Shown: positions 1-64,000 of the stretch, piece by piece | Layout: each line of letters opens with the position of its first letter | Numbering within the stretch: the first letter of the stretch is position 1 | Source of the DNA: Exiguobacterium sp. s122 | GTDB taxonomy: Bacteria > Bacillota > Bacilli > Exiguobacteriales > Exiguobacteriaceae | Reading direction: 5' to 3' | DNA length: 64,000 bases | Assembly: GCF_018618475.1 (NCBI RefSeq) | Contig: NZ_JACSMD010000001.1 | Span: forward strand, 1,736,001-1,800,000 | The notes under the pieces: model-generated | Database searches by the model: none | Told to the model about the DNA's origin: nothing | What the model saw: only the letters and a program-made list of their open reading frames with translations | Position numbers and translations under genes: made by a program

Positions 1-1167
1 ATGAACCGTATTCAATCTTATTTAAAAAGTTTAGACACGACGCTGTTGACCATCGTCTTCTTATTGATGGTGATTAGCCTCGGAGCCATCTACACGGCTC
101 AACCGATGTTGCCAACACGACTTCAACATATCAACTTTGCGTTAGAGCAAGGTATTCGCTACGTGATCGGATTTGTCGCCATGTTCGCCATCATGACCAT
201 TGAATATGAACAACTTCGCAAAATCCACTGGTATCTCTATTCCTTTGGTCTCTTACTTCTTGCCGGACTCATTCCGTTACGTGACACGACGCTCGTTCCA
301 AACATCAACGGCGCATACGGTTGGTATAACGTTCCCGGATTTAGTTTTCAGCCGGCTGAGTTTATGAAGCTGTTTCTTCTCATCTCGATGGCGACACTCG
401 TTTATGACCACAACAAACGCTATGGTTCGTCACAACAAGACACGTGGTTGCTCATAAAGCTCGTTCTCGTTGCCTTACCGCCACTTGGACTTATCGTGAC
501 GCAACCAGACTTAGGGACGGGTCTTGTTTTGATTACGATGCTCGGTGCGATCATCATCGTCTCCGGAATCGGTTGGAAATGGCTACTCGGCCTATTTAGT
601 GCAGCGGCCGCAACCATCGGTGGTTTTATGTATCTATTCTTCTTCCATTTCGAAGTGTTGCAAAAAATCTTCCCTGGACACGCGCTCAACCGTTTCCAGG
701 CATGGATTTATCCGTACGAGTATTCGGACGATTTGGCGTTCCAGCTCATCAAATCTCTTCAAGCGATCGGTTCTGGACAAATGTTTGGCGCCGGATACGG
801 TCAAGGACTCGTGTTCTTGCCGGAATCACAGACCGACTTTATCTTCGCCGTCATCGCTGAGCATTACGGTTTTATCGGGGCCGCTATCGTGATTATCGTC
901 TTCTTCTTGTTCTTGTATCGCATGATCCATATCGCCCTTGAGGCGAGTAGCCCATTTGGCAGTTACATCGTCACCGCCGTCATCGCCATGTTCACCTTCC
1001 AAATCTTCCAAAACATCGGAATGACAATCGGGGTGTTACCGATCACCGGACTCACGTTGCCGTTCATTAGTTACGGTGGAACCGGAATCATCATGAACAT
1101 GGTCGCAATCGGTCTTGTCATGAACGTTGCTTCGAAATCCAAAACGTATATGTTTGATGATGATTGA
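1..1167 (+). CDS. rodA: RodA/FtsW/SpoVE-family peptidoglycan glycosyltransferase
   Basis: SEDS-family integral membrane protein of 388 residues, the usual size, with about ten hydrophobic segments. The family polymerises lipid II into glycan strands, RodA for cell elongation and FtsW/SpoVE for septa. Visible family motifs are QPAE near residue 117, TQPDLGTG at 167-174 with the conserved Asp, PESQTDFIF near 274, and the C-terminal ISYGGTG block near 355. The ATG is the first base of the window, so its ribosome-binding site cannot be seen and a start slightly upstream cannot be excluded. A hairpin terminator follows directly. RodA is preferred over FtsW by overall resemblance; the assignment within the family is the uncertain part. 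Confidence 0.85.
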   Translation: MNRIQSYLKSLDTTLLTIVFLLMVISLGAIYTAQPMLPTRLQHINFALEQGIRYVIGFVAMFAIMTIEYEQLRKIHWYLYSFGLLLLAGLIPLRDTTLVPNINGAYGWYNVPGFSFQPAEFMKLFLLISMATLVYDHNKRYGSSQQDTWLLIKLVLVALPPLGLIVTQPDLGTGLVLITMLGAIIIVSGIGWKWLLGLFSAAAATIGGFMYLFFFHFEVLQKIFPGHALNRFQAWIYPYEYSDDLAFQLIKSLQAIGSGQMFGAGYGQGLVFLPESQTDFIFAVIAEHYGFIGAAIVIIVFFLFLYRMIHIALEASSPFGSYIVTAVIAMFTFQIFQNIGMTIGVLPITGLTLPFISYGGTGIIMNMVAIGLVMNVASKSKTYMFDDD

Positions 1168-1170
1168 CAA

Positions 1171-1206
1171 ACAGCCCCGGACGCTCGATGCGCCGGGGCT
1201 GTTTTT
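1171..1206 (+). terminator. Rho-independent terminator of rodA
   Basis: An 11-bp stem (AACAGCCCCGG with CCGGGGCTGTT) is followed by TTTTT on the plus strand. It lies between two convergent genes and its T-run reaches the stop codon of the minus-strand pseudouridine synthase. The minus-strand side has a poor T-run. Confidence 0.85.
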
Positions 1207-2074
1207 ACGTAAGGAACTGGTGGAAGTCCTCCGGTATCGGAGCCGTAATCGAGAGCTGTTCGTCCGTCAGCGGATGACGGAACGTGGCATCGAGACTGTG
1301 CAGCGCGTGCCGTGGGAGTCGCGTGTCGCCCCCATACATCGTGTCCCCGATGAGTGGGTGACCGAGATGACGCAAGTGGACACGGATTTGATGCGTGCGT
1401 CCCGTCTCGAGCTGAATCGTCAAGGCGGACACATCCCCATACGAGGCGGCCTGCCGGACGTGCGTCACCGCCCGCTGTCCGTCTGGTGTGATGATTCGTT
1501 CCATAATGGAATGTTCCGCCCTTCCGATTGGCGCGTCAATCGTCTGCGGTTCCACATGGCCTTCGACGAGCGCCATATAAGTCCGAGTCAGTCCCCCTTG
1601 TTTCTGCAACTCGCTAAAACGATGGTGGACGTAAGCATACTTCGCAAACAAGACGACCCCACTCGTGTCCCGGTCTAGCCGATTGATGACGTGAATCGCC
1701 GAATCGAGCTGAATCGCCTGATAATAACCGAGGACGGCGTTCGCGAGCGTATCGGTCGGATGAAGCCGTGATGGAATCGTCGCAATTCCAGCCGGCTTAT
1801 CGACGGCGAGCACCCACTCATCCTCATACAAGACGGTCAGCGGACGGTTTGAGCGAACCATCGTCTCGGCCGGGAGCTCGGCTGGGAAATGAATCGTCAC
1901 TTCGTCGCCGACCGAAACGTCGTGGCGGACGGTTTTGGGCTCGCCGTTCACGAGGATGCGTCCCGCTTGCTTCACGTGTGCCAGCATCTTCCGTGAGATG
2001 CCGCAGTCTGTCATTAAAAAATCGCGAAGCAGGGTGTTGTGCCCCACGACGCGACGTAACGTCAATCCATACAT
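1205..2074 (-). CDS. RluA/RluD-family pseudouridine synthase (YjbO-like)
   Basis: Enzyme of 289 residues converting uridine to pseudouridine in structured RNA. The catalytic motif NRLDRDTSG is at residues 131-139, with the catalytic Asp at 134. An N-terminal S4-like RNA-binding segment (about 15-65) precedes the catalytic domain. It is the last gene of a relQ-nadK-this block, 3 bp after nadK, the same order as B. subtilis yjbM-yjbN-yjbO. The target (rRNA or tRNA) cannot be told from sequence, so no rlu symbol is assigned. Confidence 0.9.
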   Translation of the reverse strand: MYGLTLRRVVGHNTLLRDFLMTDCGISRKMLAHVKQAGRILVNGEPKTVRHDVSVGDEVTIHFPAELPAETMVRSNRPLTVLYEDEWVLAVDKPAGIATIPSRLHPTDTLANAVLGYYQAIQLDSAIHVINRLDRDTSGVVLFAKYAYVHHRFSELQKQGGLTRTYMALVEGHVEPQTIDAPIGRAEHSIMERIITPDGQRAVTHVRQAASYGDVSALTIQLETGRTHQIRVHLRHLGHPLIGDTMYGGDTRLPRHALHSLDATFRHPLTDEQLSITAPIPEDFHQFLT

Positions 2075-2077
2075 CGG

Positions 2078-2875
2078 TTACTTCCCTTCCTCGATAAACG
2101 ATTCACGCACCCGTCTCCAAAATGGGAACGGACGAAAACGTGCGAACGTCACTTTTTCTTTTGCGACCGCACAGCGGAGTGAGCGGACGTTTGACCATGA
2201 CCCCGCCTCTTGATGGTCAAATGCAAGCTCGAATTCCGTTTTCGTATGCGGTTCGATTTTTACTTGATGATGTTTTGGCAATAAGAGCGGCGATCCGATC
2301 GTCCGATAGACGAGGTTGTTAATCGACGCCATCTCAGCCACTTGAATCGCTTCAATCGACGGATGGACAATCGCCCCCCCGAGCGCCTTATTGTAGGCCG
2401 TCGACCCGGACGGGGTCGAGATACAGAGTCCATCCCCGCGGAACGTCTCAAAGTAATCGTCGCGAATCGACAAGTCACAGACGAGCGTACGCTTGTAGTT
2501 TTTAATGGTACATTCGTTCATGGCCAAATGTCGCTCTGTCGTACCGTCCTCATAATCGATGAGCACCTCGACGAGTGGATACGATACCGGCTCGAACGCC
2601 TCACTCGTGATCATATCCGTCAATTCGTCAAGCTCGTCCGGTTGCCAGTCCGCATAAAATCCGAGGTGCCCCGTATGAATCCCGACTAGCAATACGTCGT
2701 TGAGTCGGTCGCTATATTCATGAAACGCTTGAAGCATCGTCCCGTCGCCCCCGACCGATACGACGATGCGCGGCGCGATGGACTCGGTATGGTCAGCTTT
2801 CGTCAACTTGTCCGTCAACTCCCGTGCGATCTCTGCGGACCGCGCATCTCCCCTTGACACAATCGCAAACTGCAT
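2078..2875 (-). CDS. nadK: NAD kinase
   Basis: Phosphorylates NAD to NADP using ATP or polyphosphate; cytoplasmic. The 265-residue protein has the diagnostic GGDGT motif at 42-46, the NE pair at 120-121 and SGSTAY near 156-161, all in the expected order for the short Gram-positive (PpnKA/YjbN) type. It lies 12 bp after relQ and 3 bp before the pseudouridine synthase, so the three are probably co-transcribed. Confidence 0.97.
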   Translation of the reverse strand: MQFAIVSRGDARSAEIARELTDKLTKADHTESIAPRIVVSVGGDGTMLQAFHEYSDRLNDVLLVGIHTGHLGFYADWQPDELDELTDMITSEAFEPVSYPLVEVLIDYEDGTTERHLAMNECTIKNYKRTLVCDLSIRDDYFETFRGDGLCISTPSGSTAYNKALGGAIVHPSIEAIQVAEMASINNLVYRTIGSPLLLPKHHQVKIEPHTKTEFELAFDHQEAGSWSNVRSLRCAVAKEKVTFARFRPFPFWRRVRESFIEEGK

Positions 2876-2887
2876 TCTCCCTGCCCC

Positions 2888-3532
2888 CTAGTCTTGGTCC
2901 GTCTGGACGTTCAATTCTTTGTCGCGGAACACTTGCTGCGCGTCTTGAATCTCGACGCGGAGCTGACTCATCTCGGCATCGAGCAAGAAGGCCGCCTCGG
3001 CCGCCCGGCGCAAACGTTCTTGGACTTCTTTTGGCATGTCGCCATCGTATTTATAGTTGAGCGAGTGCTCAATCGTCGCCCAGAAGTTCATGGCGAGCGT
3101 TCGCACTTGCACTTCGACGAGTGTCGGAAATTCACCGTGAATCGTCTGCACCGGGTACTCGATGATGATATGGTAAGAGCGGTAGCCGGAGTCTTTTTGA
3201 TGGGTGATGTAGTTTCGTTCCTCGACGATTTTAAAATCGGTCCGATGATGGAGCAGTTCGAGGACATGGACGATGTCATCGACGAACTGACACATGATTC
3301 GAAGCCCTGCGATATCCTGCATCTCTGTCGCCAAGTTTTCATAGGCGATCTGCTTTCGCTTCGCCTTCTCGAGAATGCTTCCCATCGGCTTGACCCGTCC
3401 CGTCACGAACTCAATCGGAGAATGGTCATTTTGTGAATTGTACTGCTTCCGAATCGCTTTGAATTTCACTTTCAATTCTTCGACTGCGATTTGGTAAGGC
3501 ACTAAAAATTGATCCCAATCCATCGGTTGCAT
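2888..3532 (-). CDS. relQ: Small alarmone synthetase RelQ (YjbM)
   Basis: Single-domain (p)ppGpp synthetase of 214 residues, about the family length, carrying the RelA/SpoT nucleotidyltransferase fold but no HD hydrolase, TGS or ACT domain. The region from about 45 to 160 includes the conserved VEVQVRT stretch. The first ATG is used, with a GGTG-type ribosome-binding site upstream; a second ATG lies three codons in. It heads the relQ-nadK-yjbO block and is divergent from the CYTH gene, as in B. subtilis. The full-length RelA is also in this window, at 55,896. Confidence 0.93.
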   Translation of the reverse strand: MQPMDWDQFLVPYQIAVEELKVKFKAIRKQYNSQNDHSPIEFVTGRVKPMGSILEKAKRKQIAYENLATEMQDIAGLRIMCQFVDDIVHVLELLHHRTDFKIVEERNYITHQKDSGYRSYHIIIEYPVQTIHGEFPTLVEVQVRTLAMNFWATIEHSLNYKYDGDMPKEVQERLRRAAEAAFLLDAEMSQLRVEIQDAQQVFRDKELNVQTDQD

Positions 3533-3640
3533 AGGCTGTCACCACTTTCGTTCATTTCGGAAATTCGTGCTTTTTTCCGTATGTATCCGATAGTATGGTA
3601 TCATAAACCAACAATTGTTCATAGAATGGAGCGACAACTT

Positions 3641-4222
3641 ATGACCCAAGAAGTGGAAATTGAATTTAAATCGATGTTGACGAAAGACGAATACGAAACG
3701 CTTCTCAGCGAATACCAACTCGCCGATCACATCAAGTGGCAAGCGAACGATTACTTCGACACGGCATCGTTCGAGCTCAAAAAACATGGTGCCGCGTTAC
3801 GCATTCGTGAAACGAAAAAAGGACAAGTGTTGACGTTGAAACAACCTCATGAGGTCGGCTTGCTTGAAACGCATGCAGTCATTACTGAAGAGGAAGCCGA
3901 GAACTTGTTCAAATATGGGATCGTCCGTGATGAGCAAATGCTTGCCGCTCTCGCCTCTTTCAACTTGACCGGGCCACTCGAACACCTCGGTCGTCTCGAG
4001 ACGCGTCGGGCTGAAAAAATGACGCCAGACGGCCTTCTCGTTCTGGATGAAAGTCATTATTTGGAGAAACAGGATTATGAAATCGAATTTGAAGTGACTG
4101 ACGAAATCGCCGGTCGCCGTGCCTTCGAACAACTGTTAGCTGGACACGACATCCCACTTCGTCCCGCTAAAAATAAAATCGTCCGATTCATGGAAGAAAA
4201 AATGAGCCGGAGTGAAGGTTGA
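3641..4222 (+). CDS. CYTH domain protein (YjbK-like)
   Basis: Protein of 193 residues of the CYTH/triphosphate tunnel metalloenzyme superfamily. It opens with the hallmark ExExK motif (EVEIEFK near residues 4-10) and has further charged strands such as RIRETKKGQ and EIEFEVTDE that line the tunnel in this fold. The ATG at 3641 was chosen because GGAG lies 9 bases upstream and the ExExK motif must be at the N-terminus; the open frame extends further upstream without a good site. Relatives bind or hydrolyse inorganic or nucleoside triphosphates; the substrate here is not predictable. The position beside relQ matches B. subtilis yjbK. Confidence 0.88.
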   Translation: MTQEVEIEFKSMLTKDEYETLLSEYQLADHIKWQANDYFDTASFELKKHGAALRIRETKKGQVLTLKQPHEVGLLETHAVITEEEAENLFKYGIVRDEQMLAALASFNLTGPLEHLGRLETRRAEKMTPDGLLVLDESHYLEKQDYEIEFEVTDEIAGRRAFEQLLAGHDIPLRPAKNKIVRFMEEKMSRSEG

Positions 4223-4249
4223 GCAGATACGTTGCCAACCTTTTTTTTT
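4215..4249 (+). terminator. Terminator of the CYTH gene
   Basis: AAGGTTG/CAACCTT stem with a long loop, followed by nine T residues. It begins inside the last codons of the gene. The 3' arm overlaps the TTGCCA -35 box of the following promoter. Confidence 0.8.
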
Positions 4250-4261
4250 CGTTGCTACAAT
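4232..4261 (+). promoter_or_regulatory. Predicted sigma-A promoter of yjbH
   Basis: TTGCCA (4232-4237), an 18-base spacer, and an extended -10 TGCTACAAT with TACAAT at 4256-4261. It lies about 45 bases before the yjbH ATG. Confidence 0.6.
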
Positions 4262-4307
4262 GAGCATACGAACTAAATGATTTTTGTTTACGAGAGGAGG
4301 CGACACA

Positions 4308-5081
4308 ATGGAACTAGAACAATGTAATGAGTCATCCTGTTCACTGGAAGAAACTCCTATTCAAGTCACATATAAACCATTAGAGTTATTCTATTTTGTG
4401 GACATATCGGACCCAGACGGTCTTCACGTGATGACCCTCATTAAAAAGCTCGAGCTCGAATACGGTCATGTAATCCGTTTTCGAATGGTCTCGACTGTTC
4501 CGAGTTGTGTTGGCGGATGTCAAGAAGAGGTTCGCCTTCTCACGATGATTAAGGCTATGGAATTGCAAGGGAAGCGTCATGCAATGCGGTTTTTACGTCA
4601 TCTGCATATCAACGACATCTTTTTGAATAACGAAACGCACGAGACAGAACTTTGGGAAATCGCGCGGTCGTTCAGCTGTTATGGACTCGACCTCGACGAA
4701 TTGGCGGCTGATATTCAGTCCAACCAACTGCTCAGCGCTCTCGCCGTCGATCATCAAATTTTGAAAGATTGGGAGATCGAGTCATTACCAGCCTTGACGT
4801 TCGTTACACGCGACGAGGCGCTCAAAATTGAAGGCGTCTATCCGTATGATGTCTATCAAGCGGTCATGGCCGAGTTACTCGGCTACGTGCCGAATCGAGA
4901 GACGGATTGGACGATCGAGAAAGTGCTCAGCCATTATGATGCGTCAACCATCACCGAGCTCGCGTTCATTCTCGAACTAGACAAGCCGATCATCGAACGA
5001 GAACTGAAAAAACTTTCGCTCCAGCAACGTTGCCGTCCCGTACCAGGATGCAGTGGCGAAGCATGGGCGACAAAAAAATAA
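4308..5081 (+). CDS. spxH: YjbH/SpxH, ClpXP adaptor for Spx degradation
   Basis: DsbA-like thioredoxin-fold protein of 257 residues. In B. subtilis and S. aureus YjbH binds Spx and delivers it to ClpXP. Similarity is clear in PLELFYFVD near residue 27, LQGKRHAMRFLRHL, PALTF and YPYDVYQAVMAELLG. The ATG at 4308 has GAGGAGG 7 bases upstream; the frame also runs back to 4284 but without a site. Oddity: the CPEC motif I recall after the first strand of the B. subtilis protein is replaced by DPDG at the same ungapped position, so the CxxC is missing. A separate CVGGC lies further on. Spx itself is at 12,676. Confidence 0.9.
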   Translation: MELEQCNESSCSLEETPIQVTYKPLELFYFVDISDPDGLHVMTLIKKLELEYGHVIRFRMVSTVPSCVGGCQEEVRLLTMIKAMELQGKRHAMRFLRHLHINDIFLNNETHETELWEIARSFSCYGLDLDELAADIQSNQLLSALAVDHQILKDWEIESLPALTFVTRDEALKIEGVYPYDVYQAVMAELLGYVPNRETDWTIEKVLSHYDASTITELAFILELDKPIIERELKKLSLQQRCRPVPGCSGEAWATKK

Positions 5082-5087
5082 GGATAA

Positions 5088-5224
5088 GAAAAAGCCCACG
5101 GCCGGGGAGCCGTGGGCTTTTGACGTCTCAAGCGGGGACAAGAGACGCCGGGCTCGACCCCCGGGGAAGGGATCGAGATGGGAGAAAGTTTACGGTCAAT
5201 AAAGGGGTTTGTGATTGATTTCAC
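5088..5224 (-). ncRNA. roxS: RoxS/RsaE-family regulatory small RNA
   Basis: Predicted transcript of about 137 nt on the minus strand, read from about 5224 down. It has an unpaired 5' part containing AATCAC, ACCCC and TTTCTCCCAT, resembling the RsaE/RoxS 5' region as I remember it. Three hairpins follow: 5177-5153 (loop TTCCCCG), 5149-5122 (loop with GTCCCC) and the terminator 5121-5090 (loop TCCCCG). The first two stems each contain one G-U pair that becomes an A-C mismatch on the plus strand, which fixes the strand. Location between yjbH and pepF matches the known staphylococcal rsaE locus. RoxS/RsaE uses C-rich loops to base-pair with mRNA Shine-Dalgarno sequences and adjusts central metabolism and redox balance. 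The exact ends are estimates. Confidence 0.85.
5090..5121. terminator. Shared terminator of yjbH (+) and the RoxS-like RNA (-)
   Basis: A perfect 12-bp stem (AAAGCCCACGGC/GCCGTGGGCTTT) with a 6-base loop. The minus-strand exit is TTCTTATCC after the stem T residues; the plus-strand exit has a short T-run. It serves convergent transcripts. Confidence 0.85.
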
Positions 5225-5226
5225 AC
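5209..5226. promoter_or_regulatory. Predicted Rex operator at the RoxS start
   Basis: TTGTGA-N6-TCACAC, one base away from the TTGTGA-N6-TCACAA Rex consensus. It lies at about +1 to +16 of the predicted small RNA, where NADH-sensing Rex would block initiation. Rex control of roxS is established in B. subtilis. Confidence 0.7.
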
Positions 5227-5230
5227 TTAT

Positions 5231-5259
5231 AATATACCGAGCCCTCCGACCGTTGACAA
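5231..5259 (-). promoter_or_regulatory. Predicted sigma-A promoter of the RoxS-like RNA
   Basis: TTGTCA at 5259-5254, a 17-base spacer and TATATT at 5236-5231 on the minus strand. This predicts a start near 5224. Confidence 0.7.
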
Positions 5260-5303
5260 GTCGTTTGTGCATACCGTCACATAATGTTCACGCGTCGTGA
5301 CGA

Positions 5304-7106
5304 TTATGCGAACAGGAGCGACTCCATCTCATCGAGGACGGCTTCGAATTGATCAAGTGCAGCGAGAACCGGCGCTTTCGTCGTCATGTCGACGCCTGCC
5401 GCTTTCAACACTTCAATCGGATAATCACTCGATCCCGCTTTTAAGAAGCGGTCGATATAACGACGGACTGCCGGCTCCCCTTCTTCCATGATTTGTTGCG
5501 ACAACGCGGCCGACGCCGAGATCCCTGTCGCATACTGATAGACGTAATAGTTGTAATAGAAGTGTGGGATACGGGCCCATTCGTAAGCAATCTCTTCATC
5601 GATGACGATGTCTTCTCCGAAGTAACGCTTGTTCAACTCCAAGTATGTTTCATTCAAATATTCAGGCGTGAGCGAGATACCGTCTTGGGCCGCCCGGTGA
5701 ATCATATGTTCGAACTCGGCGAACATCGTCTGCCGGAACAAAGTCCCGCGGAACGTCTCGAGCTGGTTGTTAAGAAGGTAGAGCCGCTCTGCCCGATCCG
5801 TCCGTGTTTTCAACAAATGATCGTTCAAGAGTGCCTCGTTCGTCGTCGATGCCACTTCCGCGACGAAAATCGAATAATCGCCGTACGGATAGGGTTGAGA
5901 AGTGCGTGTATAGTGGCTGTGGACCGAATGGCCGAACTCATGGGCGAGTGTGAACAAGTTGTTGACGTTGTCTTGCCAGTTCATCAAGATGAACGGTTGC
6001 GTATCGTATGCGCCCGACGAATAGGCACCGCTACGTTTCCCGCGCGTCTCACGCACGTCGACCCAACGCGAATCAAGCCCATCTTTCACGATTTGAACGT
6101 ATTCGTCGCCTAGTGGCGCGAGCCCATCGACCATCACTTGCTTCGCTTCTTCGTATGAGATGTTCATCTCGACATCTTGGACGAGCGGTGTATACAAGTC
6201 ATACATATGCAGCTCATCGACGCCGAGCGCACGTTTCCGGAGTGCCACGTAGCGATGGAGCAAATCGAGCCGTTCGTTCACGGCTTCGACGAGACCATCA
6301 TACACCGTCTCAGGGATTGCGTTGTGATGAAGGGCTGCCTGACGGGCACTTTCAAACTTACGTACCGTCGCATAGAAGTTATCTTTTTTCACGCTCCCTG
6401 AGAGCGTTGAGGCGAACGTGTTCAAATATTGTTTGTACGTCCCGTACATCGTTTTGAACGCCGTCTCCCGGACGTCTCGGTTGCTCGACTCGAGGAACGT
6501 GATATAGCGGCCGTGCGTGAGTTCAACCTCTTCCCCTTTTTCGTTCTTCACTTTCGGGAACTTGAGATCGGCGTTGTTTAACATCCCGAACGTCGAACTC
6601 GATTGACCGAGCACGTCCCCAGCTTGGGCGAGAAGCGCTTCTTCCGCCTCTGTCAATACGTGCGGCCGCTCTTTTGATAATTCGTCGAAAGCGTGACGAT
6701 AAACCGTGAGCCCCTCATGTTGCGTCATGAACGATTCGATTCGGCTCTCCTCGATTGCGAGAAGCTCAGGTGTCATGAAAGCAAGTTGCGCCGACACTTG
6801 GGAGGCGAGTGACCCTGCGCGATCATTCAACGCTTGGTAATGACTGTTCGCCGTGTCTTCGTCGTAGCGCATGTGAGCGTATGTATATAGTTTATGAAGT
6901 TGGCGCGACAGTTCGTCACGTAAGCTAAGCGCAGCGAATAACGTATCCGCATCCTCTCCAAGCTTGCCTCTGTATGCCATCAAGTTCGGCACGTTTCCTT
7001 TAAGCGCCTCGAAATCAGCTTCCCATGCTTGATCATCGGCATAGATGGATTCGAGACTCCATGTTTCCTCAATCGGAACTTGTTGTCGTGTAAGTACGTC
7101 TGACAT
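5304..7106 (-). CDS. pepF: Oligoendopeptidase F
   Basis: Zinc metallopeptidase of the M3 family, 600 residues, cleaving short peptides in the cytoplasm. The zinc site HEFGH is near residue 388, with the family context LAHEFGHSVHS and a downstream Glu-rich region. The start has an AAGGAAG ribosome-binding site. It lies 17 bp after coiA, the B. subtilis yjbF-yjbG order. The neighbouring Opp importer would supply substrates, which is an inference. No clear terminator separates it from the RoxS promoter. Confidence 0.95.
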   Translation of the reverse strand: MSDVLTRQQVPIEETWSLESIYADDQAWEADFEALKGNVPNLMAYRGKLGEDADTLFAALSLRDELSRQLHKLYTYAHMRYDEDTANSHYQALNDRAGSLASQVSAQLAFMTPELLAIEESRIESFMTQHEGLTVYRHAFDELSKERPHVLTEAEEALLAQAGDVLGQSSSTFGMLNNADLKFPKVKNEKGEEVELTHGRYITFLESSNRDVRETAFKTMYGTYKQYLNTFASTLSGSVKKDNFYATVRKFESARQAALHHNAIPETVYDGLVEAVNERLDLLHRYVALRKRALGVDELHMYDLYTPLVQDVEMNISYEEAKQVMVDGLAPLGDEYVQIVKDGLDSRWVDVRETRGKRSGAYSSGAYDTQPFILMNWQDNVNNLFTLAHEFGHSVHSHYTRTSQPYPYGDYSIFVAEVASTTNEALLNDHLLKTRTDRAERLYLLNNQLETFRGTLFRQTMFAEFEHMIHRAAQDGISLTPEYLNETYLELNKRYFGEDIVIDEEIAYEWARIPHFYYNYYVYQYATGISASAALSQQIMEEGEPAVRRYIDRFLKAGSSDYPIEVLKAAGVDMTTKAPVLAALDQFEAVLDEMESLLFA

Positions 7107-7123
7107 ATGTCCACTTCCTTTTC

Positions 7124-8185
7124 TCAGTTTATATACGATTTCGCCATGAATCGCTGAAACCCTTGAAACATTCGACGATCATACCGAAGGGACACCTCAA
7201 GCGTCTTCGGGACCGACCAGAGCTGCGCTTCAATTGGAACGTCAAAGACGTTCAAGAGTTGTTTCCATTGTACTTCAAAAGCTTGGACAAAGTCGCTCGT
7301 CGCGGTCACTCCGAACTGGCGACACGTCTTCACGACACTCCACGCGATTGAATCCGCTGGATGCATGCGGCGATTTAAATACAACACGACTTGGAAGTCG
7401 AACGGATGAATGTGCAATCCCCAAAGCACTGGCATTGGCAAATAACACATCGTCGGCAACAGTGACGGCAACACCCCGAGCGGATATAAGCGATTCAATA
7501 CGAGACGCCGGTAGTCTTTCGTCGGGTAAGGCGGAGTCATACGGCGACGACGCACGAGTTGACACCATGCATGGGCGTCGAAGCGATAAAACGCCTCGAA
7601 CGGCGAGACCGTCAAGTCGTCCACTTTCACCCATCGGCCTTGCCCGTACCGGAGCGAAATTGGAAAGCCGACAAAACGATACAGTGAACCGTTCATAGGA
7701 ATGAATAAGGCGTGACACCTCGCCAACTCGGCACGCATCCACGGAGTGAACCGTGGTCTAGGATCTGGACGCATCCCACTCGGTAACCAGACGACCGTGA
7801 GACCTAACGCTTCATAATGGGCGGTCCGTTCGTGATACGTCTCCACATCGAGCGGCGAGGCTTGAATCTCGATGACATGTACCGACTCCCCATTTGACGC
7901 GATCAGGTCCGCCCTTCGTCCATCGAACATGACTTCTTGATCGACGTGAAACCCGCGTGTTTGAAGCCATTGCCTGACATCCCATTTATCCCGTTGATGC
8001 CCCGTCGACTCACCGCGTCCACACGCATGGCGATGCGCGAAGTGGAGTCTGCGTTTCATCCCTTCCTTCAAAAGGACCAGCTCATGACAAGCCGGGCATG
8101 AAAAAGGGGCAAACGCCTCGAGTTGCACCCGGTTTAGAGAACGGGTATCGACAACGTCCCCTGTCCGACCGATTGCAAATCGCAT
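7124..8185 (-). CDS. coiA: Competence protein CoiA
   Basis: Protein of 353 residues of the CoiA family, needed for recombination of transforming DNA in competent streptococci and Bacillus. The N-terminal part contains a possible metal-binding segment (CPACH, HFAHRHAC near residues 34-56). A nuclease-like core around residues 75-115 (RRADLIA followed by VIEIQAS) resembles restriction-endonuclease folds with D...ExQ. Cys and His residues are well preserved. It sits 12 bp after the cardiolipin synthase and 17 bp before pepF, so the three may be one transcript. Presence of coiA suggests, but does not prove, natural competence. Confidence 0.88.
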   Translation of the reverse strand: MRFAIGRTGDVVDTRSLNRVQLEAFAPFSCPACHELVLLKEGMKRRLHFAHRHACGRGESTGHQRDKWDVRQWLQTRGFHVDQEVMFDGRRADLIASNGESVHVIEIQASPLDVETYHERTAHYEALGLTVVWLPSGMRPDPRPRFTPWMRAELARCHALFIPMNGSLYRFVGFPISLRYGQGRWVKVDDLTVSPFEAFYRFDAHAWCQLVRRRRMTPPYPTKDYRRLVLNRLYPLGVLPSLLPTMCYLPMPVLWGLHIHPFDFQVVLYLNRRMHPADSIAWSVVKTCRQFGVTATSDFVQAFEVQWKQLLNVFDVPIEAQLWSVPKTLEVSLRYDRRMFQGFQRFMAKSYIN

Positions 8186-8197
8186 AACGTTTCCCCC

Positions 8198-9709
8198 TCA
8201 TAATAGTGGTGAGAACATTCGAGCTAACGACTCGACTAACTTGATGAGAAATGGACGTTTCGAGAACTCGGTCAAGTCCAACTCATGTGAGCCTTCAAAG
8301 TCTTTGTATAGATCTTGCTTCAGCTGATGCACGGAGTTTGTATTGTAAAGAAGTGCGTTCACTTCGAAATTTAAGTGAAAACTGCGGAAGTCCATATTTG
8401 CCGTCCCAATCGTCGCAAGTCCGTCATCGACGACAATCACTTTCGAATGCATGAACCCATCTTCATACAAATAGATTTTTACGCCCGCACTAAGGAGCTC
8501 TTCAAAATAAGAGCGGCTCGCATAAAAGACGATTTTATGGTCAGGATAACTCGGCAAAACGATGCGGACATCGATTCCAGAGAGCGACGCCGTCTTCAGC
8601 GCACTCATGATGTCTTCGTCCGGAATGAGATATGGCGACGAGATATAGACTGATTTCTTCGCCGCGTTGATTAAGGCAAAATAAATCGACTTCATCGTCT
8701 CGTACGGTTCATCTGGTCCGCTCGCCACAATTTGAACGCCGCCGCTTGCGCTACGGACCGTCTCGAGCGGTTCAAGATAAAACGGCGTGAATAGCCGTTC
8801 CCCCGTCATGTAGTACCAGTCCTGGAGAAAGATGAGCTGAAGTTCCGAGACCCCTTCTCCTCTGACATAAAGGTGCGTATCTCGCCAAAAGCCGAACTTC
8901 ATATGTTCACCTAAATATTCATCTCCGACATTCAAGCCACCGGTGAACGCTTCTGTGCCATCGATGACGACAATTTTACGATGATTTCGGTAGTTTGTCT
9001 TGCTCGAGACGAGGGGCAAAACGACCGGGAAGAACGCTTGAACGTGCACGCCTGCCTGTCGCATTTCTTCAAAGAAGGTCCCGCTCGTATGAATCGAGCC
9101 GACCGCATCGTACAAGAACCGTACTTCAACACCGGCCCGCGCCTTATCCATTAAAATGCGTTGAATTTCCCGAGAAATGCGATCTTCCCGGAAAATGTAA
9201 TACTCTAAATGGATATGCCGCGTCGCACCACGCAGTGCCGGCAACAATTTTGAAAACTTCTCTTGTCCGTTCGTTAAGATTTGCGTGTACGTATTAGACG
9301 AGACCGGTAATTGGTTGAGCGATGACGTCAAATGCATGAGCTTTTCATAGTCGTCATGCGTAAACATGAGCGACGGAGAGAGCGTCATGGCCTTTTGGCG
9401 GTACGCGAGGTACGTCTCTTCATCGAGCATCGCCTTCTCTTTAAACATGCGTTTGCGGCGATAGTTCTGACCGAACACAAAATATGCGAACAAACCGACG
9501 ACCGGAAAACCAATCATCACGATTGCCCAAATGAGCGTCCGTTGTGGATTTCGGTTCTCGAGCAAAATGACGAGCAAGATGCTGAACGTCGTCAAGAAGA
9601 CGAGGATTGAGAAAAGGCCGATCACTTGTGAGCTCCAGTAATACGATAATACCGCAATGAGTCCTGCGAGCAAAATAAGGGATAAAAGTACTTGTATGCG
9701 TCGCAACAT
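8198..9709 (-). CDS. cls: Cardiolipin synthase
   Basis: Membrane phospholipase-D-family enzyme joining two phosphatidylglycerols into cardiolipin. The 503-residue protein has two N-terminal membrane segments (about 5-25 and 28-52, followed by 59-80) and two HKD motifs: H243-K245-D250 (HRKIVVID) and a second near residue 421 (HSKVIVVDD). The start at 9709 was preferred over an in-frame ATG nine codons upstream because GGGGTCAGG precedes it, while the upstream ATG lies only about 13 bases after a TATAAT and has no ribosome-binding site. The first of three close minus-strand genes cls-coiA-pepF. Confidence 0.92.
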   Translation of the reverse strand: MLRRIQVLLSLILLAGLIAVLSYYWSSQVIGLFSILVFLTTFSILLVILLENRNPQRTLIWAIVMIGFPVVGLFAYFVFGQNYRRKRMFKEKAMLDEETYLAYRQKAMTLSPSLMFTHDDYEKLMHLTSSLNQLPVSSNTYTQILTNGQEKFSKLLPALRGATRHIHLEYYIFREDRISREIQRILMDKARAGVEVRFLYDAVGSIHTSGTFFEEMRQAGVHVQAFFPVVLPLVSSKTNYRNHRKIVVIDGTEAFTGGLNVGDEYLGEHMKFGFWRDTHLYVRGEGVSELQLIFLQDWYYMTGERLFTPFYLEPLETVRSASGGVQIVASGPDEPYETMKSIYFALINAAKKSVYISSPYLIPDEDIMSALKTASLSGIDVRIVLPSYPDHKIVFYASRSYFEELLSAGVKIYLYEDGFMHSKVIVVDDGLATIGTANMDFRSFHLNFEVNALLYNTNSVHQLKQDLYKDFEGSHELDLTEFSKRPFLIKLVESLARMFSPLL

Positions 9710-9792
9710 ATTATAACCTGACCCCGTTTCTGTCATGTATTATCATTAATTATACAACGTAACGCCAGTATTTAGAGGGGAGCGAATCAATT

Positions 9793-10515
9793 ATGGGTAC
9801 ATTTCTCATTACAGGGGCAACGAGCGGTATCGGGCGGGCTGTCGCGCTACGGTTAGCAGAAGAAGGGCATGACGTGTATGGCGTCGGGCGAGACGAGGAG
9901 CGCGGTGCGGAGATTGAATCCGTTTCAGCGCGCATCACGTTTTTGAAGTGTGACCTTTCGAAAGACGACGAGCTCGAGGCGATGATGGATTCCCTAAAAG
10001 CGAGAGACGTCTCGTTAGACGGGCTATTTAATAATGCTGCCACGTTCGGACGGCCCGGTACACCGGAGCGCCTGCCCTCGTCAGCGTTCGACGAGGTGTT
10101 CGAGCTAAACGTCGTCGCAACGAATCGTTTGATTCAACGGGCTGTCCCTTTGCTAACGAACGGGGCAAGCGTCGTCAATAACGCCGCAATCGTTGGACAC
10201 GTCAAGTTCCCACCGATGCTGGGTCCCTACGCCGCATCGAAGGCGGCATTGATTGCCTTGACGAAAACGTTCGCCCACCGCATGAAAGGAAAAGTCCGTT
10301 TCAACGCCGTTTGCTTCGGACCTGTCGATACACCGCTCAGCCACAAGCTATACGGGGGTGAGGCGAAGTTTCACGATGCAATGACCCATCATTTCCGAGG
10401 GAATGCTGCCAAACCCGAGGAAGTCGCCCCGGTCATTACGTTCTTCCTATCGGACTTGTCAAGTTACGTGAACGGGCAAGCGATCACGATTGACGGCGGC
10501 TATAGCTTATCGTAA
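9793..10515 (+). CDS. Short-chain dehydrogenase/reductase
   Basis: Classical-size SDR of 240 residues with the NAD(P)-binding TGATSGIG motif near residue 7, an NNAA motif near 81, and the active-site YAASK near 141. GAGGGG precedes the ATG. Oddity: the catalytic Ser normally 12-14 residues before the Tyr is absent; the segment reads VVNNAAIVGHVKFPP, with no Ser in the expected window. The C-terminal YVNGQAITIDGG is typical of the family. The substrate is unknown and standard oxidoreductase activity is doubtful. Divergent from cls and absent from the equivalent B. subtilis locus as far as I recall. Confidence 0.85.
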   Translation: MGTFLITGATSGIGRAVALRLAEEGHDVYGVGRDEERGAEIESVSARITFLKCDLSKDDELEAMMDSLKARDVSLDGLFNNAATFGRPGTPERLPSSAFDEVFELNVVATNRLIQRAVPLLTNGASVVNNAAIVGHVKFPPMLGPYAASKAALIALTKTFAHRMKGKVRFNAVCFGPVDTPLSHKLYGGEAKFHDAMTHHFRGNAAKPEEVAPVITFFLSDLSSYVNGQAITIDGGYSLS

Positions 10516-10517
10516 AA

Positions 10518-10541
10518 AAAGCGACCGAGATGGGTCGCTTT
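10518..10541. terminator. Bidirectional terminator between the SDR and DUF2254 genes
   Basis: AAAGCGACC/GGTCGCTTT, a 9-bp stem with a 6-base loop, with A-run before and T-run after, between convergent genes. Confidence 0.8.
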
Positions 10542-11776
10542 TATATTGGCTTTATTTTTTTCGCCTGCAACAATTTATTTTCTAAATAAGCTCGTTCCCG
10601 TTCATGCAAATCGTCCCATGCGATGACGTCCTCGAAATAGCGAAGGATGTTCTCATAAGCTTCAAACGATGAAGGGTGTGCCTCAAGCCGTGCGATCCGA
10701 ATCGCCTCTAACACCGCTCCGATGACGAAAATATCGTGACTTGCATACGTTTTGATTGGAGCGAACGCCTCAAATAACGTCACCTCCAGGCTTTTCCGTT
10801 TGACGTGCCAATCCGATGTTCCGTTTGAAAACACGAAGTCCCCTTCCGGGATTTGACTAAGTTCACGTAAAATGTCCCCGATATAGTGGATGGCATGGAT
10901 AGCGGTATTCGGATCGTTGATTCCCGGGGAAATCCCTTTTAATGCGATTTCACTTAACTTCTCAATCGCAAAGGCCGGATCTTGAATCGACGATCGTACT
11001 TCCCCGATTTGAAACAGTTCGACCTCCTCGTCCACCTTCTCACTCCAATAGCCGAGCAGGTCTCCTTTCGCGACAAAGTCCCCGACGGATACGACCGACT
11101 CGAAATGACAAGATGTCGCCTCTTGCTTCTCATGCGCGAACAGTTGAACATACCCGGTACGCACAGCATGAACCGCATGACCTTCAAACGGGTGAACCGG
11201 GCGTTTTGGTACGATGTTGACTTCACTGTCTTCAAGCGCGTCTTGTTGCCCCTTAATAACGGAGAGTGCTTCACGATGCAATGCCGATAAGAGACGTTCT
11301 GCTTGGATGGAGACACTAATCGTTTGAATGAACTTGACGAACGCCCAAATCGAGCCGATGACAAGAAGGACGCTAACGCCTGAGGCGAGCACCGCATCGT
11401 CATCAGCTGTGCGAATCAAAAATAAGTTCGAGATCCCGTATACGGTCGTCATGATGAACAAGCCGAGCGTGTGTTTCGCTGCAGCGTTCGTCAAGAAGTT
11501 ATTCACCGTCCGTGGTGAGAATTGTGAAGAATACGTCGTAAGGACGACGAGAATCGTTGAAAAACTGAACGTCATCATCGTCATCAAGCTCGTGAACGAC
11601 GAAGATAGGACCGTCGCCGCCGAATCTTTCTCTAAGTACAGGACTTCCGGTAAAATTTCACGGAAGAAGCCACCGAAGTATTGCGTTAAAAGCGTCAACA
11701 AGACACCGCCAAAGCCATATAAGAATGGAATAAACCAAGCGCTGTCTGCTAACGCCAATTGAATTCGTTTGACCAT
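10541..11776 (-). CDS. DUF2254 membrane protein
   Basis: Protein of 411 residues recognised as DUF2254. The N-terminal half carries membrane segments near 13-32, 55-82, 100-120 and 128-150. The C-terminal half is soluble and includes a conserved region with GHAVHAVRTGYV near 205, GDLLG and ISPGINDPNTAIHAI near 285. GAGGTG precedes the ATG by 5 bases. Function is unknown; the second half might bind a ligand, but that is a guess. It follows mecA on the same strand across a terminator hairpin. Confidence 0.8.
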   Translation of the reverse strand: MVKRIQLALADSAWFIPFLYGFGGVLLTLLTQYFGGFFREILPEVLYLEKDSAATVLSSSFTSLMTMMTFSFSTILVVLTTYSSQFSPRTVNNFLTNAAAKHTLGLFIMTTVYGISNLFLIRTADDDAVLASGVSVLLVIGSIWAFVKFIQTISVSIQAERLLSALHREALSVIKGQQDALEDSEVNIVPKRPVHPFEGHAVHAVRTGYVQLFAHEKQEATSCHFESVVSVGDFVAKGDLLGYWSEKVDEEVELFQIGEVRSSIQDPAFAIEKLSEIALKGISPGINDPNTAIHAIHYIGDILRELSQIPEGDFVFSNGTSDWHVKRKSLEVTLFEAFAPIKTYASHDIFVIGAVLEAIRIARLEAHPSSFEAYENILRYFEDVIAWDDLHERERAYLENKLLQAKKIKPI

Positions 11777-11801
11777 CTCGTCACCTCTTCATATGTATAT
11801 T

Positions 11802-11836
11802 AAAAAATCACCTGTCCGTATGAACAGGCGATTTTA
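11802..11836 (-). terminator. Terminator of mecA
   Basis: AAAATCGCCTGTTC pairs with GGACAGGTGATTTT (with G-U pairs) around a 4-base loop, followed by TTAAT on the minus strand. Confidence 0.75.
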
Positions 11837-11838
11837 AA

Positions 11839-12495
11839 TTAAAAATAGTGACGAATTTTACCAAAGACGTCGCCATCAAGGATGAGTTTGCCATACTCTT
11901 CTAGCATCGCGAGCGTTTGCGTGCTAAACGACAAATACTCAGCAAGTAAGCTCAAGGCGTTCTCTTCTTCTTCCGGCTCCATCTCATCCGGGAAGTCAAT
12001 CCACAAATAGTAACGGTTGTCGTAATGGAATAGTTTTAACGGAAGGTTATGAAGCGTGTCGCCCGCTCGCTTACTGAGGGCAATTATCGATTCAAAATCA
12101 TCCGTTTCCATCGCAAGTGGAGCCCACGTCTCCGTCTCTGCGTCAAGCTCGTCGAGTTCACTCAATTGATCAAGGACGGATTGTTGATCTCGGGCATCGT
12201 CGATAGCTGAGCGAAGGAGCGAACCGAGTTCCGAATCGTCTTCGGAATCAATTACATTCTTCGCAATCGTAACGGTCACCTCGAGACCTTTTTCAAACGC
12301 TTGTACTTGTATCCATAGGGGACCATCAAACGAGATATCTTCTCGTTCATGTGCCTCGTCCATCATTTGCCAGAATAACTGTTCACCGCGTTCACGATTG
12401 TACCAAATTTCATCCCGGGCGAAACCGCGTTTCTCGATGTCAACATAGGTAATGAAAAATTTGACGGTATTCTCATTGATGCGCTCAATTTTCAC
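11839..12495 (-). CDS. mecA: Adaptor protein MecA
   Basis: ClpC adaptor that targets substrates such as ComK and also restrains Spx-dependent transcription. The N-terminal target-binding domain begins KIERINENTVKFF and contains RGFARDEIWYNRERGEQLFW and PLWIQVQAFEKGLEV; an acidic linker (about 90-125) precedes the C-terminal ClpC-binding domain. A GTG start at 12495 is chosen: it gives 218 residues, the same as I recall for B. subtilis MecA, and GGGAG lies 9 bases upstream. An upstream in-frame ATG would add seven residues over the ribosome-binding site. It has its own strong promoter and lies downstream of spx. Confidence 0.95.
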   Translation of the reverse strand: MKIERINENTVKFFITYVDIEKRGFARDEIWYNRERGEQLFWQMMDEAHEREDISFDGPLWIQVQAFEKGLEVTVTIAKNVIDSEDDSELGSLLRSAIDDARDQQSVLDQLSELDELDAETETWAPLAMETDDFESIIALSKRAGDTLHNLPLKLFHYDNRYYLWIDFPDEMEPEEEENALSLLAEYLSFSTQTLAMLEEYGKLILDGDVFGKIRHYF

Positions 12496-12564
12496 GGTTG
12501 TCCACTCCCTTCTCACCTCACTCCTAATTCGAACCTCAAGGAGGAGAGGGGAAAATGTCTTGTA

Positions 12565-12593
12565 ATAATAGTACCCTTTTTTTAAGGTGTCAA
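12565..12593 (-). promoter_or_regulatory. Predicted sigma-A promoter of mecA
   Basis: Consensus TTGACA at 12593-12588, a 17-base spacer, and TATTAT at 12570-12565 on the minus strand; start near 12558. Confidence 0.85.
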
Positions 12594-12644
12594 TCTTATG
12601 ATGATGGGGTTGTTATCTTTATTTTATAGGAAAAACGGGATAAT

Positions 12645-12673
12645 AAAAAGCACACTGCTTAGACAGCATGCTT
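12645..12673 (-). terminator. Terminator of spx
   Basis: AAGCATGCTG/CAGTGTGCTT stem with two G-U pairs, a 5-base loop and TTTTTATT on the minus strand, directly after the spx stop. Confidence 0.8.
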
Positions 12674-12675
12674 CC

Positions 12676-13074
12676 TCACTCGTTGACGAGACGTTGGGCC
12701 TCTTGAAGTTGGAATGTCCGGACCTTGCGCGGCAAGAAGCGACGAATTTCATCTTCGTTATACCCGACTTGCAAACGTTTTTCGTCAATTAAAATCGGAC
12801 GGCGCAAGAGGCCAGGATACTCTTGAATCAAATCATAAAGTTGCTGGAGTGACAACGCGTCGACCGATACGTCAATTTTAGAGAAAACTTTTGAACGAGT
12901 CGAAATGATTTCATCGGTCCCGTCTTCTGTCATACGTAAAATTTGTTTAATCTCGTTAAGTGAGAGCGGCTCTGAAAATATATTCCGTTCTGTGAAGGGA
13001 ATATCGTGCTCTTCGAGCCAAGCTCGCGCTTTACGGCACGATGTGCAGCTCGGAGACGTATAAAGTGTGACCAT
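12676..13074 (-). CDS. spx: Transcriptional regulator Spx
   Basis: ArsC-like protein of 132 residues that binds the RNA polymerase alpha C-terminal domain and redirects transcription during disulfide stress. The redox switch CTSC is at residues 10-13, and the TRSKVF stretch (about 51-56) preserves the Arg needed for polymerase contact. The ATG at 13074 has AGGGAGG 8 bases upstream; the open frame extends 25 codons back with no site. Its adaptor YjbH and the MecA adaptor are in the same window, and the spx-mecA-coiA-pepF-yjbH order is as in B. subtilis apart from the inserted genes. Confidence 0.96.
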
Positions 13075-13155
13075 GTTCGTTCCTCCCTGATCAAATGTTC
13101 GTTCATCTTTTTCAAGTGACTCTATCTGTATACCCAAAAATGCGTTCACTTAATT

Positions 13156-13184
13156 ATAATAATTCTTATTTATTAAAACATCAA
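13156..13184 (-). promoter_or_regulatory. Predicted sigma-A promoter of spx
   Basis: TTGATG at 13184-13179, a 17-base spacer and TATTAT at 13161-13156 on the minus strand, leaving a leader of about 75 bases. Confidence 0.65.
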
Positions 13185-13206
13185 TGATATTCTTTCTCAT
13201 TGAGGT

Positions 13207-13239
13207 AAGAAAAGAGGACGCATCTATGAAAAAGATGCG
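13207..13239 (-). terminator. Terminator of the 45-codon ORF
   Basis: CGCATCT/AGATGCG 7-bp stem with a 7-base loop and a T-rich tail (TCTTTTCTT) on the minus strand, 15 bases after the small ORF stop. Confidence 0.65.
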
Positions 13240-13254
13240 ACCTTGATCGACGTT

Positions 13255-13392
13255 CTAGGAAGCCGGAACCCGAGAAGCCGGTTGCGACACCGTTTCTTTA
13301 CCAGGCTTCACTTGCAAGTCTTTCAACTTCTTTTTCAATACTTCTTTCAACAGCTTTTTCTTCTGTTGAATGACTTTATCACGCTCTTTCAT
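13255..13392 (-). CDS. Small basic hypothetical protein (45 aa)
   Basis: I do not recognise this protein. It reads MKERDKVIQQKKKLLKEV..., a Lys-rich amphipathic helix of about 28 residues followed by a Pro/Ser tail. Support comes from its surroundings: an extended -10 element about 85 bases upstream, GGTGAGAGG before the ATG, and a hairpin terminator just after the stop. The spacing of the ribosome-binding site is not ideal. The charged helix might bind nucleic acid or a protein partner; this is a guess. Confidence 0.55.
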   Translation of the reverse strand: MKERDKVIQQKKKLLKEVLKKKLKDLQVKPGKETVSQPASRVPAS

Positions 13393-13476
13393 GGCCTCTC
13401 ACCCCCCATGGCGACAAGGAACAACCGACCATTACCGAATCTAAAAATCTTGAAATCGCACTAAATCTACATCTAA

Positions 13477-13485
13477 ATTATAGCA
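13477..13485 (-). promoter_or_regulatory. Extended -10 element upstream of the 45-codon ORF
   Basis: TGCTATAAT on the minus strand (TATAAT at 13482-13477). No convincing -35 box, which is common for extended -10 promoters. Confidence 0.5.
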
Positions 13486-13545
13486 TATCTGTTTGAAGAA
13501 TGATGCACATTCTCAAATTAATTTTACATTTCATCCGTTACAAGT

Positions 13546-13574
13546 TTGCTTTTCCTTTTCAATTCCCGTATAGT
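13546..13574 (+). promoter_or_regulatory. Predicted sigma-A promoter of the HD-domain gene
   Basis: TTGCTT (13546-13551), a 17-base spacer and TATAGT (13569-13574), about 40 bases before the ATG. Confidence 0.6.
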
Positions 13575-13613
13575 TAATAGAAATAACCTTTGAAATCACC
13601 AAGGAGGAGAGCG

Positions 13614-14147
13614 ATGATGAGAATCACGTTAGAAACGATTATGCAGCACCCCGTCACCCAAAAATACTTGACGCGATCAGGCTTAAAACACGCCGTCGAC
13701 GTCTGTGAGCGCGCTCTCGAATTGGCGACGAGACGAGGACTAGATACGGATCTGGCGACGAAAGCCGCCTTACTACATGATATCGGTCACTACGAATGGT
13801 ATACAGAAGGCAAGTGGAATTACGACTTGTATCGTCAAAACGACATCCACGCCATTAAAGGAGCTGAACGGGCTCATAAACTCTTGATTCGACTCGGGGA
13901 AGACCCTGCCCGAGCCAAAGAGATTTCTGTCATGATTTTACTTCACACAGATTCGTATTTGCCGCCGAGCCGCATTCAACGGACCCCACTTCAACAACTC
14001 GTCCACGATGCCGATACGTTCGTCGAACAGCCTGGTGGATTGCATCACTATGAAACGATGGAAATCGAGGATGCCCTCAGCCGCGTCCGAGCCATCGATT
14101 CAGTCGTCGATCGGCTATCGAACTTACCACGTATCTCAAACGCCTGA
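13614..14147 (+). CDS. HD-domain phosphohydrolase
   Basis: Protein of 177 residues with an HD metal-dependent phosphohydrolase domain. The conserved His is in GLKHAVDVCERA near 23-34, the HD pair in ALLHDIGHYEWY near 54-65, and a late Asp in LVHDADTF near 138-145. AAGGAGG lies 6 bases before the ATG at 13614; a second ATG is the next codon. HD proteins of this size act on nucleotides or nucleotide second messengers; the substrate is not predictable. It stands alone between a promoter and a terminator. Confidence 0.85.
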   Translation: MMRITLETIMQHPVTQKYLTRSGLKHAVDVCERALELATRRGLDTDLATKAALLHDIGHYEWYTEGKWNYDLYRQNDIHAIKGAERAHKLLIRLGEDPARAKEISVMILLHTDSYLPPSRIQRTPLQQLVHDADTFVEQPGGLHHYETMEIEDALSRVRAIDSVVDRLSNLPRISNA

Positions 14148-14177
14148 CACCCCGGAACGTTCTGGTGGTGTTTTTTG
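14147..14177 (+). terminator. Terminator of the HD-domain gene
   Basis: ACACC-CCGGAAC pairs with GTTCTGG-T-GGTGT, followed by TTTTTTG. Confidence 0.75.
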
Positions 14178-14183
14178 TTGCGC

Positions 14184-14214
14184 AAAAACACCCTGAATCA
14201 AACGATTCAGGGTG
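14184..14214 (-). terminator. Terminator of the oppBCDF operon
   Basis: CACCCTGAATC/GATTCAGGGTG, a perfect 11-bp stem with a 4-base loop and TTTTTG on the minus strand, 7 bases after the oppF stop. Confidence 0.88.
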
Positions 14215-14220
14215 ACGAGT

Positions 14221-15171
14221 TTACACGAGTTGTGCTTTATACGCTTCGTATTCTGCATCCGTTAATGAGACAAAATGGCCAGGCTCGACTTCGCGGAGCG
14301 GTGGGATGCTTGAATCCTCATCCGAACGTCCAACAGCACCGAGTGACTTCGACTCGTAGATGATGCGTTTACGCGTCCGCTCATGCTCTGGGTCCGGAAG
14401 TGGAATCGCAGAGAGGAGTGACTTCGTATACGCGTGAATCGGGTTTTCGTACAAGCGATCTGCAGGCGCGAGCTCGACGATATGTCCTTGATACATAACG
14501 CCGATGCGGTCTGAGATGTACTTGACCATCGATAAATCGTGGGCGATGAACAAGTATGTGAGATCACGATCACGCTGCAACTCTTTCATCAAGTTGACGA
14601 CCTGTGCTTGAATCGACACGTCAAGGGCCGAGATTGGCTCATCGGCAATGATGAAGTCTGGTTCGACGGCAAGTGCACGGGCAATCCCGATCCGCTGACG
14701 TTGTCCACCCGAGAATTCGTGCGGGTAACGGCTCGCGTGTTCTTTCGTGAGACCGACCGTCTCAAGGAGATCGTAGACGCGGTTCATCCGGTCTTCTTTC
14801 GTCTTCGCGAGGCCGTGGATGTCAATTCCTTCGGCGATAATGTCAGCGACTGTCATCCGCGGGTTGAGCGAGGCGTAAGGATCTTGGAAGATCATCTGCA
14901 TCGCTCGGTTGAATTTCAACTTTTCCGCCTTTGATTTTTTGTCGTGGACGTTCTCACCTTTGAAGATGACATCTCCGTCTGTCGCATCGTAAAGTCCGAT
15001 AATCGTACGTCCAGTCGTCGACTTGCCACAACCAGACTCACCTACGAGACCGAGTACCTCACCTTTATAAATATCAAACGAGATGCCGTCGACCGCTTTG
15101 ACGACGCGGCCTCGTCCGATTTTAAAGTGCTGTTTTAAGTCCCGTACTTCTAATAATTTTTCACGTTCCAT
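14221..15171 (-). CDS. oppF: Oligopeptide ABC transporter ATP-binding protein OppF
   Basis: One of the two ATPases of the importer, 316 residues. Walker A GESGCGKST is at 44-52, the signature SGGQRQR near 160 and Walker B FIIADEP near 183. A C-terminal oligopeptide-transporter extension follows from about 235 (PIHAYTKSLLSAIPLPDP). The start overlaps the oppD stop by one base (TAATG), implying coupled translation. Last gene of oppBCDF. OppF versus DppF/AppF naming cannot be settled, but the locus matches opp. Confidence 0.92.
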   Translation of the reverse strand: MEREKLLEVRDLKQHFKIGRGRVVKAVDGISFDIYKGEVLGLVGESGCGKSTTGRTIIGLYDATDGDVIFKGENVHDKKSKAEKLKFNRAMQMIFQDPYASLNPRMTVADIIAEGIDIHGLAKTKEDRMNRVYDLLETVGLTKEHASRYPHEFSGGQRQRIGIARALAVEPDFIIADEPISALDVSIQAQVVNLMKELQRDRDLTYLFIAHDLSMVKYISDRIGVMYQGHIVELAPADRLYENPIHAYTKSLLSAIPLPDPEHERTRKRIIYESKSLGAVGRSDEDSSIPPLREVEPGHFVSLTDAEYEAYKAQLV

Positions 15172-16244
15172 TATTCAGCACCACCTTTCCCAATCGATTT
15201 CGCGAACGCGCTATCCGGACGATATTTGAGCGCGAGATCGATGATTGCCGGCGGCGGTGTGACTTGCGGCGCTTGCGGATGCAACAACCACGTTGCAGCG
15301 TAGTGCGTGTCGCTAATTTGGAACATCGGTGGCTCTTTCTCAAAATCAATCTTCATCGCATACGGGTTACGCGGCGCGAACGCATCGCCTTTCGGCGGGT
15401 TCAGTAAGTTTGGCGGTGTACCCGGGATAGCCGGGAGCGCCTGGTTCGGGTCATCCGTCGGACGTGGCATCGAACCGAGAAGTCCCCATGCATATGGGTG
15501 GCGTGGCTCATAGAAGATCTCATCGACCGTTCCTTTTTCCACGATTTTCCCCGCGTACATAACGGCAACACGGTCAGCCATGTTCGCGACGACACCGAGG
15601 TCGTGCGTGATGAAGATAATCGCTGTACCGGTCTTTTGTTGAATGTCTTTTAACAACTCCAAAATTTGTGCTTGAATCGTAACGTCAAGTGCAGTCGTCG
15701 GCTCATCGGCAATCAATACTTTCGGGTTACATGCGAGCGCAATCGCGATAACGATCCGCTGACGCATCCCACCAGACAGTTGGTGTGGGTATTGCTTCAG
15801 GCGAGCCTCAGGGTTCGGGATGCCGACGAGTGTGAGCAATTCGAGCGCACGCTTCTTCGCATCTTCTCCTCTAAGTCCTTGGTGTTGCTTCAATCCTTCG
15901 GCGATTTGTTTATAAATCGTCATCGTCGGGTTGAGCGACGTCATCGGATCTTGAAAAATCATCGCGATGTCGCGGCCACGAATTTTGAGCATTTCTTTTT
16001 CTGAAAGCTTAGCCAAGTCTTTCCCATCAAACAAGATTTCTCCGTTTGTAATCTCACCTGGCGGGTTCGGGATGAGACGCATAATCGCTTTAGATGTGAC
16101 GGATTTACCAGAACCCGACTCTCCAACGATTGCGAGCGTCTCGCCTTTTTTCAAATCAAACGATACATTGCGAACGGCTTGAACCGTTCCAGCATACGTA
16201 TGGAACGAGACCGCTAAGTCTCGGACAGATAAAATCGTTTCCAT
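15171..16244 (-). CDS. oppD: Oligopeptide ABC transporter ATP-binding protein OppD
   Basis: ATPase of 357 residues. Walker A GESGSGKS is at 41-48, signature LSGGMRQR near 155, Walker B VLIADEPTTALD near 175, and the C-terminal oligo/dipeptide domain from about 230 (PRHPYAWGLLGSMPR), including a Cys-less insertion near 300. Pairs with OppF on the membrane channel OppBC. It is 23 bp after oppC and overlaps oppF by one base. Confidence 0.93.
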   Translation of the reverse strand: METILSVRDLAVSFHTYAGTVQAVRNVSFDLKKGETLAIVGESGSGKSVTSKAIMRLIPNPPGEITNGEILFDGKDLAKLSEKEMLKIRGRDIAMIFQDPMTSLNPTMTIYKQIAEGLKQHQGLRGEDAKKRALELLTLVGIPNPEARLKQYPHQLSGGMRQRIVIAIALACNPKVLIADEPTTALDVTIQAQILELLKDIQQKTGTAIIFITHDLGVVANMADRVAVMYAGKIVEKGTVDEIFYEPRHPYAWGLLGSMPRPTDDPNQALPAIPGTPPNLLNPPKGDAFAPRNPYAMKIDFEKEPPMFQISDTHYAATWLLHPQAPQVTPPPAIIDLALKYRPDSAFAKSIGKGGAE

Positions 16245-16267
16245 GCACGAGTCCCCCTCTTTCTAAA

Positions 16268-17293
16268 TTATTTACGCATTTTCGGGTCGAACGCATCACG
16301 CAAGCCGTCGGCGAGCAAGTTGAAGCTGACCATGAGCAAGACGATAATCGTCGACGGGACGACGAGGAGGTACGGGAACGTACGCAACTCTTTGTATCCG
16401 TCGTTAATCAACGTACCGAGTGATGCTTGTGGTGGTTGAAGTCCGATCCCGATAAAGCTGAGGAACGCCTCGAAGAAGATGGCGGCAGGAATCGTGAACA
16501 TGAGCGTGATGATAATCGCACCGAGCGTGTTCGGAATCAAGTGTTTGAAAATCAAACGGTTACTTGACGCCCCGAGTGTACGCGCAGCTAAAACAAACTC
16601 TTGGTTTTTCAGTTTTAAAATCTGACCGCGAACGAGTCGACTCATCCCAATCCATCCGGTAATCGTCATCGCCAAGATGATGGTGAACACCCCAGGGTCA
16701 AAGATCAAGATGAACAAGATAATCAAGATCAAGTTTGGTACACCTGTCAAAATCTCGACAATCCGTTGGAGGATGTTATCGACACGACCACCGAAGTAAG
16801 CCGAGACCCCACCATAAGCGACACCGATAATCGTATCGATGATGGCGGCAACAAGACCGATGAAGAGCGAGATACGCGTCCCTTCCCAAACACGTGACCA
16901 TAGATCACGACCGAGATAGTCCGTTCCGAACCAGAAGTTCTCTTCGACGTTCTTTTGATCGTAGAAATCGATGTCACGGCCACCTAACGTCGCCATCCCG
17001 TCAAATCCTGCCCATTCAAGTCCTGTGACTTTTGGTGGAAGTTTTGCTTGTGCGATATTTTGCGAGTAGGCATCACGGCCCGACAACATCGGTCCGAATA
17101 AAGCGAGCAATACTAAAATCAAAATAATAGAAAGCGAGAGGATGGCGGCTTTGTTTTTCTTTAGGCGCATCCATGCATCTTGCCAGAAGTTTAAGCTTTT
17201 TCCTGCAATTCGTTCCGCGAGCTGTTCATTCATCTCAACCGGTTGGAACGTGTCTTGGTCAAACTGCTCGTAATTCTTTTTGTTTTCAATCAT
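16268..17293 (-). CDS. oppC: Oligopeptide ABC transporter permease OppC
   Basis: Inner permease of 341 residues with an N-terminal OppC_N segment (membrane helix near 50-72) and a binding-protein-dependent transport domain. The EAA-loop signature is near ARTLGASSNRLIFKHLIPN (about 238-256). Six membrane helices are visible. The start overlaps the oppB stop by one base. A long periplasmic insertion (GRDAYSQNIAQAKLPP onward) after helix 1 is usual for OppC. Confidence 0.92.
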   Translation of the reverse strand: MIENKKNYEQFDQDTFQPVEMNEQLAERIAGKSLNFWQDAWMRLKKNKAAILSLSIILILVLLALFGPMLSGRDAYSQNIAQAKLPPKVTGLEWAGFDGMATLGGRDIDFYDQKNVEENFWFGTDYLGRDLWSRVWEGTRISLFIGLVAAIIDTIIGVAYGGVSAYFGGRVDNILQRIVEILTGVPNLILIILFILIFDPGVFTIILAMTITGWIGMSRLVRGQILKLKNQEFVLAARTLGASSNRLIFKHLIPNTLGAIIITLMFTIPAAIFFEAFLSFIGIGLQPPQASLGTLINDGYKELRTFPYLLVVPSTIIVLLMVSFNLLADGLRDAFDPKMRK

Positions 17294-18219
17294 TAGTTAT
17301 TCCCCCCAAGACGAATACGTGGGTCAACAACTCCGTAGAGCAAGTCGACAAGCAAAATAATCAAAATGAAGATCGCCGAGAAGAAGAGGGTCGTCCCCAT
17401 GATGACCGAATAGTCATTCAACGTAATCGACGTAACAAACAACTCACCGAGCCCTGGAACTGAGAAGATCCGCTCAATGACAAACGTACCTGTTAATAAC
17501 GCGGCCGTCATCGGTCCGAGGATGGTGATGGCTGGAATAATCGCGTTACGCACCATGTGCTTCCAAACGATTGCATTCCCAGTCAACCCTTTCGCTTTCG
17601 CTAACGTGACGTAGTCTTGTCCGGTGACTTCAAGCATCTCTGTACGGACAAAACGGGCAATCGAAGCCGTTACACCGAGCGACAACGAGATTGTTGGTAA
17701 AATCGTATGGGCTGGCGAGTCCCAGAAGGCGACAGGCAAAACACCCCATTTAACGCCCACATAGTACTGAAGGAGGGCTGCAAAGACGAACGATGGGACA
17801 GAAATCCCAATTACAGAAACGAACATCGCACCATAGTCCGCAATCGTGTTATGACGAATCGCTGCTAAAATACCGAGCAAGAGCCCACCGAGTGTCCCAA
17901 GAATCAACGCCTGGAGACCGAGTTGTGCCGATGGTCCGATTCGTTCCATGATCAAGTCCGTCACTGGCCGGTTGGCCGTACGGAACGACACACCCAGGTC
18001 ACCTTGTACAAGGTTCCCCATGTACGTCGCATAACGAACTGGAAGCGGATCATTGAGGCCGTAGCGCTCGTTTAAGATTTGGATTTGCGTCTCCGTCAGC
18101 TTTTCCTGGTTTTGATACGGCGAACCTGGTAACAGGTCCATCAGGAAAAACGTGAACGTCGCAATCAAGAAGAACGTGATGAGGCCGTAAGTCAGCCGCT
18201 GCAAAAGATAACGTCCCAT
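17293..18219 (-). CDS. oppB: Oligopeptide ABC transporter permease OppB
   Basis: Permease of 308 residues, first gene of oppBCDF. It begins MGRYLLQRLTYGLITFFLIA, the typical OppB N-terminus, and has the GSPYQNQEKLTETQ extracellular segment. The EAA loop AKAKGLTGNAIVWKHMVRN is near 205-223. Six helices are expected and visible. The leader upstream carries a promoter and two CodY-like boxes, suggesting repression when branched-chain amino acids and GTP are high. Confidence 0.92.
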   Translation of the reverse strand: MGRYLLQRLTYGLITFFLIATFTFFLMDLLPGSPYQNQEKLTETQIQILNERYGLNDPLPVRYATYMGNLVQGDLGVSFRTANRPVTDLIMERIGPSAQLGLQALILGTLGGLLLGILAAIRHNTIADYGAMFVSVIGISVPSFVFAALLQYYVGVKWGVLPVAFWDSPAHTILPTISLSLGVTASIARFVRTEMLEVTGQDYVTLAKAKGLTGNAIVWKHMVRNAIIPAITILGPMTAALLTGTFVIERIFSVPGLGELFVTSITLNDYSVIMGTTLFFSAIFILIILLVDLLYGVVDPRIRLGGNN

Positions 18220-18317
18220 AAATAAAAACCCCCTGTTTTTCTAAATATATGTCTATGCTTGCACCAACAGCATCACTATGACATATTTCCCTATTCTTGA
18301 ATTCACAAAATGAAAGG

Positions 18318-18332
18318 AATTTTCTGAAAGAA
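18318..18332. promoter_or_regulatory. CodY-like box in the oppB leader
   Basis: AATTTTCTGAAAGAA, 12 of 15 matches to AATTTTCWGAAAATT. It lies about 90 bases downstream of the predicted start, where a bound CodY could act as a roadblock. Confidence 0.55.
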
Positions 18333-18398
18333 TAGGCCAAACGTCATCTCAAGGCTCTTAGTACAGCGTATGAAAATCCAAAATATCAAACTTTGTGA

Positions 18399-18413
18399 AG
18401 TATTCTGAATTTT
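18399..18413. promoter_or_regulatory. Second CodY-like box at the oppB promoter
   Basis: AGTATTCTGAATTTT, 11 of 15 matches to the CodY motif, at about +6 to +20 of the predicted transcript. Weaker than the downstream box. Confidence 0.4.
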
Positions 18414-18425
18414 CACTGTTACTAC

Positions 18426-18453
18426 ATTATACTTTACCAACAAAACATTTGAA
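18426..18453 (-). promoter_or_regulatory. Predicted promoter of oppBCDF
   Basis: TTCAAA at 18453-18448, a 16-base spacer and TATAAT at 18431-18426 on the minus strand. The remaining leader to oppB is about 200 bases. Apart from the CodY-like boxes I see nothing else in the 304-base gap between oppB and oppA. Confidence 0.5.
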
Positions 18454-18486
18454 TAGTATTTTCTTTTAATTCCAATTTTTTTTTAG

Positions 18487-18520
18487 AAAACGGGGGACAT
18501 GCGTATGCATGCCCCCACGT
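18487..18520 (-). terminator. Terminator of oppA
   Basis: A GC-rich hairpin (GGGGCATGC against GCATGTCCCC, with small irregularities) just after the oppA stop. The following T-run is short (GTTTTC), so some read-through into oppBCDF is possible. Confidence 0.6.
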
Positions 18521-18523
18521 TCT

Positions 18524-20140
18524 TTAGTTGATGTCGACATATTTGTACTGGTAATCCGCACCGAATAGTTGACGGTTGAAGTTTTCAACATTTGGACGAA
18601 TCAAGTATGCGACGCCGGCTTGGTAAATCGGCATAATCGCTTGGTCTTGTTCAATCAAGAGTTGTTCTGCTTCTTTGAACTTGTCGTAACGCGCATCGAT
18701 TGACGTTTCAGCTGACGCTTCGTCGATGAGACGATCGTAGTCGGCTGAGCTGTAGTTGATGTCGTTTTGACCGTTGTTCGACGTGAAGATGCCAAGGTTT
18801 GTGAGTGGGTCTTGGTAATCAGGACCCCAAAGGGCGAATGACATTTGGTAGTCTCCGTTCGCTTCACGCTCCAACTTATTGTTGAACGGTTGTTGCGCGA
18901 TCGTGACCGTCACGCCTGGCAAGTTCGATTCGATTTGACCTTTCATGTACTCCGAGACTTGTTTTGATACTTCAGAGTCGAATGAAAGAAGTTCGATCGT
19001 CATGTCTTCGCCGCCAGTCGCTTCTTCCCAAAGCGTTGCCGCTTCGTCCGTGTTCGTTTCGAAATATTGGAGCCCTTCCGTGTAATCCGTACCGTCTTCA
19101 TACTTGATGAAGTCTTTCGGGATGAACGACGTTGTGGCAACCGAACCGTTGTTCAAGAGCTGATCGATAATCCCAGTCGGATCGACGGCACGCGCGATCG
19201 CTTTACGTGCGTTCACATCAGCGAATACTTCGTCCTCGTGGTTGAACTTGAAGTAGCCGACTGCTGAACGGAGTCCCGTGTTAAAGTCTTCACTGTCTTG
19301 GAAAGCTGCGACTTGTTCTGATGTGAGACCAGCAAAGTCCACTTCCCCTGCTTCGTACAAGTTCACGACCGTTGATGTCTCTTTGACGACTCGTACGTCG
19401 ACTTTGTCGAGTGCGACGTTTGCGTTATCCCAATACGTATCATTTTTCGTTAGGACATAGCCTTGTTCACGATTCCAATCCGTCCAAGTGAACGGTCCGT
19501 TGTAAAGAAGGTTGTCGACGTTTGTCGCGAAGTTTTCACCTTGTTCAGTCGCGAACGCTTCGTTGATTGGTGTGAACGTACCGAACGACGTGAGTGAAAT
19601 GAACGATGGGTCTGGACGCTCAAGTGTGACTTCAAGCGTCTTCTCGTCGATTGCTTTCACACCAAGCTCTTCTTTTGGAAGGTCGCCCGTGTTGATTGCC
19701 TCTGCATTTTTAATCGTGTTCATAATGTAGGCGTACTGTGATCCTGTTTCCGGGCCGACAGCACGTTGCCACGCGTAGACGAAATCATTCGCCGTGACTG
19801 GCTCACCGTTTGACCACTCCGCATCACGGAGCGTAAACGTGTAAACGGTCTCGTCTTCATTCAATTCCGGTTCGCCTGCTGCCATCGCTGGTACGGCTTG
19901 TCCGTCTTTGTCTAAACGGTAAAGGCCCTCCATCGTGTTGGCGATCAAGTTGAACGCGACCGCGTCTGTCGCTAAAGCTGGGTCGGCCGTCGTAATGTCA
20001 GACGTATCTGTCAAGCGGAGCACTTTTTCTCCGTTCGAAGATGAACCGCCTTCAGAGTCTCCGCCAGTCGAGCAGGCAGCGAGTACTGAACCGAGTGCCA
20101 AGATGAGTGTCATCATGAGCAAAATCGATTTTTTCTTCAT
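18524..20140 (-). CDS. oppA: Oligopeptide-binding lipoprotein OppA
   Basis: Extracytoplasmic solute-binding protein (SBP family 5) of 538 residues. A lipoprotein signal peptide ends in the lipobox LAAC with Cys near residue 23, followed by a Ser/Gly linker. The mature domain shows the family pattern: LTDTSDITTADPALATDA, ANTMEGLYRLDKDG and LRDAEWSNGEPVTANDFVYAWQRA. It delivers peptides to OppBCDF, just downstream. It has its own consensus promoter and a near-perfect CodY box in its leader. Closely similar to the second OppA at 22,170, an apparent duplication. Confidence 0.94.
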   Translation of the reverse strand: MKKKSILLMMTLILALGSVLAACSTGGDSEGGSSSNGEKVLRLTDTSDITTADPALATDAVAFNLIANTMEGLYRLDKDGQAVPAMAAGEPELNEDETVYTFTLRDAEWSNGEPVTANDFVYAWQRAVGPETGSQYAYIMNTIKNAEAINTGDLPKEELGVKAIDEKTLEVTLERPDPSFISLTSFGTFTPINEAFATEQGENFATNVDNLLYNGPFTWTDWNREQGYVLTKNDTYWDNANVALDKVDVRVVKETSTVVNLYEAGEVDFAGLTSEQVAAFQDSEDFNTGLRSAVGYFKFNHEDEVFADVNARKAIARAVDPTGIIDQLLNNGSVATTSFIPKDFIKYEDGTDYTEGLQYFETNTDEAATLWEEATGGEDMTIELLSFDSEVSKQVSEYMKGQIESNLPGVTVTIAQQPFNNKLEREANGDYQMSFALWGPDYQDPLTNLGIFTSNNGQNDINYSSADYDRLIDEASAETSIDARYDKFKEAEQLLIEQDQAIMPIYQAGVAYLIRPNVENFNRQLFGADYQYKYVDIN

Positions 20141-20204
20141 CGTAATTGTCCCCTTTCTGAATCTATGTAGCGTATCGTCGGATGCAACATCTTACTTTTT
20201 CTTT

Positions 20205-20219
20205 AATTTTCTGAATATT
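20205..20219. promoter_or_regulatory. CodY box in the oppA leader
   Basis: AATTTTCTGAATATT, 14 of 15 matches to AATTTTCWGAAAATT, at about +27 to +41 of the predicted oppA transcript. Confidence 0.75.
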
Positions 20220-20252
20220 TTACAAAGTATCCGACGAAAGAACGTTAGGGCT

Positions 20253-20282
20253 ATTGTAAAAAACTTTTAATCGAACTGTCAA
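20253..20282 (-). promoter_or_regulatory. Predicted sigma-A promoter of oppA
   Basis: TTGACA at 20282-20277, an 18-base spacer and TACAAT at 20258-20253 on the minus strand; start near 20246. Confidence 0.75.
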
Positions 20283-20407
20283 CTAATTGATGAACTATAA
20301 GTTGTTCTGCAATTTCGCTCTCGCCAGAACGTCGCTTGAACAGGTATTATAGAGCCATGGAGAGTGAAGCCTTGTTCGATGCTTCTCTTTGAAAGGAGTT
20401 TGACACA

Positions 20408-20776
20408 TTGAAAAAGTTTAGAGCGATATTAATCGTTTTAGGGATTGTCACAATTGGCTATACGCTATGGTCATACGCTTCGTATTATCGACCTGAATCA
20501 TTTTTGTTTCATGTCAGCGGTGGGTTATTCGTCGGGGGCATGATCGTCTTCGCCATCGGGATGTTTTCGGAGATGGGCGCATCCGGTTTATTCGATGGAT
20601 TTATGTATGGGTTCAAGCGAAATCGCCGGGCCAAACTAAAAGAGATTGACCCGGACTACGAGGAAGACGAGGAAGTCACGCAGGAAGAACGGACCGAGCG
20701 GAAACAACATGCACGTCGCTGGATTTTCGTCGGTGTTATCACGGTCGTCCTGTCTTATATCCTCTCTTTCGTTTGA
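20408..20776 (+). CDS. DUF3899-like membrane protein
   Basis: Protein of 122 residues. Two membrane helices near 5-23 and 37-55 and a third at the C-terminus (about 103-121) enclose a highly charged loop (KEIDPDYEEDEEVTQEERTERKQ). A TTG start is used, with AAAGGAG 8 bases upstream; no ATG fits. Resemblance to DUF3899 is from memory and moderate. Function unknown. A short hairpin (20361-20388) precedes the ribosome-binding site; its significance is unclear. The stop overlaps the -35 box of the trpS leader. Confidence 0.7.
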   Translation: MKKFRAILIVLGIVTIGYTLWSYASYYRPESFLFHVSGGLFVGGMIVFAIGMFSEMGASGLFDGFMYGFKRNRRAKLKEIDPDYEEDEEVTQEERTERKQHARRWIFVGVITVVLSYILSFV

Positions 20777-20802
20777 CCTTCCCGTTTTTTCAGCCTTATG
20801 CT
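20773..20802 (+). promoter_or_regulatory. Predicted promoter of the trpS T-box transcript
   Basis: TTGACC (20773-20778), an 18-base spacer and TATGCT (20797-20802). The -35 box overlaps the last codons of the DUF3899-like gene. Confidence 0.55.
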
Positions 20803-20808
20803 AAACTG

Positions 20809-22081
<1,273 letters not shown>

Positions 22082-22084
22082 TAC

Positions 22085-22117
22085 AAACCGTCACCAACAT
22101 CGTGGTGACGGTTTTTT
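22085..22117 (+). terminator. Terminator of trpS
   Basis: AACCGTCACCA/TGGTGACGGTT, 11-bp stem with a 6-base loop and a T-run, immediately after the stop. Confidence 0.88.
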
Positions 22118-22123
22118 ATCGCA

Positions 22124-22159
22124 TAAAAAAAGAGAGACAGGCGTCCCTGTCTCTCTTGC
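22124..22159 (-). terminator. Terminator of the second oppA
   Basis: AAGAGAGACAGG/CCTGTCTCTCTT with a 4-base loop and TTTTTATG on the minus strand. Confidence 0.88.
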
Positions 22160-22169
22160 AATCGTTAGA

Positions 22170-23831
22170 TTATTCTTTGCCTTCGATGTAAGCCCACTTG
22201 TACGAGTAGTCAGCGCCGAACGCGTGTTCAACGATGTCTTTGACGTATGGCTTCGTAAGACGAGCCGATCCACGTTGGTAAACTGGTGAGATTGCGCTCT
22301 CTTCAAGAACGATTTTCTCTGCTGCCGCGAGGTCAGCCCAACGCTGCTCAGAATCTGTGCTTGATTTCGCAGACTCGATGAGTGCATCGAATTCTTCATT
22401 CGACCACTTACCACGGTTGTATGGTCCGTCAGTGACGAAGAGATCAACGAATGTCATTGGATCCTGGTAGTCAGGTCCCCAACCAGCGAATGACATTTCG
22501 AAATCGCCAGCACTTTCAAGCTCAAGTTTGTTGTTGAACGGTTGTTGCTTGATTGTGACAGAGATTCCTTCGAGGTTCTTCTCAAGCTCACCTTTGATGA
22601 ACTCACCGATTTGCTTCGCAGTCTCTGAGTCATAGTTCAAGAACTCAAGTTCAACTGTGTCAGTACCAAGTTCCTCAAGTCCAGCTTCCCAAAGTTGTTG
22701 GGCTTCTTCCACGTTGTAGCCACCGATGTCTCCATTGATGTCACGGAAGTCGTTGCCGTCAGGACCTGTTACGAAATCTTTCGGTACGAGGTAGTTCGCA
22801 GGAATCGATCCGTTCGCAAGGAGCGTCTCAGAGATCGCTTCTTTATCGTATGCGCGGTCAATCGCGTTACGGATGTTTTGGTTGTCAAGCGCTTCAACTG
22901 CAGAGTTGAATTGGAGATAGAAGAGTGTCGGTTCGACGACTGTTGAGAAGTCTTCGTTCTCTTGGAACTGGGCAACGAGCTCAGAAGTCAAGCCAGTGCG
23001 GTCAACGTCACCGTTCTCGTACAAGTTAACGCCCGTTTGGACTTCTTTTACGACACGAACGTTGATTTCGTCGAGTTTGACTGTTTCTGAATCCCAATAG
23101 TCTTCGTTCTTGACCATTTTCCAGCCTTGCTCACGCTCCCAGCTTTCAAGCTTGAACGGACCGTTGTAGAGTGTCGTTTCTGCAGACGTACCCATGTTCT
23201 CGCCTTGCTCTTGGTCGAACGACTCAAGTTTAGGCATAAATACGCCGAAGCTTGTGAGGCCGAGGAAGTAGTCAGCTGGAGCTGTCAATTTAACTTCGAG
23301 TGTTTGCTCATCGACAGCTGTGACACCGACAGCGTCACGCTCGCCTTCACCTGTGTTATACGCTTCAGCGCCTTCGATGATTGACATTACGTAAGCATAT
23401 TGTGACCCGTTATCTGGGTTAAGTACTTCTTTCCAAGCGTATTCGAAGTCGTTTGCCGTTACAGGTTCGCCGTTTGACCACGTCGCGCCTTCACGGAGTT
23501 TGAACGTGTACGTCAAACCGTCTTCCGACACTTCATGAGACTCGGCCATACCAGGTGTTGGCTCGTCATTCTCATCCATGCGGTAAAGACCTTCTTGCAC
23601 GTTGTTCAATACGTTGAACGATACTGCATCCGTAGCAAGTGTCGGGTTAAGTGAAGGAATGTCCGATCCGTCGAGCAAGTTGAGGACTTGCGCTTCATCC
23701 GGCGTACCTTCTGAACCAGATCCGTTACCTTCGTTGTTAGGTGTTTCTTCCCCACCCGAGCAAGCTGCTAGGAACGCACTCGAGATGAGCGTTACCGACG
23801 TTGCTAAAGCAAAACCTTTTTTCTTATTCAT
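22170..23831 (-). CDS. Second oligopeptide-binding lipoprotein (OppA paralogue)
   Basis: SBP family 5 lipoprotein of 553 residues with lipobox LAAC (Cys near 24) and an acidic linker. The mature part begins VLNLLDGSDIPSLNPTLATDA and shares NNVQEGLYRMDEND and LREGATWSNGEPVTANDFEYAWKE with the OppA at 18,524. The two are evidently paralogues and may widen peptide specificity for the same OppBCDF channel, since no second permease set is nearby. Separate promoter with a CodY-like box inside the spacer. Somewhat richer in Gln/Glu codons than neighbours, as expected for a highly expressed lipoprotein. Confidence 0.92.
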   Translation of the reverse strand: MNKKKGFALATSVTLISSAFLAACSGGEETPNNEGNGSGSEGTPDEAQVLNLLDGSDIPSLNPTLATDAVSFNVLNNVQEGLYRMDENDEPTPGMAESHEVSEDGLTYTFKLREGATWSNGEPVTANDFEYAWKEVLNPDNGSQYAYVMSIIEGAEAYNTGEGERDAVGVTAVDEQTLEVKLTAPADYFLGLTSFGVFMPKLESFDQEQGENMGTSAETTLYNGPFKLESWEREQGWKMVKNEDYWDSETVKLDEINVRVVKEVQTGVNLYENGDVDRTGLTSELVAQFQENEDFSTVVEPTLFYLQFNSAVEALDNQNIRNAIDRAYDKEAISETLLANGSIPANYLVPKDFVTGPDGNDFRDINGDIGGYNVEEAQQLWEAGLEELGTDTVELEFLNYDSETAKQIGEFIKGELEKNLEGISVTIKQQPFNNKLELESAGDFEMSFAGWGPDYQDPMTFVDLFVTDGPYNRGKWSNEEFDALIESAKSSTDSEQRWADLAAAEKIVLEESAISPVYQRGSARLTKPYVKDIVEHAFGADYSYKWAYIEGKE

Positions 23832-23935
23832 TGCGATGACCCCCTGATTTTATCGGTTTAACAGAATGAACGATGGTAGAAAATTCAGTCATTTTAATGC
23901 TTTACAAAATTTGCTACCAAAATCCCGTTGAAGCA

Positions 23936-23963
23936 ATAATACAATATTCTGATAATTTTGCAA
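23936..23963 (-). promoter_or_regulatory. Predicted promoter of the second oppA
   Basis: TTGCAA at 23963-23958, a 16-base spacer and TATTAT at 23941-23936 on the minus strand. The leader is about 100 bases. Confidence 0.6.
23943..23957. promoter_or_regulatory. CodY-like box within the second oppA promoter
   Basis: AATATTCTGATAATT, 13 of 15 matches to the CodY motif. It fills the spacer between the -35 and -10 boxes, a position suited to direct repression. Confidence 0.65.
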
Positions 23964-24005
23964 AGTGTTTATTTTGATTTTTCTAAAAAATTTTTACCAT
24001 AGTCG

Positions 24006-24032
24006 AAAAGCCCACCAAGATTGGCGGGCTTT
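24006..24032 (-). terminator. Terminator of the third peptide-binding protein gene
   Basis: AAAGCCCGCCA/TGGTGGGCTTT with one G-U pair and a 4-base loop, then TCG; hairpin strong, T-run short. Confidence 0.7.
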
Positions 24033-24036
24033 CGGC

Positions 24037-25569
24037 TCATTTTTTATAGATTTTCGAAAAATGCAGGACGTATGAAGGACCGATGACTGGAAATCCGATT
24101 TCCTCATATTGGTCATCGACGGCATACGTTCTTCCAGCTTGATAGATTGGGATAACGACCGCTTCTTCAAGTAGGTGCTGTTCGGCCTGGCGATACGTTT
24201 CATCCCGTGCTTGTTTTGACTCGGTCGCTTGCGCTACCGCCATCAATCGATCGAACGTTTCGTCCGCATAACCGCTCGAGTTTAAATAGTTGCTCGTCTC
24301 GAATTGGGTCAAATAAGCTTGGAGCGCTGGATAATCAGGTTGCCACCCGGAGAGCGACAACGCATAATTTCCTGCGACTTCTTTCCTAACTTTTTCCCCG
24401 AGTGGAAGCTCTGTGATTGTGACGGTTAATCCGTCGAGCTGTTCGAATTGCTGCTTAATCGTTTGGGCAATTTGTCTCGCCTCGTCGTCGACGAAACTGA
24501 GTAACTCGATGTCAAACGTTTCTTTCTCGAGTTTTTGCTTCACCGCCGAAAACGACTCGTTCGCGTCTCCAGTCGGAACATATCCCGATGGTTCAGAATC
24601 AAGGACGAGCAGACGCTCTGTCGTCTGTTCGGCTCGGGCAAGTTTCGGTGAAATCGCGTCCCGATCAAGCGACAGAGCCAGGCTTCGTCTAAATTCCACA
24701 TCGTTGAACGGATATTGTTCGACGTTCGGCTTTAAATAGAAAACGCCGCTCCGCGGAACGTCGACGAGTTGGCCGTCTAACGAGTCAAGCTCCGACTCCG
24801 TCGTTCCGTACGGGACGAGGTGCATACCGCTCGACTCCACTCCGAGTGCGGGTTCCGTTTGGATGACGACGCGTTCAAGCGTGACATTCTCCGCCATATG
24901 ATACTGCTCGTTTTTGACGAGCGTCACTTGTGCCGCATCGATCGATTCAATTTGGAAAGGACCATTGCCGTCTAAAGACGTCCATTCGTCAATCACTGTC
25001 TGGGGCAAAAAGGCTGGCATGGCGAGCATTTCCTCGAACCCTTCCATCGGCCGCTCGAGCGTCACTTCAAATGTCGAAGCATCGAGCGCCTTCACCCCGA
25101 GTGCCTCCGGTTCGGCCGTCCCGAGACTGACTTTTTTCCCGTTCACGACATCTTCTAAGAAGAAGCTGAACGGAGAGTTCGTGTCGTCATCGGCAAGCGT
25201 CCGAAAATGATTGACGAACGTCTCGGCCGTGATAGCTTCCCCGTTTAACGTCTGACTCGTTTTCAGTTTAAACGTATACACCGAACCGTCGTCTGAACGT
25301 GTCATCTCTTCCACGAGTCCCGGTTCGACTGTTCCATCTTTCCCGAAGCGATACAATCCTTCATATAAATGCGATAAAATCGTCTGCGAACTCGGGTCGA
25401 TCGCGAGCAACACGTTCGGTTGCTCTGGAAGCGTCTCGCCATAAATCGTCACGATTTGTTCTTCAGGCGGTGCTAGTTCTCGTGCCGCGTCTTGCCGTCC
25501 GTTCCATACAATGAAAAAAAGGATAAGGACTGAAGCTAACAAGGCGGCACCGATGAAAAGTCGTTTCAT
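24037..25569 (-). CDS. SBP family 5 peptide-binding-like protein without lipobox
   Basis: Protein of 510 residues with the OppA-like fold: VLLAIDPSSQTILSHLYEGLYRFGKDG, LKTSQTLNGEAITAETFVNHF and LSGWQPDYPALQAYL. Oddity: the N-terminus is a hydrophobic segment (about 5-22) with no Cys, so no lipoprotein anchor; it may be held by an uncleaved signal anchor. It is also more divergent than the two OppA lipoproteins. The ATG at 25569 has AGGAG 8 bases upstream; a GTG one codon earlier is possible. It lies 66 bases after fabF with no clear terminator between, so read-through is possible. Ligand unknown. Confidence 0.85.
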   Translation of the reverse strand: MKRLFIGAALLASVLILFFIVWNGRQDAARELAPPEEQIVTIYGETLPEQPNVLLAIDPSSQTILSHLYEGLYRFGKDGTVEPGLVEEMTRSDDGSVYTFKLKTSQTLNGEAITAETFVNHFRTLADDDTNSPFSFFLEDVVNGKKVSLGTAEPEALGVKALDASTFEVTLERPMEGFEEMLAMPAFLPQTVIDEWTSLDGNGPFQIESIDAAQVTLVKNEQYHMAENVTLERVVIQTEPALGVESSGMHLVPYGTTESELDSLDGQLVDVPRSGVFYLKPNVEQYPFNDVEFRRSLALSLDRDAISPKLARAEQTTERLLVLDSEPSGYVPTGDANESFSAVKQKLEKETFDIELLSFVDDEARQIAQTIKQQFEQLDGLTVTITELPLGEKVRKEVAGNYALSLSGWQPDYPALQAYLTQFETSNYLNSSGYADETFDRLMAVAQATESKQARDETYRQAEQHLLEEAVVIPIYQAGRTYAVDDQYEEIGFPVIGPSYVLHFSKIYKK

Positions 25570-25635
25570 CACGCATTCTCCTCTCTGTTAGTCCAACCCT
25601 TATACCCTAACCGTTTCTGTAACAATTTTCTAGTA

Positions 25636-26868
25636 TTAGTCTGTCACTTTTGCGAACGCGAGCGTCGCGTTATGGCCCCCGAAGCCAAGTGAGTTGCTGA
25701 GTGCATACTGGATGTCAAGTTCCCGATTTCCTTCTCGAACGTAGTCGAGGTCACAATCTGGTGCTGGTGAGGCACAGTTGATTGTTGGGTGAATCTTGCC
25801 TTCGTGAATCGATAGCGCCGTGATGACGGCTTCGACACCGCCGGCCCCACCAAGCAAATGTCCAATCATCGATTTCGACGAGTTGACCGCGAGCTTGTCG
25901 GCGTGTTCCCCGAACACATTCCGAATCGCTTTCGTTTCGAGCATGTCGTTGAGTGGTGTGCTCGTGCCGTGGGCGTTGATGTATTGAACGTCTTCAGGGC
26001 GAATGCCCGCATCACGCAATGCCTCACTCATCGCTTTCGAACCGCCCTCGGCTTCCGGTGACGGAGCCGTGATATGGTAAGCGTCCGAGCTCATGCCGTA
26101 ACCGACAACTTCCGCATAAATCTTCGCACCACGTGCTTTCGCGTGCTCATATTCCTCGAGAACGAGTACGCCAGCACCTTCACCCATGATGAAGCCATCA
26201 CGGTTTTCATCGAACGGACGGCACGCCGTCTGTGGATCCGGATTCGTCGAGAGGGCTTTGTTCGCACAGAATCCTGCGAACGAGAGCGGTGTGATCGGCG
26301 CTTCGGCACCACCGGCAAACATCGCGAGGGCATCCCCACGCTGGATGACGCGGAACGCTTCTCCGATTGAGTTCGTTCCAGAGGCACATGCCGTGACCGA
26401 ACAGTTGCTCGGTCCTTTTGCTCCGAGATAGATCGAGACTTGGCCGCTCGCCATATTTGGAATCATCATCGGGATGAAGAACGGGCTGATCCGACGTGGT
26501 CCGCGCTCGTGCAGGACGGCCGCTTGCTTGTCGATCGTCTCGACTCCACCGATCCCGCTTCCAATCCACGTTCCAACTTGGTTCGGAATCGACGCCACGT
26601 CGAGTCCGCTATCCTTATGGGCAGCGTCAGCGGCTAATAGCGAGTATTGAATGAACGAGTCCATTTTGCGAATCTCTTTTGGTTCCACCAAATGACTGAT
26701 GTCACACGATTTGACTTCGGCCCCGACTTTCGCCGGATATTGGTCGATATCGATTTTTGTCAACGTGTCAACGGCGTTATCCCCATTTAATAACCGTTCC
26801 CACATCTCGTTAACGTCGTTGCCTAGCGGTGATACAACACCTAACCCTGTAATGACTACTCGTTTCAT
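25636..26868 (-). CDS. fabF: Beta-ketoacyl-ACP synthase II
   Basis: Condensing enzyme of fatty-acid elongation, 410 residues. The catalytic Cys161 is in TACASGTNS, with the two His of the triad in [11 protein letters not shown] (near 301) and [12 protein letters not shown] (near 338). It overlaps fabH by 4 bases (ATGA), so translation is coupled. B. subtilis has the same fabH-fabF pair. Regulated with fabH by the FapR operator upstream. Confidence 0.97.
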
Positions 26869-27824
26869 GTCCTAATCTCCTCCGTGATGTTTGCTTTATT
26901 CCAAGTTAAACAGCTCGCTCCCCAAGTGAGCCCGGCACCGAAGCCGGCGATGACGACCGTCTGACCGGCCGTGATTTTTCCGCTCTTCACCGCGTCGGCG
27001 AGTGCGAGTGGAATCGATGCGGCTGATGTGTTCGCATGGTCTTGAATCGTGACGACGACTTTCTCTTCGGCTAGTCCTAATCGTTCAATCGCCGCGTCGA
27101 TGATGCGACGGTTGGCTTGGTGTGGGACAAGCACGTCTAAATCTTCAATCGTTTTACCTGCTTGTTCGAGCGCCTCGACGACAATGTCTGGCATCTTACG
27201 AACGGCGAACTTGAACACCTCACGTCCGTTCATGACAATCTTGCCTTCGTCGTTCTCATATAAGTACTTGCCGCCCGTTCCGTCGCTACCGAGCAAAATT
27301 GAATCCACTGAGGCGACTTCGTCTTCACCTAACACGACGGCCCCTGCCCCGTCTCCAAACAGCACAGCCGTTGAACGATCGTCCCAATCGATGAGGTTCC
27401 CCATCTTCTCGGCTCCGATGACGAGAGTCTTTTTAAAGCCTTTTGATGCCATCAAGCTCTTCGCCGTATCGAGTGCAAAGATGAATCCGCTACAAGCGGC
27501 GCTCACGTCGAATGCGACGGCGCCCTTAGCGCCAAGGTTTGCTTGGACGAGACAGGCGGTCGCCGGGAAGGACGGTGCAGTCGCGGTCGCGCAGACGATG
27601 GCGTCGATGTCTTCAATGGATACGCCCGCGCTCTTAAGCGCTCGTTCCGCTGCGTCGGTTGCCATGTCGGCGACCGTCAAGTCTGAATCCGCCAAATGTC
27701 TCGCTTCAATCCCAGTCCGGGTCCGAATCCATTCGTCGCTCGTATCCATTCGTTTCTCCAAATCGACGTTCGTGACACGGTTCGTCGGAAGGAACGAACC
27801 GATGCCGATGATTCCAATGTTCAT
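26865..27824 (-). CDS. fabH: Beta-ketoacyl-ACP synthase III
   Basis: Initiates fatty-acid synthesis by condensing an acyl-CoA primer with malonyl-ACP. The 319-residue protein has catalytic Cys111 in [10 protein letters not shown], His near 244 (VPHQANRRI) and Asn near 274 (DHANTSAAS). In Bacillales it prefers branched primers. First gene of fabHF, under a consensus promoter overlapped by a FapR operator. Confidence 0.97.
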
Positions 27825-27841
27825 AATGATGACCCCTATTC

Positions 27842-27858
27842 TTAGTATCTGGTACTAA
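27842..27858. promoter_or_regulatory. FapR operator of fabHF
   Basis: TTAGTATCTGGTACTAA, an imperfect palindrome of the FapR type (TTAGTACC-TA-GTACTAA-like). It covers the -10 edge and start region of the fabH promoter. FapR senses malonyl-CoA and controls fabH-fabF in B. subtilis. Confidence 0.8.
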
Positions 27859-27885
27859 TATAAGGGAATAAAAAAGGGATGTCAA
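27857..27885 (-). promoter_or_regulatory. Predicted sigma-A promoter of fabHF
   Basis: TTGACA at 27885-27880, a 17-base spacer and TATATT at 27862-27857 on the minus strand. The -35 box is inside the mtnN terminator hairpin. Confidence 0.85.
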
Positions 27886-27896
27886 CGCATCCCTCT
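27868..27896 (-). terminator. Terminator of mtnN
   Basis: AGGGATG/CATCCCT 7-bp stem with loop CGTTGA and TTTTT on the minus strand. The loop and 3' arm contain the fabH -35 box. Confidence 0.75.
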
Positions 27897-27899
27897 CAA

Positions 27900-28604
27900 T
27901 TATTCGCTTTGACCGAGTCGTTTCGTCACGGCCATGACCATTTTCGCAGAGTTAATCGAAGCCGTTTCTAAAAATTCATCAAACGACAAGTTCGCTTCCT
28001 CGTCAGCACTATCCGAGATCGAACGCGTGACGACGAACGGGACACCGAATTGATAACACGTCTGGGCGATCGGGGCAGCTTCCATCTCGACGGCGGCAAC
28101 ACCGTCAAAATGTCCGAGAATCTCAGCGACACGTTTCGAATCGTTGATGAACGAATCCCCTGTCACGATGAGTCCGGTATGTACGTTCACGTCCGGTAAG
28201 TTTTCAATGACTTCTTTACAGACGTCCATGAGTCGTGCATCCGCCGGATACGCTGCTGGCATGCCCGGGACTTGTCCGTACTCGTAACCAAACGCCGTCA
28301 CGTCGACATCGTGATGACGCACTTCGGTTGAGACGACGACATCCCCGACTTTCATTCCCTTTTTAAATCCACCAGCTGAACCGGTGTTAATGACCACGTC
28401 CGGCTTAAACTTATCAATCAACAACGTCGTACCAATCGCGGCATTCACTTTCCCGATGCCTGACTTTAAGATGACGACCTCGACATTACCAAGGTACCCT
28501 TCATAAAAGTGGTAGTTCGCAATCTCTATATCCGTACGCTCTGTCAACTCGTTACGAAGCAAGTTCACTTCTTCTTCCATCGCACCAATAATTCCGATTT
28601 TCAT
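27900..28604 (-). CDS. mtnN: 5'-methylthioadenosine/S-adenosylhomocysteine nucleosidase
   Basis: Cleaves MTA and SAH (and 5'-deoxyadenosine) to adenine and the thio-sugar, in methyl-cycle recycling. The 234-residue protein begins [16 protein letters not shown], with the catalytic Glu near 12, and has [10 protein letters not shown] near 171 with the ribose-binding Glu and SDSADEEA with the catalytic Asp near 196. Last gene before the fabHF unit. It follows greA after a hairpin. Confidence 0.95.
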
Positions 28605-28619
28605 ACTGATTCCTCCTCA

Positions 28620-28653
28620 GAAAGAGAGCGACGTCCGGATGGATGTCGCTCGT
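28620..28653 (-). terminator. Probable terminator of greA
   Basis: GAGCGAC-A-TCC pairs with GGA-C-GTCGCTC (one A-C mismatch), followed by TCTTTCT on the minus strand. Moderate T-run. Confidence 0.55.
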
Positions 28654-28658
28654 TTGGA

Positions 28659-29132
28659 TTACTTGATTTCTTTGATTTCGACGACCATGTCGCCACCTGG
28701 TGTTTGTACGTTCACGACGTCGCCGACCGTACGGCCAAGGAGCGCTTTCGCGATTGGTGATTCGTTCGAGATTTTCCCAGTGAACGGGTCTGCCTCGGCT
28801 CCACCGACGATTGTGTATGTCTCATCTTCGTTGTCTTCTTGGATGAAGAACGTTACCGTTTTCCCGATAGCAACCATCGAGTTGTCTGCCGCATCGTCTT
28901 GAATGATGACCGCGTTACGGAGCATCTCTTCAAGTTGCGCGATTCGACCTTCGACCATCGCTTGTTCTTCTTTTGCAGCGTCGTACTCAGCGTTCTCCGA
29001 CAAATCGCCGAAGTCACGTGCGATTTTAATATTTTCAACGACTTCTTTACGGCGTACCGTCTTCAGTTCGTTCAATTCATTCTCGATTTTCGCTTTTCCG
29101 TCTAACGTCATGTAATGTTGTTTTTCAGCCAT
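28659..29132 (-). CDS. greA: Transcription elongation factor GreA
   Basis: Rescues backtracked RNA polymerase by stimulating transcript cleavage. The 157-residue length is standard. The N-terminal coiled coil (about 10-75) carries the acidic tip [18 protein letters not shown] near 41-58, and the C-terminal FKBP-like domain ends in [11 protein letters not shown]. The ATG at 29132 has AAGGAG 8 bases upstream; the frame extends 15 codons back without a site. Lies after udk, as in B. subtilis. Confidence 0.97.
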
Positions 29133-29198
29133 TTCTGTCACTCCTTCATTGTCTCCTAGTATATTACAGCTAGGCATAAATTGAAAACGATTTATTTA

Positions 29199-29834
29199 TT
29201 AAGCGCGATTACGCTCGGTGAGTACCCAGCGAATCTTCGTCACGAGCAAATCGATGGCGACAAAGTTCTCGCCGCCTTCTGGGACGATGATATCCGCATA
29301 ACGCTTCGTCGGCTCACAAAACTGTAGGTGCATCGGACGAACGACATTGGTGTACTGGGCGACGACCGAGTCAATCGAGCGGCCCCGCTCATTCAAGTCG
29401 CGTTGCATCCGGCGTAAGATACGGACATCGGCATCGGTATCGACGAACACTTTAATATCCATCAAATCACGAAGACGTTCATCCTCAAGCGCCAAGATCC
29501 CTTCGACGATCACGACGTCGACCGGTTCGATTAAAATTGTCTGATCCGACCGTGTGTGGGCCGCATAGTCATAAACCGGCTTCTCGATGGCCTGATGTTC
29601 TTGTAACTGTTGAATGTGTTCAATCAATAAATCGTTGTCGAAAGCGAACGGATGATCATAGTTCGTCTTATACCGCTCCTCCATCGTCATCTCCGATTGA
29701 TCCTTATAGTACGCGTCTTGCTCGATCATGACGACCGATTGTCCTTTGAACGCATCCACGAGCGCGCGGGCAACGGTCGTTTTTCCTGATCCGGTCCCCC
29801 CGGCCACGCCGATAATGACGGGTTTATGTTGCAT
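29199..29834 (-). CDS. udk: Uridine kinase
   Basis: Phosphorylates uridine and cytidine to UMP and CMP in pyrimidine salvage. P-loop GGTGSGKT is at 12-19 of the 211-residue protein; YYKDQSEM near 42 and a late R-rich segment are family features. The ATG at 29834 is chosen; AGGAGG is 11 bases away, and a TTG one codon upstream with 8-base spacing is an alternative start. It lies 16 bp after trmR. Confidence 0.95.
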
Positions 29835-29850
29835 CAAAGTTGAATCCTCC

Positions 29851-30492
29851 TCATCGTAATTTACGACTGATTGCTAGGCCATCACCAAGGGGCAAAATTG
29901 CAGTATGATAATCGGTCCGTGCCATCAATTGCTCAGTAAATTCTTTCACAAGGCGGACGAGCCTGCGACGGCGCCGGTCAAGCACCGACACGTCTTCGAG
30001 CAGAACATCCCCTCGCAAAAATAAATTATCGCTGTAAATCGTACCACCAATCGGTACTAAAGCGCCATACCCATCGAAAAACTTTTGATACTGTCCTTTT
30101 GCCGCGTCGATGAACACGGCGTCGAACGAGCCTTCGACCGAACCAATCAACTCGACGGCATCTCCATGGATCACCGTGATTCGGTCTTTCACATTAGAAC
30201 GCTCGATGAACGACAACGCCTCCTCATGGCGACGCGCGTTCCGTTCGATTGTGACGATTTCAGCCTCGGGCAACAATTCCGCCATCCGAATGGCAGAATA
30301 GCCGATGGCCGTCCCGACTTCAAGAATTCGGGCTGGTCGTTGCATCGCAAGGAGCGACAACAACACTTCAGACCCGGTCAAGTCCATGATCGGCACATGG
30401 TGGATGCGGGCGAATTCCTCCATCTCCGCTAAGAGCGGCGACCGAGGCGTGACCAACTGTTCCACATAGCCTTCATAGGATGCATGTTCCAC
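29851..30492 (-). CDS. trmR: tRNA 5-hydroxyuridine O-methyltransferase (YrrM/TrmR family)
   Basis: SAM-dependent O-methyltransferase of family 3, 213 residues. The SAM-binding motif [10 protein letters not shown] is at 57-66, with ITVIHGDA and [10 protein letters not shown] following. In B. subtilis the orthologue TrmR converts ho5U to mo5U at wobble position 34 of tRNAs; synteny (mltG-trmR-udk-greA) supports the same role. Catechol O-methyltransferase-like relatives look similar, so specificity rests on context. Confidence 0.85.
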
Positions 30493-30520
30493 TTTCTGAC
30501 ACCTCTACCTCTCTATTCAT

Positions 30521-30553
30521 TCAAACGACCGGAAGCGAATGCTTCCGGTCGTT
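30521..30553 (-). terminator. Hairpin after mltG
   Basis: AACGACCGGAAGC/GCTTCCGGTCGTT, a perfect 13-bp stem with a 4-base loop, but only a short T-run (TTTG). It may act as a weak terminator or an mRNA-stabilising hairpin before trmR. Confidence 0.6.
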
Positions 30554-30557
30554 GCCA

Positions 30558-31700
30558 TCAATTGTTGTTTGCTGCTTCAAACGCTTCCCATTCTGGACGG
30601 TATTGGTTGACGTTTTGTTGATGTTCCTCGTACGTCACTTCGAACAATACTTCGCCGTTCGGGAATCCTTCACGAGGCGGCCGTGCATAGAAGTAGAAGT
30701 TTTCCGTGTCGTTCGGATTCAGCGTCGCGGCGAACGCGTCACGGCTCACCGATGCGATTGGACCGATCGGGATGCCGGCGTATTTGTACGTGTTGTACAG
30801 CGAATCGTTTTGAAGGTCGTTAAACGATGTGAAGATTGACGTTTCGCCTGTCCCATACCAAACGGTCGGATCCGACTGAAGTCGCATCCCGTCCGCTAGA
30901 CGGTTTTCAAACACACCGGCAATCTCTTGACGGTCCTCCGTCGAAACGGCTTCTTTCTCGACGACCGACGCGAGGGCGAGCGTCTCATGGAACGTCCGTC
31001 CCGCTGCTTCAAGCGCCGCTTTGTTCTCGTTATAGAGCTGTTCGGTCGGTTTCAACATCTCATCGATGATTTGCGTGAGCGTGACCCCTTTATTGAACTC
31101 ATACGTCGCTGGGAACAAATAGCCTTCTAAAGGATGATAGATGCCGTCCGCTAATACTTCGTCAGTCAACATTTCGTGTTCCGCGACAAGTGATGCGATA
31201 TACTCTTTATCGCTCAGCTGAGCTGAAATCTCTTCTTCCGGAATCTCGGCGACGCTCGCCAGCCGTTTGATGACTTGGTCGATTGTGAACCCTTCTGGAA
31301 TGGTCAATTTGATATCTGGAACGACAATCACTTTGCCGGTCTTCAGCGTTGCGATCATCTCGTCAAGCGACTGTGACGGGGATAACGTATACGTCCCCGC
31401 TTGGAACGATGATTCATTTTTAAACCGTGTGTAAAGACGGAAAATCGTGCTATTCCTCACAAGTCCGTTCTCTTCGAGTAGTTCGCCAATGTACCCTGAG
31501 CCTGCACCGAGTGGCACCTCGACTTCGACCATCTCAGTCGATGACGGGTCCACGGGCTCAAGTGACCGTTTTACGAATGCGTACGAGACAGCAGCACCGG
31601 TGGCGATGACAAGAAGAAAGACAGCAAGGATAATCACCGTGATGCGACGAACGATCCGGCTTCGTGCACGCTTCTCATCTGACATCGATGGATAGTTCAT
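30558..31700 (-). CDS. mltG: Endolytic murein transglycosylase MltG
   Basis: Membrane-anchored YceG-family lytic transglycosylase of 380 residues that cleaves nascent glycan strands. A cytoplasmic basic tail, one membrane helix (about 20-42), a LysM-like segment and the catalytic domain are visible. The catalytic Glu248 is in ASVVEKEA. GGGGAG lies 7 bases before the ATG at 31700. Sits between yrzB and trmR as in B. subtilis yrrL. Confidence 0.93.
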   Translation of the reverse strand: MNYPSMSDEKRARSRIVRRITVIILAVFLLVIATGAAVSYAFVKRSLEPVDPSSTEMVEVEVPLGAGSGYIGELLEENGLVRNSTIFRLYTRFKNESSFQAGTYTLSPSQSLDEMIATLKTGKVIVVPDIKLTIPEGFTIDQVIKRLASVAEIPEEEISAQLSDKEYIASLVAEHEMLTDEVLADGIYHPLEGYLFPATYEFNKGVTLTQIIDEMLKPTEQLYNENKAALEAAGRTFHETLALASVVEKEAVSTEDRQEIAGVFENRLADGMRLQSDPTVWYGTGETSIFTSFNDLQNDSLYNTYKYAGIPIGPIASVSRDAFAATLNPNDTENFYFYARPPREGFPNGEVLFEVTYEEHQQNVNQYRPEWEAFEAANNN

Positions 31701-31770
31701 GCATATTCTCCCCTGTTCTTCTTTTATGAAGATGGGCGACGAGGGTTCCCCCTAGCCGCCCGTCCACGTA

Positions 31771-32067
31771 TTAGTCTAAACCGACTTCGTCATTAACGAT
31801 GTCGAATGCTTCCATCACTTCTTCGAAGTCATCATCGTCTTCGACGAGCTTCAAGATGAACTCACCATCTTCAAGTTCTTCGATTTCAAACGCGTATACT
31901 TCGATTGTATCTTCATCTTCTGTCTCCGGGTTACCGACCGGCTCGAGAACGACAAACGTCTTCTTCGAACGATCGCTCGTCATCCGGAAAATTTCTGCAA
32001 ACAAATGCTCGTCTCCATTTTCATCTGGAATACGGTACATTTCTTCTTCACGACGGATTTCTGCCAT
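31771..32067 (-). CDS. yrzB: DUF1292 protein (YrzB)
   Basis: Small acidic protein of 98 residues of the DUF1292 family, widespread next to ruvX in Firmicutes. It is very rich in Glu/Asp, with TFVVLEPVG and EIEELEDGEFILKLVEDD motifs. No function is established. AAGGAGG is 7 bases before the ATG. Part of the alaS-yrzL-yrrK-yrzB cluster. Confidence 0.92.
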   Translation of the reverse strand: MAEIRREEEMYRIPDENGDEHLFAEIFRMTSDRSKKTFVVLEPVGNPETEDEDTIEVYAFEIEELEDGEFILKLVEDDDDFEEVMEAFDIVNDEVGLD

Positions 32068-32080
32068 GAGTAATTCCTCC

Positions 32081-32503
32081 TTATTTCCCTGAACGATCCA
32101 GGTAATTTTGTAAAATCATGACCGCTGCCATCTTATCGATGACCGCTTTTCTCTTTTTGCGGCTGACGTCTGCCGAAATGAGCATCCGTTCCGCTTGCAT
32201 CGTCGTCAGGCGCTCATCGACGAGAATCGTCGGTAAGCCCGTCGCCTCGGTAAGGGCAGCGGCAAACGCCTCTGACGCCTCGCCTCGTGGCCCGATCGTC
32301 CCATTCATGTTCTTCGGGAGACCGACAACGACTTCTTTCACATCGTACTGCTCGATGATGGGCCGGAGCACCCGGACGGCTTCGTCAAAGTCCGGTTCAG
32401 TCCAATAGACCGTCTCCACACCTTGCGCCGTCCAGCCCATGAGGTCGCTCACGGCAACCCCAATCGTCTTCGATCCGACATCGAGCCCCATGACTCGCTT
32501 CAT
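32081..32503 (-). CDS. ruvX: RuvX/YqgF-family putative Holliday junction resolvase (YrrK)
   Basis: RNase H-fold protein of 140 residues. The first acidic residue is in [16 protein letters not shown], with [11 protein letters not shown] near 60, and [11 protein letters not shown] near 96 and the last Asp near 122 completing the active site. Family members have been linked to pre-16S rRNA processing as well as to junction resolution, so the biochemical role is open. It lies 11 bp after ireB. Confidence 0.92.
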
Positions 32504-32514
32504 ATTAATCCTCT

Positions 32515-32781
32515 CTAATCCTCTCTACGATCGTTCAAATACGATTTGACCAGCTCTTCGAGCAGTTCATCTCGTTCGATTTTGCGAATTAAGTTTCGCG
32601 CATCGTTATGACGTGGGATGTAGGCAGGGTCACCTGACAACAAATATCCGACGATTTGATTGATCGGTTGGTAGCCTTTTTCCTCGAGGGCTTTATACAC
32701 GGTGATCAGTGTTTCCCGCGTGTTGGCTCGATTATCATCTTCTGGAAAATTGAATTGCATCGTGCGATCCATTTGGCTCAC
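32515..32781 (-). CDS. ireB: IreB-family regulatory phosphoprotein (YrzL)
   Basis: Small conserved protein of 88 residues (former DUF965). In Enterococcus IreB is phosphorylated by the Ser/Thr kinase IreK and modulates cephalosporin resistance. The sequence has the family core [20 protein letters not shown] and [26 protein letters not shown] start at 32781 is used, with GAGGTGG 6 bases upstream and agreement with family N-termini; an ATG three codons in is less well placed. The Thr in RANTRETL is the likely phosphosite region. Confidence 0.92.
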
Positions 32782-32818
32782 AAGAATCCACCTCTTTCCG
32801 TTTGCACTTCACATTCTA

Positions 32819-35458
32819 TTATGCCAGTGATTCGACGTAATGTGAAGCAAACTTCAATGCTTCATCGAGTTTTGTCGCATCCCGGCCTCCGGCTTGTGCC
32901 ATATCCGGGCGACCGCCGCCGCCGCCGCCGCAACGTGTCGCGACTTCTTTAATCAGTTTCCCTGCGTGGAAGCCACGTTCGTTCAAGTCTTTCGTCACAC
33001 CGGCGACGAGGTTGACTTTATCCCCATTCGCTGAGCCGAGGATGATGACAGCTGAACCGAGTTTCCCTTTCAACTCATCGACCATGCCGCGGAGTGCGTC
33101 CATATCTTGCCCGTCGACGCGTTTGGCAATCAACTGGACCCCTTGGATCGTTTCAAGTGCATCTGTGAGTGACGCGGCTTCGATGTTCGCAAGTTTTGCT
33201 TTCAGCGACTCGTTCGCCCGTTCCACGTCTTTCAACTCGGCTTGGAGCGCCTGGACACGTGACGGCACTTCAAGCGGTTTTGTCTTAAGCAGTTTTGCTG
33301 CCGACTCGAGCGTCTCGATTTGCTGGTTCATCACTTCGTATGCACCCGCTCCTGTAACGGCCTCAATCCGTCGCGTACCAGCGCCGATGCCTGACTCCGA
33401 CAAGATTTTGAACAGTCCGATTTCTGCCGTATTGCCGACATGACAGCCACCGCAAAGCTCTACTGAATCTCCGGCCGCAACGACGCGGACGACATCACCG
33501 TACTTCTCCCCGAAGAGCGCCATCGCGCCTTTCGCTTTCGCGTCAGCGATGTTCATCTCTTCGATGTCAACACCAATCGATGCCCAAATGCGTTCGTTCA
33601 CTTGACGTTCAATCGTCTGAAGCTCTTCTGCCGTCACTTGACCGAAGTGCGAGAAGTCAAAGCGGAGTCGGTCCGCCGTCACGAGTGATCCGGCTTGATT
33701 GACGTGCTCACCGAGCGTATCTTTCAATGCACGATGCAACAAGTGTGTCGCTGTGTGGTTTTTAATAATCGCTTGGCGTGCGTCTTTGTCTACCGTTGCC
33801 GTCACCGCGACTTCCGCCTTAGCGATGCCTGATGTGACTGTGACCGTATGCAAGTTTTGACCGTTCGGTGCTTTTGAGACGTCTTTGACGTGAAGGACGA
33901 AGTCCGACCCGACAATTTGACCTTTATCCCCGATTTGACCGCCGCTCTCTGCGTAGAATGGCGTCTGGTCGAGAATGACTTGTGCTTCTTCTCCGGCCGC
34001 GACGACATCGACGAGTTCTCCGTCATGAATCAAGCTGACGATCTTCGCCTCTGTGCCGAGATTCGTGTACCCGATAAACGAAGAATCGAGCGTGATATCG
34101 GCGAGTACACCCGATTGGATTTGCATCGACTCGACATCGGCACGCGCCATACGGGCACGCTCACGCTGTGCGTTCATCGCCTGTTTAAAACCGTCCTCAT
34201 CAACGGAGAGGTTATGGTCTTCCGCGTATTCAATCGTCAACTCGAGCGGGAAGCCGTACGTGTCGTAAAGACGGAACGCGTCTTCACCGCTAATGACGTT
34301 CGAACCTGCCGCTTTTTGCGCTTTCGCGACTTCATTCAAGATGGCAAGACCGTCATGAAGCGTCTCGTGGAACCGTTCTTCTTCGTTTTTGACGACTTTC
34401 TTGATGAAGTCTTTCTTCTCACGGACCTCAGGGTAGAAGTCGACCATGATGTCCCCAACGACGTCGACGAGCTCGTACATGAACGGACGCTCGATTCCGA
34501 GCATCTTCGCGTAACGAACGGCACGACGGAGGAGACGACGGAGCACGTAGCCACGGCCTTCGTTCGATGGAAGCGCACCATCCCCGATCGCGAACGACAC
34601 AGTCCGGATATGGTCGGCTATGACTTTGAACGCCACATCTTTACTGCTGTCAGCACGATATGTCTCGCCGCTGATTTTCTCTGTCTCGCGAATAATCGGC
34701 ATAAACAGGTCTGTGTCGAAGTTCGTCGGCACGTCTTGCATGACGCAAGCCATTCGCTCAAGACCCATCCCCGTATCAATGTTTTTCCGTGGGAGCTCGG
34801 TATAGTTGCCATGCCCGTCATGGTTAAACTGACTGAAGACGATGTTCCAAATTTCAAGGTAGCGCTCGTTCTCGCCGCCTGGGTAGAGTTCCGGGTCGGT
34901 CGGGTCGTCACCGAACGAAGGGCCGCGGTCGAAGAAGATCTCCGTGTTCGGGCCAGACGGGCCTTCCCCGATTTCCCAGAAGTTGTCTTCGAGCGGGATG
35001 ATGCGGTCTGCCGGTACACCTAAGCTTAACCAAATTTGTTTAGACTCGGCATCGTCCGGGTGAATCGTCACAGACAGACGGTCCGGGTCGAGCCCGTACC
35101 ACTCGTCGCTCGTGAGGAGCTCCCAACCCCATTTGATGGCGTCTTCACGGAAGTACTCCCCGACCGAGAAGTTTCCGAGCATCTCAAAGAACGTATGGTG
35201 ACGTGCCGTCTTCCCGACGTTCTCGATGTCGTTCGTGCGAATCGACTTCTGTGCGTTGACGATACGCGGATTGGCTGGAATGACGCGACCATCGAAGTAT
35301 TTTTTAAGCGTCGCGACGCCCGAGTTGATCCAAAGCAGCGTCGGATCCTCGACCGGTACGAGCGAAGCGCTCGGTTCGACCGAATGTCCTTTTGATTTGA
35401 AGAAATCTAAATACATTTGGCGAATCTGTGCGCCAGTTAATGGTTTGAGCGGTTTCAT
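32819..35458 (-). CDS. alaS: Alanyl-tRNA synthetase
   Basis: Class II synthetase of 879 residues with aminoacylation, tRNA-recognition, editing and C-Ala domains. It begins [20 protein letters not shown]. The editing-domain zinc motifs [11 protein letters not shown] (near 563) and [13 protein letters not shown] (near 664) are intact, and a Gly-rich C-terminus ([16 protein letters not shown]) is typical. AAGGAGG is 9 bases before the ATG at 35458. The open frame runs back through the T-box leader, which is not coding. Confidence 0.97.
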
Positions 35459-35483
35459 TAACAATTCCTCCTTATTCTGAACG

Positions 35484-35738
35484 AAACGAAAAAAAGCGAT
35501 GTCCATCCCTATGGAAAGGGACGAAAGCATCGCTTCGTGGTACCACCCTCGTTCGCACGGCAAAGCCGTGCCTCGAACATCCGATAACGTGGATGAGGCG
35601 CCCAGGATGAGTGGGGACTCCAGACTAGCTTCGGTCGGCCGACCCCCATCTTCTCGCAGCCTAGGAAGATGTCTCTGATGAGGCGGTGACGACGTACTCG
35701 GTTCTTTCATCGTCTTTAATCGTTTCAGTTTTTCTATT
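35484..35738 (-). promoter_or_regulatory. T-box riboswitch of alaS
   Basis: Leader of about 255 bases on the minus strand. The specifier context GAA-GCT-A places GCU (Ala) at 35629-35627; the T-box GAGGGTGGTACCACG lies near 35550-35536. The terminator AAGCGATG...CATCGC with a T-run ends near 35484. AGTA on the 5' side of Stem I is also visible. The codon agrees with alaS. Confidence 0.93.
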
Positions 35739-35743
35739 CGTCA

Positions 35744-35771
35744 TTATCACACGTGTTTAGGCGTTCGTCAA
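35744..35771 (-). promoter_or_regulatory. Predicted promoter of the alaS T-box transcript
   Basis: TTGACG at 35771-35766, a 16-base spacer and an extended -10 TGTGATAAT with GATAAT at 35749-35744. The -35 box overlaps the recD2 stop. Confidence 0.7.
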
Positions 35772-37978
35772 GACTTGCCGCCGAGCCGCTCGACAAGCTT
35801 TGTTCGACGCACCGGCTCTTCTTCCCGTGTCGCCGCCTCGAGTGCGCGAACGTCGCCGAACAAGAGCAAACTCTTCTTCGCGCGCGTGACGGCCGTGTAA
35901 ATCAAGTTACGCGACGAACGGAACCCGCCGTTGAAGAACACGGGCATGAGGACGATCGGGAACTCGGATCCTTGCGATTTATGAATCGTGATGGCGTAGG
36001 CGTGGGTGAACTGGTCCCATTCGCTCCGATTGTACTCGACTTCGATTTGGTCGAAGCGGATGTAAATCTTATCGACCTTGTCGACGTTCTCTTTCGCATA
36101 AAAGATGTTTGTGATTTCCCCGATATCACCGTTATAAACGTTCTCCTCGGCGTTATTGACGAGCTGAAGCACTTTATCCCCGTTCCGATACGTCCGGTTC
36201 CCGTGCTTCACTTCCCTCGCCGCTGACTTCGGATTGAACACGTTTTGAAGCGCTTCGTTCAGTCCATCGATGCCGCAGACGCCACGATACGTCGGTGCGA
36301 GAATCTGGATATCAAACGGCGAATAGCCTTTTCGGAGTGCAGCCCCTGCCATCTGACAAATCGCTTGGAGCGCCGTCTCTTGGTTCGCCGTATAGAAGCG
36401 ACGATCCGGGAGCGCCGCGAGCAAATCGTCTGGCATCTGTTTCGCATTAAGCGCATGCGCTAAGCGGAGGATGCTTGATTCGGACGCTTGGCGATGGACG
36501 ACGTCGAGTCGGACGACCGGAATGCCGTCGGTCGACATCAAGTCAGCGAGCACTTGACCTGGTCCGACCGAAGGCAATTGATCTCGGTCTCCGACGAAGA
36601 GGATTTTCATCCCGTTCGGCACGGCACGGAGTAGGCTCCGGAACAAGAAAATATCAATCATCGACGCCTCGTCGACGATGAGCACTTTCCCGACGAGCGG
36701 GTTCGTGTCATCCACTTGGAACGAACTACCGTCAAATTTCAACAGCCGGTGAATCGTCGATGCCGGTAGCCCGGTCGACTCGCTGAGCCGTTTTGCGGCC
36801 CGACCGGTCGGGGCGGCAAGGACGAACGGGAACGGCTGGTTCGGTACCGGTTCAAGTTTCCAGTCGAAGACGTCGCTCAGCGCGTGAATAATCCCGCGCA
36901 CGACCGTCGTCTTCCCCGTTCCCGGTCCGCCGGTGAGTACCATAAGCGGCGATTTCAACGCGAGCTCGATTGCCTCGCGCTGTTGTTTCGCGTACTCGAT
37001 GGAGAACATCTCCTCGACGCGCCCAACGGCATCGAAAATTGTCGCCATATCGACGTCTTCCGTCGTCGAGGTCGACATAATGCGGGCAAGTTCTTCGGCC
37101 GCCTTTCGTTCAGCCCGATACACGCGCGGATGATAAACGACCCCATCCTCAACGATAATGCGTTCGTCTTGGGCGAGCGTCTCGAGCGCGGATACGAGGG
37201 CATCGCCCGGGTCGCCCCCGATGATGCGCGGCATCTCACGGTGGAGCTGTTCAGACGTGACGAACAAGTGCCCGTTCCCTTGCTCGAGCTCGAGCACGTA
37301 TAATACGGCCGCGGCAATCCGCTCGGGATGGATGCCTTGAATGCCAAAATGTGCCGCGATGGCGTCAGCCGTCTTAAAGCCGATTCCTGAGACATCGTAC
37401 ATGAGCGCGTAAGGGTTCTTCTCGATTGTCTCCATCGCCCGTCCTTCATATTCTTTATGAATTTTTGAGGCGAGTCGCGGTGTCACGTCGAACGGTGCCA
37501 AAAACAACAACAACTGATCGACGCCATATAGAACGTTTAATCGTTCGGTGATGACACGGGCTTGTTTCTCTTTCAGTCCGTCGACGTTCGAGAGGACGCT
37601 CGGATGTTTGACGATTTGGTCGATGCAGTCGTCACCGAGCGTATCGGCAATCTTTTGCGCCGTCTTTTGCCCGATGCCCGGAAACGATCCGTTCGTCAAA
37701 AAGCGGACGGCCGCTCGTTTCGTCATCGGGACGACACGGCGAATCCAATCCGCCTTCATCTGTTTACCGAAACGGGGATGATCGACGAGACGGCCGTGGG
37801 CTTTATACGTCTCGCCTTTCTCAATCCCGACACCGACCCCGGCGATGACCATTTCGGTCTCGTCGGTCTCAAAGTTTTTTTCTTTTATACGTACAAGCGC
37901 GATCGTGTGCGCTTCTTCTTCCGATTGAAACAGGACGCGGATGACTTTTCCTGTCAACTCGTAAGGTGCTGCCATCAT
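35768..37978 (-). CDS. recD2: ATP-dependent DNA helicase RecD2
   Basis: RecD-like 5'-3' helicase of 736 residues with the long N-terminal region that marks RecD2, which works without RecBC. N-terminal HhH-like segments (FPGIGQKTAQKIADTL near 100, VSGIGFKTADAIA near 199) precede Walker A GGPGTGKTT near 352 and VDEASMID near 436. The C-terminal motif ITIHKSQGSEFP is near 680. The ATG at 37978 is chosen for the GGGGGTGG upstream; a GTG three codons earlier lies inside that site. Functions in replication-fork repair. Confidence 0.94.
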   Translation of the reverse strand: MMAAPYELTGKVIRVLFQSEEEAHTIALVRIKEKNFETDETEMVIAGVGVGIEKGETYKAHGRLVDHPRFGKQMKADWIRRVVPMTKRAAVRFLTNGSFPGIGQKTAQKIADTLGDDCIDQIVKHPSVLSNVDGLKEKQARVITERLNVLYGVDQLLLFLAPFDVTPRLASKIHKEYEGRAMETIEKNPYALMYDVSGIGFKTADAIAAHFGIQGIHPERIAAAVLYVLELEQGNGHLFVTSEQLHREMPRIIGGDPGDALVSALETLAQDERIIVEDGVVYHPRVYRAERKAAEELARIMSTSTTEDVDMATIFDAVGRVEEMFSIEYAKQQREAIELALKSPLMVLTGGPGTGKTTVVRGIIHALSDVFDWKLEPVPNQPFPFVLAAPTGRAAKRLSESTGLPASTIHRLLKFDGSSFQVDDTNPLVGKVLIVDEASMIDIFLFRSLLRAVPNGMKILFVGDRDQLPSVGPGQVLADLMSTDGIPVVRLDVVHRQASESSILRLAHALNAKQMPDDLLAALPDRRFYTANQETALQAICQMAGAALRKGYSPFDIQILAPTYRGVCGIDGLNEALQNVFNPKSAAREVKHGNRTYRNGDKVLQLVNNAEENVYNGDIGEITNIFYAKENVDKVDKIYIRFDQIEVEYNRSEWDQFTHAYAITIHKSQGSEFPIVLMPVFFNGGFRSSRNLIYTAVTRAKKSLLLFGDVRALEAATREEEPVRRTKLVERLGGKS

Positions 37979-38045
37979 TTGAGCCACCCCCAGCTAGTTT
38001 TCCATCCCCCATTATAGCCCGATTCGGAAGAGGAGAACAAATCGC

Positions 38046-38768
38046 CTAATTAAACAAGTTTAGGATTTGTTCAAGCTGATTGAGATTGACCCGTTCGAGG
38101 AGACGAATCAATTGGTCGATGTCGACCCGATTCAACAGCCGCTCAAGCTGATCGATGTCGACCGTATTGAATAACCGTTCGAGTTGGGCCACATCGACTC
38201 GTTCGAGCAACCGTTCAAACCGTTCCAGCTCACCTGTATTGACGTAACCTTGTAAACGTTCGAGTAGTTCAGTCCGCTCGACCCGGAACAGCTTTTCAAG
38301 CGAAGGGCGTTGAATGAGCAGGACAAGCCCACTTGCTGCGATGTGAACTCCCCAGTTCAATAGAACGTGACCGAGCCGCAACGTTTGATCGATGAACGGG
38401 ATGAGTGGAATAAACGAAATTTGCAATACGAGTAGCCCGAGTTGGAGATATGCGTTCGGGACAATCCACGCGATGATGGCGAGCGCGAGCGGGACCGTCC
38501 AGCCGATGCCGACGACACCGAGTGATTGTCGAAACGAACGATTCGTCGAGAGCACCCAATGCATAAGAAGTCCGATGACAAAAAACGTCGCAAACAAAAT
38601 GAGAAGTGTCGCCGTCGCCCGTTCCGATTCGATGATGACGCGATAGAACACGTTATTCGTCCATTCTCCGGCCGCCAATCGGTTGTCAATCGCGGTGAAC
38701 ATGCGTCCAAGCATGAACCATTCGACGACAAAAAATAAGATAACGCTTAGTAGACTAATGATTCGCAT
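38046..38768 (-). CDS. Membrane protein with C-terminal 12-residue Leu-rich repeats
   Basis: Not recognised. The 240-residue protein has membrane segments near 3-22, 52-72, 82-104 and 108-130 and another near 142-155. The C-terminal 75 residues are a tandem repeat of about 12 residues, for example VDVAQLERLFNT, VDIDQLERLLNR, VDIDQLIRLLER and VNLNQLEQILNL, with a more degenerate first copy. The repeat has Leu/Val at fixed positions and likely forms a small solenoid or coiled stack. GGAAGGAG precedes the ATG. It lies upstream of recD2 on the same strand, 67 bases away. Function unknown. Confidence 0.8.
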   Translation of the reverse strand: MRIISLLSVILFFVVEWFMLGRMFTAIDNRLAAGEWTNNVFYRVIIESERATATLLILFATFFVIGLLMHWVLSTNRSFRQSLGVVGIGWTVPLALAIIAWIVPNAYLQLGLLVLQISFIPLIPFIDQTLRLGHVLLNWGVHIAASGLVLLIQRPSLEKLFRVERTELLERLQGYVNTGELERFERLLERVDVAQLERLFNTVDIDQLERLLNRVDIDQLIRLLERVNLNQLEQILNLFN

Positions 38769-38886
38769 GATGTCTCTCCTTCCTTTCGTTCTTTGTCCAT
38801 TTCCCGAACGTGCAGGTGACTACGCACGTTTTTCCTTGAATCAAACAGGGAACTGTTCGAGTGAACCTACGAAGGAGGAATGACGC

Positions 38887-39435
38887 ATGACAAAACGGAT
38901 TCCAATTACCGGGCTATGTGAACTCGTATTAGAAGTGACAGATATGGCGGAGGCGGTCGACTTTTGGCACGGCAAGCTCGGTCTTCCGGTCGTCGAGCAG
39001 TGGGTCGGCGACGACGCGGAGCCGAGCGAGGCGCAAGAACACGCGGACGAGCCTTGGGCGACGTGGTTATACGTCGGCGGTAACACGCGTCTCGGGCTAT
39101 GGTTAAAGCGCGACTTCACGGAAGAAGAAGACGCGAACCGACGACAAGACGTAACCGAATGGGAGACGTTGTATGACGAAGGAGGCGCTCACGTCCATTG
39201 CGCTTTTTATGTCCCGATGGATTCCTTTGAACAGGCGCTCGACGTATTAAACGATTCCGGTATTCCGACGAAGCTACGGACGTGGGACGAAGATGAGACC
39301 GTAAACGGGAAAGAACGTTCCGCCTACTTTAAAGATCCAAGTAAAAACGTCATCGAGCTGTATACGAAAAATATGGACGAGGCGTATGAGAAGTTCGGCG
39401 GGGAGCCGGTGAAAATCACGACGAAACAGCTATAA
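38887..39435 (+). CDS. VOC-family (glyoxalase/bleomycin-resistance fold) protein
   Basis: Protein of 182 residues with two beta-alpha-beta-beta-beta modules. The first starts CELVLEVTDMAEAVDFWHGKLGLPV, the second AHVHCAFYVPMDSFEQALDVLNDSGI and ends SAYFKDPSKNVIELYTK, giving the usual His and Glu ligand positions. The first ligand position holds Cys/Glu rather than His. Substrate unknown; could be a dioxygenase, isomerase or a binding protein. GGAGG precedes the ATG. Confidence 0.85.
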   Translation: MTKRIPITGLCELVLEVTDMAEAVDFWHGKLGLPVVEQWVGDDAEPSEAQEHADEPWATWLYVGGNTRLGLWLKRDFTEEEDANRRQDVTEWETLYDEGGAHVHCAFYVPMDSFEQALDVLNDSGIPTKLRTWDEDETVNGKERSAYFKDPSKNVIELYTKNMDEAYEKFGGEPVKITTKQL

Positions 39436-39497
39436 AATAAATAGAGGTCGAATGGAGCACATGATAAGATGAGAGAAAATGAAAAAGGTTGTGCTTC

Positions 39498-39773
39498 ATG
39501 AAACATGTCGCTCTATCGCTTGTAATTGGCCTAGGTTTATGGACTTACTCACTTTATTTTGTAGTCTATTCATTTCCTCTACTCGATCGACCCGCTTCGT
39601 TCTTCTTTCTTACAATCATGTCTGTCATCGTTTCGCTACTTGTTTTGATTGATAGCGTGAGAAAAGCAAGTACAGGTACAACGATCAGGTGGAATGCGCT
39701 CGCCATCGTCGGGGCGGTACTCCTCTCCGCGATAAACGGTCTCGTTTTGTTCTTGGGAGGGTTGTTCGCATGA
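39498..39773 (+). CDS. Small membrane protein of unknown function
   Basis: Protein of 91 residues with three hydrophobic segments (about 4-22, 33-53, 68-89). Base composition is more AT-rich than in adjacent genes. AAAGG lies 9 bases before the ATG at 39498; a TTG three codons upstream is less likely. The stop overlaps the next ATG by 4 bases (ATGA), so the two genes are translationally coupled and probably act together. No family recognised. Confidence 0.65.
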   Translation: MKHVALSLVIGLGLWTYSLYFVVYSFPLLDRPASFFFLTIMSVIVSLLVLIDSVRKASTGTTIRWNALAIVGAVLLSAINGLVLFLGGLFA

Positions 39774-40216
39774 CACTCATCCTACCTGAATGCATCACCG
39801 GATTCTCATACGGTGACTGCCCGGCTCCTGGATCCGAAGTAAGGTTATTTCAAACGATTTGTTTCGATTACGCTCGTCAGAAAGGTGGAACGTGTACCAT
39901 CATTCTCGGAGACTCGATCACCCCGAACTATCACCAAGCGACGATCACTATCCGTGGACGCAGCATCTATGTGCTACTCAGTAGATCTTATCCCATCATC
40001 GGTATCTCAAAGTATGAACCGTTTTCGTACGAGTACATTGATGTACCCGAGTTGACTAACCTGTTTCCTACACCGTACCAAGTTCCGACAGCGGCGGAGT
40101 TGAACGAACGATTTGACGTGACGCTGCAGCCGTTTCTGAACGACGCAGAGCGTGGAGAGATTGACTATTGGGAGCCGGAGACGATTGGTAACGTCATCTT
40201 CCACTATTGGGACTAA
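39770..40216 (+). CDS. Hypothetical protein coupled to the upstream membrane protein
   Basis: Soluble protein of 148 residues, not recognised. It begins MTLILPECITGFSYGDCPAP and has Cys at three positions near the N-terminus and an acidic C-terminus (DAERGEIDYWEPETIGNVIF). GGGAGG is 9 bases before the ATG, within the upstream gene. A strong bidirectional terminator follows. The arrangement (small membrane protein plus soluble partner) recalls immunity or toxin-antitoxin-like pairs but nothing in the sequence confirms that. Confidence 0.7.
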   Translation: MTLILPECITGFSYGDCPAPGSEVRLFQTICFDYARQKGGTCTIILGDSITPNYHQATITIRGRSIYVLLSRSYPIIGISKYEPFSYEYIDVPELTNLFPTPYQVPTAAELNERFDVTLQPFLNDAERGEIDYWEPETIGNVIFHYWD

Positions 40217-40217
40217 C

Positions 40218-40254
40218 AAAAAAGCCTTTGCGAAAAAATCGCAAAGGCTTTTTT
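40218..40254. terminator. Bidirectional terminator between the unknown pair and yrrB
   Basis: AAAAAAGCCTTTGCG/CGCAAAGGCTTTTTT, a perfect 15-bp stem between convergent genes. Confidence 0.9.
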
Positions 40255-40259
40255 AGCAT

Positions 40260-40919
40260 TTAGTTCCCGAGCAACTCGTCCATTTTCGCTTTCGCGTCAT
40301 ACGCGAGCGCGTGGTCCGGTTGCAATTCGAGCACGCGTTCGAGCTCGGCGTACGTCTTGTCTTGTTCCCCGAGAAACGCATAAGCGATCGCCAAATTGTA
40401 ACGTGCGTCTGTATGGCTTGCGTCGAGGTCGAGCGTATGCTCGAGCGCCTCGACGGCCATGTCGAGCTGTTCGTTCTGTGCGAGCGCGAGCCCGTACTGG
40501 AACGAAATCTCGACGTCTTCTGGCGACTGCGTTTGTGCTTCTTTCAGTCGTGGCAATGCACGAACAAAGTCGCCCATCGCCTTGTACGTCAAACCGAGCA
40601 TGAAGTGCAAGTCCGCATCGTTCATCCCGGCAAGGAGTGCTTGGCGAAGTGACGCTTCGGCCAAATCGAGCTGTTCGAGCTCATAGGCGAGCGCGCCTTT
40701 CGCGTAGTGGGCCGCACCGAACGCGTGATCGAGTTCGAGCGCTTTGTCGTAAAAGACGACCGCCCGCTCGTGGTCCCCGATCGCCTGGAGAAGCGTCCCC
40801 ATGTTGACGTAACCGGTCGGGTCCGACGGGTCGGTCTCAATCGCGGCGTTAAATTGCTTCGCCGCTTGTTCGAACTCACCTTGTTGCATCGCTTGAATCC
40901 CTAATTCATTTGCGTTCAC
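40260..40919 (-). CDS. yrrB: TPR-repeat protein (YrrB-like)
   Basis: Protein of 219 residues made almost wholly of tetratricopeptide repeats (about six), such as PTGYVNMGTLLQAIGDHERA, AAHYAKGALAYELEQLDLAE and TDARYNLAIAYAFLGEQDKT. These form a protein-binding solenoid. A GTG start at 40919 has GAGGTG 6 bases upstream; the ATG two codons earlier abuts that site. It lies 10 bp after mnmA, the B. subtilis mnmA-yrrB order. Partner unknown. Confidence 0.87.
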   Translation of the reverse strand: MNANELGIQAMQQGEFEQAAKQFNAAIETDPSDPTGYVNMGTLLQAIGDHERAVVFYDKALELDHAFGAAHYAKGALAYELEQLDLAEASLRQALLAGMNDADLHFMLGLTYKAMGDFVRALPRLKEAQTQSPEDVEISFQYGLALAQNEQLDMAVEALEHTLDLDASHTDARYNLAIAYAFLGEQDKTYAELERVLELQPDHALAYDAKAKMDELLGN

Positions 40920-40929
40920 AGTCATCACC

Positions 40930-43187
<2,258 letters not shown>

Positions 43188-43203
43188 TGTTTTCACCTCG
43201 TCC

Positions 43204-43611
43204 TTAAATGTAAAACATGTAGCCGTTCGTGTCTTCTTCGGCCAAGTCGGCGAGCGTCGTCTCATCGAGGACGGTCTCGATCGCCACTTTGATTTTATCC
43301 CACAGTTTTCGTTTGACCGCATCATCTGCTTCTGAATCTTCAACGATGGTGAGCGGTCCTTCGAGCAGACGGATAATCTCGCCAGCCGTGATCTCTTTTG
43401 CCGGCTTGACGAGCTGATACCCACCGTAAGCGCCACGTACGCTCTTGACGAGCCCGCCGTTCCGGAGCGGTCCAATCAGTTGCTCCAAGTAATGCTCCGG
43501 CAAGTCATGACGCGCCGCGATTTTCTTTAAACTGAGCGGTTTATTGTCGGTCTCACGGGCTAAAGCGATCATAATCGTCAGCCCGTAGCGACCTTTTGTA
43601 GATATTTTCAT
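43204..43611 (-). CDS. cymR: Rrf2-family regulator CymR
   Basis: Winged-helix regulator of 135 residues. It begins MKISTKGRYGLTIMIALA, with the recognition helix region LPEHYLEQLIGPLRNGGLVKSVRGAYGGY. There is no Cys triad near 90-105, so this is not an Fe-S IscR type; CymR represses cysteine-metabolism genes with CysK. The ATG at 43611 is preferred: AAGGAG lies 8 bases upstream, against 2 bases for the ATG two codons earlier. First gene of cymR-yrvO-mnmA-yrrB. Confidence 0.9.
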   Translation of the reverse strand: MKISTKGRYGLTIMIALARETDNKPLSLKKIAARHDLPEHYLEQLIGPLRNGGLVKSVRGAYGGYQLVKPAKEITAGEIIRLLEGPLTIVEDSEADDAVKRKLWDKIKVAIETVLDETTLADLAEEDTNGYMFYI

Positions 43612-43665
43612 CTTCATGTCTCCTTCTGTTATACTGTACGAACAAACGTTTGTCGAAAGGATTGT

Positions 43666-44979
43666 ATGCGTATGAGTGATTTATTTCAGCAATCAAATAG
43701 TGGTCCACTCGCCAACCGAATGCGTCCCGAGACGTTAGACGAAGTGATCGGACAACGCCACATCATCGGCGAGGGAAAATTGTTGCGCCGTGCGATCGAG
43801 GCTGACCGACTCGGCACGATTATCCTCTATGGACCACCTGGTACGGGCAAGACGACGCTCGCCCGTGTCATCTCGAACTATACGAAAGCGACGTTCGTTC
43901 AATTGAACGCCGTCACGGCAAAACTCGATGAACTGAGAAGTGTCATCCGTGAAGCCGAATCGCGCTTTGACTTTGAGAATGAACGAACGATCCTCTTTCT
44001 TGACGAGATTCATCGATTCAACAAGTTGCAACAAGACGCCCTGCTCCCAGCACTTGAGGCCGGAAAGCTCGTCTTGATCGGAGCGACGACCGAAAACCCG
44101 AGTTTTGAAGTAAACGCGGCGTTACTTTCCCGCGCGACGGTATTTCGGCTCGAGCCGCCCGGACCAGACGAGCTACGCGTCGTCCTTGAACGTGCGCTCG
44201 TCGACAAGCGAGGATTTGGCAACTACACAGTCAAGATGGATGATGCGGCTGTTGACCATTATATCAAAATGGCAGACGGTGACTACCGTGTCCTTTTGAA
44301 CGGCCTCGAGCTCGCCGTATTGACGACGCCTGAAGTCGACGGGGTCATTCACATCACGCTCGATGTTGCCGAAGAGTCGGTACAACAAAAAGCGATTAAA
44401 TATGATAAGACCGGCGACCGTCACTATGATGTCATCTCGGCGTTCATCAAATCGATTCGCGGTTCCGACCCAGACGCCGCCCTTTATTGGCTCGCCGTTA
44501 TGATTGAGGCCGGTGAGTCACCGCGCTTCATTTTACGTCGCCTCTACGTCCATGCGGCCGAAGACATCGGCATGAGCGACCCGAACGCGTTGTTGATTGT
44601 CGACGCAGCCGCCCGGGCGAGCGAGTATGTCGGCTTTCCGGAAGCACGAATCCCAATCGCCGAAGCCGTCCTGTATCTTGCGACGGCACCGAAGTCGAAC
44701 GCGGTGATTACCGCAATCGACAAGGCGCTCCATCACGTTCGGACGATTGAGGGCGGCCCGGTTCCCGTTCACTTACGGGACGCGCACAGCCCCGGGGCCC
44801 GTGAGCTGGGGAATGGCGTCGGCTATAAATATCCGCATGACGAGAAGGATGGCTTTGTCCCACAAAATTACTGGCCAGAAAACTTGGCCCGGAAACGTCC
44901 GAAATATTATACGCCGACTTCCCGAGGTTTTGAACAACAAGTGCAAAAGCGGCTCGACTATTGGGAAAAACGACGCTGA
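43666..44979 (+). CDS. rarA: Replication-associated recombination protein A (RarA/MgsA)
   Basis: AAA+ ATPase of 437 residues acting at stalled replication forks. Walker [10 protein letters not shown] is near residue 57 and Walker [10 protein letters not shown] near 110; the C-terminal MgsA tetramerisation domain ([18 protein letters not shown], ending [18 protein letters not shown]) is intact. The ATG at 43666 has AAAGG 5 bases upstream; an ATG two codons later is an alternative. Divergent from cymR, as in B. subtilis yrvN. Confidence 0.93.
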
Positions 44980-45006
44980 CTCATCTGAGCCGGCGTCGTT
45001 TTTTTA
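44969..45006 (+). terminator. Terminator of rarA
   Basis: ACGACGC/GCGTCGT stem with an inner CTCA/TGAG pairing, followed by TTTTTTT. It includes the rarA stop codon. Confidence 0.75.
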
Positions 45007-45771
45007 TTTCTGGATGCGGTTGATCTCGACACCCGCTGTCTCGAGCATTTCATTGATAACATAACCTGCTGCGACGAGCCCGGCGACCGATGGAACGAAT
45101 GCGTTCGAGCTCGGTGGCATCTTCGCCTTACGAATCGACGCGTCCTTCTTCCCGACTACTTCGTTCACGTCCTCGCGCGTGACAATCGGCGACTCGTCTG
45201 AAAAGACGACCGGCACGCCTTTATGAATTCGTTCTTTCCGCAGGCGCGTCCGAACCATCTTCGCGATCGGGTCGTACGTCGTATCTTTAATGTCCACGAC
45301 CTTGATTCGCGTCGGGTCCATCTTGTTGGCCATGCCCATACTTGAGATGACCGGGATGCCGCGGCGCTTACATTCGACGATTAAGTGAATCTTATAGATG
45401 ATCGTGTCGGATGCATCGATGACAAAATCGAGGTCTTGCGCGAAGAACTCTTCAAACGTCTCTTCTGTATAGAACATCTTGAGTTTGACGAGTTCAAGCT
45501 CGGGGTTGATGTCAAGGAGTCGTGTCCCCATTGCTTCGACTTTTGGTTGCCCGACAGTCGAGAGGAGCGCGTGGATTTGACGGTTCACGTTCGTGATGTC
45601 GATGTCGTCCTTGTCGACGAGCACGATGCGACCGACGCCGCTACGGGCGAGCGCTTCGGCTGCAAATGAGCCGACACCACCGACACCGAGGATGGCGACC
45701 GTCTTTCCTTTTAACGTATCCAACCCTTCTTGACCAATCGCTAATTCATTTCTTGAAAACTGGTGTAACAT
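45004..45771 (-). CDS. tcdA: tRNA threonylcarbamoyladenosine dehydratase
   Basis: ThiF/E1-like protein of 255 residues that cyclises t6A to ct6A in tRNA using ATP. Nucleotide-binding GVGGVGS at 29-35, VDKDDIDITNVNRQ near 52-65 and the catalytic region ISSMGMANKMDPTRIKV near 142 match the TcdA/CsdL (YrvM) family rather than MoeB or ThiF. A C-terminal hydrophobic helix (SVAGLVAAGYVINEML) is visible. Convergent with rarA. Confidence 0.9.
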   Translation of the reverse strand: MLHQFSRNELAIGQEGLDTLKGKTVAILGVGGVGSFAAEALARSGVGRIVLVDKDDIDITNVNRQIHALLSTVGQPKVEAMGTRLLDINPELELVKLKMFYTEETFEEFFAQDLDFVIDASDTIIYKIHLIVECKRRGIPVISSMGMANKMDPTRIKVVDIKDTTYDPIAKMVRTRLRKERIHKGVPVVFSDESPIVTREDVNEVVGKKDASIRKAKMPPSSNAFVPSVAGLVAAGYVINEMLETAGVEINRIQK

Positions 45772-45826
45772 ACTCTTCCTCCAAATTAATTCTATTTTCT
45801 CACACTATTTTACTCGGAATTACAAA

Positions 45827-45851
45827 CAAAAAAAAGACGTCTAGCGACGTT
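45827..45851 (-). terminator. Terminator downstream of 6S RNA
   Basis: A short ACGTC/GACGT hairpin with loop GCTA, followed by TTTTTTTTG on the minus strand; a first T-run (ATTTTTT) already follows the 6S closing stem. Confidence 0.6.
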
Positions 45852-45856
45852 TTAAT

Positions 45857-46060
45857 AAAAAATCGATGGGGCCCGGAGTGCCGTGACGATGCCCTGCTTT
45901 TGAACCTGCTTAAGCAGGTGGGTGACCTAGCGTCCCCTTCACAAGTCCTCCTGCACGTGATGAGGCAGTTGATCTGGATGGCAGTTCGGTCTCCCGTATT
46001 CAAAGTGTTGGCTCAAAATAACGAAGGCGGCTCTCGTACACCTCAGGTATCCCATCTGTT
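45857..46060 (-). ncRNA. ssrS: 6S RNA (ssrS/bsrA type)
   Basis: About 204 nt on the minus strand. The 5' end GATGGGATACCTGAGGTG pairs with 3' CACTCCGGGCCCCATC as the closing stem. The internal string TGAGCCAACACTTTGAATAC matches the conserved E. coli 6S segment TGAGCCGATATTTCATAC in position and type, and a CCTGC-TTAA-GCAGG hairpin sits on the 3' side. 6S RNA binds housekeeping RNA polymerase holoenzyme as a promoter mimic. A consensus promoter precedes it, and bsrA lies in the same tcdA-aspS region of B. subtilis. Confidence 0.9.
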
Positions 46061-46066
46061 GATTTA

Positions 46067-46095
46067 ACTATAGCTTGTCTGTAAAAAGAAGTCAA
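46067..46095 (-). promoter_or_regulatory. Predicted sigma-A promoter of 6S RNA
   Basis: TTGACT at 46095-46090, a 17-base spacer and TATAGT at 46072-46067 on the minus strand; start near 46060. The -35 box lies within the photolyase terminator stem. Confidence 0.8.
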
Positions 46096-46113
46096 TCAGA
46101 AACCATGACTTCT
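46082..46113 (-). terminator. Terminator of the photolyase gene
   Basis: AGAAGTCA/TGACTTCT 8-bp stem with an 11-base loop and TTTTAC on the minus strand. The 3' arm carries the 6S -35 box. Confidence 0.7.
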
Positions 46114-46126
46114 CGTGACAGTTTCG

Positions 46127-47341
46127 TCATAACCATGTGCTACGAAACGCACCAGTCGGGTCATACGTGTCTTGTTGCCGAGTGATGTTGAAGCGGCGGT
46201 CGCGCGAGTCGTTACCGACGCCGGCCTGATACGCCCAGTTCCCATAATTACTCGCGACGTCATGGTCAATCAACTTCGACTCAAAATATGCTGCCCCGTA
46301 GCGCCAGTCTTGCCCGAGTTCTTTCGCAAAGTAGCTCGCGACGATTTGGCGGCCGCGGTTTGACATCCATCCGGTTGCGTTCAGCTCACGCATGAAACTA
46401 TCGACGAATTCGACACCCGTCTCTCCTCGTTGCCAGCGGGTGATCACATCTTCCTCGACGCGCCAAGACGGTTCCTTCGAGCGGATGCCTTGGGCCCGGA
46501 ACAATCGTTTCCCTTGTTCGAGGGCGACCCATTGAAAGAACTCACGCCAAAGCAACTCAAAATAAAGCCAATACGTCGACTCATTCGCCCCATGTGATGC
46601 TTCATGTTGCTCAAGCTCATGCAGGACACGACGTGGCGACAGCGACCCGTTCGCAAGGTAAGCGGATAGTTTCGACGAATCGTCGACGCCAAACCCGTTG
46701 CGCGTCTCTTTGTACGTCCGAACCGGTCCGTTCACATAATGGGCCAATCGTTTCCGCCCGGCTTGTTCCCCGCCTCGAAACGGGAACGCCGAACGTTCGT
46801 CGATTTCCATCGGCTTCACGTCGACTGGAAACGCGACGGATGATGTTGCATGTTGAAACGCGCGTTCAATCAAACGAGCCGGCTCAGATTCCATCTCGAC
46901 TTTCTTTCGAAACTCGGTGAATAAAAAAGGCATCCGTTCAAAGGGAATTTCGTCCCGCGGATAAAGTGTGAATCCATCGAACGCTTGCCACTCGCCTTGC
47001 CAAGCCGTTGTCACTTCTCGTTCAATTTGACGTTCGTTGTAACCGATTGAGAATTGGAATAGTAGTCGATCGTTTGGATCAAAGACGTCTAGCGGATACC
47101 CGACATGGACGTAAAGCGGAATACTTAACACCTTCAAGGAACCGGACAAGTCATCGAGTGTCTCTTTTAAAAATTGAAGGCGGTGTCGTCCGAGTGGGAC
47201 AACCCCATACGCGTTCTCCATCAACTCGTCCGGCCGGATAAAATAATGACCTTCAATCGGGTCGTCGTATCGGAGCGCCTCCTCGAGCGGTAAGTGATCA
47301 TCGACACGAAGGTCGTTTCCATACCAAATGATTGTCTTCAT
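46127..47341 (-). CDS. Photolyase/cryptochrome, probably CRY-DASH type
   Basis: Flavoprotein of 404 residues with an N-terminal photolyase alpha/beta domain (IIWYGNDLRVDDHLPLEEAL) and the FAD-binding domain. The stretches YFELLWREFFQW, GWMSNRGRQIVASYFAKELGQDWRYGA and DVASNYGNWAYQAGVGNDSRD resemble CRY-DASH proteins, which repair pyrimidine dimers mainly in single-stranded DNA. Oddity: the protein stops right after DPTGAFRSTWL, where relatives continue with WLPEL and roughly 40 more residues, so the C-terminus is short. Whether it is still active is open. Not part of the B. subtilis synteny. Confidence 0.85.
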   Translation of the reverse strand: MKTIIWYGNDLRVDDHLPLEEALRYDDPIEGHYFIRPDELMENAYGVVPLGRHRLQFLKETLDDLSGSLKVLSIPLYVHVGYPLDVFDPNDRLLFQFSIGYNERQIEREVTTAWQGEWQAFDGFTLYPRDEIPFERMPFLFTEFRKKVEMESEPARLIERAFQHATSSVAFPVDVKPMEIDERSAFPFRGGEQAGRKRLAHYVNGPVRTYKETRNGFGVDDSSKLSAYLANGSLSPRRVLHELEQHEASHGANESTYWLYFELLWREFFQWVALEQGKRLFRAQGIRSKEPSWRVEEDVITRWQRGETGVEFVDSFMRELNATGWMSNRGRQIVASYFAKELGQDWRYGAAYFESKLIDHDVASNYGNWAYQAGVGNDSRDRRFNITRQQDTYDPTGAFRSTWL

Positions 47342-47467
47342 CGTTACACCTCCACTTCCATTATGACGCCTTTGAACGAGGACGACACAAGCGAACCTGC
47401 AAAGGATATGTTTTCATTTCTACAACTCGTGGAATATATGTTTTAGAAGAGAAAGGGGTGCAACAAC

Positions 47468-47584
47468 ATGGCTAGAAGAGGGAAACTTGGAACGCTCATT
47501 AAAGTCGCGACGGCGGTCGCACCGTTCGTCTACGATTATTATAAAAAGAACAAAGCAAAAAAATCACCAACACCTAAAAAATAA
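47468..47584 (+). CDS. Very small basic hypothetical protein (38 aa)
   Basis: Reads MARRGKLGTLIKVATAVAPF and ends in a Lys-rich tail (YYKKNKAKKSPTPKK). AAAGGGGTG lies 7 bases before the ATG, and a very strong terminator follows the stop by 5 bases, so it is an isolated small transcription unit. A short hydrophobic centre between basic ends suggests membrane or nucleic-acid association. No family recognised. Confidence 0.6.
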   Translation: MARRGKLGTLIKVATAVAPFVYDYYKKNKAKKSPTPKK

Positions 47585-47589
47585 TGTGG

Positions 47590-47622
47590 AACGCTTCAGA
47601 CCTTGTCTGAGGCGTTTTTTTC
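47590..47622 (+). terminator. Terminator of the 38-codon gene
   Basis: AACGCTTCAGAC/GTCTGAGGCGTT 12-bp stem with one G-U pair, a 3-base loop and TTTTTTT. Confidence 0.88.
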
Positions 47623-47682
47623 TCGTCCTTCCTCCATCTATGATATGATGATGGAACATTTTAGGGAATCGAGGCGACACAC

Positions 47683-48330
47683 ATGCAAGCGGTTTGGGTA
47701 CAATCTTTACGCATCACGTTGAAGTGGATGCTGTTCATGGGCGGCTTGTTTCTTCTTGCCCTCGGATCGTCGATGATGATCACGGCCGAACTCGGGGTCT
47801 CGACATGGGACGTCCTCCATCTCGGCCTGGCCCGACACACTCCGATTTCGGTTGGGACGATCATTCTGCTCGTCGGTCTGTTGCTCGTATTCGTCAAGTA
47901 CTTGCTTGACCGGGTCCGGCCGCAGTTCGGTACACTCGTCAACGCCATCTTCGTCGGGGTATTTATGAACCTCATCCTCGACCACCATTGGTTGCCTCGA
48001 CTTGACGGCATCGCCTTGAACGTCGGGTGGCTCGTTCTCGGCATCTTCGTCATCGGGATGGGGGCCGGACTTTACGTCGCCATCGGGTACGGGGCTGGCC
48101 CGCGTGACGGCCTGACGCTTGCCTTAGCGGACCGCTTCCAAACATCGGTCCGTATGATGCGGACGTGGATGGAACTGTCGGCCTGTCTGATCGGTTGGGT
48201 GCTCGGGGGACCAGTCTTCTTCGGGACGGTGCTCTCGATTTTCTTAATCGGTCCATTCTTTCAGTTTTGGCTCGAACAGTTCCGCCGGCTCGTCTCCTTC
48301 ATCGATCGGGCAAAAGTGGATCCGGCATAA
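47683..48330 (+). CDS. YczE/YyaS/YitT-family membrane protein
   Basis: Integral membrane protein of 215 residues with about five to six helices. The motifs SMMITAELGVSTWDVLHLGL near 30 and GLYVAIGYGAGPRDGLTLALADR near 128 are typical of the YczE family (related to BCR/YitT-like transporters). Such proteins have unknown substrates; B. subtilis YczE affects surfactin/competence-linked antibiotic production. GAGGCG precedes the ATG. A perfect hairpin terminator follows. Confidence 0.82.
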   Translation: MQAVWVQSLRITLKWMLFMGGLFLLALGSSMMITAELGVSTWDVLHLGLARHTPISVGTIILLVGLLLVFVKYLLDRVRPQFGTLVNAIFVGVFMNLILDHHWLPRLDGIALNVGWLVLGIFVIGMGAGLYVAIGYGAGPRDGLTLALADRFQTSVRMMRTWMELSACLIGWVLGGPVFFGTVLSIFLIGPFFQFWLEQFRRLVSFIDRAKVDPA

Positions 48331-48331
48331 T

Positions 48332-48371
48332 AAAGAGAGGAAATCGGCTGTCGTCCGATTTCCTCTCTTTT
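48332..48371. terminator. Terminator after the YczE-like gene
   Basis: AAAGAGAGGAAATCGG/CCGATTTCCTCTCTTT, a perfect 16-bp stem with a 7-base loop; could also serve the convergent ABC exporter gene. Confidence 0.88.
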
Positions 48372-48414
48372 GGTTCGAGAATCATTACGATCTTTGCAAA
48401 CTTGCTTAAAAGCG

Positions 48415-50127
48415 TTATAACTGTTGGCGTCTCAAAAGTCCGGCGAAGACGCCACCTTGTTCACTCAGTTCGTCATGCGTCCCGTCCTCGACGATGCCGT
48501 CTGCCGTGACGACGAGGATGCGGTCCGCGTTCTTTACCGTCGCTAATCGGTGCGCGATGATGAGCGTCGTGCGATCAGCCGCGAGTTCATTGAGCGAGTC
48601 TTGAATAATCGCTTCTGTCTCGGTATCGAGCGCCGACGTCGCTTCATCTAGAATCAAAATCGGTGGATTTTTGAGGAACATCCGGGCGATGGCAATCCGT
48701 TGTTTCTGTCCGCCAGAAAGTTTTAAGCCTCGTTCGCCGATTTGTGTATCAAGCCCATACTGTAACTCGTCAACGAGCGAGTTCAAGTGTGCCTTTTCGA
48801 CCGCATGCATGATTTCTTCGTCTGTCGCGTCGAGTTTCCCGTACGCGATATTCTCACGAAGTGTTCCGGCGAACAAGAATACGTCTTGTTGCACGATGCC
48901 GATTTGACGACGGAGGCTCTCTTTCGTCATGTCGCGAATATCCATGCCGTCAATCGTGATTGCACCACCCGTGACGTCATAAAAACGTGGGATGAGCGAA
49001 CAAATCGTCGTCTTCCCGGCACCGCTCGTACCAACAAGGGCGACCGTCGTCCCAGCCTGAATGTCGAGGTCGATATTCGTCAACACTTGACGATAGTCCG
49101 AGTAGCCGAACGACACCTGTTGGAACGTGATATCGCCTTTTAGCGTCTTCACGTCGACCGCGTTCGGACGGTTTTCGATGTCTGGCGCCTCATCCAACAG
49201 TTGGGTGAAGCGTTTGAAACCGGCCATCCCCTTCGGATACATCTCGAGGAGCGCCGTAATCTTCTCAATCGGTTTGATGAGGAGATTCATGTAGAGAATG
49301 AAGCCGACGAGTTGGCCGTAAGACAGTTGGCCTTGATACGTCAAGTACGCCCCGTACACAAGAACGAGCAACGTCATGAGACGTGTCGTGATATAAATGC
49401 CCGCGAGCGACTTACTCATGACACGGTACGCCTCGATTTTCGAGCCGCGATAGAAGTTATTGTCTTTTTGGAACCGGTTAATTTCGAACGTCTCGTTCGT
49501 GAACGATTGGACAACACGTGCCCCTGACACGCTATCTTCGACCCGTGCGTTTACTTCTCCGATGTTCGTATACATCTTCTGCCACGCCTTGTTCATGTTC
49601 TTGTTGGCGTACGTGATCATCACAATCAAGAACGGGACTGCGACGACCGTCACAAGCGCGAGCTGCGGGTCAATCGAGAACATAATCCCGAACGCGCCGA
49701 GGAGCGTCATGATGGCGATGAAGAAGTCTTCCGGTCCATGGTGCGCTACTTCCCCGATATCGAACAAGTCGTTCGTCACGCGGCTCATCAAATGGCCGGT
49801 CTTGTGGTTATCGAAGAATCGGAACGACTGTTTATGGATATGGGTGAACAGCTCTTCCCGCATATCCGTTTCGATGTTGATACCGAGCTTATGTCCCCAA
49901 TAGTTCACGACGTATTGCATCATCATGGCGAGTATGTAGAGGATGAGTAAGCCGATGCTAACGATGATAATCCAGTTCCATTCGCCTCCGGGCAGTAGAT
50001 CGTCAATGAACCACTGGACGGCGAGCGGAAAGCCGAGTTCGAGCAAACCGACGAGGATGGCGAACGAAAAGTCTAGAATGAATAATTTCTTATGTGGACG
50101 GTAATAACTAAAAAAACGTGAAATCAT
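48415..50127 (-). CDS. ABC-type exporter half-transporter (YwjA-like)
   Basis: Fused membrane and ATPase protein of 570 residues that would work as a dimer. Six membrane helices occupy about 15-320. Walker A GTSGAGKTT is near 373, the signature LSGGQKQR near 478 and Walker B ILILDEATSALD near 498; H-loop IIAHRLATV near 530. The family exports lipids, peptides or drugs; substrate not predictable. GGGGGAAAC precedes the ATG. Confidence 0.92.
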   Translation of the reverse strand: MISRFFSYYRPHKKLFILDFSFAILVGLLELGFPLAVQWFIDDLLPGGEWNWIIIVSIGLLILYILAMMMQYVVNYWGHKLGINIETDMREELFTHIHKQSFRFFDNHKTGHLMSRVTNDLFDIGEVAHHGPEDFFIAIMTLLGAFGIMFSIDPQLALVTVVAVPFLIVMITYANKNMNKAWQKMYTNIGEVNARVEDSVSGARVVQSFTNETFEINRFQKDNNFYRGSKIEAYRVMSKSLAGIYITTRLMTLLVLVYGAYLTYQGQLSYGQLVGFILYMNLLIKPIEKITALLEMYPKGMAGFKRFTQLLDEAPDIENRPNAVDVKTLKGDITFQQVSFGYSDYRQVLTNIDLDIQAGTTVALVGTSGAGKTTICSLIPRFYDVTGGAITIDGMDIRDMTKESLRRQIGIVQQDVFLFAGTLRENIAYGKLDATDEEIMHAVEKAHLNSLVDELQYGLDTQIGERGLKLSGGQKQRIAIARMFLKNPPILILDEATSALDTETEAIIQDSLNELAADRTTLIIAHRLATVKNADRILVVTADGIVEDGTHDELSEQGGVFAGLLRRQQL

Positions 50128-50245
50128 GTCGTTTCCCCCTTCTAAACAAATAGTTTACGCCTTTTTGCAGGAAGTGGAAAATGTGAAGCACGTCTTTTTC
50201 AATCTTTTTTCGGTCGCGGTATAATACAAGTAAGGAGTGATTCAG

Positions 50246-50596
50246 ATGAACGTACAGATTACTGATCGCGCGAAAGCGCGGATTAACGCCTTAAAAGGTG
50301 AACGTGACGGTCAGATGCACTTGTTTTATGAGACGGAAGGTTGCGGCTGCGGCAATAGTGGCATCTTCGAGATTCGCTACGTGACGGAGACGACACCGGA
50401 AGACGTCGAGATCGACTCGAACGTCGGTCCTATCCTGATTAAAAATTGGACAAAGATTTTCTTAGACGAAGACATGATCATCGACTATCGCGACGATAAA
50501 CGGTCGCTCGTCTTGAAAAGCAACGGCCAAGTGTTCAACTCGAACTTGCTCGTGACCGACGGGACCGGTTGTCAGTTGAACGTCCCGAGCCGATGA
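50246..50596 (+). CDS. HesB/IscA-like (Fe-S biogenesis fold) protein
   Basis: Protein of 116 residues with the HesB-like fold: VQITDRAKARINALKGE at the N-terminus, a GCGCGNSG cluster near 33-40 and a C-terminal TDGTGCQLNV. The Cys arrangement (CGCG plus one near the end) differs from the classical C-x(n)-CGC of IscA/ErpA; relatives such as B. subtilis YqkB have it. AAGGAG is 8 bases before the ATG at 50246. It overlaps the next gene by 4 bases. Confidence 0.82.
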   Translation: MNVQITDRAKARINALKGERDGQMHLFYETEGCGCGNSGIFEIRYVTETTPEDVEIDSNVGPILIKNWTKIFLDEDMIIDYRDDKRSLVLKSNGQVFNSNLLVTDGTGCQLNVPSR

Positions 50597-50775
50597 AAGA
50601 GGCGTTACGACATCATCCGGCCCTCTGGCTGTGGTTTCTCCTCAGCTTCGGACTCGGCTTGTTCGGCATTTATCTCGCCTTCACAGATTCCGTCTATTCG
50701 ATGACGGCCGTGATCGCATCGCTGTTCGCTTTTGGATTTGCGCTTCAGCGGACGGCGAAAAAGATGGAAACATAA
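50593..50775 (+). CDS. Small membrane protein
   Basis: Protein of 60 residues with two hydrophobic segments (about 12-31 and 37-51) after an N-terminal MKEALRHHPALWLWFLL. The ATG overlaps the HesB-like stop (ATGA), indicating coupled translation. No family recognised. A long terminator hairpin follows at once. Confidence 0.7.
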   Translation: MKEALRHHPALWLWFLLSFGLGLFGIYLAFTDSVYSMTAVIASLFAFGFALQRTAKKMET

Positions 50776-50827
50776 TTAAAAATGCGTCACTTCTAACCTT
50801 TTGACCAGAAGTGACGCATTTTTAATT
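50774..50827. terminator. Long bidirectional terminator
   Basis: A perfect 21-bp stem (arms 50774-50794 and 50807-50827, core AAAATGCGTCACTTCT) with a 12-base loop, between convergent genes; it includes both stop codons. Confidence 0.92.
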
Positions 50828-51964
50828 GATATCAATCGTATTGAATGTGATCAAGCCACTATCTTTCAACACACCATAGGCTACACGTCCGTCGACGTAA
50901 ATTGGTTTCGACGTCGTTCCGCCCGTATTCGGCAACGTCGCTACGCTTTCTTGGCTCAGGTCTGCAATCAACAACCGATTCATCCCTTCACGGAAAAGGA
51001 TTCGATTGTCGTCTAGGAAACGAAACGCATCAAACGATATTTTTGTCTGTGATCCTCTATATTCAAACGTCTGGGAAGAGGATTTCGAGACAAACTTCGC
51101 TCGTCCTTCTTTGCCGAACGCGACATAATCGGTCCCCATCCCAAAATCAATCAAGGCGCCCATCTCTTCGTCAAACGAACCATCGGCCGAGACGAGCCTC
51201 GACGTTTTGTCCCCTTGATCGAAAAAGCTCTGATGGATCAGCGCACCATCCACACTACCACGGTAGTCGAATGGGTATTCTCCGTCTCGTTTCTCCCCTT
51301 CTTGTAACGTATACGTTCGTAGTGTTTCAACCGTTCCATTCGTCGGTGAGTACTGCACTAGATTTGACGTCGTCACCGTCTCGGTCGCCTTATGGTCAAC
51401 CCACATGAAGCCGTTTTCTGTAAGGACCACATATGGTGGAGACGTCTGAAACGCACTGATCCCTTTAGACAGTTCAGTCGGTTTCGTTTCACCCAACTTC
51501 ATCCGATAAATCTTCCAAGAGGATGCGTTGTCTTCGACCTTTTCATACTCACTCCACACTAACTCGTCATTTATACCGACAAGATTGCCAATCGTTTTGG
51601 ACGTTTTGTAAATCGATTGGTTCGACGCTTGTTCCGTGTCATAGACGAACACTTCATGCGTCGCCTCACTCGTCAAATGCGTATAGATAATCCGCGTATC
51701 GACGAGATGCTCCGGTGCAATCATCGGGGCTTGATCGGCGAAAAATAGCGATAAATCGTATGTCGATACTTCTCCTAATGCCTCGATTTCCCCAGCGTGC
51801 GATAACCTCACTTCGCTATCACGCTTCGATTCGGATGGCGCCACTGTCTCATCGACGACTTTTTCATTTTTCGGTGTTGCTTTCGATTCTGCGAAGCAAC
51901 CGGACAATGCAATCGATACGGCCATCGTGAGTCCGACCCATATCCTGTTTTTGTTTCGTTTCAT
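50822..51964 (-). CDS. Lipoprotein of unknown function
   Basis: Secreted, membrane-anchored protein of 380 residues. The signal peptide ends in lipobox LSGC with Cys near 23, followed by a charged linker. The mature part shows repeated short strands with Trp/Tyr-rich ends (FVYDTEQASNQSIYK, LVWSEYEKVEDNASSWKIYRM, LVQYSPTNGTVETLRTY), suggesting a beta-propeller of the kind found in extracytoplasmic sensor or scaffold proteins. Ligand unknown; no operon partner on this strand. Confidence 0.78.
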   Translation of the reverse strand: MKRNKNRIWVGLTMAVSIALSGCFAESKATPKNEKVVDETVAPSESKRDSEVRLSHAGEIEALGEVSTYDLSLFFADQAPMIAPEHLVDTRIIYTHLTSEATHEVFVYDTEQASNQSIYKTSKTIGNLVGINDELVWSEYEKVEDNASSWKIYRMKLGETKPTELSKGISAFQTSPPYVVLTENGFMWVDHKATETVTTSNLVQYSPTNGTVETLRTYTLQEGEKRDGEYPFDYRGSVDGALIHQSFFDQGDKTSRLVSADGSFDEEMGALIDFGMGTDYVAFGKEGRAKFVSKSSSQTFEYRGSQTKISFDAFRFLDDNRILFREGMNRLLIADLSQESVATLPNTGGTTSKPIYVDGRVAYGVLKDSGLITFNTIDIN

Positions 51965-52032
51965 AATTATCCCCTACCCTACATACAATTTATTCCATAA
52001 ACATAACATCATTTCCCTTCTTTAGATATATG

Positions 52033-52060
52033 AAAAAAGACCCGCCAATGACGGGTCTTT
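52033..52060 (-). terminator. Terminator of hisS-aspS
   Basis: AAAGACCCG/CGGGTCTTT 9-bp stem with loop TCATTGG and further T residues on the minus strand, shortly after the aspS stop. Confidence 0.85.
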
Positions 52061-52071
52061 GTGACTAACAC

Positions 52072-53844
52072 TTATTTCTTCTCTTTCACTGCCGTACGAA
52101 TTGACAACTCTTCGAGTTGTGCGTCCGCAACCGGGCTTGGTGCTTGTGTGAGCAAGTCGCTCGCCGAAGCCGTTTTCGGGAAGGCAATCGTATCACGAAG
52201 GTTCGAACGTCCCGCAAGAATCATGACGAGACGATCAAGACCGAGCGCAATCCCTGCGTGTGGCGGTGTGCCGTACTCGAACGCTTCGAGCAAGAAGCCA
52301 AACTGCTCGACTGCTTCTTCTTCCGTGAAACCGAGCAATTTGAACATCCGCTCTTGAATGTCACGCTCATAAATCCGTTGCGATCCACCGCCGAGCTCAT
52401 ATCCGTTCAAGACGAGGTCGTACGCGAGAGCGCGAACGCTCGCAGGGTCCGTCTCAAGCAAGTGGAGGTCCTCACGGTTTGGCATCGTGAACGGGTGGTG
52501 GTTGGCGTAGAAACGGCCGTCTTCTTCTTCGAACGTGACGAGTGGGAAGTCCGTCACCCAAAGGAAGTTGAACTTCGACTCGTCGATCAGACCGAGTTCA
52601 TGTCCGAGCTTGACGCGAAGCGCGCCGAGGCTGTCCGCGACGACAGTCGGTTTAGCCGCCACGAAGAGGAGAAGGTCGCCCGCTTCCGCGTTCGTTGTTT
52701 CAATCAACTTCTGCGCGTACGTCTCATCGAAGAACTTAGCGATTGGTCCGTTCAAGCCTTCCGGTGTCACTTTGAGCCATGCGAGGCCTTTCGCACCGTA
52801 AACGGCCGTGAACTCTTGAAGCTTATCGATGTCCTTACGTGAGAACTTGTCGGCTTCCCCTTTAACGTTGATTGCTTTGACGTGGCCGTTTGACTCAAGT
52901 GCCATATCAAACACTTTGAAACCGGCTCCCGTGACCGCTTCCGCGACATCGATGAGTTCAAGTCCAAAGCGTGTATCCGGTTTGTCTGAACCAAAACGGC
53001 GCATCGCTTCCGCATAAGTCATCCGTTCAAACTTCGCTGGCGTGTCCGTTCGACCAAGCGTCGCTTCCATCACTTGTGCCATCATCGATTCCATCATCGC
53101 CATCAAGTCTTCGACGTCCATGAAACTCGTCTCGATGTCGACTTGTGTGAATTCCGGTTGACGGTCAGCCCGAAGGTCTTCGTCACGGAAGCAACGTGCG
53201 ATTTGGAAGTACCGATCGAACCCGGCTACCATCAAGAGTTGTTTGAAGAGTTGTGGAGATTGTGGGAGCGCATAGAACTCACCGCCGTGGACACGACTCG
53301 GGACGAGATAGTCACGCGCGCCTTCCGGTGTCGACTTCGTCAAGATCGGTGTCTCGACTTCAAGGAACTCTTCTTCCGTCAAGAAGTTACGAATCGTGTT
53401 CGACGCTTTTGAACGGAGACGGAACGTCTCTTGGAGCGCCGGACGACGGAGATCAAGATAACGATACTTGAGGCGAAGGTCTTCCGATACGTTCTCAGCC
53501 TCGTCCCCGATTGGAATCGGTGTCATCTTCGCTGCGTTCAAGATGTTGATTTCTGAAGCGATGACTTCGATGTTCCCCGTCGGCATGTTCGGGTTTTTGT
53601 TCTCACGCTCAAGGACTGTTCCTTTAATGTCTAACACGTACTCGCTTCGAATCGACTCGGCGAGTTTATGGACCGCCTCGTTTTCTGGGCGGACGACGAC
53701 TTGGACAATGCCTGTGCGGTCACGGAGGTCGATGAAGATGAGCCCTCCGAGGTCACGACGTTTTTGAACCCATCCTTTCAATTGTACGTCTTGGCCAATC
53801 AGTGACTCGGTCACGCGGCCGTTCATATGTGTGCGTCCAATCAT
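52072..53844 (-). CDS. aspS: Aspartyl-tRNA synthetase
   Basis: Class IIb synthetase of 590 residues: N-terminal OB-fold anticodon domain ([23 protein letters not shown] near 17-40), catalytic core with motif 2 ([18 protein letters not shown] near 216) and motif 3 ([11 protein letters not shown] near 531), and the bacterial GAD insertion domain (about 300-400). It overlaps hisS by 4 bases (ATGA). Discriminating or not cannot be judged from sequence alone. Confidence 0.96.
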
Positions 53845-55121
53845 TGTGCTGCTCCTTCCGATAGTTCACGAATTTTGTCTGCGACGGCCGAGAGCGGCAC
53901 GTCGACTTGTTCCCCTGTCGCCATCACTTTGAGCGACGCCGAGCCGCGCTCGACTTCATCGTCACCGAGGATGACGGTAAATTTCGCCTGCAAGCGGTCG
54001 GCTTGCTTGAATTGGCCTTTGAACTTGCGGCCGAGGTAATCACGGTCCGCCTTGAATCCTTCAATCCGAAGGAGTTGCAACAGACGGGTCGCTGTCACTT
54101 CGACGTCTTTCCCGCCTTGGGCGACGACGAAGACGTCGAGTCCTGTCTCGAGTGTCGGGAGCACCCCTTCGTTCTCGAGGGCAAGGATGAGACGCTCAAG
54201 GCCGATTCCAAAGCCGATTCCCGGCATGTCCGGTCCACCGATATCTTGAACGAGGCCGTTATATCGCCCACCGCCACAAAGCGTCGTGATGGCGCCAAAC
54301 CCTTCCGCTTCCGACATGATTTCGAACGCCGTGTGCGTATAGTAGTCAAGACCGCGAACAAGTGTTGGATCGACCTCATATGCGACGCCGAGTGCGTCGA
54401 GTTGCTCGAGTACCGTATCGAAGTACGCCTTCGACTCGGCATTCAAGAAGTCGAGGATAGATGGCGCTGTCTTCATAGACGGGTGATCGCGGTCAACTTT
54501 ACAATCAAGCACGCGAAGCGGGTTCTGGTGAAGGCGTGTCTGACAGTCTTGGCATAGTTCATGGGCGACCGGCTCGAAGTGACGGATGAGTGCTTCGCGG
54601 TGCGCGTTCCGGCTTTCAGCGTCCCCGAGCGAGTTGACGACGACTTTGATTTTCTTTAAGCCAAACGATTTATAAATCGTATAGGCAAGGCTGATGACTT
54701 CAGCGTCGACGGCCGGGTCACTGCTACCGATTGCCTCGACTCCGTATTGGTGCAACTGACGGAAGCGGCCTTTTTGCGGACGCTCATAACGGAACATCGG
54801 TCCCATATAATACAGTTTCGTTGGCTGATCCGGGCTACCGAACAGCTTGTTCGTGACGAAAGCACGGACGACCGAGGCCGTTCCTTCGGGACGGAGCGTG
54901 TACTCGTCCTTGCCTTTTTTCACGAGCGTGAACATTTCTTTTTGAACGATATCCGTCGTCTCCCCGACGCTTCGAGTAAAGAGATTGGTCGTCTCGAAGA
55001 TTGGGGTGCGAATTTCTTTATAGTTGTAACGGGCGCTGATGTCGCGTAATTTCTCTTCGACATATTGCCACGTCTCGACCGTGCCTGGGAGCAGGTCTTG
55101 TGTACCGCGTGGTGCTTTCAT
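53841..55121 (-). CDS. hisS: Histidyl-tRNA synthetase
   Basis: Class IIa synthetase of 426 residues. It begins [14 protein letters not shown]; motif 2 is [20 protein letters not shown] near 110, the His-specific motif LVRGLDYYT near 258, and the C-terminal anticodon-binding domain follows from about 325. The ATG at 55121 has AGGAGG 9 bases upstream, against 3 bases for the ATG two codons earlier. Transcribed with aspS under the T-box leader upstream. Confidence 0.96.
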
Positions 55122-55142
55122 TAACATTTCCCTCCTTAGCAT

Positions 55143-55403
55143 ACAAAAAGGCCCTCGTCCGCAAAGGGACGAGAGCCTGTCTAGGTTTCCCGTGGTACCA
55201 CCCTCGTTGCAGAGCCAATGCTTGAAACTCTGCCACTCGAAATCGGTTAACGCCCGATGAAACGGCTTCCCCTACTATCAGTTCAAGGAAGCACCTCCAA
55301 AGTGTCGTTCGGGTCATCATCCAGACGATGCTTTCAGCCGCGGCATCGATCTCTTTACTGGTGGGGTGACCGTACTCTTCTTTATCAAAGGTGTTAGGTT
55401 ATA
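55143..55403 (-). promoter_or_regulatory. T-box riboswitch of hisS-aspS
   Basis: Leader of about 260 bases on the minus strand with AGTA on the 5' side of Stem I, AGAGAT, and the T-box AACGAGGGTGGTACCACGG near 55210-55192. The terminator GGCTCTCGTCC/GGACGAGGGCC with T-run ends near 55145. At the specifier position the sequence is GACAC (55306-55302), which contains GAC (Asp) and CAC (His) overlapping by one base. By comparison with the trpS and alaS leaders, GAC followed by ACTT is the better-aligned triplet. Confidence 0.9.
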
Positions 55404-55409
55404 TGCTTC

Positions 55410-55439
55410 ATCATGCCGAATCACGCCTCGTTCTGTCAA
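55410..55439 (-). promoter_or_regulatory. Predicted promoter of the hisS-aspS T-box transcript
   Basis: TTGACA at 55439-55434, an 18-base spacer and CATGAT at 55415-55410 on the minus strand. The -35 box overlaps the dtd stop. Confidence 0.6.
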
Positions 55440-55879
55440 GCGTTTTTTTCGAGCATAAGTGTGACCGGCCCGTCATTGACGAGCGCGACATCCATCATCG
55501 CGCCGAACGTGCCCGTCTCGACGACGAGCCCGTGTGTCCGCAGACGATCGTTAAACTTCTCATAGAGCGTTTCCGCGATATCTGGCTTCGCCGCTTGCGT
55601 GAAAGCAGGACGACGGCCTTTTAGCGTATCACCGTACAGCGTAAATTGGGACACCGACAACACTTTACCGGCGACGTCTTGAATTGATAAGTTCATCTTC
55701 TCATCCGCATCTTCGAAGACGCGGAGTCCGACGACTTTGTCGGCGAGCCAGTTCACTTCTGTTTCGGTATCCTCGTGGGTTACCCCGACGAGGAGAAGAT
55801 AGCCGACATCAATCTTGCCGACGATTGTCTCGTCCACGGTGACCGATGCTTCTTTCACTCGTTGTAACAATACACGCAC
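55436..55879 (-). CDS. dtd: D-aminoacyl-tRNA deacylase
   Basis: Removes D-amino acids (and glycine) mischarged on tRNA. The 147-residue protein has both signature motifs: SQFTLYGD at 77-84 and NDGPVT at 135-140 (the Gly-Pro cis motif). It lies 16 bp after relA, the B. subtilis relA-dtd order, and is probably co-transcribed. Confidence 0.96.
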
Positions 55880-55895
55880 TGAAATCTTCCTCTCG

Positions 55896-58085
55896 TCACG
55901 TCATCATGACTCGGCTGACCGAGTACACGTCCGAAATCTGCTTGATTCGGTCGACGACTTTTTGCAAATGGTTCACATTCGGAATCGAGATCGTCATCGA
56001 GATACGGGCCTGTTTATTCGTGTCCCCGCGTCCGCTTACGGCTACGATATTCGTGTTCGTCGCCGAGACGGCTTGAAGCACGTCGTTCAAGAGGCCAGAA
56101 CGGTCGTATCCCGTAATTTCGATATCGACGTTGTAGTTCTTCTCTTTCGCTTGTCCCGCTTCCCACTCGACGGTGAGAAGACGTTCCGGGTGTTGTTCGT
56201 TGACGATGTTCAAGCAGTCTTTCCGGTGAATCGAGACGCCGCGTCCACGCGTGATGTACCCGACAATCTCGTCGCCCGGCACCGGGTTACAGCACCGGCT
56301 CATTCGGATGAGCATGTTGTCGATCCCTTTGACGGTCACACCTGCCTCGGCCGTCTTCTTCTTCGGCGTCTGGCTCACTTTTAATTCATTGATCGCATCA
56401 GACAGTTCAAGTTTCGGCTCTTTCCGTTGTTTCTCCGTCAACTTGTGAGCGACTTGGGCCGCGGTAATACCGTGATAGCCGACAGCCGCATACATCTCTT
56501 CCTCGTTCCCGAAGTTGAACTTCTCGACGACGACGGCGAGCGCCTGGTCGTCGATGACTTCTTTCGGTTCGAACCCGAGTTTTTTAATCTCGACCTCGAC
56601 GAGTTCCTTCCCTTTTTCGACGTTCTCTTCGCGCTGTTGGCGTTTGAACCATTGTCGAATTTTGTTCTTTGCTTGACTTGAGACAGCGAGTTTGAGCCAG
56701 TCTTTGCTCGGCCCGTAACTGTGTTTTGATGTGATGATCTCGATGATGTCACCCGTCTCAAGTTTATGGTCAAGCGGCACCATCCGTCCGTTCACTTTCG
56801 CCCCGGTCATCCGGTGACCGATCTCCGTGTGAATCCGATACGCGTAGTCGATTGGGACGGAGCCTTTCGGCAACTCAAAGACATCGCCTTTTGGAGTAAA
56901 GACGTAGAGCATGTCGCTAAAGAAGTCGACTTTGAGCGATTCCATGAACTCTTCGGCGTCCGTCGTATCTTTTTGTAGCTCGAGAATCTCGCGAAGATGG
57001 GCAATCTTTTCATCAAATCCGTTCGTCGCGACATTCTTTCCTTCTTTGTATGCCCAGTGCGCGGCAATCCCGAACTCGGCGATGAAGTGCATGTCTTTTG
57101 TCCGAATCTGCACTTCGAGCGGTTCACCTTTCGGTCCGATTACCGTCGTGTGAAGCGATTGATACATGTTTGGCTTCGGCATGGCGATGTAGTCTTTGAA
57201 GCGACCTGGCATCGGTTTGTATTGCGTATGGATGATCCCGAGGACAGCGTAGCAGTCGCGAATCGAATCGACGATAATCCGCACGGCCATCAAGTCGTAA
57301 ATCTCGTTGAATTCTTTCTTATGCTTCACCATCTTGTTGTAGATGGAATAGATGTGTTTAGGCCGACCGTTCACGTCCGCCTCGATGCTCACTTCTTCGA
57401 GGACGGCGTTCACTTCCGTGATGACCGACGTGACGAGCGCTTCCCGCTCAGTCCGTTTCTGCTTCATCATCGAGACGATCTTGTAGTACTGCTGCGGGTT
57501 GATATATCGTAACGAAATATCTTCGAGCTCCCACTTGATCGTCGAGATCCCCATTCGGTGTGCGAGCGGGGCAAAGATTTCAAGCGTCTCTTCGGCTTTT
57601 TGGACTTGTTTCTCTTTCGGCATATGCTGAAGCGTCCGCATGTTGTGTAGCCGGTCGGCGAGCTTGATCAAAATGACGCGCACGTCTTCTGCCATCGCGA
57701 TAATCATTTTACGATGGTTTTCGGCGAGCTCTTCTTTCTTCGACTTATACTTGATCTTCCCAAGCTTTGTGACACCGTCGACGAGCATCGCCACGTCCGC
57801 ACCAAACTCATCCGCCAGCTCCTTAAGCGTCACGTCCGTGTCTTCAACGACATCGTGCAAAAGTGCCCCGATAATCGTCGTCGCGTCGAGTCCGATATCG
57901 ACGAGAATCCCGGCCACTTGGACCGGGTGGAGGATGTAAGGTTCGCCGGAACGTCTGAACTGACCGGTATGATGCAGTTTTGCGTATTCGTAAGCGCGCT
58001 TCACTTCGGCAATGTCGTCTTCAACCATATACTCCCCGAGCGCGTCGAGAAGGTCCTCAATACTTACGATTTGTTTTTTGGTCAT
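55896..58085 (-). CDS. relA: Bifunctional (p)ppGpp synthetase/hydrolase Rel
   Basis: Stringent-response enzyme of 729 residues with the long-RSH layout: HD hydrolase (about 25-150, HDVVEDTDV), synthetase (about 235-345), TGS (about 385-450, [24 protein letters not shown]), a helical/zinc-finger region with [25 protein letters not shown] near 570-595, and a C-terminal ACT domain. The ATG at 58085 has AGGGTG 9 bases upstream; the frame reads 20 codons further back. It has its own promoter between apt and itself. Confidence 0.96.
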
Positions 58086-58183
58086 AACATTCGACACCCT
58101 TTTTTCTTTACCGCCCCAATCGTCTCGGATTCGACGCAGCATCATAGTAGTGAACGTACATGTACATTCTAATTTTACTTACT

Positions 58184-58213
58184 ATTATCAAAAAAATCTG
58201 ACGACCTGTCAAA
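58184..58213 (-). promoter_or_regulatory. Predicted sigma-A promoter of relA-dtd
   Basis: TTGACA at 58213-58208, an 18-base spacer and GATAAT at 58189-58184 on the minus strand. An inverted repeat CGGGT/ACCCG (58219-58234) lies just upstream and a GTACATGTAC palindrome in the leader. Confidence 0.7.
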
Positions 58214-58244
58214 GGTTGCGGGTTATTTTACCCGAAAACTATTC

Positions 58245-58270
58245 AAAAAAGGGAAGCCGTCGCTTCCCCT
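58245..58270 (-). terminator. Terminator of apt
   Basis: GGGGAAGC/GCTTCCC stem with a 4-base loop and TTTTTTG on the minus strand. Confidence 0.8.
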
Positions 58271-58274
58271 TCAA

Positions 58275-58793
58275 TCATTCTTCGTAACGGATGAGCGAGA
58301 AGATATCGTAACCTTCGAGACGCTCACGTCCGCCGAGGCCGTCAAGCTCAATCAAGAACCCGATTCCTGCGACGACACCGCCGAGTTGTTCAATCATTTT
58401 AATCGTCGCTTCAATCGTGCCACCTGTCGCGAGCAAGTCATCCAAAATGACGACTTGTTGACCCGGTTTGATTGAATCTTTGTGCATCGTCAAGATGTCT
58501 GTGCCGTACTCGAGACCGTATGCGACGCGCACCGTCTCACGTGGTAACTTGCCTTCTTTACGAACCGGCACGAAGCCGATTTCGAGAGCGTATGCAGCTG
58601 GGCAACCGACGACGAAGCCGCGCGCTTCAGGACCGGCGATAAGTTCTGCGCCGCGCTCTTGTGCATAGGCGACGAGCTCGTCGACCGCTTTCTTGTACGC
58701 AACACCGTCTTGCATCAATGACGTGATGTCTTTAAAGCTGATCCCTTCTTTCGGGTAATCTGCTACTTCTTTAATATGTTGTTTGAAATCCAT
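58275..58793 (-). CDS. apt: Adenine phosphoribosyltransferase
   Basis: Salvages adenine to AMP using PRPP. The 172-residue protein has the PRPP-binding motif [13 protein letters not shown] at 114-126 and the start [24 protein letters not shown] typical of the family. The gene starts one base after the recJ stop, so the two are one transcript (B. subtilis recJ-apt order). Confidence 0.97.
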
Positions 58794-58794
58794 T

Positions 58795-61089
58795 TTATGA
58801 GTAAGCCTCCTGCATCTTGTTCGATCGCAACGTTTGTAACCGCTCTTTCAGTTCCGCCAACGACGCGTAGATGTAACGCTCCTCGAGTTGTTGTTTCCCG
58901 ACTCGACGTTTATAGCATGGCGCTTCCGTTAAATCACGCTTTGGCGCTTCCGGATTTACTCCAGGCAGTCCGTCTTCCATTGTAACAAGAAATTCGAGTT
59001 CAGAGAATACTTGATGCATAAATTGAATCGTATTTTTTGACCATTTTCGCTCGATTGAGAGGCGAATCAAGTTTTCACGTAAGTTTTTCCGTTCGCACGT
59101 CGCCATGTGGACGTAATATGTTCGGAAATCCTCCCGTGTCGGTAACTTCTCAAATAGCGAGTCGCTTTGACCGAACGCACAGTAGATCCGTTCGACTCCT
59201 TCATGAAGCCGGTCGGCGAGTTCGGATTCGTCGTCCGGCAAGTCGAGAAGGACGACGAACCGGTTAAGCGGCTCGTCACGCTCGTGGAGCGGAAACGGCT
59301 TGGACGTCCCTTGGAAAGATAGGAACGACGTCGCATCTTTCGGCAACTCATCTAGTTCTTGGAGCGACTTTTTCTTACCGCGATAGTCGAATACTTGGAA
59401 GTCGTCGACGCGCATGTCTTGAATCATCAGTTGTGGCTTGCGCATCCCGTTCCATTCATTCACTTGAAGGCTGCCCATGAGCGAGACGTGGGCCATCTTC
59501 GAAATTTCCGAAACGACGTGGCCGAAGCCGAACCCGATGCCGTCGAGTTCACGCTTATCGCCGGCGAGTTGCACTTTCAAATGCGAATTGTCACGTCCGA
59601 TTTGGCGGATATCACGGAGTTTCGCGTCCGCGACGACGACGCGGGGCGATGGGTTGCCCATCCCGAACGGGGCGAGTTTGTTGATTTCGGCGATCAAATC
59701 GAGCGTCACATCGTTCACGTCGAGTTTCAAGTCGACGTTGACTCGTGCGACGAACGTCTCGTCCGGAATCGATTCGGCCTGTTCGTTCAAGCGTTTCCGA
59801 AGCTCGGCGACGTTTTCAGACAAGAGCGTCATCCCGGCTGCGGCCGGATGTCCACCAAAGTGCGGGAGGATGTCTTCGTTTTTCGACAGCTCCTTGAACA
59901 AATCGAAGCCATCAATCGAACGGCCAGACCCCTTCGCTTTCCCTGTCTCCGGGTCGTGACAGAGCAAAATGACCGGACGGTAATACGCCTCAACGAGACG
60001 CGACGCGACGATTCCAACGACACCAGGGTTCCAACGTTCGCTCGCGACGACGAGGACGCGGTCGTTCGTCATCGAGGCCTCGACGAGCTCGGTCGCCTCT
60101 TTGGCAATCGTCTTGACGATGTCTTGCCGCTCTTTGTTCTGTTTATCGAGTTGCTTCGCGAGAACGAGCGCTTCCTCTTCTGTCTCGGCGAGGAGCATTT
60201 GAAGCGCAGGCATCGCCGAATCGAGACGTCCGGCCGCATTAATGCGTGGGCCGAAGGCGAAGCCGACCGATTCCTCATTGAGTGGAGCATCCGTCAACGC
60301 ACACACTTCGCGTAGCGCGAGGATTCCAGGCCGCGTCGACTCGTCGAGCGCCTTCAATCCAAGCTTCGCTAAAAGACGGTTCTCACCGTCGAGCGGGACG
60401 AGGTCAGCGATTGTCCCGAGGACAGCCAAATCGAGCAACTCTTCCGGCATCCGGCCGAGCACTGCATGTGCGACTTTCAAGGCGACACCGGCACCGGCCA
60501 ACTTATCGTATGGATAGGTGGCGTCGATGTGCGGATGGATGATGGCGAACGCGTCCGGAAGCGTCTCTTTTGGCTCGTGGTGGTCGGTAAGAATCAAGTC
60601 GACCCCGAGTTCCTTCAAGAGCGCCGCTTCTTCAATTCCTGAGATGCCGCAGTCGACCGTGATGATGAGCGTGAACCCTTCGTTCGCGGCCCAACTGAAC
60701 GCCTCTTTGTTCGGCCCATATCCTTCGGTAAACCGGTTTGGGATATAACACTCGGCCATGACGCCAATTTCGGTCAAGGCGTGCCACATGACGGCCGAAG
60801 CGCTGACGCCATCGACATCATAGTCCCCGTAAATCAGCACCATTTCGCCGTCGTCCGCGGCCCGTTTGACGCGCTCGACGACTTTCGTCATCTGTTCAAA
60901 TAAGTATGGATCGTGAAACGTGAGCTCGTCTTCGACGTGAAGAAACGTGCGCGCCGCCTCGACATGATCGTGCCCACGCTCGACGAGCAACGTCGCGAGT
61001 TGAGCGGATATATTTAATTCGGTTTGGATTCGTTCGACAGCGGTCGCATCCGTCTCCGGATACACCCACCTTTTTTTTGCATGATACAT
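58795..61089 (-). CDS. recJ: Single-stranded-DNA exonuclease RecJ
   Basis: 5'-3' exonuclease of 764 residues in the DHH family. GDYDVDG at 88-94 and TDHHEP near 168-173 form the manganese site; DHHA1 and OB domains follow, and the Firmicutes-type C-terminal extension from about 570 is present. The ATG at 61089 has GGAG 8 bases upstream; a TTG six codons earlier is unlikely. It has an extended -10 promoter and is followed by apt. Confidence 0.95.
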
Positions 61090-61113
61090 GTCCTTCACTC
61101 CAATCAACTGTTG

Positions 61114-61122
61114 ATTATATCA
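61114..61122 (-). promoter_or_regulatory. Extended -10 promoter of recJ-apt
   Basis: TGATATAAT on the minus strand (TATAAT at 61119-61114). No good -35 box at the usual distance. Confidence 0.55.
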
Positions 61123-61154
61123 GAAGGAACGATCGATGTGCCGTCTTGACATTT

Positions 61155-61185
61155 GAAAAGGTCCCCCGACTGAAGTCGGGAGACC
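61155..61185 (-). terminator. Terminator of secDF genes
   Basis: GGTCTCCCGAC/GTCGGGGGACC stem with one G-U pair and a 4-base loop, then TTTTC on the minus strand. Confidence 0.75.
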
Positions 61186-61191
61186 GTTGGA

Positions 61192-62118
61192 TTACGCCTC
61201 TGGTGCGGGCTCTGCTTTCTTTTTGTTGAGCGTCATTTTTTTCAATAAGAGCCAGAGGTATGAGGCGATGAAAATCGACGAGTACATACCCATGAACAGA
61301 CCGACGAGAAGCGCGACCGAGAAGCCGCGAATCGATTCGGCGCCGAACACGTACAACGCGAACGCTGTCAGGATGACAGTGATGACCGTGTTGACCGAAC
61401 GGACGATTGTCTCTTGAATCGATTGGTTGATGATGGAACGATACACGTCCATCGATTTGATTTTTCGTTCTTTCTCATACGCTTGAATGTTCTCACGGAC
61501 ACGGTCGAACGTGACAATCGTATCGTTGACCGAGTAACCGATAATCGTCAAAATCGCGGCGACAAAGTACAAGTTGACCTCGATGCCGAAGATGGAGAAC
61601 GCGACAATCATAAAGAACGCATCATGTAGCATCGCAATCACCGTTGCGAGTGCGTACGAGAACTCGAATCGGAACGTGATATACAGAATGATCCCGAGCG
61701 ACGCGAGCGCGACCGCATAGAGGGCATTTCGCGCGATGTCTCGGCCGACTTCGGCAGACACGGTACTAATGTTTGGGTCGCTGCCAAACGTCTCCGTGAA
61801 GACGTCTTTGACAGAAGCGACGTCTTGTTGTCCGAGCTGGCCGACGAACGTCACGTTTGCGAGCGTGCCGCCTTCCGCATATTGGACCGACGAAATTGTT
61901 TCGTCGACGCCTGCCTCGCGGAACGCTGCTTCGAGTTCTTCTTGTGACACTTGTGTCTCGGATTGAACTTCGACCCGTGTCCCAGACGCAAAGTCAATCC
62001 CGAGGTTGAGGCCGCGGAACAACAAGATACCGAGACCGATGATGACGATGGCGCACGAGACGAGGAACATCGTACGCATATGTTTCACATAGTTCCATTC
62101 AGTGAGCTTAAAGTTCAC
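61192..62118 (-). CDS. secF: Protein translocase subunit SecF
   Basis: Membrane protein of 308 residues that, with SecD, uses the proton gradient to assist export through SecYEG. Begins NFKLTEWNYVKHMRTMFLVS; LGIDFASGTRVE near 30, five further helices and IGYSVNDTIVTFDRVREN near 188 are typical. A GTG at 62118 is preferred because AAGGAG lies 10 bases upstream; the GTG at 62127 lies almost in that site. It overlaps secD by 11 bases. In B. subtilis the two are fused; here they are separate. Confidence 0.92.
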   Translation of the reverse strand: MNFKLTEWNYVKHMRTMFLVSCAIVIIGLGILLFRGLNLGIDFASGTRVEVQSETQVSQEELEAAFREAGVDETISSVQYAEGGTLANVTFVGQLGQQDVASVKDVFTETFGSDPNISTVSAEVGRDIARNALYAVALASLGIILYITFRFEFSYALATVIAMLHDAFFMIVAFSIFGIEVNLYFVAAILTIIGYSVNDTIVTFDRVRENIQAYEKERKIKSMDVYRSIINQSIQETIVRSVNTVITVILTAFALYVFGAESIRGFSVALLVGLFMGMYSSIFIASYLWLLLKKMTLNKKKAEPAPEA

Positions 62119-63409
62119 GGATTTCACTCTCCTTCACACCAAACCATCCTTTGCGTTTGTCGAACAGACGACTGGAAACGAGGAGGTGCATCAAATAACG
62201 TGAGATGAAGACGTTCGAGATGAACGTCATCGCGATTGAGATCATGAGCATAATCGCAAAGCCTTTGACCGAACTCGTCCCAAAGTAGAACAAGACCGCT
62301 GCCGAGATGAGCGTCGTCAAGTTGGCATCGATGATCGTGCTGAGCGAGCGGCGGTTACCGGCACGGAACGCCGACAAGACCGATTTTCCAGAACGGAGTT
62401 CATCTTTAATCCGTTCTGCCGTGATGATGTTCGCATCGACTGCCATCCCGACACCGAGGACGAGAGCCGCGATTCCTGGCAGAGTCAAGACGGCGTTGAT
62501 TCCGTTAAAGAACAACATAATCAAGTTAATGTAGAGCACGAGCGTGATAATTGAGACGAGGCCCGGCAAACGATAGAAGAACAACATGAACAAGAAGACC
62601 GCGGCAATCCCGATTAATGATGCGAAGACCGTCTTGTCGAGCGCGTCTTGACCGAACTGGGCCGATACCGACGTCGAGTAAATCTCTTCAAGTTTGACCG
62701 GAAGCGCACCCGCGTTCAAAATGTCAGCAAGGCGTTGGCCGCTCTCGGCGTCAATGCCGCCACCTGAGATGATGGCTTTATCCGAAAGAATCGGAGATGT
62801 GACGGATGCGTCCGACACGATCTTCGAGTTCTCTTTTTGAATCTCTTCTTCGTACGTGTCGCCTTCTTCATAGTCCAACCAGATGACGAGACGGTTTTCC
62901 GGCGGTTGACGCTGCGCGATTTGCGACGTCACTTCACCGAACTTGTCGGCCGACTGGAGCGTCAACTCGACGACCGGCTGGCCTTGCTGGTTATAGCTGA
63001 GGGCGGCGCCGCGCGGCGCGAGATCTTTCCCGTCGAGAAGGACGTTGTCATCGATGTCACGGAACGTGAGTTGCGCTGTTGATGACAATACTTCTCGCGC
63101 ATCGTTTTGGTTCGATACGCCCGCAAGCTGGACGCGGATTCGGTTACTGTCCTCGATGCGGATGTCTGGTTCCGATACCCCGAGAACGTTAACCCGGTTG
63201 TTGATGGCGCGAACGGTTGCATTCATCGCCGACTGGTCGATGACGTCCCCGTCTTCGAGCGGCTGTACTTCATACAGCACTTCGAATCCGCCTTTTAAGT
63301 CGAGACCGAGGTTCGTGTTCTTCACGACCCACGGCGTCGTAAAGACGGCAAGTAGGATCGTTGCAATCATGATGACCGCAAAGATCGCGATATTCCCTTT
63401 TTTGTACAT
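62108..63409 (-). CDS. secD: Protein translocase subunit SecD
   Basis: Protein of 433 residues with six membrane helices and a large extracytoplasmic domain between helices 1 and 2. The start MYKKGNIAIFAVIMIATILL is followed by LGLDLKGGFEVLYEV, the SecD D1 motif, and GIAALVLGVGMAVDANIITAERIKDELR near 312 is the conserved helix-4 motif. AAAGG lies upstream. First gene of the secD-secF pair. Confidence 0.94.
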   Translation of the reverse strand: MYKKGNIAIFAVIMIATILLAVFTTPWVVKNTNLGLDLKGGFEVLYEVQPLEDGDVIDQSAMNATVRAINNRVNVLGVSEPDIRIEDSNRIRVQLAGVSNQNDAREVLSSTAQLTFRDIDDNVLLDGKDLAPRGAALSYNQQGQPVVELTLQSADKFGEVTSQIAQRQPPENRLVIWLDYEEGDTYEEEIQKENSKIVSDASVTSPILSDKAIISGGGIDAESGQRLADILNAGALPVKLEEIYSTSVSAQFGQDALDKTVFASLIGIAAVFLFMLFFYRLPGLVSIITLVLYINLIMLFFNGINAVLTLPGIAALVLGVGMAVDANIITAERIKDELRSGKSVLSAFRAGNRRSLSTIIDANLTTLISAAVLFYFGTSSVKGFAIMLMISIAMTFISNVFISRYLMHLLVSSRLFDKRKGWFGVKESEIREL

Positions 63410-63559
63410 ACGACAATTTCCTTTCTACACCACAGGTTCTTTTGAAAATCTTCTCTCGTTAACATTACAAATATTCTAAACATTTATCAATCGTTTTCCT
63501 AAAATTGTAACACCAAAGCGACCATTTCCCATGTTTCAATTTGCGCAAGCGACTAAATG

Positions 63560-63588
63560 TTGCGCGAGGGCAAAACTTATTGTATGCT
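63560..63588 (+). promoter_or_regulatory. Predicted promoter of the ZIP transporter gene
   Basis: TTGCGC (63560-63565), a 17-base spacer and TATGCT (63583-63588). Inverted repeats GCGCAA/TTGCGC (63543-63565) and TTATC/GATAA (63593-63615) flank it and could be operator sites. Confidence 0.5.
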
Positions 63589-63634
63589 GAATTTATCGAA
63601 AACTAAAATTGATAATGTAAAGGAGTCCTTGAAC

Positions 63635-64000
63635 ATGGACAGTACGATTATTTACGCCTTTTTACTCACCTTATTCGCTGGACTCGCGACCGGCATCGGG
63701 AGTATGATCGCGTTCTTCGCCAAACGGACGAATACGGCCTTTTTATCCGTATCCCTCGGTTTCTCCGGCGGGGTCATGATTTACGTCTCGTTCGTCGAGA
63801 TTTTCCCGAAAGCGCTCGAAGAACTGATTGGTGCCCACGGGGAACAAGCTGGTACGATTTATACAGTGCTCGCCTTCTTCGGCGGCATGCTCCTCATTGG
63901 GCTGATTGACAAGTTCATTCCGTCTCCAGAAAACCCACATGAGGTCAAGTTCGTCGAAACGATGCAACACGACCCGTCCACACAGGAATTGGCTACGACA
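63635..64000 (+). CDS. ZIP-family metal transporter (ZupT-like), 3' end cut by the window
   Basis: The first 122 codons are visible and the frame stays open to the window edge. [42 protein letters not shown] covers helices 1 and 2 of ZIP proteins, which import zinc, iron or manganese, and helix 3 ([19 protein letters not shown]) follows. A charged loop [11 protein letters not shown] after helix 3 may bind metal. AAAGGAG lies 9 bases before the ATG. ZupT is the closest familiar name, but the metal is not determined. Confidence 0.85.

Follow-up and report, generated by a model that had tools for sequence, protein, structure and literature searches.

The unit studied here lies in a 64,000-nucleotide stretch of the Exiguobacterium sp. 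s122 genome (hereafter, the window), where a minus-strand transcription unit predicted to encode a small RNA of ~137 nt (5088–5224) is found between yjbH and pepF. The upstream neighbour, pepF (5304–7106, minus strand), matches the NCBIfam equivalog for oligoendopeptidase F and has the same orientation as the unit. The convergent neighbour (4284–5081, plus strand; TTG opens the frame at 4284 and an ATG stands at 4308) encodes a Thioredoxin_5 domain and had no NCBIfam match; we take it to be yjbH from its place. The promoter (5231–5259, minus strand) reads TTGTCA-17-TATATT, with the −35 box at 5259–5254 and the −10 box at 5236–5231, and the predicted +1 is near 5224. At the other end, a terminator hairpin (5090–5121, minus strand), whose CUCCCCGG loop occurs in 19 of 19 Exiguobacterium genomes, is followed by a U-rich tail; read on the plus strand, the same hairpin lies directly past the yjbH stop codon. 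This reading of promoter and terminator, together with the minimum free energy (MFE) fold, confirmed the arrangement given in a preliminary description of this DNA, namely a promoter, an open 5' part, two hairpins and a terminator on the minus strand. The locus was found in all 19 genomes of the genus that we searched.

Two elements suggest how the promoter may be controlled. A Rex-type box, TGTGAAATCAATCACA, covers the +1 (5209–5226, minus strand); it has two mismatches to TTGTGAANNNNTTCACAA, which we take to be the Rex consensus, and is the best such match of the window. Its half-sites occur in other Bacilli too and persist in the sister genus, where the middle of the box differs, a pattern that fits an operator. 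In B. subtilis, the roxS promoter is bound by Rex, which represses roxS from a site immediately past the promoter (PMC5419742; this and the other two RoxS papers cited here, PMC4409812 and PMC8216469, are quoted from the part of their text that was available), and the predicted site in Exiguobacterium has this same position by sequence. The genome-wide number of Rex-type matches was not significant by itself (169 a strand at up to three mismatches, with 137 in the reversed control). With two mismatches at most, there were at least 20 boxes, the one of the small RNA not being among the matches listed; we read 11 of the 20 listed, and five of them precede an adhE-like gene (which encodes an aldehyde dehydrogenase domain and was named by eye), ldh (two boxes), a formate/nitrite transporter gene and rex. 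The genes adhE, ldh and rex belong to the classical Rex regulon. A single rex gene was found in the genome by domain search, and ldh is included in the Rex regulon in the available text of PMC5419742.

Upstream, a direct repeat, CGTGAACAT/TGTGACGGT/TGCACAAAC, with copies ~10–11 bp apart (5263–5292, minus strand; −68 to −39), is conserved in the 19 genomes and constitutes a candidate site for ResD or a similar regulator; by eye, a similar block is present in the sister genus and at RoxS loci of other Bacilli. The genome also has a res cluster, with ResB (Pfam), a cytochrome c assembly protein, an OmpR-type response regulator and a histidine kinase encoded side by side, from whose order we presume the names resA, C, D and E. 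In B. subtilis, a conserved 8-nt ResD-type sequence is found around −65 and ResD activates roxS (PMC4409812, available text). By analogy, we infer that the Exiguobacterium RNA is under Rex/ResD control. The motif TGTGA-N6-TCACA also fits the Crp/Fnr half-site pattern, and the box over the +1 might instead be a Fnr/Crp-type site through which another regulator would respond to oxygen. We consider this rather unlikely, since it is Rex that binds here in B. subtilis (PMC5419742, available text) and since the similar boxes of the genome precede the adhE-like, ldh and rex genes.

The sequence from 5224 to 5088 folds with an MFE of −58.4 kcal/mol (z −7.05), which none of 200 shuffled sequences equalled. 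In this fold, the 5' part is open except for a 4-bp hairpin at its extreme end and is followed by hairpin 1 (5153–5177, minus strand), hairpin 2 (5122–5149, minus strand) and the terminator. As the preliminary description had noticed, each of the three loops of the window RNA carries CCCC, with an unpaired probability of 1.0. The loop of hairpin 2, GUCCCCGC, is invariant in 19 of 19 genomes, and that of hairpin 1, UCCCC in the window genome, keeps its CCCC in 12 of 19 and lacks it in the other seven. The leftward, minus-strand reading, proposed earlier on the basis of G-U pairs, was borne out: we read two such pairs off the MFE fold in each hairpin, one of those of hairpin 2 sitting in an inner GU/GC step, and the RNAalifold energy over the 19 sequences was −41.3 for the minus strand versus −33.1 for its complement. 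We rejected a plus-strand reading on account of this weaker consensus fold.

Covariation was evaluated on 28 pairs in the 19 distinct genus sequences, with 500 shuffles, five measures and a control made of slid versions of the structure. Paired cells amounted to 98.9%, and both sides had changed in 11 of the 28 pairs (62 such cells). The covariation score was 0.342 versus 0.180 in shuffles and at most 0.080 in slid versions, a control biased toward the structure because the latter was derived from the same 19 sequences. Four of the five measures were reached by none of the 500 shuffles; the fifth, which counts further pair types, was not above them (494 of 500 as high). The conserved structure exceeds chance. 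Both stems covary and the hairpins drift with compensation across the genus, the check that had been suggested for them. Invariant columns numbered 5 of 30 in hairpin 1 and 12 of 29 in hairpin 2, and 44 of 45 in columns 1–45 of the RNA; the whole segment from the −10 box through the second C-rich region (CRR2) is almost invariant in the 19 genomes.

These patterns bear on the idea that the hairpins merely belong to pepF as its 3' untranslated region and terminator, the latter shared with the convergent yjbH, without any separate RNA. The unit does follow pepF immediately and in the same orientation, and its last hairpin comes shortly after the yjbH stop codon when the other strand is read. However, an untranslated region accounts poorly for a promoter and first 45 nt that are nearly invariant in 19 genomes next to hairpins that drift with compensation, and both the place and the 5' sequence match a gene known to have its own transcript in two other genera (PMC4409812, available text). 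We therefore hold this reading to be very unlikely.

To place the RNA in a family we relied on RF01820, the Rfam model of RsaE, whose curated gathering score is 79 bits. The model aligned to the window RNA from its first to its last position (1–112), starting at the predicted +1, with 36.2 bits (5089–5224), and none of the 19 genus genomes passed the gathering score. Within the window genome this was the sole match below E = 1 (E 3.3e-4; the next at E 5.85). Across the 19 genomes, E at the locus ranged from 3.2e-4 to 0.75, and the locus was the best match in 18, with one genome (G002) having a better-scoring place elsewhere. A covariance-model score below threshold, named in the preliminary description as an observation that would speak against the family assignment, is thus what we obtained, 36.2 versus 79 bits. 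We did not take it as decisive because of the absence of any other match below E = 1 and because threshold-passing RoxS loci lie between the same two genes. In a search of 398 Bacilli genomes, 82 passed the cut-off and 131 matched at E ≤ 0.1, 13 of them from the genus; among the 30 best RF01820 matches, which we used as reference loci, pepF and yjbH hits both flank 25 and at least one of them flanks all 30.

The reciprocal search used a covariance model for which the 19 genus sequences were the sole input. It scored these same sequences at 159.5–176.2 bits, as it must, and nothing outside the genus above 38.8 bits in the 398 Bacilli genomes. Its best place nevertheless coincided with the RF01820 place in 72 of the 82 non-genus genomes matched; two of the remaining 10 were matched away from an existing RF01820 place, and eight had no RF01820 match on record. 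Five matches to the genus model (R1) were seen in one genome (G322, L031), the best of them away from its RsaE place; these matches are possibly AT-rich look-alikes. The 5' sequence is colinear with that of the RoxS family through GUGAAAU, AUCACAAAC, CCCCUUU, UUGACCGU and UUUCUCCCAUC. Synteny, colinear sequence, the promoter elements in common and the reciprocal model matches therefore lend good support to the orthology to RoxS/RsaE put forward in the preliminary description. As the assignment rests on place, sequence and these matches rather than on the Rfam cut-off, we file the RNA as a divergent orthologue that stays outside RF01820 in its curated form.

A different C-rich small RNA, FsrA- or RsaD-like, might have replaced roxS and come to resemble it by convergence on CCCC/UCUCCC. 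Other Firmicute small RNAs also have C-rich regions, the RF01820 score is under the cut-off, and hairpins 1 and 2 are without counterpart in the RsaE model, all of which would suit such a replacement. Yet a replacement would not be expected to keep the colinear 5' sequence, the box over the +1 and the reciprocal matches, and no second roxS was found, RF01820 having no other match below E = 5 in the genome; we find this explanation scarcely credible. Finally, we rejected a small protein encoded by the 112-amino-acid open frame that crosses the unit (4934–5272, minus strand), present in the list of open reading frames, because it has no NCBIfam match, insertions and deletions inside it in relatives have lengths not divisible by three, and the changes follow base pairing.

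Several other observations came from these searches. In a genome of another Bacilli family (G372, contig C14), two RsaE-model matches stand in tandem at 86115–86234 and 86595–86716, ~480 bases apart (53.6 and 52.7 bits), a possible roxS duplication. The window itself also carries a 6S RNA (45866–46052, minus strand; 77.5 bits) and two T-box leaders (20823–21032, plus strand, 132.6 bits; 55162–55397, minus strand, 125.7 bits), all over their Rfam cut-offs, whereas matches to other families (Atu_C9, sX13, ylbH and others) were all under theirs and were discarded, that of Atu_C9 being limited to the terminator region. In the full-text literature, whose coverage takes in few subscription papers, we found no paper combining Exiguobacterium with RsaE or RoxS, and RoxS is not named in the available part of a genome survey predicting Exiguobacterium small RNAs in bulk.

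The other genus of the family has a short form of the gene. A DNA search matched none of its 19 genomes, RF01820 matched one of the 19 at E ≤ 0.1 under stricter filters, and the genus model matched none of the 19 in the 398-genome search; given seven of the 19 directly, it produced a weak match at the place in three (30.7, 20.2 and 19.7 bits). Reading of the pepF-yjbH gap revealed the short form in 19 of 19. It comprises a −10 box, half-sites TGTGAAG-N3-RTCACA at the +1 whose first base varies somewhat, the elements UCCCC and UUUUCCCCC, and a plain terminator. It shares with the Exiguobacterium RNA the same place, the box half-sites, the first C-rich region (CRR1) and CRR2, but retains a small 5' hairpin in the four sequences that we folded and lacks the extra hairpins and the C-rich terminator loop.

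The 5' segment is the most conserved part of the Exiguobacterium RNA, and the architecture of this RNA departs from that of the family: it has lost the usual first hairpin and gained two new ones, to which we ascribe its RF01820 score under the cut-off. CRR1 (CCCCUUUAUUGACCG, from 5207) and CRR2 (UUUCUCCC, 5187–5180) form an open pairing region (5180–5207, minus strand) that is unpaired in the fold and invariant in the 19 genomes except for one base. In classical RoxS folds, a 5' arm ACAAAC pairs with a GUUUG-side sequence and thereby holds CRR1; in the RF01820 alignment, the window RNA has an 8-nt deletion at one arm of this hairpin, which leaves the first two C-rich regions open. The 5' hairpin holding CRR1, a trait of RoxS/RsaE, was accordingly not found in the genus RNA. 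Inspection by eye suggests that CRR1 might yet be enclosed by a 5-bp stem, UCAAU/AUUGA, which has low weight in the ensemble calculation. According to thermodynamic predictions, the mean unpaired probability of the CRR1 10-mer is 0.88 (0.82–0.95) in the 19 genus RNAs versus 0.59 (0.43–0.67) in 30 classical RNAs (25 of them distinct), and 0.63 (0.56–0.76) in the 19 sister RNAs (16 distinct), where an 11-nt stretch was used. For CRR2, the predicted means are 0.97, 0.46 and 0.64, respectively, and for both regions the genus values do not overlap with those of the 30 classical RNAs. The preliminary description had proposed the three C-rich loops as pairing sites. This holds in part: the loop of hairpin 1 varies among genomes as described above, and the almost invariant C-rich sequence is that of the open CRR1 and CRR2. 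Neither the loss of the family 5' hairpin nor the Rex-type box was part of that earlier account.

Compared with RoxS of B. subtilis (PMC4409812, PMC5419742 and PMC8216469, available text), the Exiguobacterium RNA has the same gene neighbourhood, a box over the +1, an upstream ResD-type region, colinear CRR1 and CRR2 sequences, a terminator end and a similar size. Classical RoxS, however, has CRR1 in a long 5' hairpin and an open CRR3 as main pairing site, whereas in Exiguobacterium the hairpin arm is deleted, CRR1 and CRR2 are open, hairpin 2 is new and CRR3 is replaced by a hairpin with loop UCCCC in 12 of 19 genomes. With RsaE of Staphylococcus (RF01820) it shares family and the match to the full model, although the window match spans 136 nt versus 96–123 nt for matches over the cut-off. 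For ppnKB, the key site of B. subtilis RoxS is CRR3. RNase Y cleaves this RNA near nt 20, and the processed form, represented in the tests by an RNA that begins at nt 20, makes more extensive hybrids; it is proposed in the same work to be required for sucCD (PMC4409812, available text). The Exiguobacterium RNA may resemble this opened, RNase Y-processed state from birth, which would allow pairing without prior trimming.

We looked for candidate targets by screening the 5' part of the RNA against 54 window genes defined by a simple open-reading-frame rule, with target accessibility ignored. The strongest predicted pairings involve the start regions of coiA (competence protein; 7124–8185, minus strand, ~3 kb away) and nadK (NAD kinase; 2078–2875, minus strand, ~2.3 kb away, pairing with CRR1/CRR2), with −32.2 and −32.1, respectively, against a mean of −17.7 (sd 4.6). 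Both were chosen as the best two of 54, so that the following tests in relatives are not independent. Among nine neighbourhood genes in the 19 genus genomes, nadK and coiA were the top two in 17 (in the exceptions, L185 and L187, sdr enters the top two), with −24.5 to −32.1 for nadK and −21.9 to −38.8 for coiA, the seven other genes averaging −13.2 to −21.0. The 19-genome mean was equalled by none of 300 shuffled RNAs for coiA, and the nadK pairing by 22 of 300; when the nadK segment was shuffled in five genomes, 13, 17, 115, 17 and 30 of 500 shuffles did as well. In the sister genus, with its own RNA, the two genes were the top two in just 4 of 19 genomes; nadK ranked first to third in all 19 and coiA first to seventh in the 17 genomes in which it was found. 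The predicted pairing stretch of nadK falls within codons 2–5, and no other four-codon window of the gene is as well conserved. This is weak evidence, as relQ is likewise best conserved at its start and gene starts often are. In three genomes (L150, L151 and L152; G018, G005 and G006) the nadK frame extends to 486 amino acids with one TAG inside; our guess is an upstream relA-type gene running in frame into nadK with one stop between.

We discarded sucC, a known target of RoxS, as a conserved target, its pairing being weak in the 19 genomes (−14.8 to −16.8 kcal/mol, for a segment from −45 to +15; the nadK and coiA segments were longer, −30 to +48). In a domain search, all 19 genomes had the NAD kinase gene on the yjbH side, and 14 had a second match. 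In the window genome, the one of the 14 in which we read it, this second match lies in a 332-amino-acid frame that looks diacylglycerol-kinase-like by eye, and we rejected it as a counterpart of ppnKB, the B. subtilis target. Genome-wide, complements of CRR1 with up to three mismatches numbered 45 + 52 versus 27 + 13 for the reversed control; 11 of the 14 two-mismatch complements read lie inside longer open frames, three of these near a possible start codon. Nothing relevant linking RoxS with coiA was found in the full-text literature. Predicted pairing is thus strong for coiA, moderate for nadK and weak for sucC, and of the genes tested, coiA and nadK come first as predicted targets.

Taken as a whole, we estimate at roughly 87% the probability that this unit is the Exiguobacterium roxS/rsaE gene, encoding a Rex/ResD-controlled antisense regulator of ribosome-binding sites that would be 'born open'. 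If B. subtilis and S. aureus are a guide, the Rex-type box over the start and the ResD-type repeat would cause the RNA to be made at high NADH or when respiration is impaired. It would then act in trans, its C-rich segments pairing with G-rich Shine-Dalgarno regions of metabolic mRNAs, and this pairing would block translation or alter mRNA decay. With the classical CRR1 hairpin gone, CRR1 and CRR2 would work as one open, nearly invariant pairing strand, and the lineage-specific hairpins would display extra CCCC loops. A more detailed version, in which CRR1-CRR2 is permanently exposed, CRR3 has been moved or lost, CCCC-loop hairpins have been added and the targets include nadK and coiA, both neighbours of the small RNA gene, is tentative, and we would rather bet against it than for it; if true, NADP supply and DNA uptake would both come under redox control.

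What is new here is a structural variant of a known small RNA. RsaE/RoxS is described as the only known trans-acting small RNA besides 6S RNA common to S. aureus and B. subtilis (PMC4409812, available text), and the present orthologue adds a lineage in which none of the 19 genus genomes passes the Rfam cut-off. The comparison indicates which parts selection has kept, namely the box over the +1 and the CRR1-CRR2 strand, and which have been free to change: the number of hairpins, CRR3 and the terminator loop. The Exiguobacterium RNA would offer a natural experiment on whether opening by RNase Y is needed for RoxS function.
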